This document shows, piece after piece, positions 1 to 64,000 of a stretch of 64,000 nucleotides of DNA. The number at the start of each line of letters is the position of its first letter. The stretch's first letter is position 1. A program made the translations under genes and the position numbers. Under the pieces are notes generated by a model, which worked only from the letters and a program-made list of their open reading frames with translations, ran no database searches and had not been told where the DNA came from. Origin of the DNA: Sporosalibacterium faouarense. Its GTDB lineage: Bacteria; Bacillota; Clostridia; Tissierellales; VENL01. Where the stretch lies: the NCBI RefSeq assembly GCF_016765695.1, contig NZ_JAETGO010000043.1:1-64000 (forward strand). Direction: 5' to 3'.

Positions 1-142
1 TCAATTCTACCTCGCTGACTTTCTGTCTACGCTTAAAATATTATGTCACCATAATATCTCCAAAACTCGATACAGGGCTGTTGGCTAGATTTACCCTGAC
101 GGGATTCACACCCGCTAGAATGTACGCCCTGCCAGGACGCAC
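1..142 (-). mobile_element. Group II intron, 5' end (partial, probably class C)
   Basis: Read on the minus strand from 142, this stretch begins with GTGCG, the canonical group II intron 5' end. It continues with short paired segments typical of domain I of bacterial class C introns, including the hairpin GCGGGTGTGAATCCCGT and the CCAACAGCCCTG segment. The rest of the intron, including any reverse transcriptase, lies left of the window. G+C is clearly higher than in the neighbouring genes, consistent with a structured RNA of foreign origin. Class C introns insert next to hairpins such as terminators or integron attC sites; the 5' exon here holds GACTAAC, an attC core-like heptamer. I rely on sequence resemblance, not on a folded model. 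Confidence 0.62.
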
Positions 143-207
143 CGCAAATATAGTGTTAGTCGATGTGGTTTATACTAAAACTTTTGTTTTGCTAGATTGA
201 CCTCAGC

Positions 208-930
208 TTATCTATTTTCAAATAAGTATGCTACACTAACAGGTTCGTCTACTTTATTTGCAACAAAAACTAGTATATATTTATCTGTCTCATATTCAAT
301 AGTACACTCACCATCATAAAGTTCCATTGCTTCATTCTGAGTTGAATTTCTCTGATAACTTGGCTCTCCTAATACAGAAATAATTTCTTTAAAATTCATT
401 CCAAGTTTCACATTACAAATTTCTTTGTCATCACCATAAATACCTATCCACATAACATCTGCATATTCAATTTTTCCATCATTTAAAGATGTATAAGTTG
501 AAAAAACAACGCCTTTATCATCATATGCTAAGTACAATCCCCCCATAAAGTTATCATACCTATCAGGCATACCCCATTTTTCCACAATATCACGACTATA
601 TGTTCCAATTCCAAATTCTATACCTTCCAACTTTCCTTCTTTCACTTGTTTAAATAAAGGATTGTCTTCATGATTTAAAGGTTTTTCAACTTCATAAGTG
701 TTTTTGGAACCATTTTCAATCTCTTGTTCTTCATCTCCATAGTTTCTCGTTTTGTTTTTTTCTTCTTCAGAGTTATTCTGATTTTCGATTTCTAATTCAT
801 TATCAAATTGAGTATCTAAACCTTTATTCTCTACACTGCCATTTGTCTTATACTTAGTTACATGTCTTTGACAAGCTGTTAAAATAATAATACATATTAA
901 AATATATAGAGTAATTGATATTTTTCTCAT
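208..930 (-). CDS. Lipoprotein, DUF4309/YjgB-like
   Basis: A 240-residue secreted lipoprotein. Residues 1-20 form a lipoprotein signal peptide with a lipobox (LTAC) ending at Cys20. A charged, low-complexity Asn/Glu linker follows to about residue 90. The folded C-terminal part has two related segments (GIGTYSRDIVEKWGMP and VKLGMNFKEIISVLGEP) resembling the internal duplication of DUF4309/YjgB proteins. The start has GGGGAG eight bases upstream. It lies between the attC-like hairpin and the group II intron and may be the cargo of an integron-type cassette. Function is unknown; extracellular membrane attachment is the only firm inference. Confidence 0.75.
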   Translation of the reverse strand: MRKISITLYILICIIILTACQRHVTKYKTNGSVENKGLDTQFDNELEIENQNNSEEEKNKTRNYGDEEQEIENGSKNTYEVEKPLNHEDNPLFKQVKEGKLEGIEFGIGTYSRDIVEKWGMPDRYDNFMGGLYLAYDDKGVVFSTYTSLNDGKIEYADVMWIGIYGDDKEICNVKLGMNFKEIISVLGEPSYQRNSTQNEAMELYDGECTIEYETDKYILVFVANKVDEPVSVAYLFENR

Positions 931-1003
931 ATAATTTTTCTCCCCTAATTAAATTCCTAATATTCTTAGTAACTTTTCTAATTCGCACATTGTTTTCCAT
1001 GTT

Positions 1004-1076
1004 GACTAACATCTCGGTGTTGCCGATGTACACATCAATCCGCTTTTCTGTGCATGTTGGCAACACTTTGTTAGAT
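1004..1076 (-). repeat. attC-like integron recombination hairpin
   Basis: An imperfect palindrome of 73 bases between two minus-strand genes. On the minus strand it opens with ATCTAAC, followed by AAA, then arm GTGTTGCC (1024-1017 partner at 1066-1059), and closes with GGCAACAC, a six-base spacer and GTTAGTC. Inner arms ATG-CACA and TGTG-CAT extend the stem with a two-base bulge. Order and sizes match attC: R'' (RYYYAAC), L'', L', R' (GTTRRRY; the last purine is T here). On the plus strand the closing heptamer GTTAGAT fits GTTRRRY perfectly, so orientation is not certain. There is no T tract, so a terminator is less likely. Confidence 0.6.
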
Positions 1077-1142
1077 GAAGTTCTTTCAGTCACTCCAAAG
1101 GAATACCTCAGTATAATTAATCATCAGTAATTTCTAAATTAT

Positions 1143-1967
1143 TTATATTTTTTTTACCATACTATATGATTTATAACCTCTTGGATCATTCTCTTTTATT
1201 AATACTATCTTGTATCCTAATTTATCATAGAATTTTTCTGCTTGAAACTCTACTGTACCTAAATTAATGCTATAGACATTTAGCTCTTTTGCTTTTTCCT
1301 CTATTTTATACATAAGATTTTTACCAATTCCATTTCCTCTATATTTTTCATCAACTACAAGCCAACCTATATACATTGAATCTTCAGTAATTATCCCATG
1401 AACTCCTCCAACAAAATCATCATCATCTAATGCAACAAACATTATATTTCTTTCTTCCATTGGATAAATATTATTATCTCTATTAAATCTCTCTATTTGA
1501 TTTAATATAATAGCATTATATTTATCTATTTTTTCAGTAACAGCTATAACTTCTATCTGAGCATTACTTTCTATATGAAAATCAATATTCTTCAAATAGA
1601 AATATCTAGTTGTTCTTGGTGTTTTTTCTGTAATTCCTCCAATATCAAAACCAATAGACTTAAAATCTTCTACTCTAGATTCAACTTCTATATATAATTT
1701 CATACCTACTGCTTTATTTTTATAGTAATGACTAACTTCTGAAATCAACTTTTTTAAAACATCAATATCCTCATAAAACATACTACCAATACTTACCCAA
1801 TCCCAAGAATAATTTGTACATACACTTCCAACCAATTTTTCACCATCAATAGCATAAAAGTATTCAGTTGATGAATCTTTTTCACCAGTATATTTTAAAT
1901 TGTAAGCTCTTAATTTTTTTATCAGTTCATCTTTATATTTAAAATTTTTATCCTCTATATACCTCAT
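1143..1967 (-). CDS. GNAT family N-acetyltransferase
   Basis: A 274-residue cytoplasmic protein. The C-terminal half carries a typical GNAT acetyl-CoA site: the beta-strand pair GGVHGIITEDSMYIGWLVVD is followed by the pyrophosphate-binding loop YRGNGIGKNL and the late motif EKFYDKLGYK. The N-terminal half looks like a second, degenerate GNAT fold, so this may be a double-domain enzyme. The start has GGGGGG eight bases upstream. The attC-like hairpin lies just downstream, which fits the abundance of acetyltransferases among integron cassettes. The substrate cannot be read from sequence. Confidence 0.85.
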   Translation of the reverse strand: MRYIEDKNFKYKDELIKKLRAYNLKYTGEKDSSTEYFYAIDGEKLVGSVCTNYSWDWVSIGSMFYEDIDVLKKLISEVSHYYKNKAVGMKLYIEVESRVEDFKSIGFDIGGITEKTPRTTRYFYLKNIDFHIESNAQIEVIAVTEKIDKYNAIILNQIERFNRDNNIYPMEERNIMFVALDDDDFVGGVHGIITEDSMYIGWLVVDEKYRGNGIGKNLMYKIEEKAKELNVYSINLGTVEFQAEKFYDKLGYKIVLIKENDPRGYKSYSMVKKI

Positions 1968-2385
1968 TTTATCCCCCCAAAAGTTTGTAAATTTCTTGCA
2001 TCAGGAAATTCAAATAATTGTTTAAAAAATCGTCTCATATTTATAGAAAAAAGCACAGATACTTGTGGTATGGCTCATCTTATCGCAAGTAATTAATTTA
2101 ACTTGTCTGTTAATATAACCCCCAGGTTTACCTTTATCAAATTATATTATTAATTAAATTGAATACTTTGACCCTCTATGAAAGAATTTTATCTAGCAAA
2201 TATCTATCCTATTAGTACTTACAAATGAACTTAGATATCTCAACTACCAAAGTAAAATACTTCTTATCTTAGGTCTTATTATATTATTAAGAATGATAAT
2301 TAATATTAATTCTACTTAATGTGTTGATGTACACATATCTGCAGTTCCTTCATTTTCCAATGCTACTAAGGACCTTCTTATATCT
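1968..2385. other. A+T-rich intergenic stretch without a gene
   Basis: No supported ORF, RNA gene or terminator. At 2321-2338 a short hairpin (ATGTG...CACAT) shares the string GATGTACACAT with the centre of the attC-like site at 1004-1076. It may be a decayed copy, but it has no core heptamers. The rest is featureless A+T-rich sequence upstream of the acetyltransferase gene and presumably holds its promoter. Confidence 0.4.
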
Positions 2386-3264
2386 TCATGACCTACCTTC
2401 GGTTTTTGATTCTATAAAAGTCTTATTGGCCTCTCTTGTAAATTTTCTAGGTGTCCATTCATTCTCTGTTTCAGCGAACAAAAATTTAGAAATAATATTG
2501 CTATTAATATGCTCTCTATTATTTATAATAAATGTCTCCATTTCTTTTTTAGAAGGAAATACTATGCCTATTGCACTTTCTAAATTTATTTTTTTGTAAA
2601 TCTTTAAAATATGCAATCCATCACAGCAAGTGTCATAAAGTTTTTTTACTTTATTTGAAGAGAAATAAATTCTTACTCCTGGACTATATCTCAAATCCAA
2701 ATTGAAGTTCAATTTACTATATTGTCTGGACGCTACTACTTTTTCTGGTGATAAGCTGTCTATTGAAGCTAAATCAATATAATCTAAAAAATCGTGAGGT
2801 TCTCTTAATTTTCCTCTTATAGTTTTTACGGTTCTATTCATTTTGATTAATTCATTGTAACTTAATAAAGCATTATCCTTAACTATTTGCTTAAAATTAT
2901 TTATTGCTGTTGAGTGACAAAGATACTTTGGTAAATTTATTAATTCTTCATAATCTTCCATTGAAATATTTCCACCAAAAATATTATATAAATCATATAC
3001 CTGTTCTTTCTTCTTTGCCCACAAAACTACTTTTCTTTTATTTTTTCTCTCATAATTTAAAACTCTTTTTATACGTGTAAGATTCTTTTCAATCCCAACA
3101 CACCATATTCCCCATGGACTTCTTCCCATAAGCTCACCTTTATCCATCAAACATATAAGTGTATCGTATCCTAAATCAACACCTAGCCTTTCTGCTTCTC
3201 GCCTATTTTGGGGCCAAACCTTCTCATCGAATGTGTTAAAATATTCTAGCTTTCTTTCATACAT
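2386..3264 (-). CDS. Hypothetical protein, possible ADP-ribosyltransferase-like fold
   Basis: A 292-residue soluble protein I do not recognise with confidence. A middle segment, LCHSTAINNFKQIVKDNALL, resembles the H-x-T...I...G-L-L entry of DarT/PARP-like and tRNA 2'-phosphotransferase-like folds (substrate-bound His, then a helix and a short turn). A following GVRIYFSS strand could fit the same fold. No catalytic triad can be assigned safely. The N-terminal 120 residues are basic and Trp-rich. The start has GAGGTGG upstream. Its promoter region at 3391-3434 is shared with two other genes of this island. A toxin or nucleic-acid-modifying role is possible but unproven; no obvious partner antitoxin lies next to it. 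Confidence 0.45.
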   Translation of the reverse strand: MYERKLEYFNTFDEKVWPQNRREAERLGVDLGYDTLICLMDKGELMGRSPWGIWCVGIEKNLTRIKRVLNYERKNKRKVVLWAKKKEQVYDLYNIFGGNISMEDYEELINLPKYLCHSTAINNFKQIVKDNALLSYNELIKMNRTVKTIRGKLREPHDFLDYIDLASIDSLSPEKVVASRQYSKLNFNLDLRYSPGVRIYFSSNKVKKLYDTCCDGLHILKIYKKINLESAIGIVFPSKKEMETFIINNREHINSNIISKFLFAETENEWTPRKFTREANKTFIESKTEGRS

Positions 3265-3390
3265 AAAACCACCTCACTCAGGCATAAATATCTGAAATAG
3301 TATAAATTGGATAATCTTACACCAAATATTTATATGCTATATAGTTATGAAATCCCCATAGATAATTAATTATCTCTTAACTTATGTCAT

Positions 3391-3434
3391 ATTATATCAT
3401 TAGTAAAGTTTGGTATTTGTTGTAAAATGTCGAA
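3391..3434 (-). promoter_or_regulatory. Island promoter copy 1 (TCGACA-N31-TGATATAAT)
   Basis: On the minus strand TTCGACA (3434-3428) is followed after exactly 31 bases by TATAAT (3396-3391), with an extended -10 (TGA before it) and no recognisable -35. The same design occurs at 4657-4699 and 6565-6608. TTCGACA equals the Spo0A 0A-box core. It would drive the unknown gene ending at 2386. Confidence 0.5.
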
Positions 3435-3475
3435 AATCCAATTATATTCTTAATCCTTTTTCCACTATTTTTAGC

Positions 3476-3508
3476 AAATAAAAAACACTACCTTTCTAGG
3501 CAGCGTTT
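3476..3508 (-). terminator. Rho-independent terminator, sigK-type repeat
   Basis: Minus-strand stem AAACGCTGCC/GGTAGTGTTT with loop TAGAAA and a T run. It follows the stop at 3527. Near-identical hairpins occur at 4754-4782 and 7271-7301. Confidence 0.8.
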
Positions 3509-3526
3509 AACTTTAGATTTTAATTA

Positions 3527-3874
3527 TTATAACTTCCAAATAATTTTTTTCTCAGACGTTCCCATCCTATTTATAAAAGACTGTTCTATCTTAAGAATAG
3601 CCCACCCTTCTTTTTCTTCACCCTCTAATAAGTATTTTATCTTATATGGAACATATATCGAGCCATCGTCTTCTAACTCTGAACTGTAAGGACAGTCTAT
3701 TTTCTTAGACTTGGTTGCACTAATTATTTTAGCACCAAAGGATTTAATCTCAGTTTCTAACATTTTAATACGTTCATCCCGATTTTGTTTAGGTGTACCT
3801 AAAACCTTCATCATACAATAAAATACGATTAAAATACTAATTATAATAGCTCCAATAATAACAGAATTGCTCAT
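3527..3874 (-). CDS. Small single-pass membrane protein, unknown
   Basis: A 115-residue protein with one N-terminal membrane segment (about residues 4-23, IIGAIIISILIVFYCMMKVL) and a soluble, mostly beta-stranded tail. No cleavage site is evident, so it is probably anchored with the tail either side of the membrane. The start has AAGGAGGAG at ideal spacing. It is followed by a strong terminator at 3476-3508. No family assignment is possible by eye. Confidence 0.6.
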   Translation of the reverse strand: MSNSVIIGAIIISILIVFYCMMKVLGTPKQNRDERIKMLETEIKSFGAKIISATKSKKIDCPYSSELEDDGSIYVPYKIKYLLEGEEKEGWAILKIEQSFINRMGTSEKKIIWKL

Positions 3875-3982
3875 TTTTCTCCTCCTTGAATGGCTTTAAT
3901 TTTAGTTATATAATTCAAATTTCTGGGATAACTCATGGGTAATCCTTTTATAATTGATGAATTTCGTTCATTTTTTATTCCT

Positions 3983-4531
3983 TTACATACTACTTAATAA
4001 TTCTGATAAAGAAATTGCTTCATCTCTTAATATAGAATATTTTTTCAAATCAGTTGCCACACCTCTGATATAGCATGATTTTCTGTTTATACCTTCAAGT
4101 ACATAACCACACTTTGTTGCTACTTTCTGTGCTCCAATATTATCAACAGATGTACTTAGTTCTAATCTTTCTATAGGATGTGACTCAAACATGTATGATG
4201 TGTACAGCTTTAATGCTTCTGTTGCATATCCATTTTTTCTATTTTCCTTCTTATAAATCAATAAACCTATCTCATAACCTGTTGAATAAATAGAACCTTT
4301 GAAATGTTGTATCATACCAATAATATTATCTTGTTTATCAGTTATGAGCAGTATAGAATATTCTTTCTTTACCAGTCCAAATTCTTGAAATTGCTTTTCT
4401 AATTGAGCTTTGGATCTCAATGTTAAATCAGAGTATAGACCTTTTTCAGATACATCATTTTGTAATTTGTTCATCTTTTCTAAGTCACTTTCTTCAACAA
4501 GTCTTAAATTGATTAAATTCCCCTTTATCAT
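3983..4531 (-). CDS. GNAT acetyltransferase, RimJ/RimL type
   Basis: A 182-residue enzyme of the RimJ/RimL/SpeG branch: LRLVEESDLEKM at the N terminus, the acyl-CoA loop KKENRKNGYATEAL in the middle, and NIGAQKVATKCGYVLEG near the C terminus, where AQ-VA-KCGY is the hallmark of the family. It would acetylate a protein N terminus or a small amine such as an antibiotic or spermidine; the substrate is not determinable. The start has GAGGGGGA upstream. The island promoter at 4657-4699 lies about 125 bases upstream. Confidence 0.88.
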   Translation of the reverse strand: MIKGNLINLRLVEESDLEKMNKLQNDVSEKGLYSDLTLRSKAQLEKQFQEFGLVKKEYSILLITDKQDNIIGMIQHFKGSIYSTGYEIGLLIYKKENRKNGYATEALKLYTSYMFESHPIERLELSTSVDNIGAQKVATKCGYVLEGINRKSCYIRGVATDLKKYSILRDEAISLSELLSSM

Positions 4532-4656
4532 ATATATATTTCCCCCTCTTCACTTCTATATAATTATTTATAGGCATAATCTATTGCATCTGCATTAGCA
4601 ACACAAATGGCTTCCTTTGACTTTTTTCACCTCACAAATCTTGAGCTTATATCAAA

Positions 4657-4699
4657 ATTATATCACTATTCAATTCTGTTGTTTACTAAAAATTGTCGA
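4657..4699 (-). promoter_or_regulatory. Island promoter copy 2 (TCGACA-N31-TGATATAAT)
   Basis: TCGACA (4699-4694) and TATAAT (4662-4657) are 31 bases apart on the minus strand, with TGA before the -10. Upstream bases AAGAATATAATTG are also identical to copy 1, so about 75 bases are related. It drives the RimJ/RimL-type gene. Confidence 0.5.
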
Positions 4700-4753
4700 G
4701 AGTTCAATTATATTCTTTATTTTCCTTTCTTTATGCTATATATAAGTTTATTG

Positions 4754-4782
4754 AAAAACACCACCCTCACAGGCAGTGTTTT
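4754..4782 (-). terminator. Rho-independent terminator, sigK-type repeat
   Basis: Minus-strand stem AAAACACTGCC/GGTGGTGTTTT with loop TGTGAG and a T run. It lies 175 bases beyond the stop of the acetyltransferase gene at 4957 and is almost identical to the hairpin after sigK. Confidence 0.8.
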
Positions 4783-4956
4783 AAATAAACTTTATGTTTC
4801 TCATATATATTTCATAAGACCTTTATTACAAAGACCCTCTCAAGAAATCATCTGATTTCTATATACTGAAAGTACTCCTTTTTTCCCCTATAGATATTAT
4901 ATTGAATTAAGAGTAATTCTAAAAACAAGCTATTTCTTTTAAAAATATTCATTAAT

Positions 4957-5817
4957 TTACAATTTGGCTGTAAGACATTCATAGTTGCTATGCACTTTAA
5001 ATCCTAGTTTTTTTGAATACTCGAAAGCATTATTATCATTAGACTCAATAAAGAAGAGTACATTTTCTATATTATGATTTTTAAAACCATCTTTTAGTAC
5101 CGCAGTAATTAAATCTTCTTCAATACCTTTATTGGTCATATCTTTATCAATAGCTAAAGAAAAAATCTCTAGCTCATCTGGAGCCATCTTACTCTTTTTA
5201 GCAGCAATACTTCCCCTTATTTGAGAATCTGACCAATATGAATATATAATCCAATTATTGAAATCACCTTTTATTCTCGAACTATTCCAATAAATATCAG
5301 TTTCATTTGAATCATGATATTCTCCAAATGATGTATAATTAGTCTGATTGATTTTTATTATAGAGTGTTGTAAACTACTTGGTCTAAACTCATTTCTTTT
5401 AATCCTTTGATCAATACTTGAGTCAACTATTTGAAAGCCATGACTTAATAAACAGTTAATTGATTTTTTATTTTCTTTAGTATAACCTATATAAATCTCA
5501 TAACCTTTATATTTCTCATGTAAATATTCTATAAATGTTGGCATTACTATATCAATATTATCTTTAATAAATATTGAACTTGTTTGTAAATATAAATCAC
5601 TTTTTAACACATTAAGATAAATAACACCTATTAATTCATTATCAATGAAAAATCCAAGCAATTCATCGTCTGGATATTTTGAAATTTGATTAAACTTATC
5701 TAAAAATTCTTCTTGAGAATTTCGCAATGGATAACTATTAGTCGACGGACTTTTTGAAAGTGAATATGCAAGATTTACTGCTACTTCTATCTCATTTTCT
5801 TCCAATTTTCTTAACAT
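4957..5817 (-). CDS. GNAT acetyltransferase, tandem-domain
   Basis: A 286-residue protein that looks like two GNAT halves: residues 1-140 (GFFIDNELIGVIYL followed by a helix) and residues 165-286, where ELEIFSLAIDKDMTNKGIEEDLI replaces the usual R/Q-x-x-G-x-G/A loop and AFEYSKKLGFKVHS is the terminal motif. The degenerate CoA loop (KDMTNKGI) makes activity uncertain. AAGGGGG precedes the start by about 11 bases. It is the second of three unrelated acetyltransferases in 5 kb. Confidence 0.7.
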   Translation of the reverse strand: MLRKLEENEIEVAVNLAYSLSKSPSTNSYPLRNSQEEFLDKFNQISKYPDDELLGFFIDNELIGVIYLNVLKSDLYLQTSSIFIKDNIDIVMPTFIEYLHEKYKGYEIYIGYTKENKKSINCLLSHGFQIVDSSIDQRIKRNEFRPSSLQHSIIKINQTNYTSFGEYHDSNETDIYWNSSRIKGDFNNWIIYSYWSDSQIRGSIAAKKSKMAPDELEIFSLAIDKDMTNKGIEEDLITAVLKDGFKNHNIENVLFFIESNDNNAFEYSKKLGFKVHSNYECLTAKL

Positions 5818-5916
5818 CTTTTGTTTTCCCCCTTTGTTAATGCATCTCAGTAAGATGATTATCTGTTATCTAGTTGTGACTAAAGTTAATCGGAACCATC
5901 ACTCCACTATGTATTT

Positions 5917-6508
5917 CTACTGAATAATGTTTCCACTTTTATCATAAAACTTATATTGTATATTATTTGTCTTTCCATCTAAATCTTCAAAATAATTAAT
6001 AAAAGGATTATCTGAAACCTTTTTCGATAGCATTACCCCATTACCCATAATTTGTTGTATTTCAGCTAACTGAGGATTATTACTAATAATTAAATTTGTA
6101 GTGGTTAAATAGTATAGTAATGTTTTCAATATCTTTCGCCATATTATTAATATTCTTTTCTGATGGATATTGGTCCCTATTCTCACTTAATAAGTCATCT
6201 CCCCACCAATTTATGACCGAGCTATAGAAACTAAAGAATTCTTCACCCTTTCCATATCCGTCTAGATAATTCAATAGGTATTCTGACATAGTCTCCAATT
6301 CATTTGCCGCTTTATAAAGATATTTTGCTTTTTTTTCTTTTCGATTTACTTTCTTAACCATATTTAAATCTCCTAAAGCATCACTTATACATCTGTTTAT
6401 TTTAATTCTTTCTGCTTTAATTTTTTCTGAGAAATATTTGTTATATTTTTCATTTTTTTTGTCAATTTCATTAATTTTCTTTATGATTTCTAATTTCGTA
6501 TTCTTCAA
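5917..6508 (-). pseudogene. Unknown gene interrupted by a probable frameshift
   Basis: Two overlapping minus-strand reading frames join into one plausible product. Frame one starts at TTG 6508, with AGAAGGTG upstream, and encodes a helical, Lys/Glu-rich protein ending about 6083. Near 6110 a second frame continues as ISNNPQLAEIQQIMGNG to 5917. The first frame ends abruptly in NHYKFNY, and the second has no ribosome site of its own. A single-base indel would fuse them into a protein of about 195 residues. No family is recognised. The island promoter at 6565-6608 is correctly placed. A sequencing error or two separate small genes cannot be excluded. Confidence 0.5.
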
Positions 6509-6564
6509 GAATTCACCTTCTTTCGATGATATAAAATTAGATAACATTAGCTACAATTAAACTG

Positions 6565-6608
6565 ATTATATCATTACTAATCTGAAAAATTAGTTTTAAT
6601 TTGTCGAA
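6565..6608 (-). promoter_or_regulatory. Island promoter copy 3 (TCGACA-N31-TGATATAAT)
   Basis: TTCGACA (6608-6602) and TATAAT (6570-6565) are 31 bases apart on the minus strand, with the extended -10 TGATATAAT, exactly as in copies 1 and 2. It sits 57 bases before the TTG start at 6508. Confidence 0.5.
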
Positions 6609-6786
6609 CCAAATTGTTTCTAGTATAAAGTTTATTAACATCTGATTTAGATATATCCATAGAAGACATTTTATTGCCTATACATACATCAGAGTGAATT
6701 TTTCATAATTTAAACTTCTAATCCATTTCTGATTTTATATAGGACTATTTCAATATTTACTAATGTTTAAATAATCTCAAAAAAAT

Positions 6787-6815
6787 AAAAAAGATAGGTT
6801 TAATCCTATCTTTTT
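6787..6815 (-). terminator. Rho-independent terminator
   Basis: Stem AAAAAGATAGG/CCTATCTTTTT with a short ATTAAA loop and T tract, just past the stop of the small gene at 6847. Confidence 0.8.
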
Positions 6816-6846
6816 ATTTATAAAATACATTTTATTTAAATTTATT

Positions 6847-7056
6847 TTATACAATAATCTTGCAGTTGTTTCTTCCATATTCAGTGGCTAAGTTACAAAC
6901 TTTTTTACCATTTTTTAATAATGTCCACGTGCTAACTGCTACTCCGCCATGATTATCTACAGTCAATACATCCCCCTTTTTAGCTCCTATTTCCATAACA
7001 GCAGGAATGTCTTCGATTACCTCAAACTTAGTGTCTCTAATTTCTTGAATACTCAT
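6847..7056 (-). CDS. Small hypothetical protein (69 aa)
   Basis: A 69-residue acidic/neutral protein, likely a small beta barrel judging by alternating hydrophobic residues (KFEVIEDIPAV, KGDVLTVDNHGGVAVSTWTL). It has no signal or membrane segment. A good ribosome site (AAGGAGG) and its own terminator support a real gene. I do not recognise the family. The 297-base gap upstream (7057-7353) holds the sigK terminator and A+T-rich sequence, presumably with its promoter. Confidence 0.6.
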   Translation of the reverse strand: MSIQEIRDTKFEVIEDIPAVMEIGAKKGDVLTVDNHGGVAVSTWTLLKNGKKVCNLATEYGRNNCKIIV

Positions 7057-7270
7057 ATTTTACAAAAATACCTCCTTAAATTATAAACGGCTTATTTTAC
7101 TTAAAAGTTATTTATTATTTTTACATATAAGCCATTATTATTACCTTACCCCATAAAATTAAGACAAAACATTTTTCAACTAATTATCCTTACATTATAA
7201 ATGATAACATTTAACCAAGCATCTTTTCAAATCTACTACAGTTTTAGGTAGTTTTTAGCAACTGACTCTC

Positions 7271-7301
7271 AAAAAAACACCACCCTAACAGGCAGTGTTT
7301 T
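7271..7301 (-). terminator. sigK terminator
   Basis: Minus-strand stem AAACACTGCC/GGTGGTGTTT, loop TGTTAG, seven T residues. It is the presumed parent of the copies at 4754-4782 and 3476-3508. Confidence 0.85.
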
Positions 7302-7353
7302 CCCCCAAATGTATTTAATTTAAACTATTCTAAATCATATCTATATACTACTT

Positions 7354-8055
7354 CTACTTACAGCAAAATGCTTTACTTAACTTTTTCACTGCTCTCTTTT
7401 CAATTCTAGACACATAAGACCTTGATATTCCCAATCTTTTTGCTATTTCTCTTTGGGTCTTACACCCTTCACTGGTTAATCCATATCTTAATAAGATGAT
7501 TATCTTTTCTCTGTCCTTTAAGCATTTACTCATCTTCTGATACAATTTCTTAACTTGGATTTTTAAATCAACCTCATCGATTACATCATCAGCATCTGAT
7601 CCTAATATATCCATCAAAGAAATCTCATTGCCCTCTTTATCAATTCCTATTGGATCTTGAAGTGATACTTCTGATCTTGTTTTCTTGCTTGATCTTATAG
7701 TCATCAATATTTCATTATCTATACATCTAGCTGCATAGGTAGCCAGCCTAGTTCCTTTATCTCTATCAAAGGTAGCTATAGCTTTTATTAGACCAATTGT
7801 TCCAATGGAAATCAAATCGTCTTGGTCCCTTCCTGTATTATGATATTTCTTTACTATATGTGCTACCAAGCGAAGATTTCTCTCTATAAGTATATTTTTT
7901 GCTTCTTCATCGCCTTCCTCGTATCTCATTAAATATAGTTCTTCATCTTCTGGTGATAATGGTTGCGGAAATGAATTGTTATTAGAGATGTATCCTACTA
8001 GTAGAAAAACTGGTTTTAATAGGACCCCTAGTAATGTTAACAACTCGACCAACAT
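7354..8055 (-). CDS. sigK: RNA polymerase sigma-K factor
   Basis: Late mother-cell sporulation sigma factor, 233 residues. The hydrophobic N-terminal 20 residues ([19 protein letters not shown]) are the pro-sequence removed by the SpoIVFB protease. Region 2 follows with [13 protein letters not shown] and [13 protein letters not shown], and region 4 with RYGL and the helix-turn-helix [20 protein letters not shown]. The gene is uninterrupted, so there is no skin element in it. I chose ATG 8055 because GGAGGTG lies ten bases upstream; an in-frame ATG 18 bases earlier overlaps that ribosome site. A 19-bp inverted repeat covers the ribosome site. The glycan/sulfation locus at 35-50 kb carries promoters matching this factor. 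Confidence 0.96.
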
Positions 8056-8063
8056 GAGAAAAT

Positions 8064-8120
8064 ACACCTCCATTTTATAATAGCTTCTACTTAAGTATAT
8101 GTATTATAAAATGAAGGTGT
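8064..8120 (-). promoter_or_regulatory. 19-bp inverted repeat over the sigK ribosome site
   Basis: Arms 8102-8120 and 8064-8082 are complementary over 19 bases with one G-U pair, and the loop is 19 bases. In RNA the downstream arm would bury GGAGGTG, the sigK ribosome site. Between the arms lies CATATACT, a good sigma-E/sigma-K -10, so transcripts from that promoter would lack the upstream arm; then the repeat acts as DNA dyad or operator. Which applies depends on the start site. Confidence 0.55.
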
Positions 8121-8156
8121 GCAAGTACAGCATTAAATTATTTTATTTTTTATTTA

Positions 8157-9821
8157 TTATTTACCTAGTTTGCTTATTCCTTTAGCAATCTTTTCAAATA
8201 TAGGTCCAGCAGCTCCTCCTCCAGAGCCTCCATCTTCAGCAAATACAGTTATAACATACTTAGGATCATTTTTAGGAAAATACCCTGATAACCATCCATG
8301 TACTATTTCATTATGGGCTCCAGCCTGGGCTGAACCAGTTTTTCCTGCAGCCCCTCCTATGCTATCTAACCTTAGTGAGCTAGCAGTTCCGTTACTAAAA
8401 ACTTCTTCCATAAAATCTTGTAATACTAAACTATCTAAGGTAGAAATCACTCTTTCATCTTCATCCTTATTCCAAGGTTTGATCATATGACCATCTTCAG
8501 ATACCAAACTTCCTTTAATTATTGATAGATCCTTTTTTATTCCTCTATTTGCAATAATCATAACTAAATTAGTGACCTGCAAAGGAGTGACCTCTATCTT
8601 CCCTTGTCCAATGGAAATCAATCCAATTGCTGGACCTAATAAATCATCTCCTTCTGGCAATCTACCCGATTGCTGTGTAAGTGGACCAATACTTATCTCC
8701 TTACCAAATCCTAATTTCTCAGCAGTCTCTATTATTTTTTTTCCACCTAATCGTTGACCAATTTGAATAAAAGTAGCGTTACACGATTGAGCAAATGCTT
8801 CCTTTAAATTCAATTGTCCATGTCCATCAGCTTTACTGCAATCAAATCTATTACCCATTACAATCTCATATCCATCACAAGTAAATTCTTCATCTACATC
8901 AACCACATCATTCTCTAATGCAGATAATAATACTACTATTTTAAATATAGAACCTGGCGGATAAGACACTCTTATAGCTTTATTATATAAATCCATTTCT
9001 GTGCTATCTTCATGCTCACTCACATCATCTTGATTTAAATTAGGCCTACTTGCCATTGCTACTATGTCTCCTGTATCTACTTCAGCAACAATAACAGCTC
9101 CATTCCTTCCTTCAGTGTCCATAGCCTCTTCAACAATCTTCTGTATATGATAATCAACAGTTAGTTGTACACTATTACCTACTCCACTATTATCCTTTAT
9201 AACCTGTGTAACACCCATCCCAGGTATAGGTCTTTCCTTGCCATCAACGATAAAAGATACTAATCCATTTTCATCATCCATTTTTAATATATTTTCATAA
9301 GCTAATTCAATTCCACTTTCTCCAGTATACTCACTTCTATGAACATATCCTATAACATGGGATAAAAGATTGTCCTTATGATATCTCTCAACCTTAGAAG
9401 CCATTAATACACCATTAACATTTTCTTCTAATGGAGGGCTATCCTCTTTCAAAGGTATTTCAATTACTCCACTTGATTTATCAAAAACACTTGCCACCTC
9501 ATCTTCTGTCATATTAGCATTCTCTTTTATATATTCTAATAAATTTTCATTTTCCCTAGCTATTTCCTTATAAAATATAAAAAGAGTGGGTTGTTTCTCT
9601 CTATTAGTTAGAGGAATTAAATTTCTATCATAAATCATTCCCCTAGGCATAGATAGTCTCACTTCCTTCTGCCTCTGGCTAGACGCTGCTTGGGAGTATT
9701 CATCTCCCTTTATAAAGCTAACCCAAAACAACCTAGCTCCTAGTAAGCTAAATACTAATAATATAATATATGCAAAAGAATACATTCTCTTTCGTATTCT
9801 TTTTATATCTTTTTCTTCCAT
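8157..9821 (-). CDS. Class B penicillin-binding protein (transpeptidase)
   Basis: A 554-residue peptidoglycan DD-transpeptidase of the FtsI/SpoVD/PBP2 class. It has a short cytoplasmic tail, one membrane anchor (about residues 13-33), a dimerisation domain, and a transpeptidase domain with all three active-site motifs: SIFK (serine nucleophile), SCN, and KTG (GAAGKTGSAQAG). Start ATG 9821 has GGAGG seven bases upstream; a longer frame begins upstream but lacks a ribosome site. It follows udk and sits next to sigK, in the position of Bacillus yrrR (pbpI). A role in sporulation peptidoglycan is plausible from context. The ribosome site lies in a long inverted repeat. Confidence 0.93.
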   Translation of the reverse strand: MEEKDIKRIRKRMYSFAYIILLVFSLLGARLFWVSFIKGDEYSQAASSQRQKEVRLSMPRGMIYDRNLIPLTNREKQPTLFIFYKEIARENENLLEYIKENANMTEDEVASVFDKSSGVIEIPLKEDSPPLEENVNGVLMASKVERYHKDNLLSHVIGYVHRSEYTGESGIELAYENILKMDDENGLVSFIVDGKERPIPGMGVTQVIKDNSGVGNSVQLTVDYHIQKIVEEAMDTEGRNGAVIVAEVDTGDIVAMASRPNLNQDDVSEHEDSTEMDLYNKAIRVSYPPGSIFKIVVLLSALENDVVDVDEEFTCDGYEIVMGNRFDCSKADGHGQLNLKEAFAQSCNATFIQIGQRLGGKKIIETAEKLGFGKEISIGPLTQQSGRLPEGDDLLGPAIGLISIGQGKIEVTPLQVTNLVMIIANRGIKKDLSIIKGSLVSEDGHMIKPWNKDEDERVISTLDSLVLQDFMEEVFSNGTASSLRLDSIGGAAGKTGSAQAGAHNEIVHGWLSGYFPKNDPKYVITVFAEDGGSGGGAAGPIFEKIAKGISKLGK

Positions 9822-9829
9822 AAAAAAAC

Positions 9830-9878
9830 CTCCACGATAAGATATTGATACTAAGAGTATTAACATCTTGTCATGGAG
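9830..9878 (-). promoter_or_regulatory. Hairpin burying the PBP gene ribosome site
   Basis: Minus-strand arms CTCCATGACAAGAT (9878-9865) and ATCTTATCGTGGAG (9843-9830) pair in 13 of 14 positions. The loop contains a nested ATACT/AGTAT stem. The downstream arm includes most of the GGAGG ribosome site of the gene starting at 9821. It lies in the 64-base udk-PBP gap. Confidence 0.55.
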
Positions 9879-9885
9879 TTATAAC

Positions 9886-10524
9886 TTAATCTTCTAGTTC
9901 CCTAGAAATTATTGAATTCATTTTTGTAACCATTAGGTCTATTGCTACTTTGTTGTATCCACCCTCTGGAATTATAATATCAGCATATCTCTTGCTTGGT
10001 TCAATAAACTGCATATGTGCAGGACGGACGGTTGTTAGGTATTGATCAATAACTGATTCAAGAGTTCTACCTCTGTCTCTAATATCCCTAACTATCCTTC
10101 TAACAACTCTAACATCGGAATCAGTATCCACAAATATTTTTATATCTAATAAGTCCCTTATTCTCTCATCATCTAATATTAAAATACCTTCAAGAATTAT
10201 GATATCTCTAGAATCGACTTTAATTGTCTCACTTCTCCTTGTATGTCTCTCAAAGTCATAAATTGGTTTTTCAATACTTTTGCCTTTGATTAACTTCTTA
10301 AGCTGTTTAATAAGTAACTCATTATCAAAAGCTAATGGATGGTCATAATTGGTATTTATTCTCTCTTCAAATGTTAAATGACTTTGATCTTTATAATATG
10401 AATCTTGCTCTATCATTACTATATCTTTTTCATCTAATGCATTATATATCTCATTGGCAACAGTACTTTTCCCAGACCCAGAGCCCCCTGTAATACCAAT
10501 CAAAATAGGCCTTTTCAAAGACAT
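9886..10524 (-). CDS. udk: Uridine kinase
   Basis: Phosphorylates uridine and cytidine to their monophosphates in pyrimidine salvage. The 212-residue protein has the Walker A loop [12 protein letters not shown] at its start, the EQDSYY segment that binds nucleoside, YDFERHTR, the lid [12 protein letters not shown], and the family-typical [22 protein letters not shown]. Two ATG codons are adjacent (10527, 10524); the second is better spaced from AAGAAAGG. It overlaps the stop of trhP, so the two are translationally coupled. The order trmR-trhP-udk-PBP is conserved with Bacillus yrrM-yrrO-udk-yrrR. Confidence 0.96.
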
Positions 10525-11765
10525 CATTCCTTTCTTGATTTTCTTAGCATATCGTATTTTTCTACAGGTTGATTGACCTTAATCCTAATCTTTTGTTGTG
10601 GATGAGGAGCCACATCAATTTCTTCTCCTTTTGAATCCCACATTTTTTCAATAGTTTGAGTAAAATGCTCTTTATTAGGACCGAATATCTCTATTTTATC
10701 TCCTACAAAAATTCTATTTCTTTGCTCGACAATAGCAACTTGATTTTCTTCATCATAGTCTAAAACCAAGCCAACAAAATCATATTCTCTTATATATGAG
10801 CTACTAGTATACAATTGCTCTTTCCCTGATGGTTTCTCAAAATAAAATCCAGTCGTAAAATCTCTATGACTAGCTTTTTTTATTTCATCAAGCCACTTTT
10901 CTTCATATCTATAATTTTTAGGGTCAGCGTAATATTTGTCCAAAAGCATTCTGTATGATCTTACAACTGTTGCTACATAGTATGGACTCTTCATTCTACC
11001 CTCTATCTTAAGACTGCCAATTCCAGCCTCGATTAATTCTGGAAGATGTTTAATCATACATAAATCTTTGGAATTGAAAATAAAAGTTCCCTTTTCATCT
11101 TCATATACCGGGAAGTATTCTCCAGGTCTTTTTTGCTCCACCAAATGATACTTCCATCTACATGATTGAGCACATGCACCTCTATTAGCATCTCTATTTA
11201 ATCCTCTTTCAGTCATATAATTACTTAATAAACATCTACCTGAATAGGATATACACATTGCTCCATGTACAAAGGTTTCAACTTCTAAATCCTCAGGTTT
11301 TTTATCTATTACTTCTTTAATCTCATCAAGTGATAGTTCTCTTGCTAACACAACTCTTTTAAGTCCTTGACTGTGCCAAAAGTTAGCAGTTGCAAAATTA
11401 GTTGTATTTGCTTGAGTACTTAGATGTATTTCCATATCAGGGGCATTTTCCTTAACTATATATAATACTCCTGGATCAGAAACTATAACTGCATCTACTC
11501 CAATTTCATCTAATTTCCTAACATACTCAGGTAGTCCATCTAAATCTTCATTATGAGGGATTATATTTAAAGTTGTATAAACTCTTTTACCACGATCATG
11601 GGCAAATTTAACTCCTTCTTCTAGTTCTTCAATAGTGAAGTTTTTAGCTCCTGCTCTCATACCAAAAGCTAATCCTCCTAAGTATACTGCATCAGCACCA
11701 TATACAAAAGCCATCTTAAGTTTATCTAGACTTCCAGCAGGCGCTAGTAGTTCAACCTTATTCAT
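10524..11765 (-). CDS. trhP: Peptidase U32 family protein, tRNA uridine-34 hydroxylation (TrhP2/YrrO-like)
   Basis: A 413-residue U32-family protein. In Bacillus and E. coli, members at this locus help make 5-hydroxyuridine at tRNA position 34 from prephenate. It starts with [16 protein letters not shown] and carries the U32 signature [19 protein letters not shown] plus the cysteine cluster CAQSCRW, consistent with an iron-sulfur site. Only one copy is present here, whereas Bacillus has two (yrrN and yrrO). Its length fits the longer paralogue. It overlaps trmR by 8 bases, and trmR acts next in the same pathway. Confidence 0.92.
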
Positions 11766-12417
11766 TAGTATCCTCCTTCTTATATGTTAAAGCTACTCCA
11801 TCTCCTATAGGTATAATACTAGATTCAAACATAGGATTATTACAGATGTAGTCTAAATATTCTCTCATTCTTCTTACTATTGTTTTTTGTCTTCTAACCA
11901 CTAAATCATCATTGGCAATCATACCTTTGTATAGAACATTATCAGATATAATCACACCTTCCTTAGCTAGATTTTTTATGCAATATGGTAAGAAGTCCAT
12001 GTACTTACTTTTGGCTGCATCTAGAAAGATCATATCAAAGGTATCTTCAATATTTGGTAATACATCTTGAGCTTCTCCTTTGATAATTTTTATCCTGTCA
12101 TGATAACCATACTTTTCAATATTCCTTCTAGCTAATTCTATCATATCATCTCTACGTTCAATTGTAACAACTTTTCCCTCTATTCCCATAGAATTAACCA
12201 TAACTATTGATGAATACCCTATTGCAGCTCCTATTTCTAATATTCTTTTAGGTTTTTTTATATTTATTAATACTTTCATAAACTGAGCTACTTCTGGATG
12301 TATTATAGGAACATGATTTTCCTCTGCATACCTTTCCATTTCCTTTAAGTATCCTGTACTTTCTGGTATTACCTCTCGTATATAGTCTTCTATATAATCT
12401 TCATTAATATTACTCAA
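11758..12417 (-). CDS. trmR: tRNA 5-hydroxyuridine methyltransferase (TrmR/YrrM)
   Basis: SAM-dependent O-methyltransferase of the COMT-like family, 219 residues. It converts 5-hydroxyuridine-34 to 5-methoxyuridine in tRNA. Motif I is ILEIGAAIGYSSIVM, motif II IERRDD, and the metal-binding DMIFLDAAKSKYMDFL and SDNVLYKG segments are intact. I place the start at TTG 12417, which has AAGGAGG at six bases; an in-frame ATG 33 bases upstream covers that ribosome site. It overlaps trhP downstream, matching pathway order, and a terminator separates it from mltG. Confidence 0.93.
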   Translation of the reverse strand: MSNINEDYIEDYIREVIPESTGYLKEMERYAEENHVPIIHPEVAQFMKVLINIKKPKRILEIGAAIGYSSIVMVNSMGIEGKVVTIERRDDMIELARRNIEKYGYHDRIKIIKGEAQDVLPNIEDTFDMIFLDAAKSKYMDFLPYCIKNLAKEGVIISDNVLYKGMIANDDLVVRRQKTIVRRMREYLDYICNNPMFESSIIPIGDGVALTYKKEDTNE

Positions 12418-12452
12418 AGCAATCCTCCTTATGGTTTTTAATATGTACAATT

Positions 12453-12488
12453 AATAATACGTGGCAACTATACCACGTATTATTTTTC
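12453..12488 (-). terminator. Terminator after mltG (bidirectional)
   Basis: Perfect stem AATAATACGTGG/CCACGTATTATT with an eight-base loop and T run, 27 bases past the mltG stop. The trmR operon therefore needs its own promoter or readthrough. Confidence 0.85.
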
Positions 12489-12514
12489 CCAATACCTAAT
12501 TTTAGATACTAGTC

Positions 12515-13603
12515 TTATTTATTTCTAATTCTATCTATAGCATTTAAATGATCTTGATAAGTTATACTAAAAGTATGACTACCAGTACCGTCTTCATTAG
12601 AAACAAAATACTTATAAGGAACATCCGCTGGATTTACAGCTGCTTCGATTGATTTCTTTCCTGGTGAAGCGATTGGTCCAGGAGGTAACCCACTATTTCT
12701 ATAAGTATTATAGTCAGATTCTATTTCTAAATCCTTATAGCTTAGAACTTGCTTCCTTTCTCCCAAAGCAAATTGGATTGTAGCACAGGATTCTAGTGGT
12801 TGATTAATGGATAATCTATTATGGAAAACAGCAGAAATCATAGGTCTTTCTTCATCTAATTTTCCTTCCCTCTCGATTATAGAAGCAAGAGATATTACTT
12901 CATTAAGAGTCATATTTAAATCATTTGCCTTATTAGCTATTTCATCACTATAAACCTGTGTAAATCTAGAAAGCATCTTTTCAATAATATCTTCTTCCTT
13001 TGCATCTACAAAAATCTCATAAGTGTCAGGATATAAATATCCCTCTAAATTTAATCCTTCAGGTATATCCTTAAGAATTGGATACTTTTCTTCAAAAGAT
13101 TTAGGATTAGATACTAATTCTTCAAATCTTACTTTATCAATTAATCCCATATCACTTAATCTTGATATTATCTCATGTAGTTCAAACCCTTCTGGTATAG
13201 TAAAAGATACTGTTTCCTTCAATATACCACCTGTTTGTAGACTTTCTAAAATCTCTTCAGGTGTCATACCGTTATTTAAAACATACTTACCTGCTTTAAG
13301 GCTTCCATCTAATCCTAGTGTTTTTGCAGTATATCTAAAAAAGAGTTCATTTCTAATAAGACCTCTATCCTTTAATATACTTGCTATTCTAACTGTAGAG
13401 CTACCTTGAGGTATTTCAACAGTTATATCTTTAATATTCTCAACTGCCATAGGAGCCATTTGTGAATTATAATAGCTTCTTAATCCAAAGAAGCTAATTA
13501 AAGCAACCACTAACACTATAATTAGAATAGAAATTATTATTTTTTTAAATTTTGAAGGTTTCTTGTCCATATTATTACCACTCTTATTCAGGGATTTAAT
13601 CAC
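12515..13603 (-). CDS. mltG: Endolytic peptidoglycan transglycosylase MltG
   Basis: Cleaves nascent glycan strands in the membrane. 362 residues: a basic cytoplasmic tail, one membrane helix (about residues 22-45), a LysM-like small domain, and the YceG domain with the catalytic-region motif ASIIEREGK (Glu catalytic) and the downstream NTYRNSGLPPGPIASPG signature. The start is GTG 13603 with GGGGGAG upstream. It corresponds to Bacillus yrrL, and its neighbour trmR to yrrM, so the order is conserved. Confidence 0.95.
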   Translation of the reverse strand: MIKSLNKSGNNMDKKPSKFKKIIISILIIVLVVALISFFGLRSYYNSQMAPMAVENIKDITVEIPQGSSTVRIASILKDRGLIRNELFFRYTAKTLGLDGSLKAGKYVLNNGMTPEEILESLQTGGILKETVSFTIPEGFELHEIISRLSDMGLIDKVRFEELVSNPKSFEEKYPILKDIPEGLNLEGYLYPDTYEIFVDAKEEDIIEKMLSRFTQVYSDEIANKANDLNMTLNEVISLASIIEREGKLDEERPMISAVFHNRLSINQPLESCATIQFALGERKQVLSYKDLEIESDYNTYRNSGLPPGPIASPGKKSIEAAVNPADVPYKYFVSNEDGTGSHTFSITYQDHLNAIDRIRNK

Positions 13604-13711
13604 AAAAAACTCCCCCTTTTTAACATATTTATTTTATTATACAATTTTCTTTATTTTTTTACAAGGTATGTACTCATTTAGACATAAAAAAATAACTAAA
13701 GAACTTTCATA

Positions 13712-13740
13712 ATAAAAACTGTACGCTATGTACAGCCTTT
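13712..13740 (-). terminator. Terminator after queT
   Basis: Stem CTGTAC/GTACAG with loop ATAGC, preceded by AGG and followed by TTTTTATT on the minus strand. Confidence 0.7.
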
Positions 13741-13745
13741 ATTAA

Positions 13746-14222
13746 TCAAACTCGTTTTAGTATCCTTTTATATGAATATAAAACTATACTTCCACCTATA
13801 CCGACTGCTATCAATTCTCCAGCACCTATTCCAAATACAGTAATCCAATAAGGTGCACCCATAGCAGCAGACACCCATATTGATACTATTAGCCCATTAA
13901 GAATAACTGGTGGAAGAACTCCTAAAAAAGTGTTAGGCATTTTACTGGTTAGATAAGCAGCTACTAATGTAACTATACTACCTCCGATTACATCAATTAA
14001 ACCAAAGGGAGCAATAAAAACTAATATAAAATTGGCTAATAAGCAACCTATAAAAACACCAGGTATAGCTGCTCTATCTATAAGTGGCAACAGTACTAGT
14101 CCTTCAGCTATTCTTACTTGTATTGGTCCGTATGCCATAGCTGGTAATGGTATCTCAAGCATAACTAATATAACATAAATCGCTGCAATCAAACCAGCTC
14201 TTGCTAAATATCTAACATTCAT
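13746..14222 (-). CDS. queT: Queuosine-precursor ECF transporter S component (QueT)
   Basis: A 158-residue integral membrane protein with about five hydrophobic helices. The family signature AYGPIQVRIAEGLVLLP after the first helix, and a GELIAVGIGG segment near the end, identify the QueT family of energy-coupling-factor substrate-binding proteins. It would import preQ0/preQ1 or queuine using a shared ECF module encoded elsewhere. The start has AGGAGG. I looked for a preQ1 riboswitch in the 44-base gap upstream and saw only a GGTTT/AAACC hairpin, not the conserved core. Confidence 0.78.
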   Translation of the reverse strand: MNVRYLARAGLIAAIYVILVMLEIPLPAMAYGPIQVRIAEGLVLLPLIDRAAIPGVFIGCLLANFILVFIAPFGLIDVIGGSIVTLVAAYLTSKMPNTFLGVLPPVILNGLIVSIWVSAAMGAPYWITVFGIGAGELIAVGIGGSIVLYSYKRILKRV

Positions 14223-14266
14223 CCTAATCCTCCTAGGTTTATTTATGCTAAACCTTATTTTATCCT

Positions 14267-14605
14267 TTACTTCTCTGTTTCAGTATCTATAGCTTCTCCC
14301 AATATCTTATATATATCATTCATAACCTGAGAGAACCTCATTTCTGAATTAAAAAATTCATTGACTGCAGGATTTTCAACTAAAACCTTCTCTAATCTTT
14401 TTAGCTCATCATTTTTAGATTGCTCTATCTTTTGTCCTTGCATCTGAGCCATTTGTACTTCCATAGCTTTTTTTCTAAAATCCTCTAGCATTTCTTTGGA
14501 TTTAGGATTAGACATAACTCTTTTTCTTTTTTCAGTAAAATCCCTATATTCATTAGAATTTTTTAAAGCTCTTGCTAAATTATGAGCTGCATCATAAACA
14601 TTCAT
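14267..14605 (-). CDS. YlbF/YmcA family regulator
   Basis: A 112-residue all-helical protein: DAAHNLARALKNSNEYRDF at the N terminus and FFNSEMRFSQVMNDIYKIL at the C terminus are typical of YlbF/YmcA (Com_YlbF) proteins. In Bacillus, YlbF, YmcA and YaaT form the Y-complex that modulates RNase Y and sporulation phosphorelay. Only one member is here. The start has GGGAGG. Confidence 0.85.
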   Translation of the reverse strand: MNVYDAAHNLARALKNSNEYRDFTEKRKRVMSNPKSKEMLEDFRKKAMEVQMAQMQGQKIEQSKNDELKRLEKVLVENPAVNEFFNSEMRFSQVMNDIYKILGEAIDTETEK

Positions 14606-14662
14606 TCATATCCCTCCCATACTAATTCTATGTAAAGCTTCTAATAATGTTTACAAATTAAT

Positions 14663-15262
14663 CTAAAAAGGCAAATTAATCATGATTGGTACTAAAATGG
14701 GAACTGATGTTGACAAAATCACTCCTGTAACAAAGGAAATCACCGCTGTTTGAGGGCTCGTAGCACTAGAAATAACAGGCAATGAAGTATCCATAGCTGT
14801 TGCCCCTGCTGGTGCTATGCTTTCTACATATCCTATGTACTTAGCTATAAATGGAATTGATATTAAGGCTATAATTTCCCTTACAACATTTGATATGAAT
14901 GCTAAAGCACTTAGTTCTGTAGAATAGTTAGTTAACATCATAGAAGATAAGGTATACCATCCTAACCCCGCACCAACCGCACCTGATTCATTTAACGGAA
15001 GCTTTATCAAAAGGCCACCTATCCAACTTCCAACTATACTTCCAATAATTATCATAATAGGTATTAGTAGAATTTTCAAGCCCATCTTTTTTATTTTTCC
15101 AAGAACTTCTTTATTTCTTCCAATATCTATCCCAACAAAGAACAGCAAAATACAAAGTCCAACATCTATTATTATATCTGTATTTTCTAATACTGAGCTT
15201 GGTAATATAAAGAGACCAGCAAAGATTCCAATTGATACAGATAGAATTATCCTAAGACTCAT
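14663..15262 (-). CDS. lysO: LysO-family amino-acid exporter, C-terminal part
   Basis: A 199-residue membrane protein with about six helices, corresponding to the larger C-terminal half of DUF340/LysO lysine exporters: GAGLGWYTLSSMMLTNYS and GATAMDTSLPVISSATS are the conserved motifs. It overlaps the preceding 103-residue N-terminal gene by 11 bases in another frame, so the exporter is made as two coupled chains. It would export lysine or a related amino acid. A lysine-riboswitch transporter occurs at 54.6 kb. Confidence 0.85.
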   Translation of the reverse strand: MSLRIILSVSIGIFAGLFILPSSVLENTDIIIDVGLCILLFFVGIDIGRNKEVLGKIKKMGLKILLIPIMIIIGSIVGSWIGGLLIKLPLNESGAVGAGLGWYTLSSMMLTNYSTELSALAFISNVVREIIALISIPFIAKYIGYVESIAPAGATAMDTSLPVISSATSPQTAVISFVTGVILSTSVPILVPIMINLPF

Positions 15263-15563
15263 TGGATATTTCCCCCTTCCTTTCCTTCTTTAAGGTAAAC
15301 TTAACTACAAATCTTACTAGTAGTACACTGCATACTATTGAAAATATGGACAGTATTATAGCCTGAAATCCTAATTTGAAGAATGAAGAGATAACTTTTT
15401 CATCTAGTCCTATTCTAACTCCCATTACAAATAATAGAAAGAGCAATGCCCCACTTTGAATATGATTTAACTTATTTATAATTTTTGTTCCAGCTAATTC
15501 TTTATATCCAACGAGACCACCAATAATTAAAATTCCTAAGTATAAAATTAATCTATAAAACAT
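15252..15563 (-). CDS. LysO-family exporter, N-terminal part
   Basis: A 103-residue protein with three hydrophobic helices matching the N-terminal half of LysO (ILIIGGLVGY, then LNHIQSGALLFLLFVMGVRIG). A ribosome site (GGGGG) lies upstream. In many bacteria both halves are one polypeptide; here the frames differ and overlap 11 bases at 15252-15262. Split arrangements are common in Clostridia, so this is likely functional and not a frameshift. Confidence 0.82.
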   Translation of the reverse strand: MFYRLILYLGILIIGGLVGYKELAGTKIINKLNHIQSGALLFLLFVMGVRIGLDEKVISSFFKLGFQAIILSIFSIVCSVLLVRFVVKFTLKKERKGEISNES

Positions 15564-15630
15564 TTAAGATACCCCCTATTTTTCTATTTCTATTATATAA
15601 GAATTTCATGAATATTAGAAATAGAAAAAT

Positions 15631-15662
15631 GAAAAAAGAAAAGTCGTAGCTAGCTACGACTT
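15631..15662 (-). terminator. Terminator after RNase J gene
   Basis: Perfect stem AAGTCGTAGC/GCTACGACTT (self-complementary centre) and a T-rich tail, overlapping the stop codon at 15661. Confidence 0.85.
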
Positions 15663-17328
15663 AAACTTCCATAATAATTGGTAAAATCATTGGATTTCTC
15701 TTAATCTTACTATATAAATAATTTCTCAATGCATCCCTAATGTTCGACTTTAATGTAGCCCAATCAGTAATTTGCTTTTTCTCACATTCAATCATTACAT
15801 CTCTAACTACGCCTCTTGCTTCTTCCATTAAGTCCTCTGATTCCCTAACATAAACGAATCCTCTTGAGATTATATCTGGCCCAGAAACAACTTGACCGTC
15901 TTCTCTTTTGATTGTCACAACAACTACTATCAATCCATCTTCGGAAAGATGTTTTCTATCTCTAAGAACGATATTTCCTACATCTCCTACTCCAAGACCA
16001 TCTACTAGAATGTTGCCAGCTTGAACAAAGGAGCCAAATTTAGCATTATTCTTAGTAAATTCTATAACAGCACCATTTCTACCAACAAATATATTTTCCT
16101 TAGGCATACCTAAATTCTCAGCAAGTTCTGCATGTTGCTTTAGATGTCTATACTCACCATGAACAGGTATGAAGTATTTGGGCTTCACTAAAGTATGCAT
16201 TAGCTTCAACTCTTCTTGACAAGCATGACCTGAAACGTGTACATCCGCCAATGCTTCATATATAACATTAGCACCCTTTTTAAACAATTGATTTATTACT
16301 TTAGAAACCATTTTTTCATTTCCTGGTATTGGTGATGCCGAGATAATCACTAAATCTCCTGAATGTAATTCCATTAACCTGTGATCTGATGAAGCTAGTC
16401 TTGATAAAGCTGACATTGGTTCACCTTGACTACCAGTGGTAATAACCACTATTTTATTATCAGGGTATTTATCTATTTCTTTAATATCAATTAGTACTCC
16501 ATCTGGTATATTTAAATATCCTAGTTCTACACCAACACTTACTACATTTACCATACTTCTACCAGAAACTGCTACCTTTCTGTTAAATATAACAGCTGCA
16601 TTAACAATCTGTTGAACTCTGTGTATGTTTGATGCAAAGGTTGCAACTATAATCCTCTGCTTTGCAGCAGTCATAAAAATATCATTAAAAGTGTCACCAA
16701 CTGTACTCTCTGACATTGTATATCCAGGTCTCTCTACATTAGTACTATCAGCTAACAATGCTAATACGCCCTTTTTACCTAGTTCAGCAAACTTTTGAAA
16801 GTCCATTACTTCACCGTTAATTGGTGTGTAATCAATTTTAAAGTCTCCTGTATGAAGTATTGTTCCTAAAGGTGTATGTACTGCTATAGCTACTGAATCA
16901 GGTATACTATGACTAGTTCTTATAAATTCAAGTGTAAATTTCCCAATTTTAATATTGCTTCCTGGTTTAATAGTATTTAAAGTAGTATTCTTAAGATTAT
17001 GTTCCTTTAATTTGTTTTCAACAAGTCCTAATGTAAGCTTAGTTCCATAAACAGGCACATTTATCTTTTTTAATACATATGGCAATGCTCCTATATGGTC
17101 CTCATGACCATGGGTAAGAACTATAGCTTTTATCTTATCCTTGTTCTTTAATAGATATGTTATGTCCGGAATAACAACATCTATCCCTAGCATTTCATCC
17201 TCTGGGAAGCTTAGTCCACTATCAATTACAACTATTTCGTCCTCATACTCTATAACTGTAATGTTTTTCCCAATCTCATAAAGTCCTCCCAGGGGAATTA
17301 TTTTTAGTTTTTCTTCCTTCTTTGACAC
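15661..17328 (-). CDS. rnj: Ribonuclease J
   Basis: 5'-3' exonuclease and endonuclease central to mRNA decay in Firmicutes. The 555-residue protein has the metallo-beta-lactamase motif THGHEDHIGALPY, further metal ligands HTGDFKIDYTP and VHVSGHA, the beta-CASP region, and VHGEYRHL. The C-terminal domain (GDVGNIVLRDR...) is complete. Start GTG 17328 has AGGAGAG upstream. A second RNase J-type gene is not in this window. Confidence 0.96.
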   Translation of the reverse strand: MSKKEEKLKIIPLGGLYEIGKNITVIEYEDEIVVIDSGLSFPEDEMLGIDVVIPDITYLLKNKDKIKAIVLTHGHEDHIGALPYVLKKINVPVYGTKLTLGLVENKLKEHNLKNTTLNTIKPGSNIKIGKFTLEFIRTSHSIPDSVAIAVHTPLGTILHTGDFKIDYTPINGEVMDFQKFAELGKKGVLALLADSTNVERPGYTMSESTVGDTFNDIFMTAAKQRIIVATFASNIHRVQQIVNAAVIFNRKVAVSGRSMVNVVSVGVELGYLNIPDGVLIDIKEIDKYPDNKIVVITTGSQGEPMSALSRLASSDHRLMELHSGDLVIISASPIPGNEKMVSKVINQLFKKGANVIYEALADVHVSGHACQEELKLMHTLVKPKYFIPVHGEYRHLKQHAELAENLGMPKENIFVGRNGAVIEFTKNNAKFGSFVQAGNILVDGLGVGDVGNIVLRDRKHLSEDGLIVVVVTIKREDGQVVSGPDIISRGFVYVRESEDLMEEARGVVRDVMIECEKKQITDWATLKSNIRDALRNYLYSKIKRNPMILPIIMEV

Positions 17329-17512
17329 CGTATCACTCTCCTAAATTATTTATTTTGTCCGAATCTACACTTAAATTTATTTAAAACGTTCAAAATAGTT
17401 ATTATTATTTAATTACTTAATTCTAAAAAAATATTAAAATACATACTTAATATATATGTTAACCAGACATGGAGCTAAAAATTTACACTATTAAAATATA
17501 AAATATATTTTC

Positions 17513-17543
17513 AAAAAAATAAATCCCTTCATGGGATTTATTT
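17513..17543 (-). terminator. Terminator after fur
   Basis: Stem AAATAAATCCC/GGGATTTATTT with loop ATGAA and a T run, overlapping the last codons of fur. Confidence 0.8.
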
Positions 17544-17975
17544 GCTACAGTCTTCACAATAACCAAAGAACTTCACATTGTGATCCACTATTTTAAATTT
17601 CCCTTCTTTTTCAATTTCCTCTTCAAGATTTTCCAGTAAATCTATTTCAACCTCAATTACTTTACCACAATTAAGACATATCAAGTGATGATGTCTATGA
17701 TCATTAGAATTTGAATTTATCTCATATCTATTACATCCATCATTAAAATTTAGCTTATATACTATTTCTAGCTCTTCTAATAGTTGGAGAGTTCTATAAA
17801 CAGTAGCTAAGCCGATTTCTGGATATTTATTTTTCACTTTATCATATATTTCCTCTGGACTTAAGTGGAGTCCTTGATTCTCTAAGATAACATCTAAAAT
17901 GATTCTCCTCTGTGTGGTTAGTTTATATCCCTTTTCCTTAAGTCTAGATTTTAAATCACTAATTAAAGCTTCCAC
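17538..17975 (-). CDS. fur: Fur family transcriptional repressor
   Basis: A 145-residue metalloregulator with an N-terminal winged helix (YKLTTQRRIILDVILENQG...GLATVYRTLQLL) and a C-terminal dimerisation domain with the His-rich DHRHHHLICLNCGKVIEV and second zinc pair CEDCSK. Four cysteines in two CxxC pairs indicate the structural zinc site. Fur, PerR or Zur cannot be separated by eye; the Fur-like box upstream favours iron and autoregulation. Start GTG 17975 has AGGTG upstream. Confidence 0.88.
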   Translation of the reverse strand: MEALISDLKSRLKEKGYKLTTQRRIILDVILENQGLHLSPEEIYDKVKNKYPEIGLATVYRTLQLLEELEIVYKLNFNDGCNRYEINSNSNDHRHHHLICLNCGKVIEVEIDLLENLEEEIEKEGKFKIVDHNVKFFGYCEDCSK

Positions 17976-18050
17976 AATAACACCTACTTTTAAACTTTCT
18001 ATAATATAGTCTATACTTATAATATGAAAAAGTCAACAAATTTGTTAATA

Positions 18051-18080
18051 ATTGATAATCATTTTCTTTTGATAATGAAA
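18051..18080 (-). promoter_or_regulatory. Putative Fur box upstream of fur
   Basis: TGATAATCATTTTCT (18053-18067), followed by GATAATGAAA, resembles the 7-1-7 Fur operator TGATAATNATTATCA, with two or three mismatches in the second half. It is about 80 bases before the fur start, suggesting autoregulation. Confidence 0.42.
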
Positions 18081-18184
18081 TATTTGATTGATTTAGATTT
18101 GAATTTTTCACCGAAAATACTGTATTTATAGCCATTTTTTTTGATAAAAAGCAAAATCATTGATTCTAAATATTTTTTGTTGAA

Positions 18185-18880
18185 TTAAATAATTATTTTT
18201 ATCTCACTTTCTATAAAAATACTTTTATTCGTAACCTTACATAACAAAGCTTTTATTAATACACCAGAATTTTTGGCTTTTTCTAATGCAGCTGAGAAAT
18301 CAGGATCCATATCCCAATTTGGTCTAAAAATTTTAGCATCATTTCTTTGAATTACAAAAATTATACCTGCCTCTATTCCATGTTCTTTAGCATCTATTAA
18401 TTCATATACATGCTTAGTACCCCTCGTTGTCGGAGCATCAGGAAATTTAGCTATACCATTTTCCACAAAGGTTACACATTTAGCTTCTATTAGACTTCTT
18501 TTTTTTGGACCTAGTAAACCAATATCTAATCTACTATTACCATAAACCACTTCTTTTTTTACATCATCATAATCTTGAAAAAAAGACAATTGTCTATCCT
18601 TAAATGCTTTATATAATAACGTATTAGGAAGCTTTGAATCTATGGAAACAAGAATATTATTATAATAAACCATTAATAAATCAAAATTAGTTTTTCTAGT
18701 TTCACTATTTACCTTTCTTACAATAATTCTTGCTCCTTCTGTTAAAAGCTCCTTCATTCTGCCGGTGTTGGGAACATGGGTCATTTCTAGATTCCCATCT
18801 ACGATTATCTCAGCTAAAAATCTATTTAATCTCTTTTTAAAGACACCTTCAAGTAGGTTCCCTTCAAAGTCAATTTTCAT
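18185..18880 (-). CDS. sfsA: SfsA family DNA-binding/nuclease-like protein
   Basis: A 231-residue member of the SfsA (sugar fermentation stimulation) family. It has an N-terminal OB-like part (FEGNLLEGVFKKRLNRFLAEI, HVPNTGRMKELL) and a PD-(D/E)XK-like core (SRLDIGLLG...SLIEAKCVTF) with FPDAPTTRGTKHVYEL. Its role in E. coli sugar regulation is poorly defined; nuclease-like fold residues are intact. It directly follows the DUF1292 gene with an 18-base gap, so the two are likely co-transcribed. Confidence 0.92.
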   Translation of the reverse strand: MKIDFEGNLLEGVFKKRLNRFLAEIIVDGNLEMTHVPNTGRMKELLTEGARIIVRKVNSETRKTNFDLLMVYYNNILVSIDSKLPNTLLYKAFKDRQLSFFQDYDDVKKEVVYGNSRLDIGLLGPKKRSLIEAKCVTFVENGIAKFPDAPTTRGTKHVYELIDAKEHGIEAGIIFVIQRNDAKIFRPNWDMDPDFSAALEKAKNSGVLIKALLCKVTNKSIFIESEIKIII

Positions 18881-18898
18881 CTTTAAGCTCCAAATAAT

Positions 18899-19168
18899 CT
18901 ATATTATTTCATCAGCTAAAGCTTCGTAAGCAGCAACTACGTCGTCAAACTCTGATTGATCTTCAATATTAACTAATATAGTTTCGCCATTTTCATCCAT
19001 ATCAATTCTTAAAATATATGCTTCTTCCTCTTCTTCATCAGTTGGGAACAATACTGCATACTCATTTTCTTCAATTTCAAAGGTTGCAACAACTTCAAAT
19101 TCGATTTCAACACCATTTTCATCAATTAAACTTATTATATTCTTTTCATTATTGTCTTTTTTGCTCAT
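18899..19168 (-). CDS. DUF1292 protein (YrzB-like)
   Basis: An 89-residue acidic protein: ISLIDENGVEIEFEVVATFE, then YAVLFPTDEEEEEAYILRID and a closing helix. This is the DUF1292 family found beside ruvX (yrrK) in most Firmicutes. No biochemical function is established. GGAGGG lies upstream of the start, and the gene is 16 bases from ruvX. Confidence 0.9.
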   Translation of the reverse strand: MSKKDNNEKNIISLIDENGVEIEFEVVATFEIEENEYAVLFPTDEEEEEAYILRIDMDENGETILVNIEDQSEFDDVVAAYEALADEII

Positions 19169-19184
19169 TATTAACCCTCCATAA

Positions 19185-19598
19185 TCATTTTATTTTTTCT
19201 AAATAGGATTGTAAAATAAAGGTAGCAGCTACCTTATCAATTACTCCTTTTCTCTTTTTTCTACTAACATCAGCATTTATTAAAGCTCTTTCAGCTGAAA
19301 CGGTAGTTAATCTTTCATCTTGAAGAATAACTTCAACTTCAAGCTTACCTTTAAGCTTGTCAATAAACTTCAAGACTTTTTCTCCTTGAGGTCCTATAGT
19401 ATTATTCATATTCTTAGGAAGTCCAACTACTACTTCCTTTATATCATATTTTTCTATTATTTCAGATAACTCTTGTAAATCTGTTTTTATTCCTTTTCTC
19501 CTAATAGTAGTCACACCTTGAGCAGTAAGTCCCAATGGATCACTAACGGCAACTCCTATAGTTTTATCTCCCACATCTAAACCCAATAACCTCTTCAT
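19185..19598 (-). CDS. ruvX: RuvX/YqgF pre-16S rRNA nuclease
   Basis: A 137-residue RNase H-fold nuclease (once called Holliday junction resolvase). Motifs: [18 protein letters not shown] (metal-binding Asp), [13 protein letters not shown], and [14 protein letters not shown]. It matures the 16S rRNA 5' end in E. coli. The start is ATG 19598, with GGAGG seven bases upstream; a longer frame reaching 19610 lacks a ribosome site. It lies next to the DUF1292 gene, as in Bacillus yrrK-yrzB. Confidence 0.94.
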
Positions 19599-19610
19599 TC
19601 CTACCTCCAA

Positions 19611-20561
19611 TTATATTACTTTAATACAGAATTCAGGACACCCTTTAGCACAGTATCCACAAAATACACATTTATCATATACGGGAACAGCTTTCCCATT
19701 AACAATCTCTATTCCTCCATGCTGACATACTTCTACACATTTACCACAGCCTAAACACCATTCAGCAATATGTAGTTTTCTACCCTTTTTATTTAATTTA
19801 TCTTTAATATACTTAGGTATTGAGCCTTTTTCCAAAAGGTTAACATTTGCATCTACTTCATCCTGTGACTGCATTCCTATGGCTATTGAATGTAAAAAAG
19901 GAATATCTCTAACAAAATTAAAGGCTTCTTCAACACTTTTTATAAGGTGTCCTCCACCAAGGGGTTTCATACCATATATACCTTTTCCTTTATTATATGC
20001 CATTTCTATTCCCTTAATCATATCTTCAATTGTACCATCGCTAATACCTATCCCTAGTTTATTAACAATTGGATGAAGTACCTCTATCTCGTCATACTTT
20101 AGTGAATCTACTACACCTTGTACACGATGGGTAGAAATACCAAATGCCCTTATTAAACCCTTTTCCTTAGCCTTTAAAAAATATTCAATAGCTTCATAAT
20201 GTCCTCTAATGGTATGCTCACTTTCTTGCTCATGCAAAAGAAATATATCTATGTAATCAGTATCCAAATCATTTAGAGCCTTCCGTAGACTGGCTTCCGC
20301 CGTTTCCTTTGAATATGAATATGACTTAGTTGCAATAACAAAATCTTTTCTATTAATATGCTTTAGAGCTTCCTTTATATATCCATAATTATCATATAAT
20401 TCAGCAGTATCTATAAAATTTATGCCCCTATCAAAGGAGTATTTAATTATCTCAGCTCCCCTTTTAATCGGAAGAGCAGCCTGTAATGGACTAATAGTTA
20501 AAGAACCAAAACACAAACCCGATACCTCTATGTCAGTATTACCCAATTTTTTATATTTCAT
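19611..20561 (-). CDS. Aldo/keto reductase with C-terminal 2[4Fe-4S] ferredoxin domain
   Basis: A 316-residue oxidoreductase. An aldo/keto reductase barrel comes first (FIDTAELYDNYGYIKEAL holds the Asp/Tyr of the catalytic tetrad; DIFLLHEQ and AFGISTHR follow), then a ferredoxin domain with two clusters (CLGCGKCVEVCQHGG and CVFCGYCAKGCPEFC). Such fusions occur in anaerobes and probably pass electrons between NADPH and an iron-sulfur partner. Substrate unknown. ATG 20561 is preferred over an upstream GTG because AGGGAAG is better spaced. It overlaps the stop of the preceding gene at 20567 only in the longer form. Confidence 0.92.
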   Translation of the reverse strand: MKYKKLGNTDIEVSGLCFGSLTISPLQAALPIKRGAEIIKYSFDRGINFIDTAELYDNYGYIKEALKHINRKDFVIATKSYSYSKETAEASLRKALNDLDTDYIDIFLLHEQESEHTIRGHYEAIEYFLKAKEKGLIRAFGISTHRVQGVVDSLKYDEIEVLHPIVNKLGIGISDGTIEDMIKGIEMAYNKGKGIYGMKPLGGGHLIKSVEEAFNFVRDIPFLHSIAIGMQSQDEVDANVNLLEKGSIPKYIKDKLNKKGRKLHIAEWCLGCGKCVEVCQHGGIEIVNGKAVPVYDKCVFCGYCAKGCPEFCIKVI

Positions 20562-20566
20562 TATAC

Positions 20567-22774
20567 TCACTTCCCTAATATATTTGTTTCATTTATCCTA
20601 ACTATTGTAACATATATCAAGGAGATAGTAATATAAATATTTGAAATACTTGCCATTATTATACCTGAATCATTGACCATAAGTCCCACTAAATTTGCAA
20701 CTAAAGTACTGGTAAATCCTATGGCAATATATTTATGTTCTTTAAAAATATCTATAATTATCTTTTCAAAGTTCTTCATAAGAACTATCATGCTTAATGC
20801 CGTAATTATAAGAACCTTAGTCCAAATCGTAATTCCAAAAAGTCTTAAATTCATAAATATTTTTCTTCTAGCTATTTCTAAAATATATAAAGGATTCTGT
20901 TTTAAGATTACTAATAGTAATCTTCCTAAGTGCGTTGGATTTTCATTAAAAAAACCATCTATTATTGCAATTATACCAATTCCTAAAAATAATAGTGTTA
21001 ATAAAATAAAAATCCTTTTTAAATTAATCTTGTAATTAAATACCCCAAAGATGAATATAGTAATCATAAAAAATACTGCTATACTTCCACCTACATTAGC
21101 ACCTATTTGAGGATGAGACGTTACTAATAAGATTATTCCCAAAAAAGATAGTATATAATAGTGTTTATTAAATATTTGTAAGAAACAACCGATAAAGACT
21201 CCGCTTACACCTAGTAAAACTCCAACCATTTCATTGCCAATTCCAAAATATCTTGCTCCTATAATAGGATCATATCCTAAAACAGAAAATTTAATTAGAC
21301 TTCCACCAGTTACCATATCAATAATTAGTAAAAGTAAAGTAGCTCCACTTATACAAATTAGCCTATACTTTTCTTTAATAGTTAATATTAATAAACAAAT
21401 AATAACAAAAATCAAAATACTATATAAAATAAATCCAAAATAACTTTCTACATCTATAATGGATATAAGTATAAAAACTAAGGGAATGACAAGTACAAGT
21501 AATAAAAGTATTCTTAAAATATTAATTATTGTATTAAATAGAATTCCTTCTAAATCTTTATGTTTAGCAAAAATCCACAATATAATAGTTAAAATAGTCA
21601 CCATAAATATAGTTATATAACTAAATATTTTTAGCGCTTTTGGTCTGATTTCAGATATTAAAATGGTTTTATTATTCAAATTTTTTATGTATTCATAATT
21701 ATCTTCCAAGTATTTAATCGTCATGGGATATCCTAAAAAGCTATCACTTGAAGCTCCTAGATAACTTGAAATGGTTGGTGCTATATCTATATTTGATACA
21801 ATTCCTTTTCTTCTTGTTGTTCCTGAGGTCAATAAGCCTTTATTTTTATTTCCTTGCCAGATAATTAATGGCGATAATCTACTTTTATCTTCAAAATATT
21901 CTTGTCCATTTGGGCTTATTATCATAACCATAGACTCTCTATCATCTATTTCATCTATTAAATTACCAATAAAATTATCTATGTATTTTAAAGCTATATT
22001 TCTATGATATAAATACATCTCTTCCGATAGATATTTTTTATTTTCATTTAATCTATTCAAATCTCCTGTATCAACAACTATTAAATTAGCTTTTTTTTCA
22101 GTCTTTTTCACTTCGTTTATTATCTTATCATAATCTGTCCTAATATTGCCAATAAAAGTCTTATCATTAATTACAATATCATCAATATTACCATAATCAA
22201 TATAACCATTACTGTCCATGGCAATTAAACAACTTTCTCTACCAAATGAATCAGCAGTATCTGAGTTACCAAATACTGCTGTTTTATAGCCATTTTCATG
22301 AATACTATCTCCTAATGCTCCTATATAAGGAGAATAATCCATGTTCTTATTATTTTTTAATAATTCCATTATATTCAAATTAATAATCCCTAAGTCAGCT
22401 AAGTCTTGTCCCACTCTATTATGGTATATTTCCTTGTTCTCATTATTGATTATAAAAAATTCTGCACTACTGTTATTTGCATATGCTCTAGATGAAGCAT
22501 TTATAGTAAGATACCCCTGGAATCCATCATATCCCTTAGCCCCTCTAATGTTCATTAAAGCAATGCTACCAGTATCCGCCAAGTAGCTTAAGTTATTCAT
22601 TTTTTCAATATCTTCTAATGTAATAGTGTTTATTATTATTGCATAAACTCTTTTGTCACCATAATCAGAAGTAGTTATCCTAGCTTTGTCAATTGAAGCC
22701 CCATTAACCCTAATTAAAGCCATACTCAGCAAAGCTAAAGTTAATAAGGTTATCATTGTTTTTTTAGGAATCAA
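20567..22774 (-). CDS. Alkaline-phosphatase-like polytopic membrane protein
   Basis: A 735-residue protein with an N-terminal signal/anchor, an extracellular domain of the alkaline phosphatase superfamily (ITLEDIEKMNNLSYLADTGS, MVMIISPNGQEYF, and NIDIAPTISSYLG near the metal-site region), and about ten membrane helices from residue 375 to the end. The start is TTG with AGGAGAGG upstream. It lies between ireB and the aldo/keto reductase, inside an otherwise conserved alaS-ireB-ruvX cluster. The substrate is unknown; a cell-envelope phosphate or phosphoglycerol transfer is conceivable by analogy, but residues for such a role are not established here. Confidence 0.7.
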   Translation of the reverse strand: MIPKKTMITLLTLALLSMALIRVNGASIDKARITTSDYGDKRVYAIIINTITLEDIEKMNNLSYLADTGSIALMNIRGAKGYDGFQGYLTINASSRAYANNSSAEFFIINNENKEIYHNRVGQDLADLGIINLNIMELLKNNKNMDYSPYIGALGDSIHENGYKTAVFGNSDTADSFGRESCLIAMDSNGYIDYGNIDDIVINDKTFIGNIRTDYDKIINEVKKTEKKANLIVVDTGDLNRLNENKKYLSEEMYLYHRNIALKYIDNFIGNLIDEIDDRESMVMIISPNGQEYFEDKSRLSPLIIWQGNKNKGLLTSGTTRRKGIVSNIDIAPTISSYLGASSDSFLGYPMTIKYLEDNYEYIKNLNNKTILISEIRPKALKIFSYITIFMVTILTIILWIFAKHKDLEGILFNTIINILRILLLLVLVIPLVFILISIIDVESYFGFILYSILIFVIICLLILTIKEKYRLICISGATLLLLIIDMVTGGSLIKFSVLGYDPIIGARYFGIGNEMVGVLLGVSGVFIGCFLQIFNKHYYILSFLGIILLVTSHPQIGANVGGSIAVFFMITIFIFGVFNYKINLKRIFILLTLLFLGIGIIAIIDGFFNENPTHLGRLLLVILKQNPLYILEIARRKIFMNLRLFGITIWTKVLIITALSMIVLMKNFEKIIIDIFKEHKYIAIGFTSTLVANLVGLMVNDSGIIMASISNIYITISLIYVTIVRINETNILGK

Positions 22775-22793
22775 TTAAACCTCTCCTATAATG

Positions 22794-23054
22794 CTACATA
22801 TTCTCCCTAAGGTAGCTCTTTAGTAGTTCTTCTAACAATTCATCTCTTTCTAGCTTCCTAATTATACTTCTAGCATTATTATAGCTAGTTATATAGGTTG
22901 GATCTCCAGATAATATGTATCCTATCATTTGATTTATTGGCTTATAGCCCTTCTCCTCTAGTGCTTTATACACACTAGTAATGATTTCCTTTGCTTCATT
23001 AACATTATCCTTCTCAACAGTAAATTTCATGGTTTGATTCATATCTTTATTCAT
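22794..23054 (-). CDS. ireB: IreB family regulatory phosphoprotein
   Basis: An 86-residue helical protein (Bacillus YrzL, Enterococcus IreB) that is phosphorylated by the PASTA kinase IreK and affects cephalosporin tolerance. The core [34 protein letters not shown] is characteristic. The Thr near the N terminus (MNQTMKF) corresponds to the phosphorylated residues. It sits directly after alaS, as in most Firmicutes. Confidence 0.95.
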
Positions 23055-23119
23055 AGAAACTCACCCCTTTACTCTTATTATATAGTAAAAAGAACTTAAA
23101 AAACAGTCTTCAAAGATAT

Positions 23120-25759
23120 TTATTTCATTTGTTCTTTTACTAAATTTTCAACCTTATTAAGTGCTTCTTCTAGCTTCCCAGGATCTTTTCCACCAGCCTG
23201 AGCCATATCTGGACGACCACCGCCGCCTCCTCCAGTTATCTTAGAAACTTCCTTAATTATTTTACCAGAATGTATCCCTTTTGATACTAAATCTTTAGTA
23301 CACATTGCAACTAAATTAACTTTTCCATTACTTACAGTCCCTAGAACTAATAATATGGAATCCATTGAATCCTTTATCTTATCTCCTAGTTGCCTTAAGC
23401 CATTAGCATCCATTCCTTCAACTACCTTAGAAATAACATTTACTCCATCAACATCTCTAATATCATTTACTATGTCATCTAATTGAGTCATTGCCAATTT
23501 AGATTTCAACTTATCAATTTCTTTTTCAAGGCTCTTTGTCTCTTCTGTTATAGACTGAGCTTTATTTAACAAATCATTTTTATTAGTCTTTAGTATGCCC
23601 GCAACATCATTGATTTGCTCTTCCATATTATTCATATACTCATAAACATACTCTCCAGTAATAGCCTCTATTCTTCTAACTCCAGAAGCAATTCCAGATT
23701 CACTAATTATCTTAAATAAACCAATATTACTAGAGTTTTTGATATGAGTTCCTCCACATAGTTCCTTGCTATATTCTCCTACCATAACTACTCTCACATT
23801 GGAACCATATTTCTCATCAAACAATGCTTCTGCTCCAAGTTTCTTAGCTTCCTCTAAAGATGTTTCTATAGTCTTAACATCTAAACCTTCTAGTATTACT
23901 GTATTTACCTTCTCTTCAACTACTCTCAGTTCATCTTCTTTAAGAGCTTCAAAGTGAGTAAAGTCAAATCTTAGTCTTTCTGGCATAACTAAGGATCCTG
24001 CCTGATTTACATGTTCACCTAAAACTTCTTTCAACGCTTTATGAAGTATATGAGTTACTGAGTGATTTCTAGCTGTATTTATTCTCTGTTTTCTGTCTAC
24101 AATAGTTTCTATTGTATCTCCAACTTTTATTTGACCTTTATTTACACTCACAAAGTGAAGGAATATATTTCCACTTTCTTTCTTTGTATCAGTAACCTTT
24201 GCTTCACAGAAATTATTAATAAAAATCCCTTTATCTCCTATCTGTCCACCACTTTCAGCATAAAAAGGAGTTTTATCTAGTATAACTATTCCTTCTTCAT
24301 CTTCACCTAATCTATCAACCTTATTATCTTCCTTAATAATAGATACCACCCTTGAAGAGGAAGTTAAACTTTCATAACCTTCAAACTCTGTACTATTAAG
24401 ATTTGTAAGATTATATGAGCTTGAATTCCATACACTATTGCTTCCTTCTTCTCTTGCTTTTCTAGCTCTTTCTCTTTGCTGTTCCATTTCATGATTAAAG
24501 GATTCTTCATCAACAGTTAATCCTTCTTCTTCCAAAATCTCTTTTGTTAAATCCAATGGGAAACCATATGTGTCATATAATTTAAAGGCTTTTTCACCTG
24601 CTAATTCAGTTTTACCTTCATTTTTAATAATATCTATGTAATCCTTTAAAATATTTATTCCTTGATCAATTGTCTCTTGGAATTTCTCTTCTTCAATTCT
24701 AATGATTTTTTGGATTTGTTCCTGCTTTTCCTTCGTTTCAGGGTATACTCCCTTCCAAAGATCTATTACTACTGGCACTAGTTTATAAAGAAAATTGTCA
24801 GTAATTCCTAATAATTTGCCATGTCTTGCAGCTCTCCTAATCAATCTTCTTAAAACATATCCTCTACCTTCATTACTTGGTAATATACCATCAGATACTA
24901 AGAAAGTCATTGCCCTTAAGTGATCAGTTATAACTCTCAATGACATGTCATTTTTGTCGTTACTTCCGTACTTAACGTTACTTGCTTCTTCAACAGCTTT
25001 TAAAATACTAACTATTGGTTCTATTTCAAATATATTATTAACCTGTTGTGAAACAACAGCCATTCTTTCTATACCCATTCCAGTGTCTATATTAGGATTT
25101 GGCAATGTGTTGTAATTACCTTGTTCATCTTTATCATATTGAGAGAATACTAGATTCCAAACCTCAACGAATCTTTCACAATCATCACATCCTGGTTTAC
25201 AATCTTCACTATCACACCCATGTTCTTCTCCTCTATCGATATAAATTTCTGAACATGGCCCACAGGGTCCAACCTCTAATTCCCAGAAATTATCATCCTT
25301 ACCCAATCTAACTATCTTTTCTTCAGGCATTTTTATAACATCTTTCCAAATATCATAAGCCTCATCATCTTCCTCATATACAGAAGCCCAAAGTATATCA
25401 GGTGAAACTTCCATCCTTTCGGTCATAAATTCCCATGCCCATTCAATAGCTTCTTTTTTGAAATAATCTCCAAAGGAAAAGTTTCCTAACATCTCAAAAA
25501 AAGTACCATGTCTTGAAGTCTTACCCACATTATCTATATCTCCAGTTCTTAAACACTTCTGACAATTAGCCATCCTTCTTTTTGGAGGTTCTTCTGTTCC
25601 CATAAAATATGGTTTTAATGGAGCCATACCTGCATTTATTAGCAATAAACTCTTATCATTTTTTGGTACTAATGAAAAACTCGATGTAACTAAATGATCC
25701 TTTTCCTTAAAGAAATTCAAAAATTCTTCCCTAATTTCATGCAATCCTAATTTTTTCAT
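23120..25759 (-). CDS. alaS: Alanyl-tRNA synthetase
   Basis: Charges tRNA-Ala. The 879-residue protein is full length: the class II catalytic core at the N terminus (LINAGMAPLKPYF, HGTFFEMLGNFSFGDYF), the tRNA recognition domain, the editing domain with zinc ligands (ARNHSVTHILHKAL, ELCGGTHIKNS), and the C-Ala domain ending with GGGGGGRPDMAQAGG. Start ATG 25759 has GAGAGGGAG at eight bases; an in-frame GTG overlaps it. I saw no T-box in the 92-base upstream gap. Confidence 0.97.
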   Translation of the reverse strand: MKKLGLHEIREEFLNFFKEKDHLVTSSFSLVPKNDKSLLLINAGMAPLKPYFMGTEEPPKRRMANCQKCLRTGDIDNVGKTSRHGTFFEMLGNFSFGDYFKKEAIEWAWEFMTERMEVSPDILWASVYEEDDEAYDIWKDVIKMPEEKIVRLGKDDNFWELEVGPCGPCSEIYIDRGEEHGCDSEDCKPGCDDCERFVEVWNLVFSQYDKDEQGNYNTLPNPNIDTGMGIERMAVVSQQVNNIFEIEPIVSILKAVEEASNVKYGSNDKNDMSLRVITDHLRAMTFLVSDGILPSNEGRGYVLRRLIRRAARHGKLLGITDNFLYKLVPVVIDLWKGVYPETKEKQEQIQKIIRIEEEKFQETIDQGINILKDYIDIIKNEGKTELAGEKAFKLYDTYGFPLDLTKEILEEEGLTVDEESFNHEMEQQRERARKAREEGSNSVWNSSSYNLTNLNSTEFEGYESLTSSSRVVSIIKEDNKVDRLGEDEEGIVILDKTPFYAESGGQIGDKGIFINNFCEAKVTDTKKESGNIFLHFVSVNKGQIKVGDTIETIVDRKQRINTARNHSVTHILHKALKEVLGEHVNQAGSLVMPERLRFDFTHFEALKEDELRVVEEKVNTVILEGLDVKTIETSLEEAKKLGAEALFDEKYGSNVRVVMVGEYSKELCGGTHIKNSSNIGLFKIISESGIASGVRRIEAITGEYVYEYMNNMEEQINDVAGILKTNKNDLLNKAQSITEETKSLEKEIDKLKSKLAMTQLDDIVNDIRDVDGVNVISKVVEGMDANGLRQLGDKIKDSMDSILLVLGTVSNGKVNLVAMCTKDLVSKGIHSGKIIKEVSKITGGGGGGRPDMAQAGGKDPGKLEEALNKVENLVKEQMK

Positions 25760-25851
25760 ATATGTCACTCCCTCTCAAAATATGGGAATATCTCGTCCCA
25801 ATTATCTATATGTAGGATTATAAATAAAAAGTATTTTCATGTCAATATACC

Positions 25852-27045
25852 CTAAATATTCGTAACTTTTTCTATAATAAACCCTGATAATATCCTTATT
25901 ATTGCTGCAACAGGTACAGCTAAAAGCATTCCGAGAATTCCACCAATATTAGCACCAATCAATAAAGCAACAATAACTATTACTGGATGCAATCCAACAC
26001 TTTCTCCTACAATCTTAGGAGATAGGATATTACTCTCTATCTGTTGAATAACTACAAAAAGTATTATAACCCATATTGCTTTAATAGGTCTATCTAAAAG
26101 TGCAAAGAATACTGCTGGAATTGTACCAATTATTGGTCCAAAGAAAGGAATAAAGTTAGCTATTCCTGCAATCAATCCAATTATCAAGGCGAAATCAATA
26201 CCCAATATAGCTAATCCTATAACGGTAAAAACTCCAACGAATAAAGCTACTATTATTTGCCCTCTAATAAACTTACTAAGTACTGTATCTATTTCTCTTC
26301 CTACTTTCATTGTATCAGGCCTAAATCTCTTAGGAATTAATAAATATATTTTTTTCTTAAAATAATCTTTATCCTTAAGAAAATAGAATGTTAGTATTGG
26401 TATAATAATTAATCCTAATATCTTTGAAAACATATTTATAATAGAAGTAGTAAAATTTTGTATACCTTCAACCAAAGAGCCTTGCACTTTATTCAAATTA
26501 TTCTTAATGACTTCTTGAATTCCTTGAAGTTCTGGTGGTAAATCCTTAAGGTTGTCAGCATACCTTAAATAAAGCTCATTTAAATTATTAAAGTATCCTA
26601 TTAGCTCTTCAAAGTAAACATCTATATTTTTACCAAGCTTTTGAAACTCTAAGCTAATTCGTGGAAAAATGATTATTGCAAGTACTACTATAATTCCAAT
26701 TAATAATAAATAAATCAACAATACTCCCCATAGCCTTTTTATCCCTTTATCCTCTAAAATATTTACAAGAGGATTTAATAAATATGCAAATGCTATCGAA
26801 TAAATAACTGGCATAAACAAGCCTTTAATATCTGATGAATCTCTAAATATGTAATACAATAAAAATAACCCTAGGACTATAAATACTAGCCAAATTATGT
26901 ATTTTCTTGTAATTTTAAATCTTTCGTCCTCCAAAACATATTTATTACCTATATGTATTAAATAATAAATAAGTAAGCCAATAAAGCAAGTCAAAAAGAT
27001 TTCTTTTGCATATCCTAATACTGTTAAAAAAAAGATGTTATCCAT
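25852..27045 (-). CDS. AI-2E family transporter
   Basis: A 397-residue membrane protein with about eight helices. The pattern of paired N-terminal helices, a long central amphipathic region (residues 140-210), and the C-terminal GLIAGIANFIPFFGPIIGTIPAVFFAL and SPKIVGESVGLHPVIVI motifs define the AI-2E (PF01594-type) exporter family. Some relatives export AI-2 or sodium; the substrate here cannot be told. It precedes alaS in the same direction. Confidence 0.88.
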   Translation of the reverse strand: MDNIFFLTVLGYAKEIFLTCFIGLLIYYLIHIGNKYVLEDERFKITRKYIIWLVFIVLGLFLLYYIFRDSSDIKGLFMPVIYSIAFAYLLNPLVNILEDKGIKRLWGVLLIYLLLIGIIVVLAIIIFPRISLEFQKLGKNIDVYFEELIGYFNNLNELYLRYADNLKDLPPELQGIQEVIKNNLNKVQGSLVEGIQNFTTSIINMFSKILGLIIIPILTFYFLKDKDYFKKKIYLLIPKRFRPDTMKVGREIDTVLSKFIRGQIIVALFVGVFTVIGLAILGIDFALIIGLIAGIANFIPFFGPIIGTIPAVFFALLDRPIKAIWVIILFVVIQQIESNILSPKIVGESVGLHPVIVIVALLIGANIGGILGMLLAVPVAAIIRILSGFIIEKVTNI

Positions 27046-27107
27046 GATTTACCCCCTTAATTAGAAATAAATAATTAATTACTTAAAATATTCCAATATG
27101 TACTTAA

Positions 27108-27135
27108 AAGAAAAGGCAGCAAAGCTGCCTTCTTT
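27108..27135 (-). terminator. Terminator after the small protein gene
   Basis: Stem AGGCAGC/GCTGCCT with a three-base loop and a T-rich tail. Confidence 0.8.
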
Positions 27136-27149
27136 AACTTCTAAACAAT

Positions 27150-27317
27150 TTAAAACATGCCCATTCCCATGTTACTAACTACATTAGATAGCATTTTCTT
27201 GCTAGTTTTCATAGCTTTCTTTCTTTGTCTTGGGCTCATTTTATTGAATGCGTACATTCCTGCAGTAGCACCAATAATACTTCCAGCCATCATACCAGAC
27301 ATGAATTTACCTTTCAT
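27150..27317 (-). CDS. Small glycine/methionine-rich membrane-associated protein, YtxH-like
   Basis: A 55-residue protein: FMSGMMAGSIIGATAGMYAFN forms one short hydrophobic segment, followed by a basic tail SPRQRKKAMKTSKKM. The layout resembles YtxH-type stress proteins but is shorter. ATG 27317 is chosen for its AAAGGAG ribosome site. It lies 50 bases after the PRC-barrel gene and before a terminator, so the two likely share a transcript. Confidence 0.7.
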   Translation of the reverse strand: MKGKFMSGMMAGSIIGATAGMYAFNKMSPRQRKKAMKTSKKMLSNVVSNMGMGMF

Positions 27318-27367
27318 TGTATTCACTCCTTTATTTTGCTGGATATTATTAGTTTGCTTCAATTGTG

Positions 27368-27904
27368 CTATTGCAATTCTAGAAGTTTTTTGAAAGTTTC
27401 CTTGTTTTTTTCAAATTGACCCTTAATTTCATTTGAAACAATTAATGCTTGATCTCCATATGTTATACCCTTCATACAAGGTAATATATTACGTCCTTCC
27501 TTTAAATCTTGAAATAATCCATCTGTTAAAACAAATCCAAGGATTTTTCCATTACTACCATCAAAGATTGTATCATATACCAATCCAAGACTATCACCAT
27601 TTTCAGTTAAGACTTCTTCACCATTAATTCTTCGTTTTTCTTCTATAAGAGACTCAATCTCAGGAAATGCCCGAGGGTCTTCAAGAGCCATCCTACTTTT
27701 TATCATTATAGCATCACTTCCAATAGATTCAATATTTTTAAATTGAATATATTTTAATGTAGGAAAGAAATTGCCATCTGACACTAAAAACCCAAGAATT
27801 CTAAGCTTATTTTTTGAATAAACGATATCCTTAATAGTTGCTATTTTATTACCTTGATTTTTGTCCAAAATTGGAAGACTTATAACATCTCTTTCTCTTT
27901 TCAT
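27368..27904 (-). CDS. PRC-barrel domain protein
   Basis: A 178-residue protein with two PRC-barrel halves: residues 1-80 (SLPILDKNQGNKIATIKDIVYS...LRILGFLVSDG) and 85-165 (VLTENGDSLGLVYDTIFDGSNGKILGFVLTDG). PRC barrels occur in ribosome-maturation, photosynthetic and sporulation (YlmC/YrrD) proteins; the tandem form resembles YrrD of Bacillus, which lies near this cluster there. Function unknown. Confidence 0.88.
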   Translation of the reverse strand: MKRERDVISLPILDKNQGNKIATIKDIVYSKNKLRILGFLVSDGNFFPTLKYIQFKNIESIGSDAIMIKSRMALEDPRAFPEIESLIEEKRRINGEEVLTENGDSLGLVYDTIFDGSNGKILGFVLTDGLFQDLKEGRNILPCMKGITYGDQALIVSNEIKGQFEKNKETFKKLLELQ

Positions 27905-27981
27905 GGCAAAAACTCCTCTTAAATGTCAATATATAATTAAAATTTTACATTAATTATTATTCCACATTAAAAGGATTTGTA

Positions 27982-29073
27982 TTATTTACTTCTAATAATA
28001 GTTCCTCCACCAATAACCAAGTCTCCATCATAAAAAACTACTGATTGACCAGGTGTTATTGCTCTTACAGCATTTTCAAATTCTACCTTAATTTTGTTAT
28101 TTTTCAAAGGGTATATAGTAGCTTCCTGACCTTTGGAATTATATCTAATTTTGGCAGATACCTTCATAGGCTCTGTAAGCTTTTCTATAGATATAAAATT
28201 AATATCATCAGCTATGAGTTCAGTAGCAAATACTTCTTTATTTTCTCCTACAACAACCTCATTTTTTTCTGGATTAATATCAATTACATATACAGGTTTA
28301 CCTAATGCAATTCCCAGTCCTTTTCTTTGTCCAATTGTGTAATTAGTAATACCTTTATGTTCTCCAACTATTTTCCCTTTAGTATCGACAAAATTTCCAG
28401 GCTTTATTTTATAATCTGCATTTTCCTCTATAAATTTTCCATAATTATCATCTTCAACAAAACAAATCTCTTGGCTATCAGGTTTATCTGCAACTATTAA
28501 TCCTAGTTCTCTAGCAATTTCACGTACTTCGTCCTTATTGTTAAATTCCCCCAAAGGCATTAAAGTATGCTTAAGTTGTTCTTGGGTCATATTATATAAA
28601 GCATAGGTTTGGTCTTTCTCAGCTGCATCTGATTTTTTAAGTAGATATCTATCCTTTTCTTCATTATATACAATTGTTCCATAATGACCTGTAGATACAT
28701 AATATGCTCCTAAACTATTTGCTCTTCTTAGCAGTTCTTCAAACTTTACATATCTATTACAAGCTATACATGGGTTTGGCGTTTTCCCTTGACCATACTC
28801 ATCTATAAAATAGTCAATTACTTTCTCTTTAAATATATCCTTAAAATTCATTACGTAGTGAGGAATAGATAGCTTATTACATACCATTCTAGCATCTTCT
28901 ACAGCTGAAAGTGAACAGCATCCACCCTCCTTTTCAACAGCATTTCCATCCTTATCCTGCCATATTTGCATGGTTACTCCAATAACATCATAACCTTGTT
29001 TTTTAAGTAGATAGGCTGCTACTGAGCTATCCACACCGCCACTCATTCCAATGACTACCTTTTTCTTATCCAT
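27982..29073 (-). CDS. mnmA: tRNA 2-thiouridylase MnmA
   Basis: Thiolates uridine-34 of tRNAs for Lys, Glu and Gln. The 363-residue protein has the PP-loop [15 protein letters not shown], the first catalytic cysteine in [12 protein letters not shown], the second in SQEICFVED, and the C-terminal beta-barrel. It lies beside nifU and nifS, which would supply sulfur, as is usual in Firmicutes. Confidence 0.97.
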
Positions 29074-29195
29074 AAATCTTCACCTCAAAATCTTCTTCGC
29101 CAAAATCTCTCTTAGGAGAAATTGCATAAATTATAATATGAAATTTACTAATATATTCTCTTATTAATGTAACACTAAATTAGATTATTATCAAC

Positions 29196-29256
29196 AAAAA
29201 AACTACTGTTAAACAGTAGTTTTTATAAAGACTAGACTCGACTAATGTCGAGTCTT
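29196..29256 (-). terminator. Tandem terminator after nifU
   Basis: Two hairpins downstream of nifU on the minus strand: GACTCGACATTAGTCGAGTC (29254-29235), then AACTACTGTTTAACAGTAGTT followed by seven T residues. The second hairpin is palindromic and may work in both directions. Confidence 0.8.
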
Positions 29257-29276
29257 TAATCTATTATCACTATTAT

Positions 29277-29699
29277 TTAATGTTCGTGTACATCTTCATC
29301 GGGATCAAAATCCTTTAATTGTTCAATTTCAATGCCATTTTTTTTAGAATAATCTAATAGTGCAGCTTTTACAGCTTGTTCAGCTAATACTGAACAGTGC
29401 ATTTTTACTGGTGGTAATCCACCTAACGCTTCAGCAACAGCTTTATTAGTTAGTTTTAATGCCTCTTCAATAGTCTTTCCCTTTATAAGTTCAGTTGCCA
29501 TACTTGAAGTTGCTATAGCAGAACCACATCCAAATGTTTTAAATTTAATATCAACTATTACGTCATCTTCAATCTTTAAGTACATCTTCATTATATCTCC
29601 ACATTTAGGGTTTCCTACTTGACCCACCCCATCAGCATTTTCTATTTCCCCAACATTCCTTGGATTAGAGAAATGATCCATTACTTTTTCTGAATACAT
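29277..29699 (-). CDS. nifU: Iron-sulfur cluster scaffold NifU/IscU
   Basis: A 140-residue scaffold with the three cluster-binding cysteines in GNPKCGDIM, TFGCGSAIA and MHCSVLAEQ. It accepts sulfur from NifS and builds [2Fe-2S]/[4Fe-4S] clusters. It starts one base after the nifS stop codon, so the two are translationally coupled. The C terminus is short and lacks the extra NifU domains. Confidence 0.95.
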   Translation of the reverse strand: MYSEKVMDHFSNPRNVGEIENADGVGQVGNPKCGDIMKMYLKIEDDVIVDIKFKTFGCGSAIATSSMATELIKGKTIEEALKLTNKAVAEALGGLPPVKMHCSVLAEQAVKAALLDYSKKNGIEIEQLKDFDPDEDVHEH

Positions 29700-30878
29700 C
29701 TATTTGTCCTCCTTTACGTTCTCATATAGTGGAGACATTTTTCTTAATCTATCCACTATAGTTATGAGATTTTCAACAACATAATCCACTTCTTCTTCTG
29801 TATTAAAATCTCCCAATGATAATCTTAGAGAGCCATGGGCTATTTCATGAGGCAATCCTATAGATAACAAAACATGGGATGGATCTAATGACCCTGATGT
29901 ACAAGCTGAACCACTTGAACCTGCCACACCTACCATATCTAGACTTAATAACAACGCCTCTCCTTCAATAAACTCAAATGAGAAATTTACATTATTAGAA
30001 AGCCTCTTTTCAGGATGCCCATTTAATTTAACATGACTAATATTATTAGCTATATCTTTTATTAACTTATCTCTAAGTTTTATTAATTTTTTATTATGTT
30101 CATCTATATTTTCACATGCCATTTCAATTGCCTTAGCAAACCCAACTATAGAAGGTACATTTTCAGTTCCTGCTCTTCTATTCTTTTCTTGAGCTCCTCC
30201 ATGAATATGGGGATGAATTTTTACTCCCTTCCTTATATATAAAGCCCCAATACCCTTTGGACCATATATTTTATGGGCTGACATAGAAAGCATATCTATA
30301 TTTAAATCATCTACATCTATCTCTATTTTCCCAACTGCCTGTACGCCGTCAGTATGGAAAAAAACTCCATTTTTCTTAGCTATCTCACCGATTTCTTTTA
30401 CAGGTTGAATAGTTCCAATTTCATTATTTGCAAACATAATTGATATAAGTATTGTTTTATCAGTTATCGCTTCTTCTAATTCCTTTAAATCCACAATACC
30501 ATTTTCATCTACATCTAAGTAAGTAACATCAAATCCATTTCTTTCTAAGTATTCACAGGTGTGTAAAATTCCATGATGCTCAACTTTACTAGTTATAATA
30601 TGATTTCCTTTTTTCTTATTAGCAAAAGCAACTCCCTTTATAGCCCAGTTATCAGCTTCGCTTCCTCCACTTGTAAAATATATCTCTTTAGGATTAGCTC
30701 CTATTGCATTGGCAACTTTATTCCTTGAATCATCAATTGCTGCTTTCCCTTCTCTCCCTAATCTATATATACTAGATGGATTTCCATATTTTTCAGTAAA
30801 ATATGGGAGCATTTCATCTAGAACCTCCTTTTTAACTGGAGTCGTTGCAGCATTATCCATATAAACGTTCTTTACCAC
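29700..30878 (-). CDS. nifS: Cysteine desulfurase NifS/IscS
   Basis: PLP enzyme of 392 residues that takes sulfur from cysteine. Motifs: YMDNAATTPVKKEVLDEM at the start, the PLP lysine in SMSAHKIYGPKGIGAL, and the catalytic cysteine loop SGSACTSGSLDPSHVL. The start is GTG 30878 with GGGAGG upstream. It is preceded by the Rrf2 regulator gene at a 36-base gap and feeds NifU and MnmA downstream. Confidence 0.96.
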   Translation of the reverse strand: MVKNVYMDNAATTPVKKEVLDEMLPYFTEKYGNPSSIYRLGREGKAAIDDSRNKVANAIGANPKEIYFTSGGSEADNWAIKGVAFANKKKGNHIITSKVEHHGILHTCEYLERNGFDVTYLDVDENGIVDLKELEEAITDKTILISIMFANNEIGTIQPVKEIGEIAKKNGVFFHTDGVQAVGKIEIDVDDLNIDMLSMSAHKIYGPKGIGALYIRKGVKIHPHIHGGAQEKNRRAGTENVPSIVGFAKAIEMACENIDEHNKKLIKLRDKLIKDIANNISHVKLNGHPEKRLSNNVNFSFEFIEGEALLLSLDMVGVAGSSGSACTSGSLDPSHVLLSIGLPHEIAHGSLRLSLGDFNTEEEVDYVVENLITIVDRLRKMSPLYENVKEDK

Positions 30879-30914
30879 TCTAATCTACCTCCCAAAGTTA
30901 GAAATAAATTTATA

Positions 30915-31364
30915 CTAAATGTAATACATATAACCCTGGCCTTCATTCTTCTCTTTATGCTCATCGACCATATCTTGCAAAGTTATAGAATCAATTACAT
31001 CATTTATACTATCTCTAATTTTCATCCAAATGGTTTTTGTAACACAATAATTTAGCTTGTCACAATTTACCTCTTCATTTTCTAAGACACAATCTGCTGG
31101 CGCAATATCACCTTCTAAAGCTCTAATAACATTACCCACTGTTATATTTTTAGGTGAATCATTTAACAGATATCCACCCTGAGCGCCCCTCACACTGTTC
31201 ACCAGACCACTTTTTCTAAGAACAGCAATTAACTGCTCTAAATAATGTTCTGAAATATCCTGGCTATCAGCTATGTTTTTTAATGGTGTTGGTCCTTCTC
31301 CGTAATGCAAAGCAAGTTCAAACATTGCCTTAAGACCGTATCTACCCTTTGTAGATAACTTCAT
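30915..31364 (-). CDS. Rrf2 family (IscR-like) transcriptional regulator
   Basis: A 149-residue winged-helix regulator. The N terminus KLSTKGRYGLKAMFELA and SEHYLEQLIAVLRKSGLVNSVRGAQGGY are Rrf2 family signatures. The cysteine cluster C-x7-C-x6-C (ADCVLENEEVNCDKLNYCVTK) corresponds to the iron-sulfur ligands of IscR-type members. Position ahead of nifS-nifU-mnmA indicates control of cluster assembly. Confidence 0.92.
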   Translation of the reverse strand: MKLSTKGRYGLKAMFELALHYGEGPTPLKNIADSQDISEHYLEQLIAVLRKSGLVNSVRGAQGGYLLNDSPKNITVGNVIRALEGDIAPADCVLENEEVNCDKLNYCVTKTIWMKIRDSINDVIDSITLQDMVDEHKEKNEGQGYMYYI

Positions 31365-31394
31365 TTAATCACCTCTTTTTGAATCCCTAGTGTT

Positions 31395-31434
31395 ATACTT
31401 GGTATTTCATCCTAAGTATAATATACCCAAGTAT
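31395..31434 (-). promoter_or_regulatory. Rrf2/IscR-like operator region
   Basis: Inverted elements ATACTTGG and CCAAGTAT, at about 30-base separation, flank TATACTTAGG. The -10-like TATATTATA lies between the repeats. The location, 30-70 bases before the Rrf2 gene, suggests autoregulation of the nif operon. Confidence 0.45.
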
Positions 31435-31607
31435 TTTTGTCAACATTCAAACTCATTATAAATAATGAAAAAAATTTAACAATTTTTTCTTTTTATTTTT
31501 CTATTATTACCTAGTAGACCAAATATTACATAAAGGTTGATGTAGATATATGTCGAATTTGTATAAAGAAAGGCAGTTATTTAATTAAAAATTGGAGGTA
31601 GATTATA

Positions 31608-32564
31608 TTGAAAAATAAAGGAAAAATAATAGGATTTGTGGCAGGATCAGCTCTATTACTAGCATCTACCAGTGCTAGTTATGCGGATATCGTAATAGGA
31701 AATAGTAATTATAATAATTCTTATGGTTACAGTCTTTCCGGGCATAGTACTTCATCATCAAATAATACAGTGACAACTAAACCTAATAAAGATAACCAGA
31801 CAAATAATAATCAAAGTAAGGATACAACTACAGGAGGTAAATCTAATAACAGTAATTCATCAAACACCTCTTCAGGTGGAGGATATTATTATGTTTCTCC
31901 CTATAATTCAAATAATGGTAGAAGTAATTCAGTGTCATTATCTAGTGCTAAAACATATAATGATAATGTAGATAATAAGAATTCAAATACTTCTAATCAA
32001 AATAATACTAATAACAACTCAGGAACTACATACAATCCTGTAGATACAGGCAATTCAAATAGTGGTGTTATAATTGATAATTCAAATTCAGGTGGAAGCA
32101 ATTCATATACTTTGCCAAAAGCGACTAAACCTGCCACTGATACTGTTACCAAAAAACCTTCAGAGGAAGTTTTATCTTCGCTACCTGATTATGAATTGAC
32201 AAGCGAGAAACAAACATTATTAAACTTAATTAATAAGGAAAGAGTAGCAGCTGGATTAAATCCGTTAAAAATTGACCCTGATTTAACTAGAATTGCACAA
32301 TTAAAATCTCAGGACATGTATGATAATTCATATTTCTCACATGAATCACCTGTTTTTGGTAAAACATCTTCTTTAATTAGAAAGCAAGGAATAAGATATT
32401 ATTCCTATGGAGAGAACATAGGTAGAACTTATAGCGTTTATAGAGCTCACAATGGTTTTATGAACTCTCCCGGTCACAAGGCCAATATTATGAATCCAAA
32501 CTATACTCATATTGGGTTAGGTATTGTAGGTAATTATTATACAGAAGTATTTATTCAAAAGTAA
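31608..32564 (+). CDS. Secreted CAP-domain protein
   Basis: A 318-residue secreted protein with a signal peptide (about residues 1-26, cleavage after TSASYA), a long Asn/Ser/Thr-rich linker (27-185), and a C-terminal CAP/SCP domain (LLNLINKERVAAGLNPLKID ... MYDNSYFSHESP ... YGENIGR ... SPGHKANIMNPNYTHIGLGI). The start is TTG with GGAGG upstream. The family resembles the Bacillus YkwD/SafA-like CAP proteins, some of which are sporulation-related. First plus-strand gene after the minus-strand core; a bidirectional terminator follows. Confidence 0.9.
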   Translation: MKNKGKIIGFVAGSALLLASTSASYADIVIGNSNYNNSYGYSLSGHSTSSSNNTVTTKPNKDNQTNNNQSKDTTTGGKSNNSNSSNTSSGGGYYYVSPYNSNNGRSNSVSLSSAKTYNDNVDNKNSNTSNQNNTNNNSGTTYNPVDTGNSNSGVIIDNSNSGGSNSYTLPKATKPATDTVTKKPSEEVLSSLPDYELTSEKQTLLNLINKERVAAGLNPLKIDPDLTRIAQLKSQDMYDNSYFSHESPVFGKTSSLIRKQGIRYYSYGENIGRTYSVYRAHNGFMNSPGHKANIMNPNYTHIGLGIVGNYYTEVFIQK

Positions 32565-32582
32565 AAGATCTTCTTAAACAGT

Positions 32583-32615
32583 AAAGAGCTGCCAGTGTGT
32601 TGGCAGCTCTTTATT
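32583..32615. terminator. Bidirectional terminator between convergent genes
   Basis: Stem AAAGAGCTGCCA/TGGCAGCTCTTT with loop GTGTGT, with T runs on both strands. Confidence 0.85.
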
Positions 32616-32623
32616 TTAGTATT

Positions 32624-34423
32624 TTATAATTTATCTTCGTATATCATAGAAACTATATCAGTTAACCCATCCTCTATACTTTTTTCATCTATTTTAATTG
32701 TAGGATTTAAATCTGTACATATATTATCACCAATCCATACGGATATTAAATTATGATTGTTTATAGAAGTCTTAATTATATTTAAGTCATAGTTACAGAT
32801 ATCTTTTGCTGTTACAATTAATATTAGCCCTGCATCTAATAAAATGTTTGCTACTTCTGCAAGCCTTCTCATATATTCTTTATCACTGCTTGGAGATATA
32901 TCTTTGATATCTGCATCTATGCCATATAAAACACTACTAATTCCTATATAGTATACAATTTTTTCATCCATAAATAGTCTTTTTTCTAACTCTTTTGCAA
33001 AAGATTTTCTTAATTCACTATTATTGCCAGAAATCATTATCAACGTTGGAACCTGATTATATTGCCTTATTCGTTCTTCATATCCTATCATACTTTTTTC
33101 CCATCTTGAGTTTCTTTTTAGCACCTTATCTCTAACCCACATCTGGGTGTCTTCAATTTCTTCTAATATTAATCCTCCGCCGGATATTATATAATCATCT
33201 ATAATAACAAATCGCCCAGTTTCAAGAATTTCTGTTGCTATATCAAAGGCTATTGCACTATCAGTTCTCATTATGCATTCTGCAACCATGTGCTTTCTTA
33301 TAGTATTACTTTCCTGTTCTTTTAAGCTTGAAGCATCTATTACTCTGACGACTTTTTCAAGAGTCACTCCTACCTTAGTTGTCCCTATCTTTAATAAATA
33401 TTTTTTTCCAACATTCATAGGCTTATTACCTAGCCAAAATAGATTTGCTTTAAACCTACTAGTCACTACAGAAGAGTCATCCTTTGACGAAACCATTACT
33501 TCTCCTCTTTTAATATATATTTGCTCTTCCAATGTAAAGCCAACTGGTTGACCGGCACTAGCGTTATATTTTTTCGCAATATTAAATCCTTCTATAGATT
33601 TTATTCTACTTTTTTTGCCAGAAGGTAAGAATGTAACCTCATCACCCACATTTATGTTACCAGTGGAAACAGTACCAGCAACAATCCTCCTCTTATCACC
33701 ATCTCTAGTAAACTTATATACACCTTGAACAGGCATTCTGAAATTTTTATTATCATCCATCTCTTCATTTTTAAAATCATCTAGTTCTTCCAACACAGTA
33801 TTTCCTTCATACCATTCCATCTTATTTGATTTAGATGCTATATTGTCACCAATCATACCACTAACTGGGATAAAAGATTTTGGCATAACATCAATTTTAT
33901 TTAAAAATTTGATGTATTCATTAACAATACTTTTATATACTTCTCTATCATAATTAACTAAATCCATCTTATTAATTAATACAGTTACCTGCTTTATTCC
34001 TAGCATTGACAACATATATCCATGTCTTAATGAATTTTCTTGAATTCCCTCATTAGCATCTATTACTAAAAGAGCTGCTTCAGCTCTTGATGCTCCTGTT
34101 ATCATATTTTTTAAAAACTCTATATGTCCTGGTGAATCAATAATAATATACCTTCTCTTATTAGTTTTAAAAAAGCATCGTGCATTATCAATAGTAATTC
34201 CCTGAGACTGTTCATCCTTTAAAGCATCTAGTAAGAATGCGTATTCAAAGGGTTTAGAATTTCTTCTACAAGTTTCTCTCACCTGCTCTAGCTTTCCTTC
34301 GGGCAAAGAATCAGTATCCACCAACATTCTACCTATTATAGTGCTCTTTCCGTGATCCACATGCCCCACTATTACAATATTCATATCATTTTTGTCACGT
34401 TGATTACTTATTTGCTCAATCAT
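32624..34423 (-). CDS. cysN: Sulfate adenylyltransferase subunit 1 (CysN) with degenerate APS-kinase tail
   Basis: A 599-residue protein. Residues 1-430 are the CysN GTPase that drives ATP sulfurylase with Cys[10 protein letters not shown] (P-loop), [17 protein letters not shown], then the beta-barrel domains. Residues 445-599 align with adenylylsulfate kinase (CysC): [22 protein letters not shown] matches the conserved helix, but the P-loop (GxSGxGKST) is replaced by [11 protein letters not shown] and the LDGDN motif is lost. The tail is probably inactive as a kinase, so phosphorylation of APS to PAPS would need another enzyme. It is 27 bases from cysD and co-transcribed. Confidence 0.93.
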
Positions 34424-34450
34424 ATGATATTCCCCCTACTGTTCTAATAA

Positions 34451-35332
34451 TTACATATATCCATCTTTCCTCAATTCCTCTAGACCTCCGCCATCTTCTT
34501 TATCTTGCTCTCTACCAGATCTTTCTGCAATTTTAGATAGCTTACCAGTTTTCAACTCTTCAATAATAGCTTCTACCGTCTTAGCATTAGATTTTATAGG
34601 GCTAGTGCATGGTGCACAACCTAATGATCTATATCTTGTTCCATCGCCTTGGTCAAAATATAATGAAACAACTGGAATATTCTCTTTTTTAATATATTCC
34701 CATATATCTAATTCTGTCCAATCAAGCAATGGATGAATTCTTACATGAGTACCTAATGGAAAATCTGTATTGAACTGATCCCAAAATTCTGGAGGCTGGT
34801 CTCCTAAGTCCCAGTTATTATTCTCATCTCTAGGTGAAAAATATCTTTCTTTTGAGCGTGTCCCTTCCTCATCTGACCTAATACCTAATATAACCCCTTC
34901 ATAAGGTTCATTATTATCATCTATCTCATATTTTTTAGTTTCATGATTTAATCTAAATCTATTTCCTTCTCCTGATAACGTCTTCTGTAAAGCTTCAGTT
35001 TTTAGCTTCTTACAGCATTGAATTCTAGTTATGTTTCCATCTGGATATGTTTCTTTATTTTCTAAAGCTTTAACATTTTGACCATAAATCATATCTAGTC
35101 CCCAATCTATGGCAACTTTATTTCTATGCTCTATCATTTCAGGTATTTTATAGCTAGTGTCTATATGAACCAACGGAAAAGGAACGTGACCAAAAAATGC
35201 TTTTCTTGCTAGCCATAATAAGACCGTACTATCCTTTCCTATTGACCATAACATACAAAGATTCTTAAACTCGCTATAGGCTTCTCTTAAAATATAAATA
35301 CTCTTAGCTTCCAATTTCTCTAAGCGATTCAT
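34451..35332 (-). CDS. cysD: Sulfate adenylyltransferase subunit 2 (CysD)
   Basis: ATP sulfurylase catalytic chain, 293 residues. The PP-loop motif [34 protein letters not shown], and the C-terminal [13 protein letters not shown] are intact. It forms the APS-producing complex with CysN. No APS reductase or cysH gene lies nearby, so the pair is more likely to serve sulfation than cysteine synthesis. It starts 174 bases from the divergent sulfotransferase gene. AC-N16-AATATTATA upstream is a weak sigma-K match. Confidence 0.95.
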
Positions 35333-35505
35333 TTATTTACCCCCTTAATCCTTTTTCACAATATAATATTCATAGATTAAATCTTTGTGTAAGTGTTTTT
35401 ATTGTAACTGAGATTATTTTTAACTATATTTAATCATCAGTATCTTATTTCTCTGTAACAATACAAATTTTTAGAAATAAAATGATATAAGAAAGGAGTG
35501 TTTTT

Positions 35506-36330
35506 ATGACAAAAAATATAAAAGAATCTGTCAATTATAATCCCATTATAATGGGAGGCGCAGGCCGTTCTGGAACCACACTTCTAAGAGTTATGCTTAA
35601 TGCCCATCCCTATTTATGTAGTGGTCCAGAATTCAAACTTTTTCCTAGTATCATAAATCTATATATGCAATGCAAAAAATTTGGTGGCATAATGGAAGCT
35701 TATAGTCAAGATTTGTCTGACATTCAAAATTCTTTTAGAGAGTTTATATATAGTTTTTTTGAAAAGCATATCGAGGAGTCTAAAGCCAAAAGATTAGTTG
35801 AAAAAACTCCCCATAATGTATTAATAATGAAAGAACTTTGTGAGATCTTCCCAGATGCAAAATTTATACATGTGATTAGAGATGGTAGAGATGTAGCTTC
35901 TTCACTCTTAAAAATGAATTGGGTTGACTTCAATGGAAATAAAGTTCCATACACTCAAAACATTAAAAAAGCGGCTGCATATTGGAATCAGATTGTTGCA
36001 AAGGCCATCTCAGATTCTAATACAAGTTATCTTAATAATAAGGTATATACTGTAAAGTATGAGGATTTAATTCTTAATACAGAACAAACTTTAAAGGATA
36101 TATTATCTTTCTTAAATGAACCATGGAATGAGAAAATTCTAGATTATCATAAAATAGAAAGAGGGTATGAGCCAAAGGAATCTAGTACAGACCAAGTCTC
36201 AAAGAATCTATACTCAAAATCCATTAAAAGATGGGAAAAAGAATTTAGTGAATCTGATAAAAAAGATTTCAAAGAAGAAGCTGGAAAATTATTAATAGAA
36301 TTAGGTTATGAAAAAGATATGAACTGGTAA
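35506..36330 (+). CDS. Sulfotransferase, tyrosylprotein-sulfotransferase-like
   Basis: A 274-residue PAPS-dependent sulfotransferase. The 5'-phosphosulfate loop GGAGRSGTTLLRVMLNAHP and the 3'-phosphate site FIHVIRDGRDVASSLLKM are complete. The context AHPYLCSGPEF after the loop and VEKTPHNVLIMKELCEIFP before the second site resemble tyrosylprotein sulfotransferases more than carbohydrate ones. It has no signal peptide, so it acts in the cytosol. It is divergent from cysD-cysN, which make the sulfate donor precursor. Target could be tyrosines of the coat-like protein at 37.3 kb or a glycan. Confidence 0.85.
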   Translation: MTKNIKESVNYNPIIMGGAGRSGTTLLRVMLNAHPYLCSGPEFKLFPSIINLYMQCKKFGGIMEAYSQDLSDIQNSFREFIYSFFEKHIEESKAKRLVEKTPHNVLIMKELCEIFPDAKFIHVIRDGRDVASSLLKMNWVDFNGNKVPYTQNIKKAAAYWNQIVAKAISDSNTSYLNNKVYTVKYEDLILNTEQTLKDILSFLNEPWNEKILDYHKIERGYEPKESSTDQVSKNLYSKSIKRWEKEFSESDKKDFKEEAGKLLIELGYEKDMNW

Positions 36331-36334
36331 TTAT

Positions 36335-36380
36335 AAAAAATAGCAACTGATTAAAGCATCACTTTAACAGTTGCTTGATT
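36335..36380. terminator. Terminator between convergent sulfotransferase genes
   Basis: Stem GCAACTGATTAAAG/CTTTAACAGTTGC with one mismatch and a CATCA loop. Confidence 0.6.
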
Positions 36381-36429
36381 ACTATCTTATATATTAGTTG
36401 CAAACAAACTATATATTTAATTTCTTCAT

Positions 36430-37185
36430 TTATATATATTTGAAGGACTTCATCCTATTTCTACATCCTTCTAAAATTTTATTTTTATCTTCTTCAGAAA
36501 TAGCTTGTCTAGTGCTATAAGTCTTTTTCAATAATACCTCTTCTATTTGATCAACATTAAGCTGCCCTATTTCACAAATCTGCCTCAAAGTTTCTCTATC
36601 CCTTGAAATGATATCCTCATATTTAAATAAATGTACTCCTAAATTATGTTTAGAAAGATTGATATAGTGAAACGAGTAACTATTCCATTGTTGAATTAAA
36701 TTCTCTAAATTAATCCATGGATCTTGAGCACTACCATCCTTTTTTTTAGGAATACTTTTCCAGATATCTATAGGGTTTCTTACAAGTAGAATAATATTTA
36801 TATCAGGATAGCATTCTAATAATAAATTTATCTCATCTCTACCATATCTAACTTCTTTAAACCCAATAATATCATACTCATCTTCAAGCTGACGATAATA
36901 TGAATCTAAAAAAACTCTAGTTGAATTAACTAATCCTTCTTTTGCTAATTTTTCATCTGGAGCCATATTTGCAATCCATTTACCATCTTTTCTATTAGAA
37001 AGGTATTCTTCTCTTATTTTAGTAGAGTAATTAGAAAAATATTTAGCTACTTGATATCCTCTAATAAAATGTGTTAGTGCTCCTCCATGTTCTCCCCAAA
37101 TTAGGGTCTTATCTCTTTTATTAAAAATTCTTTGGAGGAGAGTAGATCCGGTTCTCTGACAAATAGCTGATATAACTAGCTCCAT
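36430..37185 (-). CDS. Sulfotransferase family protein (second)
   Basis: A 251-residue protein with a P-loop-like start (ISAICQRTGSTLLQRIFNKR) and the 3'-phosphate region IILLVRNPIDIWKSIPKK, followed by HLFKYEDIISRDRETLRQI, all typical of the Sulfotransfer_1/3 superfamily. The P-loop lacks the usual Pro-Arg-Ser-Gly order (QRTGSTLL), so it belongs to a branch such as Stf0-like enzymes. A near-perfect sigma-K promoter lies 37-63 bases upstream. It converges on the tyrosylprotein-sulfotransferase-like gene. Confidence 0.75.
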   Translation of the reverse strand: MELVISAICQRTGSTLLQRIFNKRDKTLIWGEHGGALTHFIRGYQVAKYFSNYSTKIREEYLSNRKDGKWIANMAPDEKLAKEGLVNSTRVFLDSYYRQLEDEYDIIGFKEVRYGRDEINLLLECYPDINIILLVRNPIDIWKSIPKKKDGSAQDPWINLENLIQQWNSYSFHYINLSKHNLGVHLFKYEDIISRDRETLRQICEIGQLNVDQIEEVLLKKTYSTRQAISEEDKNKILEGCRNRMKSFKYI

Positions 37186-37221
37186 TTTAATACCTCCATA
37201 TTTTATTTGCTTTTTGTATTA

Positions 37222-37248
37222 TAGAATATGTAAGTGTAACAATTTTGT
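37222..37248 (-). promoter_or_regulatory. Sigma-K promoter of the second sulfotransferase gene
   Basis: On the minus strand AC (37248-37247), 16 bases, then CATATTCTA (37230-37222): a full match to the sigma-K pattern AC-N16-CATAnnnTA. Confidence 0.68.
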
Positions 37249-37283
37249 TCATTGATGAATATTAAATAATTGAAAGGTGGACA

Positions 37284-37312
37284 TAAAAAAAAGGGAGCTG
37301 GCACTCCCTTTC
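37284..37312 (-). terminator. Terminator of the coat-like gene
   Basis: Stem AAAGGGAG/CTCCCTTT with loop TGCCAG and eight T residues, just after the stop at 37323. Confidence 0.85.
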
Positions 37313-37322
37313 GTTAAACATT

Positions 37323-37958
37323 CTATTGTGGATATAGGTCTTCGTATTGTTGTGGGAAGAAGTCTGGGAATGGACGATAATCAAAGTCTTCACAAATATC
37401 TCCATTAGGACTAAATTCTTCACACTCTGGTGGTTCCGGACAGAAACCAAATGCAGGAATTAATAACTGTACTCTTCCTACAACTTTAATTATAATGAAA
37501 ACTCCTACAGATAATACCACTGTACTGTCTATTACTAATGGTTCAGTTAATAATTGAGAACTTGTTTCTACAACTATTCTAAAGTCAAATTCATCTCTAG
37601 CTTGTGGGATAAATATTATTATATCTTTAAGTATATCTGGTAAGAAGCCTTCAACAACATCTCCGTTTTCACAAGTAATTTCATAAGGTATTCTTAAGGT
37701 AAATCTAACTCTCTTAAAGTTAGGTCTATTTCTTAGTGGTGTTACTGTTAGTGTTCCTTCAACAATAAAACCTGGTCTAAATCTGATGCTTTCGAAAGTA
37801 CATCCATTTGGAAGCACTTGCTCTAGTTCTGGGTAACATTCTCTTTGTTGACAATGAGCGTATACTTTGTCTGTAATGATACATACTGACTCAGTTATAT
37901 AACTTAGGTCTTCTTGCATTATCCCTTCACCAGGACTTGGATCAAATCCGTTTGTCAT
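37323..37958 (-). CDS. Spore-coat-like cysteine/tyrosine-bearing protein, unknown family
   Basis: A 211-residue protein with no signal peptide. Cysteines cluster near the N terminus (ESVCIITDKVYAHCQQRECY) and C terminus (FGFCPEPPECEEFS). The middle is beta-rich. The tail is acidic with tyrosines next to Asp/Glu (CEDFDYRPFPDF, QQYEDLYPQ), the context preferred by tyrosylprotein sulfotransferases. A sigma-K promoter match precedes it. The layout resembles cysteine-rich exosporium or coat proteins of clostridia, but I cannot assign a family. It is a candidate sulfation target by position only. Confidence 0.68.
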   Translation of the reverse strand: MTNGFDPSPGEGIMQEDLSYITESVCIITDKVYAHCQQRECYPELEQVLPNGCTFESIRFRPGFIVEGTLTVTPLRNRPNFKRVRFTLRIPYEITCENGDVVEGFLPDILKDIIIFIPQARDEFDFRIVVETSSQLLTEPLVIDSTVVLSVGVFIIIKVVGRVQLLIPAFGFCPEPPECEEFSPNGDICEDFDYRPFPDFFPQQYEDLYPQ

Positions 37959-37999
37959 ACTATTTCACTCCTTTTTTTTAATAAAATCATCTTCACTTA

Positions 38000-38026
38000 C
38001 ATATTATGTATTAAAGCAACTTTGGT
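38000..38026 (-). promoter_or_regulatory. Sigma-K-like promoter of the coat-like gene
   Basis: AC (38026-38025), 16 bases, CATAATATG (38008-38000) on the minus strand. One mismatch in the final TA of CATAnnnTA. The distance to the start codon is 41 bases. Confidence 0.58.
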
Positions 38027-38070
38027 GCATATTTTTTTGAAATTAATAATTTTTGTGAGGTGAATAAATA

Positions 38071-39756
38071 ATGGGGAAATCATCTTCTAAGTGCTGTTTG
38101 ATTAAATCATCAAAATCTAAATCATACTATTTCTGTCTTTCGGAAGATAATGAAATAATTTTAAGTCATTACAACCAAAACGGAATACTTGAAAAAAAGA
38201 ACAATATTTTAGATCTAAAAATACTTGATTTTTCAGCTGACATTGATAAAAGTGATAGAATACACCTTGTTTGTATAACAACCGATGGAAACTTTCTTTA
38301 CAATATTATGGTAGATGGACACTGGTCAAGCCATACACTAACAAAATTTGATATTAAATCAAATAAGTTTAACTATTTAACCTTAAGAGTAATTAAAAAT
38401 GATGTTCATATTTTTTACGGAATTAGTAATCTTCTTAATTCTAACCTATGGACTATTGTTCATGCCCATGGTGGAAAAAGGAAATGGAACAAGGCAAATA
38501 TTATTAGTATGACTCCAGGTAAATCATCTAGTCCTTATCATGTCGATTTTGACAAATTAGGAAATATCCATCTTATTTATGAAGATACTTTTAAGGGTAC
38601 TAAACAAATTTATTATACAAACTTTAATCCATTTTTGAAGAGATGGATGAAATCTCCTCAAAAGATTTCAGACTTTAACTATGATAATCTACATCCATAT
38701 GTTTTTGCTGATAATAATAACACATTACATGCACTTTGGTTAGCACAAAACGGACCTATACAACATATTTTCTATAAGCAGATGCCTTCATCTTCTAATG
38801 CTATTTATGATTGGAAAAGCTACAGTCTACCGCAACCAGACAGTAGCATTTCCCATGCAATAATGTTACAAGATAATGGAATATTGAGAATCATCTTTAA
38901 AGATAAAGAGAACTTGAAGTGCCTACATTCCAAGGACTACGGCTTTAATTGGGATATAGAAACGTCTCCTAATAAAGTTGATTTTAGTAATTTTAATTTG
39001 ACAAAATACTCTACTAATCAGTCAATGGAAAAAGTAAGAATGAATTTAAATCATATCTATGCAAGCTCAGAAAAAGATTTGCAACTATTTAATTTTGGTA
39101 CATATAATGTTCCGATAGAAAACTATACTAGTTCTAATGATAATAATAATGATGATAATATACAGTATTCCAATGATGAAAATCAATCTAATCTCAGCAA
39201 AACTTCTGATGAAAAAGATCTTACTGTTAAAGATAATAATAGTAGCTCTCAGCAGGATGAAAATAAACTAGATGATTCTATCTCAGCAGATTCAGATTCA
39301 ATAGAGAATCAAACTCCTGAGCTAATAAATAATGAAGTTTCTCCTTTTGTTAAAGAGCTAAATTCTTTAAGTAATGAAGCTGTAAAAACATTTATTGAAA
39401 ACACTAAAGTCAGCCTAGACAGCTTATTAACTAATACTGATGCACTAGATAAAAAGACTAATGAAATTGAAAAGGTGATTTTTAGCAATATCAAAGAACT
39501 AGATAGAAAAATATTTACTAACAGTGATATTCTAAATGAACTTAAAAGCAATTTAACATCTTTAGAGTTATTGATCACTCAGTACAAGGCTGAAAATAAT
39601 AATCTTCAAGAGTTACTAAAGTCTATCGAAGCTCTATATTATAGTAATACAAGGGATATTAAAAAAATTGAAGAAAAAATTAAGGAGATACATAGGCTTC
39701 TTGAGAACTCTGCAACACCAGCTCTTTTAGATAAATTTAAAAATATTTTTAAATAA
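38071..39756 (+). CDS. Beta-propeller plus coiled-coil protein, probable spore-surface structural protein
   Basis: A 561-residue protein with no signal peptide. Residues 1-310 are a run of beta-strand repeats of propeller type (IHLVCITTDGNFLYNIMVDG, LGNIHLIYEDTFKGTKQIYY, NTLHALWLAQNGPIQHIFY; Gly/Asp-x-His/Leu repeats). A Ser/Asn/Asp-rich linker runs to about 425, and a long coiled coil with heptads to the end. Propeller plus coiled coil suggests a scaffold. It lies between the coat-like gene and the glycosyltransferases. Its 3' end overlaps the convergent gene at 39749 by 8 bases. Confidence 0.65.
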   Translation: MGKSSSKCCLIKSSKSKSYYFCLSEDNEIILSHYNQNGILEKKNNILDLKILDFSADIDKSDRIHLVCITTDGNFLYNIMVDGHWSSHTLTKFDIKSNKFNYLTLRVIKNDVHIFYGISNLLNSNLWTIVHAHGGKRKWNKANIISMTPGKSSSPYHVDFDKLGNIHLIYEDTFKGTKQIYYTNFNPFLKRWMKSPQKISDFNYDNLHPYVFADNNNTLHALWLAQNGPIQHIFYKQMPSSSNAIYDWKSYSLPQPDSSISHAIMLQDNGILRIIFKDKENLKCLHSKDYGFNWDIETSPNKVDFSNFNLTKYSTNQSMEKVRMNLNHIYASSEKDLQLFNFGTYNVPIENYTSSNDNNNDDNIQYSNDENQSNLSKTSDEKDLTVKDNNSSSQQDENKLDDSISADSDSIENQTPELINNEVSPFVKELNSLSNEAVKTFIENTKVSLDSLLTNTDALDKKTNEIEKVIFSNIKELDRKIFTNSDILNELKSNLTSLELLITQYKAENNNLQELLKSIEALYYSNTRDIKKIEEKIKEIHRLLENSATPALLDKFKNIFK

Positions 39757-40045
39757 GATAACTAATTCTTTTATATGCTTTTCTACCATTTAACCTTTGA
39801 ACTTCATATATGCTATTAAGTATTTGTTTAAAATCGCTGGCCTCTCTTTTTAAGTATTCTAAGTCAGTTAAGTTATTAAATCTTAGAGAGTAGCTACAAC
39901 CATTACTTAAGCTGCAGGGTGTAGATATTAACTTAAATTTTCTATACCCTTTTTTTTCGAGTAAATAGTTTAATCTCACAGCATGATTCTTAGAGTTAAA
40001 TACAGCTATATAGTACTCCCCTTTACTTGAAAGATTGTTTTGCAT
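39749..40045 (-). CDS. DUF3343 protein (putative Se/S carrier-like)
   Basis: A 98-residue protein matching DUF3343: YYIAVFNSKNHAVRLNYLLEKKGY resembles the conserved Y-x-V-x-F-N-S-x-H-A-M start, and LISTPCSLSNGCSYSLRF corresponds to the TPR-x-I-S-S-x-C-G motif, with Cys kept and Gly changed to Ser. The family is often called a putative Se/S carrier protein. It is the only minus-strand gene among the plus-strand locus. Two adjacent ATG codons (40048, 40045) are possible; the latter has better spacing to GGGGTG. Confidence 0.8.
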   Translation of the reverse strand: MQNNLSSKGEYYIAVFNSKNHAVRLNYLLEKKGYRKFKLISTPCSLSNGCSYSLRFNNLTDLEYLKREASDFKQILNSIYEVQRLNGRKAYKRISYLI

Positions 40046-40179
40046 CATATCACCCCTAGTTTGATATTCTAGTATTAATATATTTATTCAATAGTTAATG
40101 TGTTACAATTTTTTTATTAATATCCTCCATATATTCTAGATTTTTGTTTATCAATTTTTATTTTAGGACAAGCCCAGTC

Positions 40180-40207
40180 ACATATAAAAAAGCTGTTACA
40201 TATATTG
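40180..40207 (+). promoter_or_regulatory. Sigma-K-like promoter of the first glycosyltransferase gene
   Basis: AC (40180-40181), 17 bases, CATATATTG (40199-40207). Spacing is one longer than optimal, and the final A is G. It lies 32 bases before the start. Confidence 0.5.
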
Positions 40208-40238
40208 AAACAAGAATACTTAAGGGGAGGTAACTCTT

Positions 40239-41108
40239 TTGTCTTTAGACGACTCAAATAATCCAAAAAAACTCGTATTTTGCATATCTAATAAGATTTT
40301 AAATGACTCTAATAAATTCAATCCAGTCAATAAATCTATTCAAGATTTAATAAATAAAAACAAAGAAAAACATTTAAATAGAATGAACACTGAGAAATCT
40401 AAAAATATAACAATAAGTGATACTGATGTTTCAGTAATTACCTGCACTAACAAGCCTCACACATTAGATTCCATTATAAATAATTTCAATAGACAATCTT
40501 ATGAAAAGAAGGAATTGATAATAGTATTAAATAGTAATAAGTTAAACCTATATTCATGGCGGCAAAACGTTCAACAATATAATAATGTAAATATATATCA
40601 GTTGGATGAAAAAGTAACCCTTGGTGAATGTTTAAACTTTGCAATTAATAAATCAAAGTATGGTATTATTGCAAAGTTTGACGACGATGACTATTACGGT
40701 CCAAGGTACCTATCTCAAGCAATATATTTTTTGAAAAACACTATTGCTGATGTAGTAGGTAAATCAACTTCATATGTATATTTTTCTAGGAGCAAAACAT
40801 TAGCTATAAGAAATTCTGGAAGAGAAAATCGATACGTTCCTAGAGTCGAAGGTCCCACACTTGTAATGAAAAGAAAAATATTTGATAAAGTTCGCTTTAG
40901 TGAAAAAAACCTAGGTGAGGATGTACAGTTCTGTAAGGATTGCTGCAAAAACAAAATTAGAATATATTCTACTGACAAATCTAATTTTGTTTACATCAGA
41001 AATGGAAATTATTCAAAACATACCTGGGGTATTAATGACAATTATTATCTAAAGTTATGCAATCAAATAGGTCAAGTTAATGATTACCGTATTTATGCAA
41101 ATTCATAA
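40239..41108 (+). CDS. GT2 glycosyltransferase (spore-surface locus, copy 1)
   Basis: A 289-residue GT-A fold enzyme. VSVITCTNKPHTLDSIINNF opens the nucleotide-binding fold; KFDDDDYYGP holds the DxD metal site; GEDVQFCKDC carries the catalytic-base region. No membrane segment. The start is TTG with GGGGAGG upstream. Closely related paralogues follow at 41151, 44954 and 45858. Probable role: adding a sugar to a spore-surface protein or glycan; donor and acceptor unknown. Confidence 0.88.
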   Translation: MSLDDSNNPKKLVFCISNKILNDSNKFNPVNKSIQDLINKNKEKHLNRMNTEKSKNITISDTDVSVITCTNKPHTLDSIINNFNRQSYEKKELIIVLNSNKLNLYSWRQNVQQYNNVNIYQLDEKVTLGECLNFAINKSKYGIIAKFDDDDYYGPRYLSQAIYFLKNTIADVVGKSTSYVYFSRSKTLAIRNSGRENRYVPRVEGPTLVMKRKIFDKVRFSEKNLGEDVQFCKDCCKNKIRIYSTDKSNFVYIRNGNYSKHTWGINDNYYLKLCNQIGQVNDYRIYANS

Positions 41109-41112
41109 ATTT
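41086..41112 (+). promoter_or_regulatory. Possible sigma-K promoter inside the end of the copy 1 gene
   Basis: AC (41086-41087), 16 bases, CATAAATTT (41104-41112), overlapping the stop of the preceding gene and 38 bases before the next start. The last base of CATAnnnTA differs. Weak by itself. Confidence 0.3.
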
Positions 41113-41150
41113 TATGTGTTAAATTATCTTCTTTTAATCGAGGTGAAATA

Positions 41151-43067
41151 ATGACCAAAAATGATGTTAAAATTAAAATAGATAACCCTAATAAACCTAT
41201 GTATAATAGCATGAATTTTCAAAGTAAAACTAGTGTTAAGAAAAGGGTTAGAAATCACCTTCCTGTAAATAATGACCCCAGTAAACTAATAAGAAAAATA
41301 ATAGCAAAACGACAAAGATCAAATCATTCTAATTCAAGTCAAAAAAATATTATAGTAAATAACACAAAGTTAAAAAACATAAGCTATCCCAATATTAAGG
41401 TAGCAACCATTTTAGACATTATCCCGACGGATTGGTTTAGATATGAATGTAATTCAATTCCTCTATCTTCTGATAATTGGATGAATATTATTCAAAAAGA
41501 AAAGCCTCATATGCTATTAGTTCAATCTACTTGGCAAGATTATAAGTGGGATTGGAAATATAAAATGATAAATCTCCACAGGTCTAAAGATAGAACTTTA
41601 AGAAACCTAGTAAACTTTTGTAAAAGTCTTAATATTCCTACTGTATTTTGGAATATTGAAGATCCTTATGACTTTAATACTTTCTTAGGTGCTGCAAAAC
41701 TATTTGATTATGTTTTTACTTCTGATTCTAATTCTGTTCCAAAATATAAACAGGCACTCGGTCATAATAATGTTTTTACTCTTCCTTTTGCTGCCCAACC
41801 AAAGATACACAATCCAATCAATAAAGATATAGAAAAAATTGGTCAAGTTGCTTTTGCGGGCTCATGGTATAGAATTGGTCACGAAGCAAGAAAAAGAGAT
41901 ATGGAGATAGTATTGAAACCAGCTACTGCATATAATTTTCATATTTATGATAGAATGTACTCGCTGACAAAAGATATCAATTTCAAATTTCCAGACATTT
42001 ATCAAAAGCATATGAAAGGATATCTTCCTTATTCGAAAACAAATTCCACATTTAAAAAATATGATGTAATATTAAATGTTAATACAGTTCAAAATAGCCC
42101 GACTATGTTTTCCTGTAGAGTCTTTGAAGCTCTAGCTACAGGAACAAATGTTATAAGTGGCTATTCCTTAGGTATAAATAAGCTCTTTCCTAATATTGTA
42201 CTACTAAGTAGAAATAAGAATGATACAAAACTCAATCTACAGAAACTACTAAATAATAAAGACTATAGAGATAAGCTGTCATTATTAGGACAAAGAGAAG
42301 TTTTTAATAAACACACATATAAGGATAGATTTGAAAAAATCTTAGATAAAGTAGGAATTAAATATAAAAAAGATACTACTCCTGGTGTTTCAATTATTAC
42401 CAGTACAATAAGAGAAGAAAATATGGAAAATGTTTTTAAAAACTTTAATAGTCAAAACTATTCCAAGAAAGAGTTAATAGTAATTCTAAATAATAACTCT
42501 ATGGATATAGAAAAATGGAGAAACAAAGCTAGTATTTATAAAAATATTAAGATTTATAGAATAGATGAGAAAGAATCTCTAGGTAAGTGCTTAAACTTTG
42601 GAATAGAAAAATCAAAGTTCAATTACGTTTCTAAGTTCGATGATGATAATTACTACGCTCCAAACTTTTTAACAGATTTAATGAATGCCTTTAAATATAC
42701 AAAGGCTGATATAGTAGGTAAGTTGTCATATTATGTATATTTTGAGGGTAGTAAAACATTAGCCATCAGATGTGTAAAGAAAGAAAATAGATATATTGAT
42801 TTCTTATCTGGTTCAGCCCTAATTATAAATAAAAAGGTATTCAATAAAGTGAAATTTAGTAATGAAACTATTGGCGAAGATACTAAGTTCTTAAAGGATT
42901 GTATTAAAAATAACTTTAAGCTTTATTCAGCCGATAGGTTCAATTATGTTTGTATAAGAAAACCTACAGCAAAAAATCACACCTGGAAAGTCCCTGAGAA
43001 AACTATGTTGAAAAATTGTAATATTGTTTGTAAATGTGATGACTTCAAAAATATAGTCACAGTTTAA
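41151..43067 (+). CDS. CgeB-like glycosyltransferase fused to GT2 domain (copy 2)
   Basis: A 638-residue two-domain protein. Residues 1-80 are basic and low-complexity. Residues 80-400 match the DUF3880/CgeB glycosyltransferase type (KVATILDIIPTDWF, MLLVQSTWQDY, AFAGSWYRIG, SPTMFSCRVFEALATG, the last being a GT-B-type donor site). Residues 410-638 are a GT2 domain with VSIITSTIREENMENVF and metal site KFDDDNYYAP. In Bacillus, CgeB is needed for spore crust glycosylation. A terminator follows. Confidence 0.88.
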   Translation: MTKNDVKIKIDNPNKPMYNSMNFQSKTSVKKRVRNHLPVNNDPSKLIRKIIAKRQRSNHSNSSQKNIIVNNTKLKNISYPNIKVATILDIIPTDWFRYECNSIPLSSDNWMNIIQKEKPHMLLVQSTWQDYKWDWKYKMINLHRSKDRTLRNLVNFCKSLNIPTVFWNIEDPYDFNTFLGAAKLFDYVFTSDSNSVPKYKQALGHNNVFTLPFAAQPKIHNPINKDIEKIGQVAFAGSWYRIGHEARKRDMEIVLKPATAYNFHIYDRMYSLTKDINFKFPDIYQKHMKGYLPYSKTNSTFKKYDVILNVNTVQNSPTMFSCRVFEALATGTNVISGYSLGINKLFPNIVLLSRNKNDTKLNLQKLLNNKDYRDKLSLLGQREVFNKHTYKDRFEKILDKVGIKYKKDTTPGVSIITSTIREENMENVFKNFNSQNYSKKELIVILNNNSMDIEKWRNKASIYKNIKIYRIDEKESLGKCLNFGIEKSKFNYVSKFDDDNYYAPNFLTDLMNAFKYTKADIVGKLSYYVYFEGSKTLAIRCVKKENRYIDFLSGSALIINKKVFNKVKFSNETIGEDTKFLKDCIKNNFKLYSADRFNYVCIRKPTAKNHTWKVPEKTMLKNCNIVCKCDDFKNIVTV

Positions 43068-43082
43068 TGTGAACTTTAAAAT

Positions 43083-43118
43083 AAAACTTTGCTTTTTTTG
43101 CAAGGTTTTATTTTTTTA
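43083..43118 (+). terminator. Terminator after the CgeB-GT2 gene
   Basis: Stem AAAACTTTGC/GCAAGGTTTT with a T-rich loop and seven T residues after it. Confidence 0.75.
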
Positions 43119-43141
43119 TTTAAAAATTGAATAAGCTTTTA

Positions 43142-43168
43142 ACTAAAACTGATAATCCGCATATAAAT
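43142..43168 (+). promoter_or_regulatory. Sigma-K-like promoter of the 43.2 kb gene
   Basis: AC (43142-43143), 16 bases, CATATAAAT (43160-43168). One or two mismatches in the final TA; spacing exact. It lies 45 bases before the start, right after a terminator. Confidence 0.5.
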
Positions 43169-43212
43169 AAAGTAGGAAAATAGAATTTTAGCTTTTTTAA
43201 GGAGGAAACCTT

Positions 43213-44913
43213 ATGACAATAAAGGTTCAATCATTTAGTAGCAATGTTAAAGTAGCATGTATACTTGATGAACTGCCATATCATTGGCTTAAATATCACT
43301 TAAACCTCGTAACTATAGAACCTTATAACTGGAAAGAAGTTATGGAAGATCAAAAACCCGACCTCCTTCTAGTTCAGTCAGCTTGGCATGGCTATAAGAA
43401 CAAATGGGAGCTCAAGATTGCCTCTTTAAAGCCAAATGAAAATTCCCTTTTAAAGCAAATTGTTTCTTGGTGTAAGAAAAATAATATTCCTACTGCATTT
43501 TGGAACATTGATGATTCCTATATGTTTAATACTTTTATTCAGACAGCAAAGCTTTTTGACTTTATATTTACCACCGATGAAAACTGTATAAAAAACTACA
43601 AGGAAAAAGTAGGCCATAACAATGTCTATACTTTACCCATGGCTGCTCAACCTAATATTCATAACCCTATCAATAGATATAAACAAAGATTAGGTAAAGT
43701 GGCCTTTGCAGGATCCTGGTATAATATTGGTTATGAAACTCGAAAAAAGGATATTGAGACTTTAGTAAAGCCTTCTATTAATTTTGATTTGCACATCTAT
43801 GATAGGTTGTATGACCTTAATAGTGACGATTATAGATTCCCTAAAATCTATCAACCCTATATACGTGGTGGACTTCCTTATGAAGACATGATGGAAATGT
43901 ATAAAAAATATGATGTTTTTCTTAATGTAAATACTGTGCAAGACAGTCCTACTATGTTCTCATGTCGTGTTTTTGAACTACTTGGATGTGGTGTTAATAC
44001 TATTAGTGGCTATGCTTTAGGCGTTGAAAAAATGTTTCCAAATATTGTCTTACTATCTAAGTCTAAAGAACAAACAACCAATCACATAAGAAAGCTTCTA
44101 AATAATCAACAATATGCTGATAAATTATCCTTGTTAGGACTAAGAGAAGTTTTTAAAAAACACACATATGCCCATCGTTTAGAATATATGTTTAGTAAAA
44201 TAGGTCTTGATTATAAAAAAACTCCTGAACCAAATGTATCATTCATATGTGTAGTGAATAGCAATTCAGAAATAAAAAATGCAGTAGAGATTTATACTTC
44301 TCAAAACTACAAGTTCAAGGAGTTAATTCTAATTTTAAGAGATGAAACTATTGATATTGATTTTTGGAAAAACAACCTCAAAACTATTCAATGTATTAGC
44401 ATTCTAAAATCTACAAATAAAAACTTTAGTAATTGCTTAAATATGGGAGTATACAAAAGTAGCTGTCAATACGTTACCTTTATTGACCCAAATGACTATT
44501 ACAGTCCTCATTTTATTACAGACCTTATTAATGGATTTAAATATACTGATGCTGATATAGTAGGAAAGCAATCTCATTATGTTTATTATAGTAAAAAGAA
44601 TATTTTATTGACGGCAAATGATATTAAAGAATTTGAACAAGTTAATTCTCTTTTGCCCTCTGCCCTTGTAGCAAACAAAAGCGTATTTGATAAAATTCGG
44701 TTCTCAGAGCAGTCTGACGAACCAGGCTATGACTTTATAAAAGCTTGCTTATTAAATAGTATTAAACTTTTTTCTTCTGATAGATTTAATTATATTTCTT
44801 TTATTAATGGTATCCCTTATCCAATTAAAAAGGGAATGTATAAAAAAAGTTTAGGTGTAAAATTAAATCCTATTAAATTAAATGAAGGTTTAATAAAATA
44901 TGTAACAGTTTAA
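43213..44913 (+). CDS. CgeB-like glycosyltransferase with degenerate GT2 domain (copy 3)
   Basis: A 566-residue paralogue of the previous gene. The CgeB-like half (KVACILDELPYHWL, LLLVQSAWHGY, AFAGSWYNIG, SPTMFSCRVFELLGCG) is well conserved. In the C-terminal GT2-like half, the DDD metal site has become FIDPNDYYSP, the GED base motif has become DEPGYDF, and the end of the domain is divergent. So the GT2 part is likely inactive while the GT-B half remains. A strong ribosome site (AAGGAGG) precedes the start. Confidence 0.85.
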   Translation: MTIKVQSFSSNVKVACILDELPYHWLKYHLNLVTIEPYNWKEVMEDQKPDLLLVQSAWHGYKNKWELKIASLKPNENSLLKQIVSWCKKNNIPTAFWNIDDSYMFNTFIQTAKLFDFIFTTDENCIKNYKEKVGHNNVYTLPMAAQPNIHNPINRYKQRLGKVAFAGSWYNIGYETRKKDIETLVKPSINFDLHIYDRLYDLNSDDYRFPKIYQPYIRGGLPYEDMMEMYKKYDVFLNVNTVQDSPTMFSCRVFELLGCGVNTISGYALGVEKMFPNIVLLSKSKEQTTNHIRKLLNNQQYADKLSLLGLREVFKKHTYAHRLEYMFSKIGLDYKKTPEPNVSFICVVNSNSEIKNAVEIYTSQNYKFKELILILRDETIDIDFWKNNLKTIQCISILKSTNKNFSNCLNMGVYKSSCQYVTFIDPNDYYSPHFITDLINGFKYTDADIVGKQSHYVYYSKKNILLTANDIKEFEQVNSLLPSALVANKSVFDKIRFSEQSDEPGYDFIKACLLNSIKLFSSDRFNYISFINGIPYPIKKGMYKKSLGVKLNPIKLNEGLIKYVTV

Positions 44914-44953
44914 TTAAGATAACATTTTTCATAACAATGAATGAGGTGAGTTA

Positions 44954-45778
44954 ATGACAAATAAAGATGTGAAAATTGTAATATCAAAAGCTGAAAAGCC
45001 CCCTATTCAAATATTTGAAAAACCTTTTTGTAATCAAATGAATTACATGGGAATAAGGCATGAACGACACTATGAACCTAGTATCTTAAATCAAGGTATT
45101 TCAATCATTACTAGTACAATCCGAGATAATTGTATGGATAATATATTTAACAATTATGAATCTCAAACCCATTATCCAAGAGAATTAATAATAATTCTAA
45201 ATAAAAATAGTATGAATTTAAATAAATGGCAGAAAAAAGCTCAGAAATATAATAATGTTAGTATCTATAAAATTGATGAAAATAAAACTCTAGGAGAATG
45301 CCTAAATTTTGCTGTTAATAAGGCAAAATTTAATTATATAACTAAATTTGATGATGATAATTACTATTCTCCAAACTTTGTAAAACGATTAATGCTCTCT
45401 TTCACTTGGTCAGAAGCCCAAATTGTTGGTAAGCTTTCATATTATATTTACTTTGAAGGAAGTAATACACTGGCATTAACTAATCCAAAAAAAGAAAATA
45501 AATATGTGCATATGCTATCTGGATCTGCTCTGATAATTAAAAGAGAAGTATTTTCAAAAGTAAAATTCCCACATACAAATCTAGGGGAAGACACTAAGTT
45601 TCTGCAAGACTGTCTTAAGAAAGGTTTTTCTCTATATTCTTCTGATAGATTTAATTATGTTTGTATTCGTAGGAATGATCTGACAACCCATACTTGGAAA
45701 GCTAACGAGAAAACTCTTATAAAAAATTGTGCTGTCGTTGCAAAGACAAATGACTATAAAAGATACGTCGATAGATAA
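44954..45778 (+). CDS. GT2 glycosyltransferase (copy 4)
   Basis: A 274-residue GT2 enzyme most like the C-terminal domain of the 41.2 kb protein: ISIITSTIRDNCMDNIFNNY, metal site KFDDDNYYSP, then GEDTKFLQDC and HTWKANEKTLIKNC. The first 45 residues are a short unrelated lead. It probably arose by duplication of that domain. Ribosome site GAGGTGAG is clear. Confidence 0.87.
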   Translation: MTNKDVKIVISKAEKPPIQIFEKPFCNQMNYMGIRHERHYEPSILNQGISIITSTIRDNCMDNIFNNYESQTHYPRELIIILNKNSMNLNKWQKKAQKYNNVSIYKIDENKTLGECLNFAVNKAKFNYITKFDDDNYYSPNFVKRLMLSFTWSEAQIVGKLSYYIYFEGSNTLALTNPKKENKYVHMLSGSALIIKREVFSKVKFPHTNLGEDTKFLQDCLKKGFSLYSSDRFNYVCIRRNDLTTHTWKANEKTLIKNCAVVAKTNDYKRYVDR

Positions 45779-45812
45779 ATTTGTAAAGACAAACAGTAAC
45801 AAATATTAAACT

Positions 45813-45848
45813 TCCTAATAATATATAGTGCAAAAAAGATTATTAGGA
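45813..45848 (+). promoter_or_regulatory. Hairpin burying a glycosyltransferase gene ribosome site
   Basis: TCCTAATAAT (45813-45822) and ATTATTAGGA (45839-45848) are perfect inverted repeats with a 16-base loop. The second arm contains the AGGA of the AGGAG ribosome site serving ATG 45858. Confidence 0.5.
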
Positions 45849-45857
45849 GATGAGATT

Positions 45858-46760
45858 ATGGAACCAAGGAGTAATGACATCAAATTTAAAGTTACCAAAG
45901 ATAAAACTATCCTTTCACAAATGCCTCCAGGAAGCCATGTTAAAATCCCGCCAGGAAATCCAGTTAATAAAAATATAAATAAGACAGTACTAAAAAGACT
46001 TAATAACAGACTTAGAATCAAAAACAGTTTAAAACCTCCTTCTAAGAAGAAGAACATTAACATTGGACCCGGCACATCAATTATAACCTGTACTAATAGG
46101 CCAAATTTTTATAATAATATCATTGAAAACTATATGCGACAAGAACACGGGCCAAAGGAGTTAATTATCATTCTTAACAGTAATAGCATAAATTTAAAAG
46201 AATGGATGAATAAAGTAAAAAAACATGATAATATTAGAGTTTTTCAACTAGGTCAGAATACAACTCTAGGTAGCTGTTTGAACTTTGCAGTTACTAAATC
46301 TAATTTTGATATTATAGCCAAATTTGATGATGATGATTACTATGGACCGAAATATTTAAGTGAAGCAGTTAATGCTTTTCAAACTACTGGTGCCAAAGTT
46401 CTTGGAAAAGCAGCTACTTATGTATACTTCGTCTCTAGTAAAACATTAGCATTAAGATCGCCTGCGGGAGAAAATCGATATGTAAGCTTTGCAAATGGTT
46501 CTACACTTATCTTCAAAAAAGAAATTTTCAATAGAGTGAAGTTCAGAAATCTATCAGTAGCAGAGGATGTAGCTTTTTGTAGAGACTGCATCTATAAAGG
46601 CTATCAGCTATATTCTACTAGCAAACTAAATCATGTTTATATAAGATACCCAAAAAAACAAAACCATACTTGGAAGATTAATGATCATGAATTTATGAAT
46701 AGATATTGTAAAGTTATAGAAAAAACCGATGATTATATTGGCTATGCAAATAGTAATTAA
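45858..46760 (+). CDS. GT2 glycosyltransferase (copy 5)
   Basis: A 300-residue GT2 enzyme with a basic, Pro/Lys-rich lead of about 70 residues, then TSIITCTNRPNFYNNIIENY, metal site KFDDDDYYGP, and AEDVAFCRDC. It is closest to copy 1. I chose ATG 45858 (AGGAG nine bases upstream); an in-frame ATG at 45828 has no ribosome site. Its ribosome site is embedded in an inverted repeat. Confidence 0.87.
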   Translation: MEPRSNDIKFKVTKDKTILSQMPPGSHVKIPPGNPVNKNINKTVLKRLNNRLRIKNSLKPPSKKKNINIGPGTSIITCTNRPNFYNNIIENYMRQEHGPKELIIILNSNSINLKEWMNKVKKHDNIRVFQLGQNTTLGSCLNFAVTKSNFDIIAKFDDDDYYGPKYLSEAVNAFQTTGAKVLGKAATYVYFVSSKTLALRSPAGENRYVSFANGSTLIFKKEIFNRVKFRNLSVAEDVAFCRDCIYKGYQLYSTSKLNHVYIRYPKKQNHTWKINDHEFMNRYCKVIEKTDDYIGYANSN

Positions 46761-46848
46761 TTTATTTTTATCCTTAATTTGAAAAAATCTAATACTTTTA
46801 TTTATTTTTCAGATAATTGTATTTGATTTTATAATAAAACAAACTATA

Positions 46849-46875
46849 ACAATTTTAATTTTCTTTCATATTATA
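46849..46875 (+). promoter_or_regulatory. Sigma-K promoter of the Thr/Ser repeat gene
   Basis: AC (46849-46850), 16 bases, CATATTATA (46867-46875): a full match to AC-N16-CATAnnnTA, 41 bases before the start codon. Confidence 0.68.
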
Positions 46876-46916
46876 TTGTAGCTCAAAATAAAACCTCATA
46901 TAAAGGAAGTGAAAAT

Positions 46917-47636
46917 ATGCCTAACAATATAGTATTTAATGAAGTAGCTAGTCAACTGAAAACACAAATTTACGGTAATAATGGTGGAACTGCAGTTCCC
47001 CTATCAGTAGATGGAAGTGGTAATTTAACATTTACTGCCACTAATTTAGACATTAGAAGTTTATCTCCTACTACTGATACTGTTAGCGTTACTGCTACAG
47101 ACTTTGATATTAGAAGTCTATCTCCTACCACTGATACTGTTACTGTTACTGCTACTGACTTTGATATCAGAGGTCTATCTCCTACTACTGACACTGTTAC
47201 TGTTACCGCTACTGACTTTGATATCAGAGGTCTATCTCCTACTACTGATACTGTTACTGTTACTGCTACAAATTTAGATATTAGAGACCTTAGTGGAGTT
47301 ACTGATTCAGTAACAAAAGGTGGCAATTTCTTTGCTGAATCAAACACAACTTTAACAGTTTCTGATACAGGTGTTGCATTAACTATTGATACTTCAGAGC
47401 AAGATATTTACACCTTCTATGTAGCAAATACAGGAGCTGCAGCTGTAAGTGTAAAATTACAAATTGCACCTACTAACTCATCAACTTATTATGTAGATGA
47501 CCCATCGGGTGAAGTATCTATTGGAGCTGGCGAGAAAGGTGTCTTAGTTGCTCAAAAATTCTTGAAATTCACTAGATTATTCTTCAACCCTAGTGATACT
47601 ACAAGTATCGAAGCATTCTATAATGCCCATGTATAA
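46917..47636 (+). CDS. Thr/Ser tandem-repeat protein with DUF6385-like C-terminal domain
   Basis: A 239-residue protein. Residues 40-134 contain five 19-residue repeats (TATDFDIRGLSPTTDTVTV type), rich in Thr and Ser. The C-terminal 100 residues (YTFYVANTGAAAVSVKLQIAP, VSIGAGEKGVLVAQKF) resemble the DUF6385 domain, and the same fold occurs at the end of the 49.5 kb protein. There is no signal peptide, as expected for mother-cell-made spore-surface proteins. It has a sigma-K promoter and sits among glycosyltransferase genes, so it is the best candidate acceptor for O-glycosylation. Acceptor status is inference. Confidence 0.75.
   Translation: MPNNIVFNEVASQLKTQIYGNNGGTAVPLSVDGSGNLTFTATNLDIRSLSPTTDTVSVTATDFDIRSLSPTTDTVTVTATDFDIRGLSPTTDTVTVTATDFDIRGLSPTTDTVTVTATNLDIRDLSGVTDSVTKGGNFFAESNTTLTVSDTGVALTIDTSEQDIYTFYVANTGAAAVSVKLQIAPTNSSTYYVDDPSGEVSIGAGEKGVLVAQKFLKFTRLFFNPSDTTSIEAFYNAHV
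47034..47318 (+). repeat. Five 57-bp tandem repeats
   Basis: Units 47034-47090, 47091-47147, 47148-47204, 47205-47261 and 47262-47318. The middle three are nearly identical in DNA; the last is degenerate. Unit number likely varies between strains. Confidence 0.9.
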
Positions 47637-47646
47637 TAGGTTCCAA

Positions 47647-47671
47647 AAGCTATCAGGTCACCTGATAGCTT
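47647..47671 (+). terminator. Hairpin after the repeat-protein gene
   Basis: Perfect stem AAGCTATCAGG/CCTGATAGCTT with a three-base loop, but no clear T tract. It may attenuate transcription or protect the mRNA end. Confidence 0.5.
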
Positions 47672-47705
47672 ACATAGAATGATACAAATAATTAGGAGTG
47701 ATTAT

Positions 47706-49514
47706 ATGAAGCTTAGTCTAAGTATGATTGTAAAAAATGAAGAAAATAATTTACCTAGATGTTTAGAAAGTATAAAAGATATTGTAGATGAAATGATAAT
47801 TGTTGATACTGGCTCTACTGACGAAACTGTAAATATAGCTAAACGCTATGGTGCAAAGGTTTATTCTTTTAAGTGGAATGGTAATTTTAGCGATGCAAGA
47901 AATTTCTCACTAGATAAGGTTTCTGGAGATTGGATTTTAATAATGGATGCTGATGATGAATTAGATCAAAATGATAAACCAAAAGTTCTCAGTCTATTGG
48001 AAGATTCTAAAGCAGATATTTATTTCTTTCAAACTCTTAGTTACATAGGCAAAAAGCCTGGTAATGACCTAGTAAACAATATAAATATTAGGCTCGTGAG
48101 AAATAACATGGGTTATAGATTTCATGGAGCTATTCATGAGCAAATTAAGGTTGAAAATCCTGAAACAAAAAATAGAAAAAAAATAGAAATAGAAGATATA
48201 AAGGTATATCACTATGGTTATTTAAATAGAGATATAATAAATAAAGATAAGAGAAATAGAAATATAGGGATTCTTAAAAATATTTTAGAAGAAAATCCAA
48301 AAGACAGCTTTCATCTATTCAATATGGGGAATGAATATTTTGCCCTTAGTGATTATGAAAAAGCTTTAGAATATTATATGAAATCCTATAAGAATTTCAA
48401 TCCAAATATAGGTTATAGTCCAAAACTTATTTTGAGGATAGTTAATACACTAAATGAGCTAGAACGATATAATGATGAATTACAATATATCAAAGAAGGA
48501 CTTAGATACTATCCAAAATATACTGATTTAGAATACTTAAGAGGATGCTTGTTTCATCAAATGGGAAGAATTCCTTCAGCAATTAAATCCTTTGAAGAAT
48601 GTATTGAGTTGGGCCCTCCCCCTATTCAGTTAAGCTTTATTGATGGAGTAGGTGGATTTAGAGCATACTACGCCCTTGCTGAGACATTATTTTCAGCTGG
48701 AGAATATGATGCCGCCCATAGTTATTATATAAAAACTCTTCAAGCAAAACCTAGCTTTCTTATACCTCTAAATAGGATAGCCGAAATATTATTATATAAG
48801 AAAAATATCGATTTAAATATGGTTAAGAAGAAAATGGAGAGCTATTTTGGCAATACACTAGATACTTCTGCTTACATTACACTATCTGATATTTTTTATA
48901 GTCAATGTAAGTATGACATATCCCTTGAATATATAGCAAAGATTGATATAGATTTAAATGAACTTCCTAATATTCAATTTTTTAAAGGAATGTGCCTATT
49001 TTACCTTGGAGAGTTTAAAAAAGCTAATGAAATATTTAGGCTTATTAATGACTCAAATTTAAGTGAAAAAACTATTTCAAAGATGATTATTTGTGAATCT
49101 TTGAGTGGCAATTTTAAAAAAGCTAAGAATCTAATTAACTCTACAAATGAATTCAATGACCGAAAGAAAATAATCGTCTATAGTTCATTTATACATTTAT
49201 TGATGTATAATAAGTCTCATCCTTTTGCAAATATAGCGGAACCTAATGAGTTTCTAGACGTAATAATGGATCTCTTAGGCAATTTATTAAAAGCATCTGC
49301 TTTTGACGAATTTGAAACATCATTGCAATTATTCAACTTATTTGATTCTAATGAAGTTCTTTTGAGACTTGCAAAGCTTTATTATAGATTTAAGCATTAC
49401 AATCTATCGTACCAAGAATTCTTACGTTCAATAAAGCTTTTTGACAAAATAGATAGTGAAGGGCTAGAGATGATGAAGGAAATGATAGACCAAAAACTAA
49501 TCAGTAATGATTAA
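47706..49514 (+). CDS. SunS-like GT2 glycosyltransferase with TPR domain
   Basis: A 602-residue protein. Residues 1-210 are a GT2 domain of the WaaE/SunS type (LSLSMIVKNEENNLPRCLES, IIVDTGSTDETVNIA, WILIMDADDEL with the DxD site, AIHEQIKVE). The rest is tetratricopeptide repeats (FHLFNMGNEYFALSDYEKALEYY and others), typical of acceptor-binding modules in peptide glycosyltransferases. Start ATG 47706 has AGGAG eight bases upstream. It follows the Thr/Ser-repeat protein, its plausible substrate. Confidence 0.88.
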   Translation: MKLSLSMIVKNEENNLPRCLESIKDIVDEMIIVDTGSTDETVNIAKRYGAKVYSFKWNGNFSDARNFSLDKVSGDWILIMDADDELDQNDKPKVLSLLEDSKADIYFFQTLSYIGKKPGNDLVNNINIRLVRNNMGYRFHGAIHEQIKVENPETKNRKKIEIEDIKVYHYGYLNRDIINKDKRNRNIGILKNILEENPKDSFHLFNMGNEYFALSDYEKALEYYMKSYKNFNPNIGYSPKLILRIVNTLNELERYNDELQYIKEGLRYYPKYTDLEYLRGCLFHQMGRIPSAIKSFEECIELGPPPIQLSFIDGVGGFRAYYALAETLFSAGEYDAAHSYYIKTLQAKPSFLIPLNRIAEILLYKKNIDLNMVKKKMESYFGNTLDTSAYITLSDIFYSQCKYDISLEYIAKIDIDLNELPNIQFFKGMCLFYLGEFKKANEIFRLINDSNLSEKTISKMIICESLSGNFKKAKNLINSTNEFNDRKKIIVYSSFIHLLMYNKSHPFANIAEPNEFLDVIMDLLGNLLKASAFDEFETSLQLFNLFDSNEVLLRLAKLYYRFKHYNLSYQEFLRSIKLFDKIDSEGLEMMKEMIDQKLISND

Positions 49515-49538
49515 TTATCTCATTTTGAGAGGATGTTA

Positions 49539-50402
49539 ATGATGTCAGATAACTTCTTTTTTACTCCTAATCAAGATGCATTTGTAAGTAGCTACTACCC
49601 AACTGAAAATTTTGGTAAAAATCTTGCTTTATTTGTAGGGAAATTTATGAGTAGCACTATTTATAATACATTAATAAAATTTGATTTATCAGGATTTCCT
49701 AGCGATTATAAAATTAATAAAGCAATTTTAAGCTTATATATATTTAGAAATGACCAACCTTCTACTTCTAAAGTCTATAATGTATATAGAAATTTAAATG
49801 ATTTTAATGAGGATACAGTTAACTATAATAATCAACCTTCAACTCCTTCAACTCCATTGACATCCGTAACTATTAATAATGAGGTGAATACTTTTGTTAA
49901 TATAGATATAACTAGCCTTGTTCAAAATTGGTATAAGTCAATATATCCTAATTATGGACTAAAATTAAAAGCAATTAATTCAACTATCCAATCTTTAGTA
50001 GCATTCTATAGTAAAGATTCAGATGAAAGCTATCCACCTAGACTCCAGATTTTTTTCGAACCTCCAGTTCAAATTGCCAGTAGGAAATTCGAATCAAAGC
50101 TAGAAAAAAATTTAGCTACTTCAGATATTAGTAAGTATTCTAAAACTTATGATGTTTCAACTGTATTTACCTATACTTATTTTGTTATAAATATGGGTAC
50201 CACTAATCCTTGTAACGTTGCTATACAAATAAGTCCTGATGGCTCAAATTGGATAGATGATTCAATTGTATTTACTGTCAACCCTAATGAAATGATTAAA
50301 ATTGTTCCCAAAACTTTCTCCTGTTATTCTAGACTTCGCTATATATCATCTTCTTCAGGTAACCATACAAATTTAGATTTGTGTTTACAGACTCAAGCCT
50401 AA
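49539..50402 (+). CDS. DNRLRE-type plus DUF6385-like spore-surface protein
   Basis: A 287-residue protein. Residues 1-180 match the DNRLRE/CBM96-like beta sandwich (NQDAFVSSYYPTENFGKN, LIKFDLSGFPSDYKINKAILSLYI, VNIDITSLVQNWY, YPPRLQIFFEPP). The last 100 residues (TYFVINMGTTNPCNVAIQIS, VNPNEMIKIVPKTFS) share the domain seen at the end of the 46.9 kb repeat protein. No signal peptide. The start is ATG 49539 or 49542, with GAGAGG upstream. Probably an extracellular, spore-attached structural protein. Confidence 0.72.
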   Translation: MMSDNFFFTPNQDAFVSSYYPTENFGKNLALFVGKFMSSTIYNTLIKFDLSGFPSDYKINKAILSLYIFRNDQPSTSKVYNVYRNLNDFNEDTVNYNNQPSTPSTPLTSVTINNEVNTFVNIDITSLVQNWYKSIYPNYGLKLKAINSTIQSLVAFYSKDSDESYPPRLQIFFEPPVQIASRKFESKLEKNLATSDISKYSKTYDVSTVFTYTYFVINMGTTNPCNVAIQISPDGSNWIDDSIVFTVNPNEMIKIVPKTFSCYSRLRYISSSSGNHTNLDLCLQTQA

Positions 50403-50454
50403 CCTCATTGTATTCCCTGGGTAATAGCCATATAGTGACATAAACCTACAAGAT

Positions 50455-50485
50455 AAAAGCCTCGGCATCAAATTTGCCGAGACTT
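50455..50485. terminator. Bidirectional terminator between convergent genes
   Basis: Stem GCCTCGGCA/TGCCGAGAC with AAAATTT-type loop bases, A and T runs on both sides. It serves the threonine dehydrogenase gene and the end of the spore-surface locus. Confidence 0.75.
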
Positions 50486-50497
50486 AAGTATTTGTGA

Positions 50498-51454
50498 CTA
50501 TTTTGACAGCTTAATTTTAAGCTTTTCAAGCATATCCTTAGACATTGAATCTAAATCATATTTAGGATTCCAACCCCACTCTTCACGAGCAGCACTATCA
50601 TCAAGTGAGTCTGGCCATGAATTGGCAATTTTTTGCAATGTAGGATTTATGTCATAATTCATGTTAAATTCTGGCATAAATTTCTTAATTGATGCAAATA
50701 TATCTTCTGGATTAAAACTCATTGCTGTAACGTTAAATGCATTTCTATGCTTCAACTTACTTGGATCAGCCTCTGCAAGGTTAATAATTGCATCTAAAGC
50801 ATCTGGCATATACATCATATCCATGTATGTACTTTTATCAAGTGGACAAGTAAATTTCCCCTCTTGTATTGCTTTATAATAAATTTCTACAGCATAGTCA
50901 GTTGTTCCTCCACCTGGTAAGGTTTTATAAGATATCAATCCTGGAAAACGAACCCCTCTTGTATCTACACCATATTTTTCAAAATAATAATCACAAAGTA
51001 ATTCGCCAGCCACCTTCGTTACGCCATACATAGTAGTCGGTCTTTGAATGGTGTCTTGTGGTGTATCTTTTGCAGGCGTCGATGGACCAAATGCTGCAAT
51101 TGAGCTTGGAGTAAACACAGCAGAGTTTAACTCTCTAGCCACTTCTAATACATTATATAATCCATTCATATTTACATTCCAAGCTAGTCCAGGCTTAGCC
51201 TCTCCAACTGCTGATAATATAGCAGCTAAATTTATTATTGTATCTACATTATGTTTCTTTACTGCATCAGCAATTTGGTGTTCTTTGGTAATATCAACAA
51301 TCTCAAAAGGTCCTGATTGTAGAACCTCTTCTGAACCATTATCCTTACTAAGTCCACTTGCTATTACATTATTCTCCCCGTACTCTTTTCTCAATCTCAT
51401 TGTAAGCTCAGAGCCAATTTGCCCTAATGCCCCAGTTATTAGTACTTTCTTCAT
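50498..51454 (-). CDS. tdh: L-threonine 3-dehydrogenase (SDR type)
   Basis: Oxidises threonine to 2-amino-3-ketobutyrate with NAD+. The 318-residue short-chain-type enzyme has the Rossmann motif VLITGALGQIGSELTMRL, NVDTIINLAAILSAVGE, the catalytic YGVTK (Tyr-x-x-x-Lys), and the family-typical RFPGLISYKTLPGGGTTDYA. It differs from the zinc-dependent Tdh. A terminator follows. No kbl gene is beside it. Confidence 0.9.
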   Translation of the reverse strand: MKKVLITGALGQIGSELTMRLRKEYGENNVIASGLSKDNGSEEVLQSGPFEIVDITKEHQIADAVKKHNVDTIINLAAILSAVGEAKPGLAWNVNMNGLYNVLEVARELNSAVFTPSSIAAFGPSTPAKDTPQDTIQRPTTMYGVTKVAGELLCDYYFEKYGVDTRGVRFPGLISYKTLPGGGTTDYAVEIYYKAIQEGKFTCPLDKSTYMDMMYMPDALDAIINLAEADPSKLKHRNAFNVTAMSFNPEDIFASIKKFMPEFNMNYDINPTLQKIANSWPDSLDDSAAREEWGWNPKYDLDSMSKDMLEKLKIKLSK

Positions 51455-51621
51455 AAATTACACCTCCAAAAATTATAGTTATCATATTTAGTCTATCCAT
51501 ATGAAAACGTTTCTTATTTCAGATTTTCGACTATATTATAACATATTTTTTCATTAATAAAAAAGAATTTAATTCCTACTATTATTAATTTTTTGTCAAA
51601 TAAGAAAAGAATATCCCAATT

Positions 51622-51655
51622 AAAAAAAGAAACCCAAAATTAATTTTGGGTTTCT
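51622..51655 (-). terminator. Terminator overlapping the end of the SLH-hydrolase gene
   Basis: Perfect AGAAACCCAAAATT/AATTTTGGGTTTCT palindrome and T run, including the last codons. Confidence 0.8.
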
Positions 51656-53295
51656 ACCATTGCTATGTTGTATTTATCACTGTTTTTTGAAACTCTATTT
51701 AATAGAGTAGCTATTTGAGCTCTAGTAATATTCTCACTTGGATGGAATGTTCCATCGTCATAACCTCTAAATAGTCCATAATAAGTCATAGTATATATAT
51801 AATCATATGACCATCTATTTTCATCAATATCATCAAAGGATAACTTAAGCTTTTGATCAATTTCTTCAAAATCCATTACTCTTGACATCATCGCTGTCAT
51901 CTCTTCTCTTGTTATAACTTTATTCGGAGCAAAATTCTCATTATCTACACCTTTTATGATGCCATGTTCCTTTGCTATTTCAATTTCAGGCTTAGCCCAA
52001 TAATTATCAGGTACATCCTTAAAATCATAATCTATTGATTCAGTTTTTTCTAATCCAAATGCCCTTACTATTGTAACAGCTGCTTCTGCTCTGGTTAAAT
52101 CGCTATCAGGTTTGAAAAGTCCATTATCAAATCCTCTCATCCATCCCTTATCCTTTACTTCTAATATATCTAATTCGGCCCAGTGGTTTTCAATATCATA
52201 AAAATAATCACTATTCATGGATGAATCATTTAAAGCCCTGCTAAAATAATCCCAAGTTCCAGGTAGTTCCTGTCCTAAACTCCAGCTACCTGTACCTTTT
52301 AAATTGTATTTTTTCACTAGGTCAATTTTGGCTTTTATAGATGCTTCATTTTCATACCAAACTTCATAATGACCAGCTTGAAGCCTTCTTCCATAAACAT
52401 AATATGGTTGGTCTCCAGGTTTAATATCAAATGTTGCCTTTGATGACATTTGGGTGTCATCAAAGTATATATTTGCATCATAATTTTTAATAAGAGTGTC
52501 TAAATCTGTAAGGTGAACACCTCTCCCACCTGTTGATTCACTATAGTTCCAGTATCGACCATAAAAAGGAATTCCTAAAACAACTTTATCTGATGGTATT
52601 TTGTCCACTGCATATTTAATTGCATCCTCGACAAAACTTCGACCTGCAATCGGCCCTGGCTGTGAACCATAATAGCTTTGATCATAGGCCATAATCATTA
52701 AGTAATCGCAGTACTCTGCTAGCGCTTTATAATCATAGGACCCTTGCCATCCTTTCGTTGATCCCCAAGGATTAGCTGCAACTGCAATCGATACTTCTTT
52801 ACCTTCCGGTAGCTTTTCTCTTAATAATCTCATGAAATCAGTATAATTATTACGGTCATATTCAGTTAAATTTTCTAAATCAATGTGTATACCGTCAAGA
52901 TTATATTTTTCAATTATTCCAGCAATTTCTTCTGATAAACTTTCTCTGTTTTCCAATGCTTTTCTTCCTAATCCTCTATCCCAATGATTACTCAAGAAAG
53001 GCACTACTTTAATATCTCTGTCATGCATTTCTTCAATAAACTTTTCATAGAAGATTTTACTTATTTTTAAGCTACCATCTTCATTTAAATCAAAGTAACT
53101 TGGAGAAATGACTTGTAAAGCTCCATTTGCTCTATCTACATAATCTACATGATTATATTTACTTCCAAAATATAAGTAACTCATATTGAATCTTTCAACA
53201 GAGGCTTGTCCTTCTATTGGGCTTATTAATACATATGGTAAAACAACTAAAACGCTTAAAATTATTAACTTAAAAAATCTTTTCCTTTTAGACAT
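51640..53295 (-). CDS. Secreted GH18 hydrolase with three SLH domains
   Basis: A 551-residue exported protein. Signal peptide residues 1-32 are followed by a GH18 family barrel (catalytic-strand region GIHIDLENL, i.e. DxxDxE-like but with DLEN; then LMIMAYDQSYYGSQPGPIA) and three S-layer-homology repeats (about residues 370-540, each with W-A and F-x-P motifs). SLH domains anchor it to the cell-wall polymer. GH18 relatives of this type (YdhD, SleL) act on cortex or wall. The start is ATG 53295 by ribosome-site spacing. Confidence 0.9.
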   Translation of the reverse strand: MSKRKRFFKLIILSVLVVLPYVLISPIEGQASVERFNMSYLYFGSKYNHVDYVDRANGALQVISPSYFDLNEDGSLKISKIFYEKFIEEMHDRDIKVVPFLSNHWDRGLGRKALENRESLSEEIAGIIEKYNLDGIHIDLENLTEYDRNNYTDFMRLLREKLPEGKEVSIAVAANPWGSTKGWQGSYDYKALAEYCDYLMIMAYDQSYYGSQPGPIAGRSFVEDAIKYAVDKIPSDKVVLGIPFYGRYWNYSESTGGRGVHLTDLDTLIKNYDANIYFDDTQMSSKATFDIKPGDQPYYVYGRRLQAGHYEVWYENEASIKAKIDLVKKYNLKGTGSWSLGQELPGTWDYFSRALNDSSMNSDYFYDIENHWAELDILEVKDKGWMRGFDNGLFKPDSDLTRAEAAVTIVRAFGLEKTESIDYDFKDVPDNYWAKPEIEIAKEHGIIKGVDNENFAPNKVITREEMTAMMSRVMDFEEIDQKLKLSFDDIDENRWSYDYIYTMTYYGLFRGYDDGTFHPSENITRAQIATLLNRVSKNSDKYNIAMVETQN

Positions 53296-53366
53296 CGGCA
53301 TACCCCCTCTTATACTAGTTTACATAATTCAAAGAAGGAATACAATGAAAATATTTGGCAGAATTA

Positions 53367-54473
53367 CTAACTTTCTACGTCATATTGTATGCCGGAAATA
53401 GTTATATTCTTTTCATCAACAAGATCAATAGTACTATTTTCCACAGCTTTTCCATTTCGCATAACAACTCTTACCTTTGGCCTTAAGCTAAATTTGGGAT
53501 TTGTTTTAGTTACTACTGCAATATCTCCATTACTTAACCTAACTAACGTCCCTTCTGGATATGGGACAATCATTTTTATAAAAGCTTGAGCGACCTTGTA
53601 ATCAAAATGTGTGCCTGAGGCACCCATTATATATTCTATAGCTTCATTAGGTGATAGCGCCTGTCTATATGGTCTATCAGATACTAATGCATCATATACA
53701 TCCGCCACAGCTACTATCTTTGCACATTCATTTATTTCGTCTCCAGAAATACCCCTTGGATAACCAGTACCATCTACTCTCTCATGATGCTGTAATGCTA
53801 TTACTCTTGATATTGAACTAACATACATATTATCCTTTAAGTATTCATATCCTTTTTCAGAATGATTCTTAATCACCTCAAATTCTTCACTAGTTAATTT
53901 TCCTGGCTTTAATAACACTTCCTTTGGTACATAGGTCTTTCCTAAATCATGTAATATAGCTCCTGTAGCCAAATGAGTTAATTTTTCTTTATTATATTGC
54001 ATCTCAATTCCAACTATTATTGAAAGAACTGCAACATTTACACAGTGTTGATATGTATAATTATCCATTGATTTTATGTCAACCATTTTAACTAAAATTT
54101 CTTTTTGAGAAAAGAGTTCATTAATAAAACTCTCAATTATAGCACCTATATCTTCTAAGCATTTTGTTTTTAATTTATTAGCTAGTTTTTTATTAGTTAT
54201 ACCTTCATTCGCCATTTCTGAAAATCTAGTATAGGAATCCTTCATTAACTTAATTGCCTTAATTCTTAATTCAGGTTTAATCACATCTTCAATCTCATTA
54301 TCACTATACTCATCATTTATATAAACTGACATAATGCCGTTCTTTCTAATTCTTCTTATCAGACCTTGCTTTAACTCGACGCCCTTTGATAAGAGTATTC
54401 TTCCCTGTGAGTCAAAAATGGTTTTAGCTAACTCAGTACCTTCTCTCACAGAGCTTACTGGAACTAATCTCAT
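53367..54473 (-). CDS. HD-GYP domain phosphodiesterase
   Basis: A 368-residue protein. An N-terminal DUF3391-like domain (residues 1-110) is followed by an HD-GYP domain: HCVNVAVLSIIVG, AILHDLGKTYVP (HD), HSEKGYEYL, HHERVDGTGYPRGI (GYP) and ADVYDALVSDRPYR. Such enzymes degrade cyclic-di-GMP. No receiver domain or membrane segment. The start ATG 54473 has AGAGGAG nine bases upstream. Confidence 0.93.
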   Translation of the reverse strand: MRLVPVSSVREGTELAKTIFDSQGRILLSKGVELKQGLIRRIRKNGIMSVYINDEYSDNEIEDVIKPELRIKAIKLMKDSYTRFSEMANEGITNKKLANKLKTKCLEDIGAIIESFINELFSQKEILVKMVDIKSMDNYTYQHCVNVAVLSIIVGIEMQYNKEKLTHLATGAILHDLGKTYVPKEVLLKPGKLTSEEFEVIKNHSEKGYEYLKDNMYVSSISRVIALQHHERVDGTGYPRGISGDEINECAKIVAVADVYDALVSDRPYRQALSPNEAIEYIMGASGTHFDYKVAQAFIKMIVPYPEGTLVRLSNGDIAVVTKTNPKFSLRPKVRVVMRNGKAVENSTIDLVDEKNITISGIQYDVES

Positions 54474-54556
54474 ACCATCACTCCTCTGTTTTAAGCATTC
54501 ATAATCCACGATATCATATAAATAGCAGTCACTTCAATAGGACCTTGGTATTAACT

Positions 54557-54590
54557 TTAAAAGGCTAATCCATTTTGGATTAGCCTTTTG
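54557..54590 (-). terminator. Terminator of the NhaC-family gene
   Basis: Stem AAAGGCTAATCCA/TGGATTAGCCTTTT, short loop, T run. It follows the stop at 54599. Confidence 0.85.
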
Positions 54591-54598
54591 CAAACTAT

Positions 54599-56335
54599 TT
54601 ACTCATCAATATTCACAGTTTCTAAATCTTGATCTTTAACAGGTTTTCCTATAAAGTAAACGATTGAAATTATAGCTATAATTGAGATAGGAAGAACTAA
54701 ATAAATTGGCATTCCTAAAGCAGCAGGAATATATCCAAGTAAGATTGCAACTAAAGCTACAGATACTGCATAATATAGTTGGGTCTTTGTATGATCAACA
54801 TGATCGCAAGCTGCACCCATAGATGCTAAAATAGTAGTATCTGATATAGGTGAACAATGATCACCAAATATTGAACCAGTTAAAACACCACTTATACTAA
54901 GAACAATAAATGAATTTTCAGGAGATATAGCAAATGCAACTGGTATTGTTAATGGCATTAATATTCCCATAGTTCCCCATGAGGTACCTGTAGCAAATGA
55001 TATTACAGCCCCTAATATAAAGATTATTGATGGTAATAAGAATTTTGGGATAGCATCAGATAATATTGAAGCCAAATATGTTGATGTTCCTAATTCTTTA
55101 ACTACACTACTCAATGACCAAGCTAAGATTAAAATCACTGCAGTTATTACAAGGGATTTAATACCTTGTATCCATGTATCAATAGCTTCTTCTAAAGTAA
55201 ATAACTTTTGGACCACTCCCATAATTATTGCAACTATGGTTGAAAGAATAGCGGATTGGAACAATACTATACTGGCATCTGAAGCACCAAATGTTTCTCT
55301 TATTGCTGCTAGAGATACTGGAGAGTTTTGAAGCAATGTAATTAAATCTATATTCTCTCCCCCCATTATAGCTAAATATCCATTATGATAAAAACCAACT
55401 AGCGAAGAAATTATTAACATACCAATTGGTATTATTGCATTCCATACACTTAATTTAATATCTTCATCTGGTACAATTTCTGAAGTATCAGATGATATCA
55501 TCGGCTTTGCATTATCTCCAAGTAGCTTTCCTGTCTTAAGTGCTCTCCTTTCAGCCTTTAACATAGGACCAAATTCTCTTAAAAATATGGCTGTTGCTAC
55601 TATAAATATTAAGATAAGAATGTTATAAAACCTAAAAGGTATTGTTTCCAAAAACACATTATATGCGTTAACTTCTTGTCCAATATATGAGTATCCATCT
55701 TTTATTAAACTTAACTCATATCCAATCCAAGTAGATATTAATGCAATTCCAGCTATTGGTGCTGCTGTAGCATCAATTATAAATGCAAGTTTTTCTCTAG
55801 ATATCTTCATCTTATCTGTAACTGGTCTCATTATTGGACCAACAATCAAAGCATTTGAGTAATCATCAAAGAACACTAGCAACCCAAGTACCCAAGTAAT
55901 TAACTGAGCGCTTCTAGAAGAGTTGGCTTTCTTTGCTAGTTTCTCGGATATAGCCTTTGCTCCGCCCATTTTAGAAATCAAAGCAATTAGCCCACCAATT
56001 GCAAGACATTGTAGTATAATCCCTGCATTCCAGGAATCAGCTAATGAACCTAGCATAATGTTTATAATCATAAGAAACCCATTTGTTATTGTTCCAAGGA
56101 TATCAGCCCCATTTAAGTTCAATAGTATGGTTCCTGAAAGTATCCCAATAAACAATGAGATTATTACATTCTTTGTAATAAAAGCTAAGAGTATTGCAAT
56201 AATTGGTGGTAATAATGACCAAAGTCCAAAGCTATAAACTGTACCATCCAAAGTGCTTGAGCTTACTCCAAAAGCAACATTTGAAATTAGTAATAATGTG
56301 ATAATTGTAACTAAAATAAATCCCTTTTTTTTCAT
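54599..56335 (-). CDS. NhaC-family transporter, lysine-riboswitch controlled
   Basis: A 578-residue membrane protein with about 12 helices and NhaC-family motifs (GILSGTILLNLNG, LLVFFDDYSNALIVGPIMRP, ATGTSWGTMGILMPL, GDHCSPISDTTILASMGA). Control by a lysine riboswitch makes lysine the likely substrate; NhaC-type lysine transporters under the same riboswitch are known from comparative genomics (LysW). The signal-like N terminus is the first helix. The ribosome site AAGGAGGAG is ideal but is also complementary to an upstream CTCTCCTCC. Confidence 0.88.
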   Translation of the reverse strand: MKKKGFILVTIITLLLISNVAFGVSSSTLDGTVYSFGLWSLLPPIIAILLAFITKNVIISLFIGILSGTILLNLNGADILGTITNGFLMIINIMLGSLADSWNAGIILQCLAIGGLIALISKMGGAKAISEKLAKKANSSRSAQLITWVLGLLVFFDDYSNALIVGPIMRPVTDKMKISREKLAFIIDATAAPIAGIALISTWIGYELSLIKDGYSYIGQEVNAYNVFLETIPFRFYNILILIFIVATAIFLREFGPMLKAERRALKTGKLLGDNAKPMISSDTSEIVPDEDIKLSVWNAIIPIGMLIISSLVGFYHNGYLAIMGGENIDLITLLQNSPVSLAAIRETFGASDASIVLFQSAILSTIVAIIMGVVQKLFTLEEAIDTWIQGIKSLVITAVILILAWSLSSVVKELGTSTYLASILSDAIPKFLLPSIIFILGAVISFATGTSWGTMGILMPLTIPVAFAISPENSFIVLSISGVLTGSIFGDHCSPISDTTILASMGAACDHVDHTKTQLYYAVSVALVAILLGYIPAALGMPIYLVLPISIIAIISIVYFIGKPVKDQDLETVNIDE

Positions 56336-56390
56336 AGTATCTCCTCCTTAGTTTTGTCAAGTGAATTATGCATGGAGGAGAGCAATCATA

Positions 56391-56421
56391 TAATAAAAGC
56401 CTTGAGCATTCACTCAAGGCT
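56391..56421 (-). terminator. Riboswitch-linked terminator
   Basis: Stem AGCCTTGAGTG.../CTCAAGGCT with T-rich tail, between the lysine riboswitch aptamer and the start of the NhaC-family gene. It is the expression platform. Confidence 0.82.
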
Positions 56422-56457
56422 AAGCACTGCATTATAAAAGCATGTGTCTAGATGAAT

Positions 56458-56622
56458 GATAGCTCTCCACAAATAAGATTTGTGACAGTGCTGTACATAT
56501 TTTATACAACACCAGCATCATAGCATTAAAGCATTAGCTATGTGCTTCGGCGATATTTCCTTTCCTATTACTTCACAGAGCTTACCTCCATAATAGTACT
56601 ATTAAATATCGCACCTCTATCC
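56458..56622 (-). promoter_or_regulatory. Lysine riboswitch (L box) aptamer
   Basis: Minus-strand 165-base aptamer. Conserved pieces in order: GATAGAGGTGCGA, GGAGGTAAGCTCTGTGAAG, AGGAAAGGAAATATCGCCGAAG, a GGTGTTGTA...TACAGCACTG stem, then TTGTGGAGAGCTATC. GATAG/CTATC closes P1. The L-box landmark CGCCGAAG and the terminal CTGTCAC...GGAGAGCTATC are unmistakable. A terminator follows, so high lysine should switch off the NhaC-family gene. Confidence 0.93.
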
Positions 56623-56704
56623 TATATTTCACTTTATTAAGTTTAATAAGAATTATAATAAATTATTATTATATTGTCAACTTTATTTTTTTTAATGCTC
56701 TTTT

Positions 56705-57808
56705 TTAATAATGTACTCTTACTAACCAAAACTTTATATTATTATCACTCCATCCTAGTTCCCAGGGAACTCTATATCTATCAGTATTATGGCAATTAAC
56801 TAAACTATATCCTTTTGAATCTACACCTGTAACTACTGAAATATGGACGATTTTCCCTTTCTTTTCATAAGCAACAAAGTCTCCTGGTAATAGCTTATAC
56901 GAACTCTTATAAACTGAGTCATATGATCCTCTAGCTATTACAGACGCCCTTCCACTATTTACCATATAGTCTTTGAAACCTTGAGCATTGACCCAAGCTC
57001 TAGTACCGTCTTTTTCATAATTCCAAGAATATGTTTTCTTAAATCCTCCGCCCTCATGAAGAATTTGTGAAGCAAAGTTTGCACAGTCTCCACCGAGATT
57101 ATTATAATCTTTATATTTACTATTATATTTAAGTCCGTATTCCTCATCGGAAGCAGCTCCACAGTACTTATCAGCATATTCAATTGCTGACTTTCTTCTT
57201 TCATTAATTCCTGATATGTCCCTTGCTTCATGGTTAATAATGAACTCATTAACTTCCTCAGAGTTAATCTTATCCAAATGCAAGGAATCTGCAAATGGAT
57301 CATTATACCAATCCCTCGTAATAAGCCATTTATCCTCTTGTTTTTCCAAATCTAACAAATGATACGTTCCTATTCTAAACATATTTATTTTATCAGGCTG
57401 ATCAAGATAATAATACTCATACTCCGTTGAAGCAGTAAAGCTTACTTGGATTCCTTCATCGGTTTCCTTTGTATAGTTTATTCTAATTATGGTATCAACC
57501 TCTTTAAATTTTACACCTTGTTTTTCTGACCATATGTGTAGGTATTTCATTTTCTTTAGCTCATGTTCATATGCCCATAGTCCGTATTTCTTATTTTTAT
57601 TATACATATAATTAAGACTATCTAAATCCTTCTCTAAAAGGGCATTATTTCTAAACCTAATAATATCATTTACAATTTCGTAAGCCTGATTTTTATTAAA
57701 GACAGATGCAGTAATTGGAGCTTTCTTAAATAAAAAAGATGCTATTATTAAAAAAGCTATTATGATTAGAATTAAGTAAAGTCTAGATTTCCTTAAAATT
57801 ATTATCAT
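56705..57808 (-). CDS. Amidase_6-type hydrolase, membrane anchored
   Basis: A 367-residue protein with an N-terminal membrane anchor (residues 8-27), a DUF-like alpha/beta spacer, and a C-terminal NlpC/P60-like amidase_6 domain: NNLGGDCANFASQILHEGG holds the catalytic Cys, and GDFVAYEKKGKIVHISVVTGV the His. It probably hydrolyses peptidoglycan peptides or acts on extracellular substrates. Ribosome site GGAGG. Confidence 0.85.
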   Translation of the reverse strand: MIIILRKSRLYLILIIIAFLIIASFLFKKAPITASVFNKNQAYEIVNDIIRFRNNALLEKDLDSLNYMYNKNKKYGLWAYEHELKKMKYLHIWSEKQGVKFKEVDTIIRINYTKETDEGIQVSFTASTEYEYYYLDQPDKINMFRIGTYHLLDLEKQEDKWLITRDWYNDPFADSLHLDKINSEEVNEFIINHEARDISGINERRKSAIEYADKYCGAASDEEYGLKYNSKYKDYNNLGGDCANFASQILHEGGGFKKTYSWNYEKDGTRAWVNAQGFKDYMVNSGRASVIARGSYDSVYKSSYKLLPGDFVAYEKKGKIVHISVVTGVDSKGYSLVNCHNTDRYRVPWELGWSDNNIKFWLVRVHY

Positions 57809-57894
57809 GCTATTACCTCCACAACCTATTCATAAAATTATATGAAATTCTATTGGAATATAGACATTTTTTTAATAAGTTGAGGAAATTCCTA

Positions 57895-57928
57895 CAGAAA
57901 AAAATAAGGAGTAAATACCCCTTATTTT
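57895..57928 (-). terminator. Terminator of the chemoreceptor-binding-protein fusion gene
   Basis: Stem AAAATAAGG/CCTTATTTT with an eight- to ten-base loop and T run, overlapping the stop at 57922. Confidence 0.7.
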
Positions 57929-60426
57929 CCCTTTGGTTCATTTATAACAATATCTTCAAATCTAATTCTTTGTAAGGAACTGACCCTTACATTTTTAACA
58001 TTTTTCTTATAGCCAAAAGGTTCTTTCTTATGGTACAAGAATATCCATGGAATATCGTCGATAATCATATTTTGTATTTCTTTATACACTTTTTTTCTTC
58101 TATTAGGATTAACAATCTCTTTTGCTTCTTCCATCTTTTCAACAACTTTAGAATTATTATAATTACCAAAATTAGTATAATTATCAGGATGGAATAAAGG
58201 TCTAAGGTAATTATCTGAATCCCCTGTATCAGCTATCCATCCCATTGAGAATACATCACACTTAGCAATGCTTTCTGGACTCATATATTTCTTCCTATCC
58301 ACTGTAACTATTTCATAAGCCACATCTATATCCTCTAAACAGCTTATAATGAACTCAGTATTTTTTGATAAACCACCTTCTCTAACTAAAATTTTCAATT
58401 TTTCTTTATTATTATAATATCCATTTTCCTTTAAAATCTTCTTCGCTTCATTTGGATTATATTTAAATCCATCTAAATCACTATTATCTATTAATGCTGG
58501 TGGGAATACTCCTTTGGATTCAGATGCTATTCCATTAAGAAATTCTGAAATTAATTTTTTTCTATCAATCGCCAAGTTTAAAGCTCTTCTAACATCTTTA
58601 TTTTGTGCAAAAATCGATTTAGAGCTAAAATTAAATCCCCAGAAATTTGTACTTAATATATCTTTTAATTCAATAGTTATGTCTTGAGCTTTATTCTTAA
58701 TAATATCCATAGTATTAGAGTTCAACACTAAGAAGTCATATTTCCCATTAATAAAGTTATTAGCCACTTCTTCATTCTCTTCTTTCTTATAGAAAATATC
58801 AACTCTATCAATATATGGTTGTCCACCATAATAATCTTTAAAGGCTAATAAAGAATATTTTTCATCATCCTTTTCTCCTAATATAAAAGGTCCTGCACCT
58901 GAAAAGATACCTTTTTCAATATCTTCTTTTGGTAAAATCGAACAGCATACCTCTGCTAAATTAAGTATAAAACCACTATAAGGTTTAGTTAACCTTATCC
59001 CTATCCTATATTTATCAAGTACCTTTACGCCTTCAATATAATCATTCTTCCCTTTGTTATACTCCTGTGCACCTTCAATATCTGTTAAAAACCAAACGTT
59101 AGGTGATTTAAGCTGAGGAGACAACATTCTTTTAATTGAATACTCCACATCTTCTGCTGTAATCTCTCTTCCATTGTGAAATTTTGCTCCTTTTCTTAAA
59201 TTGAAAACCCAAGTTACATTATCCTCTTTAAGATACCAGCTTTTAGCAACTCCTGGATAAATATCATTTGATGATCCTTTGTTTAAGAGTCTGGCATGAA
59301 TATTTTCTAATATTTTATTAGTTCCTGTTTCAAAGCATATGGCTGGATCTAGTGTAGAAAGTTCTCCCATCCTTGTACTTAAAACATATTTATCCTTATT
59401 CTTATCACGCTTATCTATTATAGTCATGATTCTATCATTTAGTTTAGTTAAATCCTTTGATGTTTCATAAAGAAAATTTAATGATGATTTAGTTTGTTCT
59501 GCATTCATAGACATTATCTCTATCATTGAAGTAAAATCAAAAAATATTTGATTTAAATCTTCAGTTGATAATATTACACTTTCAAGACTTGTAGTTTGTT
59601 CTGTCATTGCATTATTAATTTCTTTTGTTACCTCAGTTGTGGTGTTTATTGAATCAATAATCTTATTAAATACTTCATTAGTATTATTAGCTATAGTAAC
59701 ACCCTTATCTACTTTATTTGAACTATCATCCATAGCTAGTATTGTTTTCTCTATGCTTTCGTCTATCTCTTTAATTATTTTTGAGATCTCTTCAGCTGAT
59801 TCATCGCTTTTATCAGCCAACTTTCTAACTTCATTTGCTACAACGGCAAATCCTGCTCCATGCTCTCCAGCTCTAGCTGCTTCAATAGTAGCATTTAAAG
59901 CTAAAAGATTAGTCTGACCTGATATTTCTTTGATTACCTTTAACATATTATCTATTTGCACAGCATTTTTCCCTAAAGAATTAACCATTTCCTTCATATA
60001 ATCAACTGAATTAGCGATTTCTTTCATCGCTCCAATAGACTCTTCTATAGCTGAATGTCCTTCTTTAGCTACATCTAAAGTTTTATCCGCAATTTTTTGA
60101 GAATCAGAAGTACTTGCACTTACTTCCTCAGCCATAGCAGAGTAACTTTCTATTTGATTTACCACATCATTAATAAATTGCTTTTGTTTTTCAACATTAA
60201 CTGATATGTACTGGATATTATTCATGAGGTTTTCAGTAGCAAAACCTGTTTCTTCTATTCTTGTATTCATCTTATTAATAGTAATTCTTTGATTATGACA
60301 AAGTAATGTTTCTAGCTTTTTTTCAGCTGTCTTTGTCTTACCTATTTCATTTTCCTTATGTATATTTTGTTTTAATTCAGAGCTATTGTTCTCCTTTTTA
60401 AAGAACTTCTTAAGCAATGCACCCAC
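57922..60426 (-). CDS. Cytoplasmic chemoreceptor signalling domain fused to a peptide-binding (SBP_bac_5) domain
   Basis: An 834-residue fusion. Residues 50-330 are a methyl-accepting chemotaxis signalling domain with the hairpin tip [20 protein letters not shown] and [16 protein letters not shown]. Residues 347-834 are a family 5 extracellular substrate-binding domain ([47 protein letters not shown]). There is no membrane segment or signal, so both domains appear cytosolic. The start is GTG 60426 or TTG 60417; the ribosome site AAGGGGTGGG favours the second. Possible sensor for an internal peptide or dipeptide. Confidence 0.9.
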
Positions 60427-60492
60427 CCCTTTTTTAAAATCTTAACTACATTGTAACATTTTTTTGTTAACTTTTTAACATCTTTTATGTTT

Positions 60493-61290
60493 TTATTTAT
60501 AACAATCTATCATTCTGCCTATTTCATTAAATCCAAGCTTCATATATATCTCTCTTACACTCTTATTATCATATTGTAGATATAACTTCTTTCCTTCTTT
60601 TATGAGTTCCTCACATAATTTTAATAAACATTCAGTGGCCAACCCTTTATTTCTATACTCAAAATCAGTTGCAACTCCTACTATTATTGCTGAATCTTTT
60701 TTCTCATATGATGATTGTGCAATTGATATGATTTTACCATCCTTTTCAATGTAATATCCACGCCCCGTTTTATTGAAATATTTTTCAACTATTAGTTCTC
60801 TTGGCGTAAAGCCTGTAAAGACTTTTGAATATAGCTCAAGTATTCTGTCAATATCTTTAATATAAACTTTTTTAACTATGCTATCCATAGAAAACTCTCT
60901 ATGTGCTTTAATATTATACAAATCCTTGGAATCACTCAATTCACTTATATAGGAACCCTTCTTAATCTTCGAGAAGTTATAGTTGTTTACTAGCTTATTC
61001 AATATGGATTTTTCTCCAATTATTTTCTTAAAATCCTCATTATTTATTAGCTCAATAAAATCATTAACGTTATATTCTCCTGTAGAAAAAAACTGCATAT
61101 TTCCAGCTTTTCTTTTAAATAAAATTGATATAAGGTCTCCTTTATTATCAAACTCTCCCCATTTTTTATCAAAAACCATTTTATATTTTTCTCTTTCAAG
61201 TCCTTGCAATATAAAATAATTAACTATTGAATTGTTCTGTAGAAAATCCATTAATTCTTCGTTATAGCTTTCATCTAATAGTTTTATCAT
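60493..61290 (-). CDS. GNAT acetyltransferase
   Basis: A 265-residue protein. The C-terminal half is a GNAT domain (GRGYYIEKDGKIISIAQSSYE, then GVATDFEYRNKGLATECLLKLCEEL as CoA loop, and SVREIYMKLGFNEIGRM). The first 120 residues are a family-specific extension. Similar clostridial proteins are annotated only as acetyltransferases; substrate unknown. Own ribosome site GGAG. Confidence 0.85.
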   Translation of the reverse strand: MIKLLDESYNEELMDFLQNNSIVNYFILQGLEREKYKMVFDKKWGEFDNKGDLISILFKRKAGNMQFFSTGEYNVNDFIELINNEDFKKIIGEKSILNKLVNNYNFSKIKKGSYISELSDSKDLYNIKAHREFSMDSIVKKVYIKDIDRILELYSKVFTGFTPRELIVEKYFNKTGRGYYIEKDGKIISIAQSSYEKKDSAIIVGVATDFEYRNKGLATECLLKLCEELIKEGKKLYLQYDNKSVREIYMKLGFNEIGRMIDCYK

Positions 61291-61476
61291 TAATTCACCT
61301 ACTCCAAATGAAATTTATAGGAACCATATTCTAATTTTATCACAATTTGTATAAAAATCATATTTGCTACAATTATTTGTTACATTTATATAATCAACTT
61401 ATAATTTTTAAATATACATTTGTCTTATTTCTGTATATTATACAATAACTATTGAAAATTTCTCTAATGAAAATAC

Positions 61477-61521
61477 AAAAGGACTAGAAAAATATTTTAA
61501 AATATTTTTCTAGTCCTTTTT
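61477..61521 (-). terminator. Long palindromic terminator after tenI
   Basis: An 18-bp perfect palindrome (GGACTAGAAAAATATTTT and its complement, 61481-61516) with T runs on both sides. It is bidirectional in sequence and follows the tenI stop by about 50 bases. Confidence 0.85.
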
Positions 61522-61570
61522 AAGTCATCTGTTATTAAGCAACCATATAATCAACTAAGCTTAGAATAGT

Positions 61571-62197
61571 TTAAAGCTCTCCAAATAAATTTTTCTTTAT
61601 TATTTTAGTATCTTCTTTGGGTTTTGATGAGGACATAATATATGACATTACAGCTATGCCATTAGCTCCTGCTTCTCTTAATAGATAACAGTTTTCACTA
61701 TTTATTCCACCTAAAGCAATCACGGGTATTTTTAGATGAGTCTTTATCTTTTTAATAAAGTCCACTCCCTTTGGTTCCAACCCTTCCTTGCACTTTGTTG
61801 GAAATATGTGGCTTGCCAATACATAGTCTGCACCATTTTTTTCAGCATAGATTGCTTCTTCTAAGCTATGTACTGAAACGCCTAATAGTCCATTATATTG
61901 CTTTCCTTCTTCCTCAAAACTCTCAAAACTAATATGATAGCCATCGGCACTGACCTTTTCTGCTACTTCTTTATTGCTATTTATTATAAGAAGAGTTCTT
62001 TTATGACTATCTGCAATTTTATCATTATAGGAATCAATTATGCTTTTTATTTTAATAGCTATTGGCGTTAATTCTTTAGTAGTTAGGTCTTTCTCTCTTA
62101 AAATAACAATATCTACTCCACCTTCAATAGCTTCTTCAATAGTTTTGTAATAATTTTCTTCCTCTACTAGTTTTCTATTTGTTATCAAACAAAGCAT
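61571..62197 (-). CDS. tenI: Thiazole tautomerase TenI-like (ThiE family)
   Basis: A 208-residue TIM-barrel protein of the ThiE/TenI family. GVSVHSLEEAIYAEKNGADYVL and PTKCKEGLEPKGVDFI, then IPVIALGGI and AGANGIAVMSYIMSS, match TenI (thiazole tautomerase) better than ThiE: the ThiE sequence ADGVHLGQ is ADGYHISF here. It would aromatise the thiazole made by ThiG/ThiH. It starts three bases from the thiC stop and is in the same operon. A ThiE role is not excluded. Confidence 0.7.
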   Translation of the reverse strand: MLCLITNRKLVEEENYYKTIEEAIEGGVDIVILREKDLTTKELTPIAIKIKSIIDSYNDKIADSHKRTLLIINSNKEVAEKVSADGYHISFESFEEEGKQYNGLLGVSVHSLEEAIYAEKNGADYVLASHIFPTKCKEGLEPKGVDFIKKIKTHLKIPVIALGGINSENCYLLREAGANGIAVMSYIMSSSKPKEDTKIIKKNLFGEL

Positions 62198-62199
62198 TA

Positions 62200-63513
62200 T
62201 TAGTCATCTTCCCTAAGGATATTAATATTCTTCCCTTCCATAACTTTATTCATATTTCTCATTGAGCACATTTTACCACACATGGTGCAGCTATCTTCAT
62301 GCTCTGGTTGAGATTCTGCTCTATATCTCTTAGCCTTTTCAGGGTCTATTGCAAGATCAAACATTCTATTCCAGTCTAATTGCTGTCTAGCTTTACTCAT
62401 TTCATAATCCCAATCTCTTGCTCCCTTTATACCCTTAGCTATATCTGCAGCATGGGCAGCTATTCTTGATGCAATTATACCTTCCTTCATGTCATCTAAA
62501 GTAGGTAATCTTAAATGCTCAGCAGGAGTTACATAGCAAAGGAAATCTGCTCCACTACTTGCTGCAATAGCTCCACCTATTGCACTTGTTATATGGTCAT
62601 ATCCTGGAGCTATATCAGTTACGATTGGTCCTAATACATAGAAAGGAGCTCCATGACATAACTTTTTCTCAAGTAACATATTAGCTTTTATTTCATTTAA
62701 AGCCATATGTCCTGGACCCTCAATCATTACCTGAACATTTTTCTCCCAAGCTCTCTTAGTTAACTCTCCTAAAATCATTAATTCATGTATCTGACTAGGA
62801 TCTGTAGAGTCATTTATACTTCCAGGTCTACATGCATCTCCTAGACTTAAAGTAATGTCATATTTAGCACATATATCTAATAAATCATCATAATATTCAA
62901 AGAATGGATTTTCTCTATCATTCAATTCCATCCATGCATACATTAGGGAGCCTCCCCTTGATACTATATGGTTTAATCTTTTATTTCTTTTAAATATCTC
63001 AGCTGTTTCTCTATTTATACCAGCATGAATAGTAACAAAGTCTACTCCATCCTCTCCATGCTTTTCAACAACCTTTAGAAATTCTTCTGCAGTTATATCT
63101 TGAAGCTCTTTATCATAGAAGCCTACTGCATCATAAATAGGCACTGTTCCTATCATAGCATTTGAAGTATCTACTAGTCTTCTTCTAAACTCTTCAGTTT
63201 TACCATAGGAGCTTAAGTCCATAATAGCCTCTGCTTTAAGGTCTAAAGCAGCTTCAACCTTCTCCATCTCTACGTCAATATTACAACAGTCCTTAGAAAT
63301 ACCTAAATTTACATTTATTTTAGTTCTTAAACCTTCTCCTACACCTTCAGGACTCAAAGATTTATGATTCTTATTAGCTGGTATTACAACTTTCCCCTCA
63401 GCTATTAAATCTCTTAAAACTTCTTCATTCATCTTTTCCTTTTCAGCTACCATTTTCATTTGTTCAGTTACAATACCTTTTCTTGCTGCATCCATTTGAG
63501 TTGTATAATTCAT
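62200..63513 (-). CDS. thiC: Phosphomethylpyrimidine synthase ThiC
   Basis: Radical SAM enzyme converting AIR to HMP-P. The 437-residue protein has the conserved core RSGG-like [33 protein letters not shown]-like [19 protein letters not shown], and the C-terminal cluster motif CTMCGKMC (CxxCxxxxC type: [11 protein letters not shown]). It is the short, anaerobic form without the long N-terminal domain. Strong ribosome site (AAAAGGGGATG). No TPP riboswitch was seen in the 198-base gap to thiH. Confidence 0.96.
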
Positions 63514-63612
63514 TTAATTCATCCCCTTTTTACTATTTATAAGTTTTTATTTATTTATAAAAATACATATTAAAATTTTATGCAATATTATATTTTTGTG
63601 ACTTAAGCATTC

Positions 63613-63646
63613 AGTCGTTTTGTTAATTAATTTAGAAAAAACGACT
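63613..63646 (-). other. Hairpin in the thiH-thiC gap
   Basis: AGTCGTTTT/AAAACGACT stem with a 16-base loop in the gap between thiH and thiC. It lacks a T tract and TPP riboswitch core motifs. Function unknown; possibly an mRNA processing hairpin. Confidence 0.35.
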
Positions 63647-63711
63647 AAATAGGTCAAGGTACAGATATAATGTTTAAAACAGATGGATCTATAAATATCA
63701 ATTATATTCAA

Positions 63712-64000
63712 CTATATTTTCATCCAATCCTTATATATTGGATGATATCCCTTAGACAAAATGGCTTCTCTTACTTCTTCGACAGTCCTTTTATCGGATA
63801 TCTCAAATTGACTAGTATCATCTTCCTTTGAAGTGTGCCCTCCAACCTCTGTCGATACCCCAGCAGACATCTTAGTTACTCCTAGTTGTATAATATTATC
63901 TCTAAAAGCTTGATTCTCTCTTGTAGAAATTGTAATACCTGCATTAGGTAAGAAAAGTCTAATGGCTAACATTATTTGAACAATATCTTTATCAGTTACA
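63712..64000 (-). CDS. thiH: ThiH C-terminal part (2-iminoacetate synthase), cut by window end
   Basis: The reading frame is open to the right edge. The visible 95 residues are the ThiH C terminus: VTDKDIVQIMLAIRLFLP, AGITISTRENQAFRDNI, MSAGVSTEVGGH and the end KGYHPIYKDWMKI. ThiH is a radical SAM enzyme making dehydroglycine from tyrosine in anaerobes. The N-terminal cluster cysteines lie outside the window. It precedes thiC on the same strand. Confidence 0.93.
   Translation of the reverse strand, partial: VTDKDIVQIMLAIRLFLPNAGITISTRENQAFRDNIIQLGVTKMSAGVSTEVGGHTSKEDDTSQFEISDKRTVEEVREAILSKGYHPIYKDWMKI

Follow-up and report, generated by a model that had tools for sequence, protein, structure and literature searches.

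Canonical attC sites carry extrahelical bases that are read by the integrase (PMC3053210) and docked by its I2 helix (PMC7790495). The ability of the integrase to use folded single-stranded attC is attributed to I2; IntI1 is inactive once the helix is deleted, and intermediates are said to be lacking (PMC7790495). Integron arrays have also been described from diverse phyla, including archaea, with attI placed right after the integrase gene (Ghaly 2022; PMC9668308), and the integrases of those archaeal integrons carry the IntI-specific domain, which that study required (PMC9668308). For the Firmicutes, IntegronFinder 2 recorded one complete integron and a few orphan cassette clusters, known as CALIN (PMC9024848). 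attC sites can themselves be the targets of group II introns: the classic group IIC-attC introns occupy the bottom strand of attC, opposite in orientation to the cassettes, at TTGT/T (PMC7923331). Within the open-access full-text literature, we found no description of integrons whose integrase lacks I2.

The palindrome at positions 1004 to 1076 and its cassette cluster

The window analyzed here is the first 64 kb of one contig (C80) of the draft genome of Sporosalibacterium faouarense (4.12 Mb in 99 contigs). A first-pass annotation had described a 73-base folded site separating two minus-strand genes near its left end, and both the sequence and the predicted fold bear this out. Read on the minus strand, the site (1004 to 1076) is ATCTAAC AAA GTGTTGCC (inner part) GGCAACAC CGAGAT GTTAGTC, comprising R'' (1070 to 1076), a 3-nt spacer (1067 to 1069), L'' (1059 to 1066), L' (1017 to 1024), a 6-nt spacer (1011 to 1016), and R' (1004 to 1010). 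R'' matches the consensus RYYYAAC at 7 of 7 positions and R' matches GTTRRRY at 6 of 7, with one position off consensus. The L arms form eight perfect pairs, giving a clean stem without a bulge, and the inner part between them holds a further stem. As single-stranded DNA, the site is predicted to fold with -12.4 kcal/mol on the plus strand and -11.3 kcal/mol on the minus strand (z scores of -3.1 and -2.3, respectively, against shuffles).

The genes on either side are both on the minus strand. One encodes a GNAT acetyltransferase (1143 to 1967; Pfam Acetyltransf_1, 4.5e-18) and is the cassette gene that ends in this attC; the other encodes a lipoprotein-like DUF4309 protein (208 to 930; Pfam DUF4309, 7.6e-12) and is the next cassette gene.

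Low-GC DNA yields many weak hairpins, and the lower-scoring attC-like matches elsewhere in the window were at shuffle level, and a palindrome of this kind might be no more than a chance hairpin or might be a terminator or small repeated element. We regard that explanation as scarcely credible here. The first-pass annotation had proposed an attC covariance model as a check, and we used one (R1) built from 28 aligned attC-like sites of other loci, with the window site excluded from the seed. R1 recovered the site on the minus strand at 28.8 bits, a moderate score (E value of 5.9e-5, R1 E values being rough), and found no other match in the 64 kb even at an E value of ≤10. The site was also the best of the window in a scan by regular expression and stem. 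When R1 was run genome-wide, with 150 of 357 candidates scored, the window site was not among the matches listed, probably because the loose first look scored only those 150. The flanks, which were used by no search, also fit: ACTTC precedes R'' (array consensus, ACNTC), and AACAT follows R' (array consensus, GAMAT; counted as fitting). The L-arm sequence GTGTTGCCGATG/TTGGCAACAC recurs in an attC of another genome (G052), and the intron in the neighboring attC, described below, interrupts it at the position where other attC sites of this genome are split. The site is present in a single copy genome-wide and is therefore not a MITE, a REP, or another multicopy palindrome. Neither end carries a T-run, and the site therefore does not look like a typical terminator. 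No Rfam family matched the site, the sole Rfam match of the window being the group II intron at its left end. We conclude that positions 1004 to 1076 are a recombination site of attC type, belonging to a cluster of gene cassettes in a Firmicute, as the first-pass annotation had suspected.

To the left of the DUF4309 gene lies the 5' half of the next attC (143 to 161, minus strand; R'' GACTAAC at 155 to 161), which is interrupted by an intron in a layout like that seen on contig C96. The interrupting sequence belongs to a group II intron, of which the 5' part is present (1 to 142, minus strand; Rfam RF02005, 60.5 bits on 1 to 108); by its sequence, the intron starts with GTGCG at 142, and it is cut by the contig end. 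The last 63 bases of the window's left end, all within the intron, are identical to the end of C96, and this repeated intron accounts for the contig break. On the other side of the GNAT gene, a decayed R' (GCTAGAT; 2191 to 2197, minus strand) is the probable, if weakly marked, upstream border of the GNAT cassette; its surroundings read GCTAGATAAAATTCTTTCATAGAGGGTCAAAG, compared with GTTAGATGAAATTCTTTCAGAGAGGGTCAAAG at an attC of genome G001, and R1 gave no match at this position. To the right of 2200, a search of the window for cassette borders turned up one decayed R' by eye and no model matches.

In some cassettes, the two ends bear an inverted repeat of greater length (GTTAGATGAAGTTCTTTCAGTCAC and CTCTGAAAGAATTTCATCTAAC), as at 2160 to 2197 of the window and in two other loci (L002, 1480 to 1530; L003, 1510 to 1545 and 2550 to 2580); with such repeats, the R stem of a circular cassette would reach about 19 pairs. 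Further into the window is an intergenic element that recurs three times (3391 to 3509, 4657 to 4782, 6565 to 6608, and 7273 to 7301), consisting of a terminator-like hairpin, AAAAACACCACCCTCACAGGCAGTGTTTT, and an AT-rich stretch of 44 to 64 nt ending in TGTCGA. An intact gene for the sporulation sigma factor SigK (sigK; 7354 to 8073) is located about 5 kb away from these cassettes.

As assembled, the window cluster has at least two attC sites within 4 to 8 kb and no integrase nearby, which is how a CALIN is defined; the definition does not hold for the system as a whole, because the contig breaks in a repeated intron and the candidate integrase of the genome is on another contig, C43. The cluster is oriented leftwards, to the end of the contig, and its genes point away from any attI that we saw. 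The C43 platform therefore does not simply run into the window cluster, which may be a piece of its own or a stranded remnant.

A tyrosine recombinase without I2 and the attI-like region behind it

The first-pass annotation had proposed looking for intI within a few kilobases of the site. No integrase is encoded there, and the candidate found on C43 is not a canonical IntI. It is a tyrosine recombinase of 372 amino acids (C43, 108511 to 109629), encoded 264 bases from the contig end, that passed the cutoff of NF040815 (234 bits; cutoff, 220) and failed that of TIGR02249 (219 bits; cutoff, 265). Its match to the integron integrase model comes in two segments and leaves out the IntI-specific part. 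Neither the S. faouarense genome nor any of the 249 genomes of its order yielded a canonical IntI above the NCBI cutoff.

A scan of 84,980 genomes with a profile of the C43 recombinase yielded 80 loci, with relatives in Clostridia, Paenibacillus, Nitrospirae, Bacteroidota, archaea, and others. The distance from box I to box II was 91 to 94 amino acids in all 78 measurable proteins (133 in IntI1), and the insertion of about 40 residues that holds the I2 helix is absent from the C43 recombinase and from 78 of 78 measurable relatives. The catalytic R, K, H, R, H, and Y are kept, since R225, K250, H315, R318, H341, and Y350 were invariant in 14 aligned proteins. A further N-terminal domain of about 90 amino acids, with the motif GxxWxPxxKxWxxP, is present in many members; a fold search with this domain returned no match. 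An AlphaFold model of the recombinase was of middling quality (pLDDT, 72; pTM, 0.53).

It might be argued that the attC-like sites are the substrate of host XerCD or of some other ordinary recombinase, with the I2-less gene as a mere passenger. Xer enzymes are capable of acting on integrative elements in folded single-stranded form (PMC7790495), and the predicted structure of the C43 recombinase resembles archaeal XerA (Z score of 21) as well as VchIntIA. We nevertheless judge this account highly improbable. In a maximum-likelihood tree, whose root rests on two Xer rows and for which the IntI1 and Escherichia coli XerD sequences were entered by hand, canonical IntI formed one clade (100/100) with the I2-less proteins as its nearest kin, and Xer fell outside (100/100). 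The I2-less group itself was weakly supported (85/35), so that IntI may even nest inside it. The I2-less gene is, moreover, tied to the arrays by place and direction, and the core GTTAKRYGA is common to attC and to the attI-like sites beside that gene.

These attI-like sites were recognized from sequence only. Directly behind most of the 80 integrase genes, and behind that of C43, we found two dyads about 20 bases apart, followed by GTTAKRYGAMAT. The dyads resemble ACGACA..TGTCGT, and the crossover core is G^TTAKRYGAMAT, to which the core of attC from R' onwards (GTTATNT GAMAT) is equal. A numerical attI score did not separate real from shuffled sequences (69 of 81 versus 53 of 81 at a cutoff of 10), so the attI call rests on the dyads and the shared core as judged by eye. 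A breakpoint also falls in this region. A pair of Dehalococcoidia contigs shares 97.8% identity over a 4.4-kb stretch that runs through the integrase gene up to GTCTAAC in attI; exactly after this sequence the two diverge, with different genes beyond.

The placement of attC relative to the integrase gene was one-sided. Downstream of the 80 integrase genes (305 kb), 60 attC-like sites were in the array orientation and 3 were reversed; upstream, there were 10 in 610 kb, and the same scan of shuffled DNA gave counts of 2 and 4. In 20 of 33 loci, the first attC-like site lay 530 to 1350 bases behind the gene, or about one cassette. Within the order, the integrase was found in 10 of the 249 genomes and an attC model match in 17, with both in 7 (P = 1.9e-7); 3 genomes had the integrase without an attC match, and 10 had an attC match without the integrase at the threshold used.

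Those last 10 genomes are what would be expected if the arrays were orphan clusters of a lost or external canonical IntI and the nearby I2-less recombinase were of an unrelated Xer or phage type. CALIN are indeed known in Firmicutes, where the one complete integron is in Limnochorda (PMC9024848). We consider this explanation unlikely, though the less remote of the two involving another enzyme. The attC sites lie downstream of the I2-less recombinase gene, on one strand, in many phyla, and a conserved attI-like region follows that gene. Canonical IntI, found in 0 of the 249 genomes of the order, was also absent from 35 of the 40 genomes with an I2-less gene; the 5 that had both include none labeled Firmicutes. 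In the 64 kb surrounding the other tyrosine recombinases of the S. faouarense genome (on C68, C83, and C53), there was a single attC-like site, which is at chance level. The anatomy of the attC sites, described in the next section, differs from the canonical one in the very feature that I2 reads.

Several observations concern individual members of the recombinase group. On plasmid pHH1107 (L198, 2528 to 3193), a member of the I2-less clade is TnpF, beside strAB and tet(X3), and in L116 a clade gene is followed by an IS91-type transposase; part of the clade thus does something other than integrons. The integrase genes of L053 and L054 are broken by stop codons; these are among the clearest loci with integrase, attI, cassettes, and attC, and their close kin are intact. 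In L058, L059, L060, L067, L080, and others, as in S. faouarense itself, the contig stops no more than about 250 bases past the integrase gene, a probable effect of repeated cassettes on assembly.

Cassette arrays and the anatomy of their attC sites

At least 18 further attC sites were found on other contigs of the S. faouarense genome, many in tidy arrays in which the sites are aligned between same-strand genes and lie on that strand themselves: 7 in 5.5 kb on C25, 4 on C26, and 4 on C99. Fewer were present on C38 (two sites) and C96 (one site). R1 independently supported C96, C99, C26, and C25, with one C99 site being a member of the R1 seed, and supported C38 weakly. Tandem arrays in one direction, with a gene and one attC each, occur outside this genome as well (L105, L134, and L091). 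The first-pass annotation had named a low covariance score, a genome without an integrase, and a lack of similar sites as grounds for abandoning its reading; none of the three was encountered.

The left ends of C25 and C26 share exactly 63 bases, beginning ACGTTATATGACAG, behind two different attC sites, so that one cassette stands behind two different sites. The homology between these ends breaks at the G^TT core (ACG^TTATAT). Together with the divergence after GTCTAAC in the Dehalococcoidia pair, this breakpoint is at most an indirect sign of site-specific recombination between attC and attI or another attC by the integrase.

Introns interrupt L'' of attC twice on C96 and once in the window, in all cases on the cassette strand, and the insertion follows TTTGCA or TTTGCG. 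Same-strand group II introns in L'' of attC were noted at 1 to 161 of the window, in L046 (1650 to 1700 and 3960 to 4000), and in L040.

Comparison of the 28 seed sites of R1 revealed covariation. The R and L stems were paired in 84% of cells, versus 25 to 42% when the alignment was slid, and there were 115 double changes, versus 50 in shuffles. The sites have the palindrome R'' (RYYYAAC), L'', L', R' (GTTRRRY) by which an integron attC is recognized. R1 gave no matches on class 1 integron loci at an E value of ≤1, indicating that the model is specific to the attC type of the I2-less arrays.

Two features set this type apart, according to a scan in which spacer lengths were not imposed. An extrahelical base in the L stem was present in 0 of 23 sites of I2-less arrays, versus 12 of 16 sites at canonical IntI loci (P = 4.7e-7; the 16 are unique sites, counted by hand from a list in which sites found on both strands appear twice). 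The 3' spacer was 2 to 4 bases longer than the 5' spacer in 21 of the 23, whereas the spacers were equal in nearly all 16 canonical sites; our site scanner partly selects for spacer asymmetry, although the neutral scan shows it too. With I2 missing from the enzyme and the bulge missing from attC, enzyme and site lack their matching parts together.

We therefore propose, with a probability of roughly 0.8, that the window site belongs, as its attC, to a GNAT cassette of an integron type so far overlooked and run by an I2-less tyrosine recombinase. The machine would be a tyrosine recombinase that has the catalytic residues and lacks the IntI insertion with the I2 helix. attI would lie directly behind its gene, and cassettes of one gene and one attC would continue in the direction of that gene. 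A folded single attC strand of a cassette would recombine at G^TT with attI or with another attC; insertion at attI, together with shuffling and loss between attC sites, would lead to the gain, loss, and reordering of cassettes. Polarity, and with it the choice of strand, may come from the unequal spacers (1 to 4 nt after R'' and 5 to 6 nt before R'), which would take the place of the extrahelical L-stem base. In S. faouarense, the integrase and attI would be those at the end of C43, with pieces of array on C25, C26, C96, C99, and C38, and the window cluster would be a further piece that the C43 recombinase may serve.

More broadly, we lean towards the view that these loci belong to a large and ancient branch of integrons in Clostridia, other bacteria, and archaea, in which the integrase never had I2 and the spacers carry polarity. 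Such a branch would be related to the state that preceded IntI and would include many orphan clusters.

Comparison with known systems

The system behind the window site is probably a new integron variant with a testable mechanism. If the proposed reading is true, a sister group that has attI, attC, and cassettes and lacks I2 and the bulge makes the origin of integrons directly testable. Many orphan cassette arrays would become complete integrons, Firmicutes and archaea would have cassette-capture systems of their own, and integron detection software would need to change.

Several described elements resemble parts of this system. Like the group IIC-attC introns, the introns of this genome are group II introns inserted in attC; unlike them, they lie on the cassette strand and in L'', and so are not of the group IIC-attC kind. 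The XerA and NF040815 recombinases (4a8e and 5hxy) share the fold and length of the catalytic core with the C43 recombinase, in keeping with its NF040815 score, whereas the C43 group has the N-terminal domain in many of its members, is associated with attI and attC, and groups with IntI and not with Xer. The IS91-associated TnpF belongs to the same I2-less clade, but in its setting on pHH1107 it has no attC arrays. Standard software would call the I2-less arrays CALIN, because IntegronFinder requires the IntI-specific domain; unlike CALIN, many of them are headed by a dedicated recombinase and an attI-like site.

The closest systems are integrons themselves. Archaeal integrons share the position of attI behind the integrase gene and differ in that the integrases described here are without the IntI-specific domain. 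With the canonical integrons (class 1 and the Vibrio superintegrons), the I2-less arrays have in common the R''/L''/L'/R' boxes, the G^TT core, an attI beside the integrase gene, and one-gene cassettes in one direction, and IntI is the nearest kin of their recombinase by sequence. They are unlike canonical integrons in that the integrase has no IntI-specific insertion and is transcribed with the array and not away from it, that attI lies behind the gene and has two dyads, and that the attC sites have unequal spacers and no bulge in the L stem. Although the system is taken to work like an integron, its I2-less integrase lacks the feature used to define and detect integron integrases, and for this reason the enzyme has not been filed as IntI.
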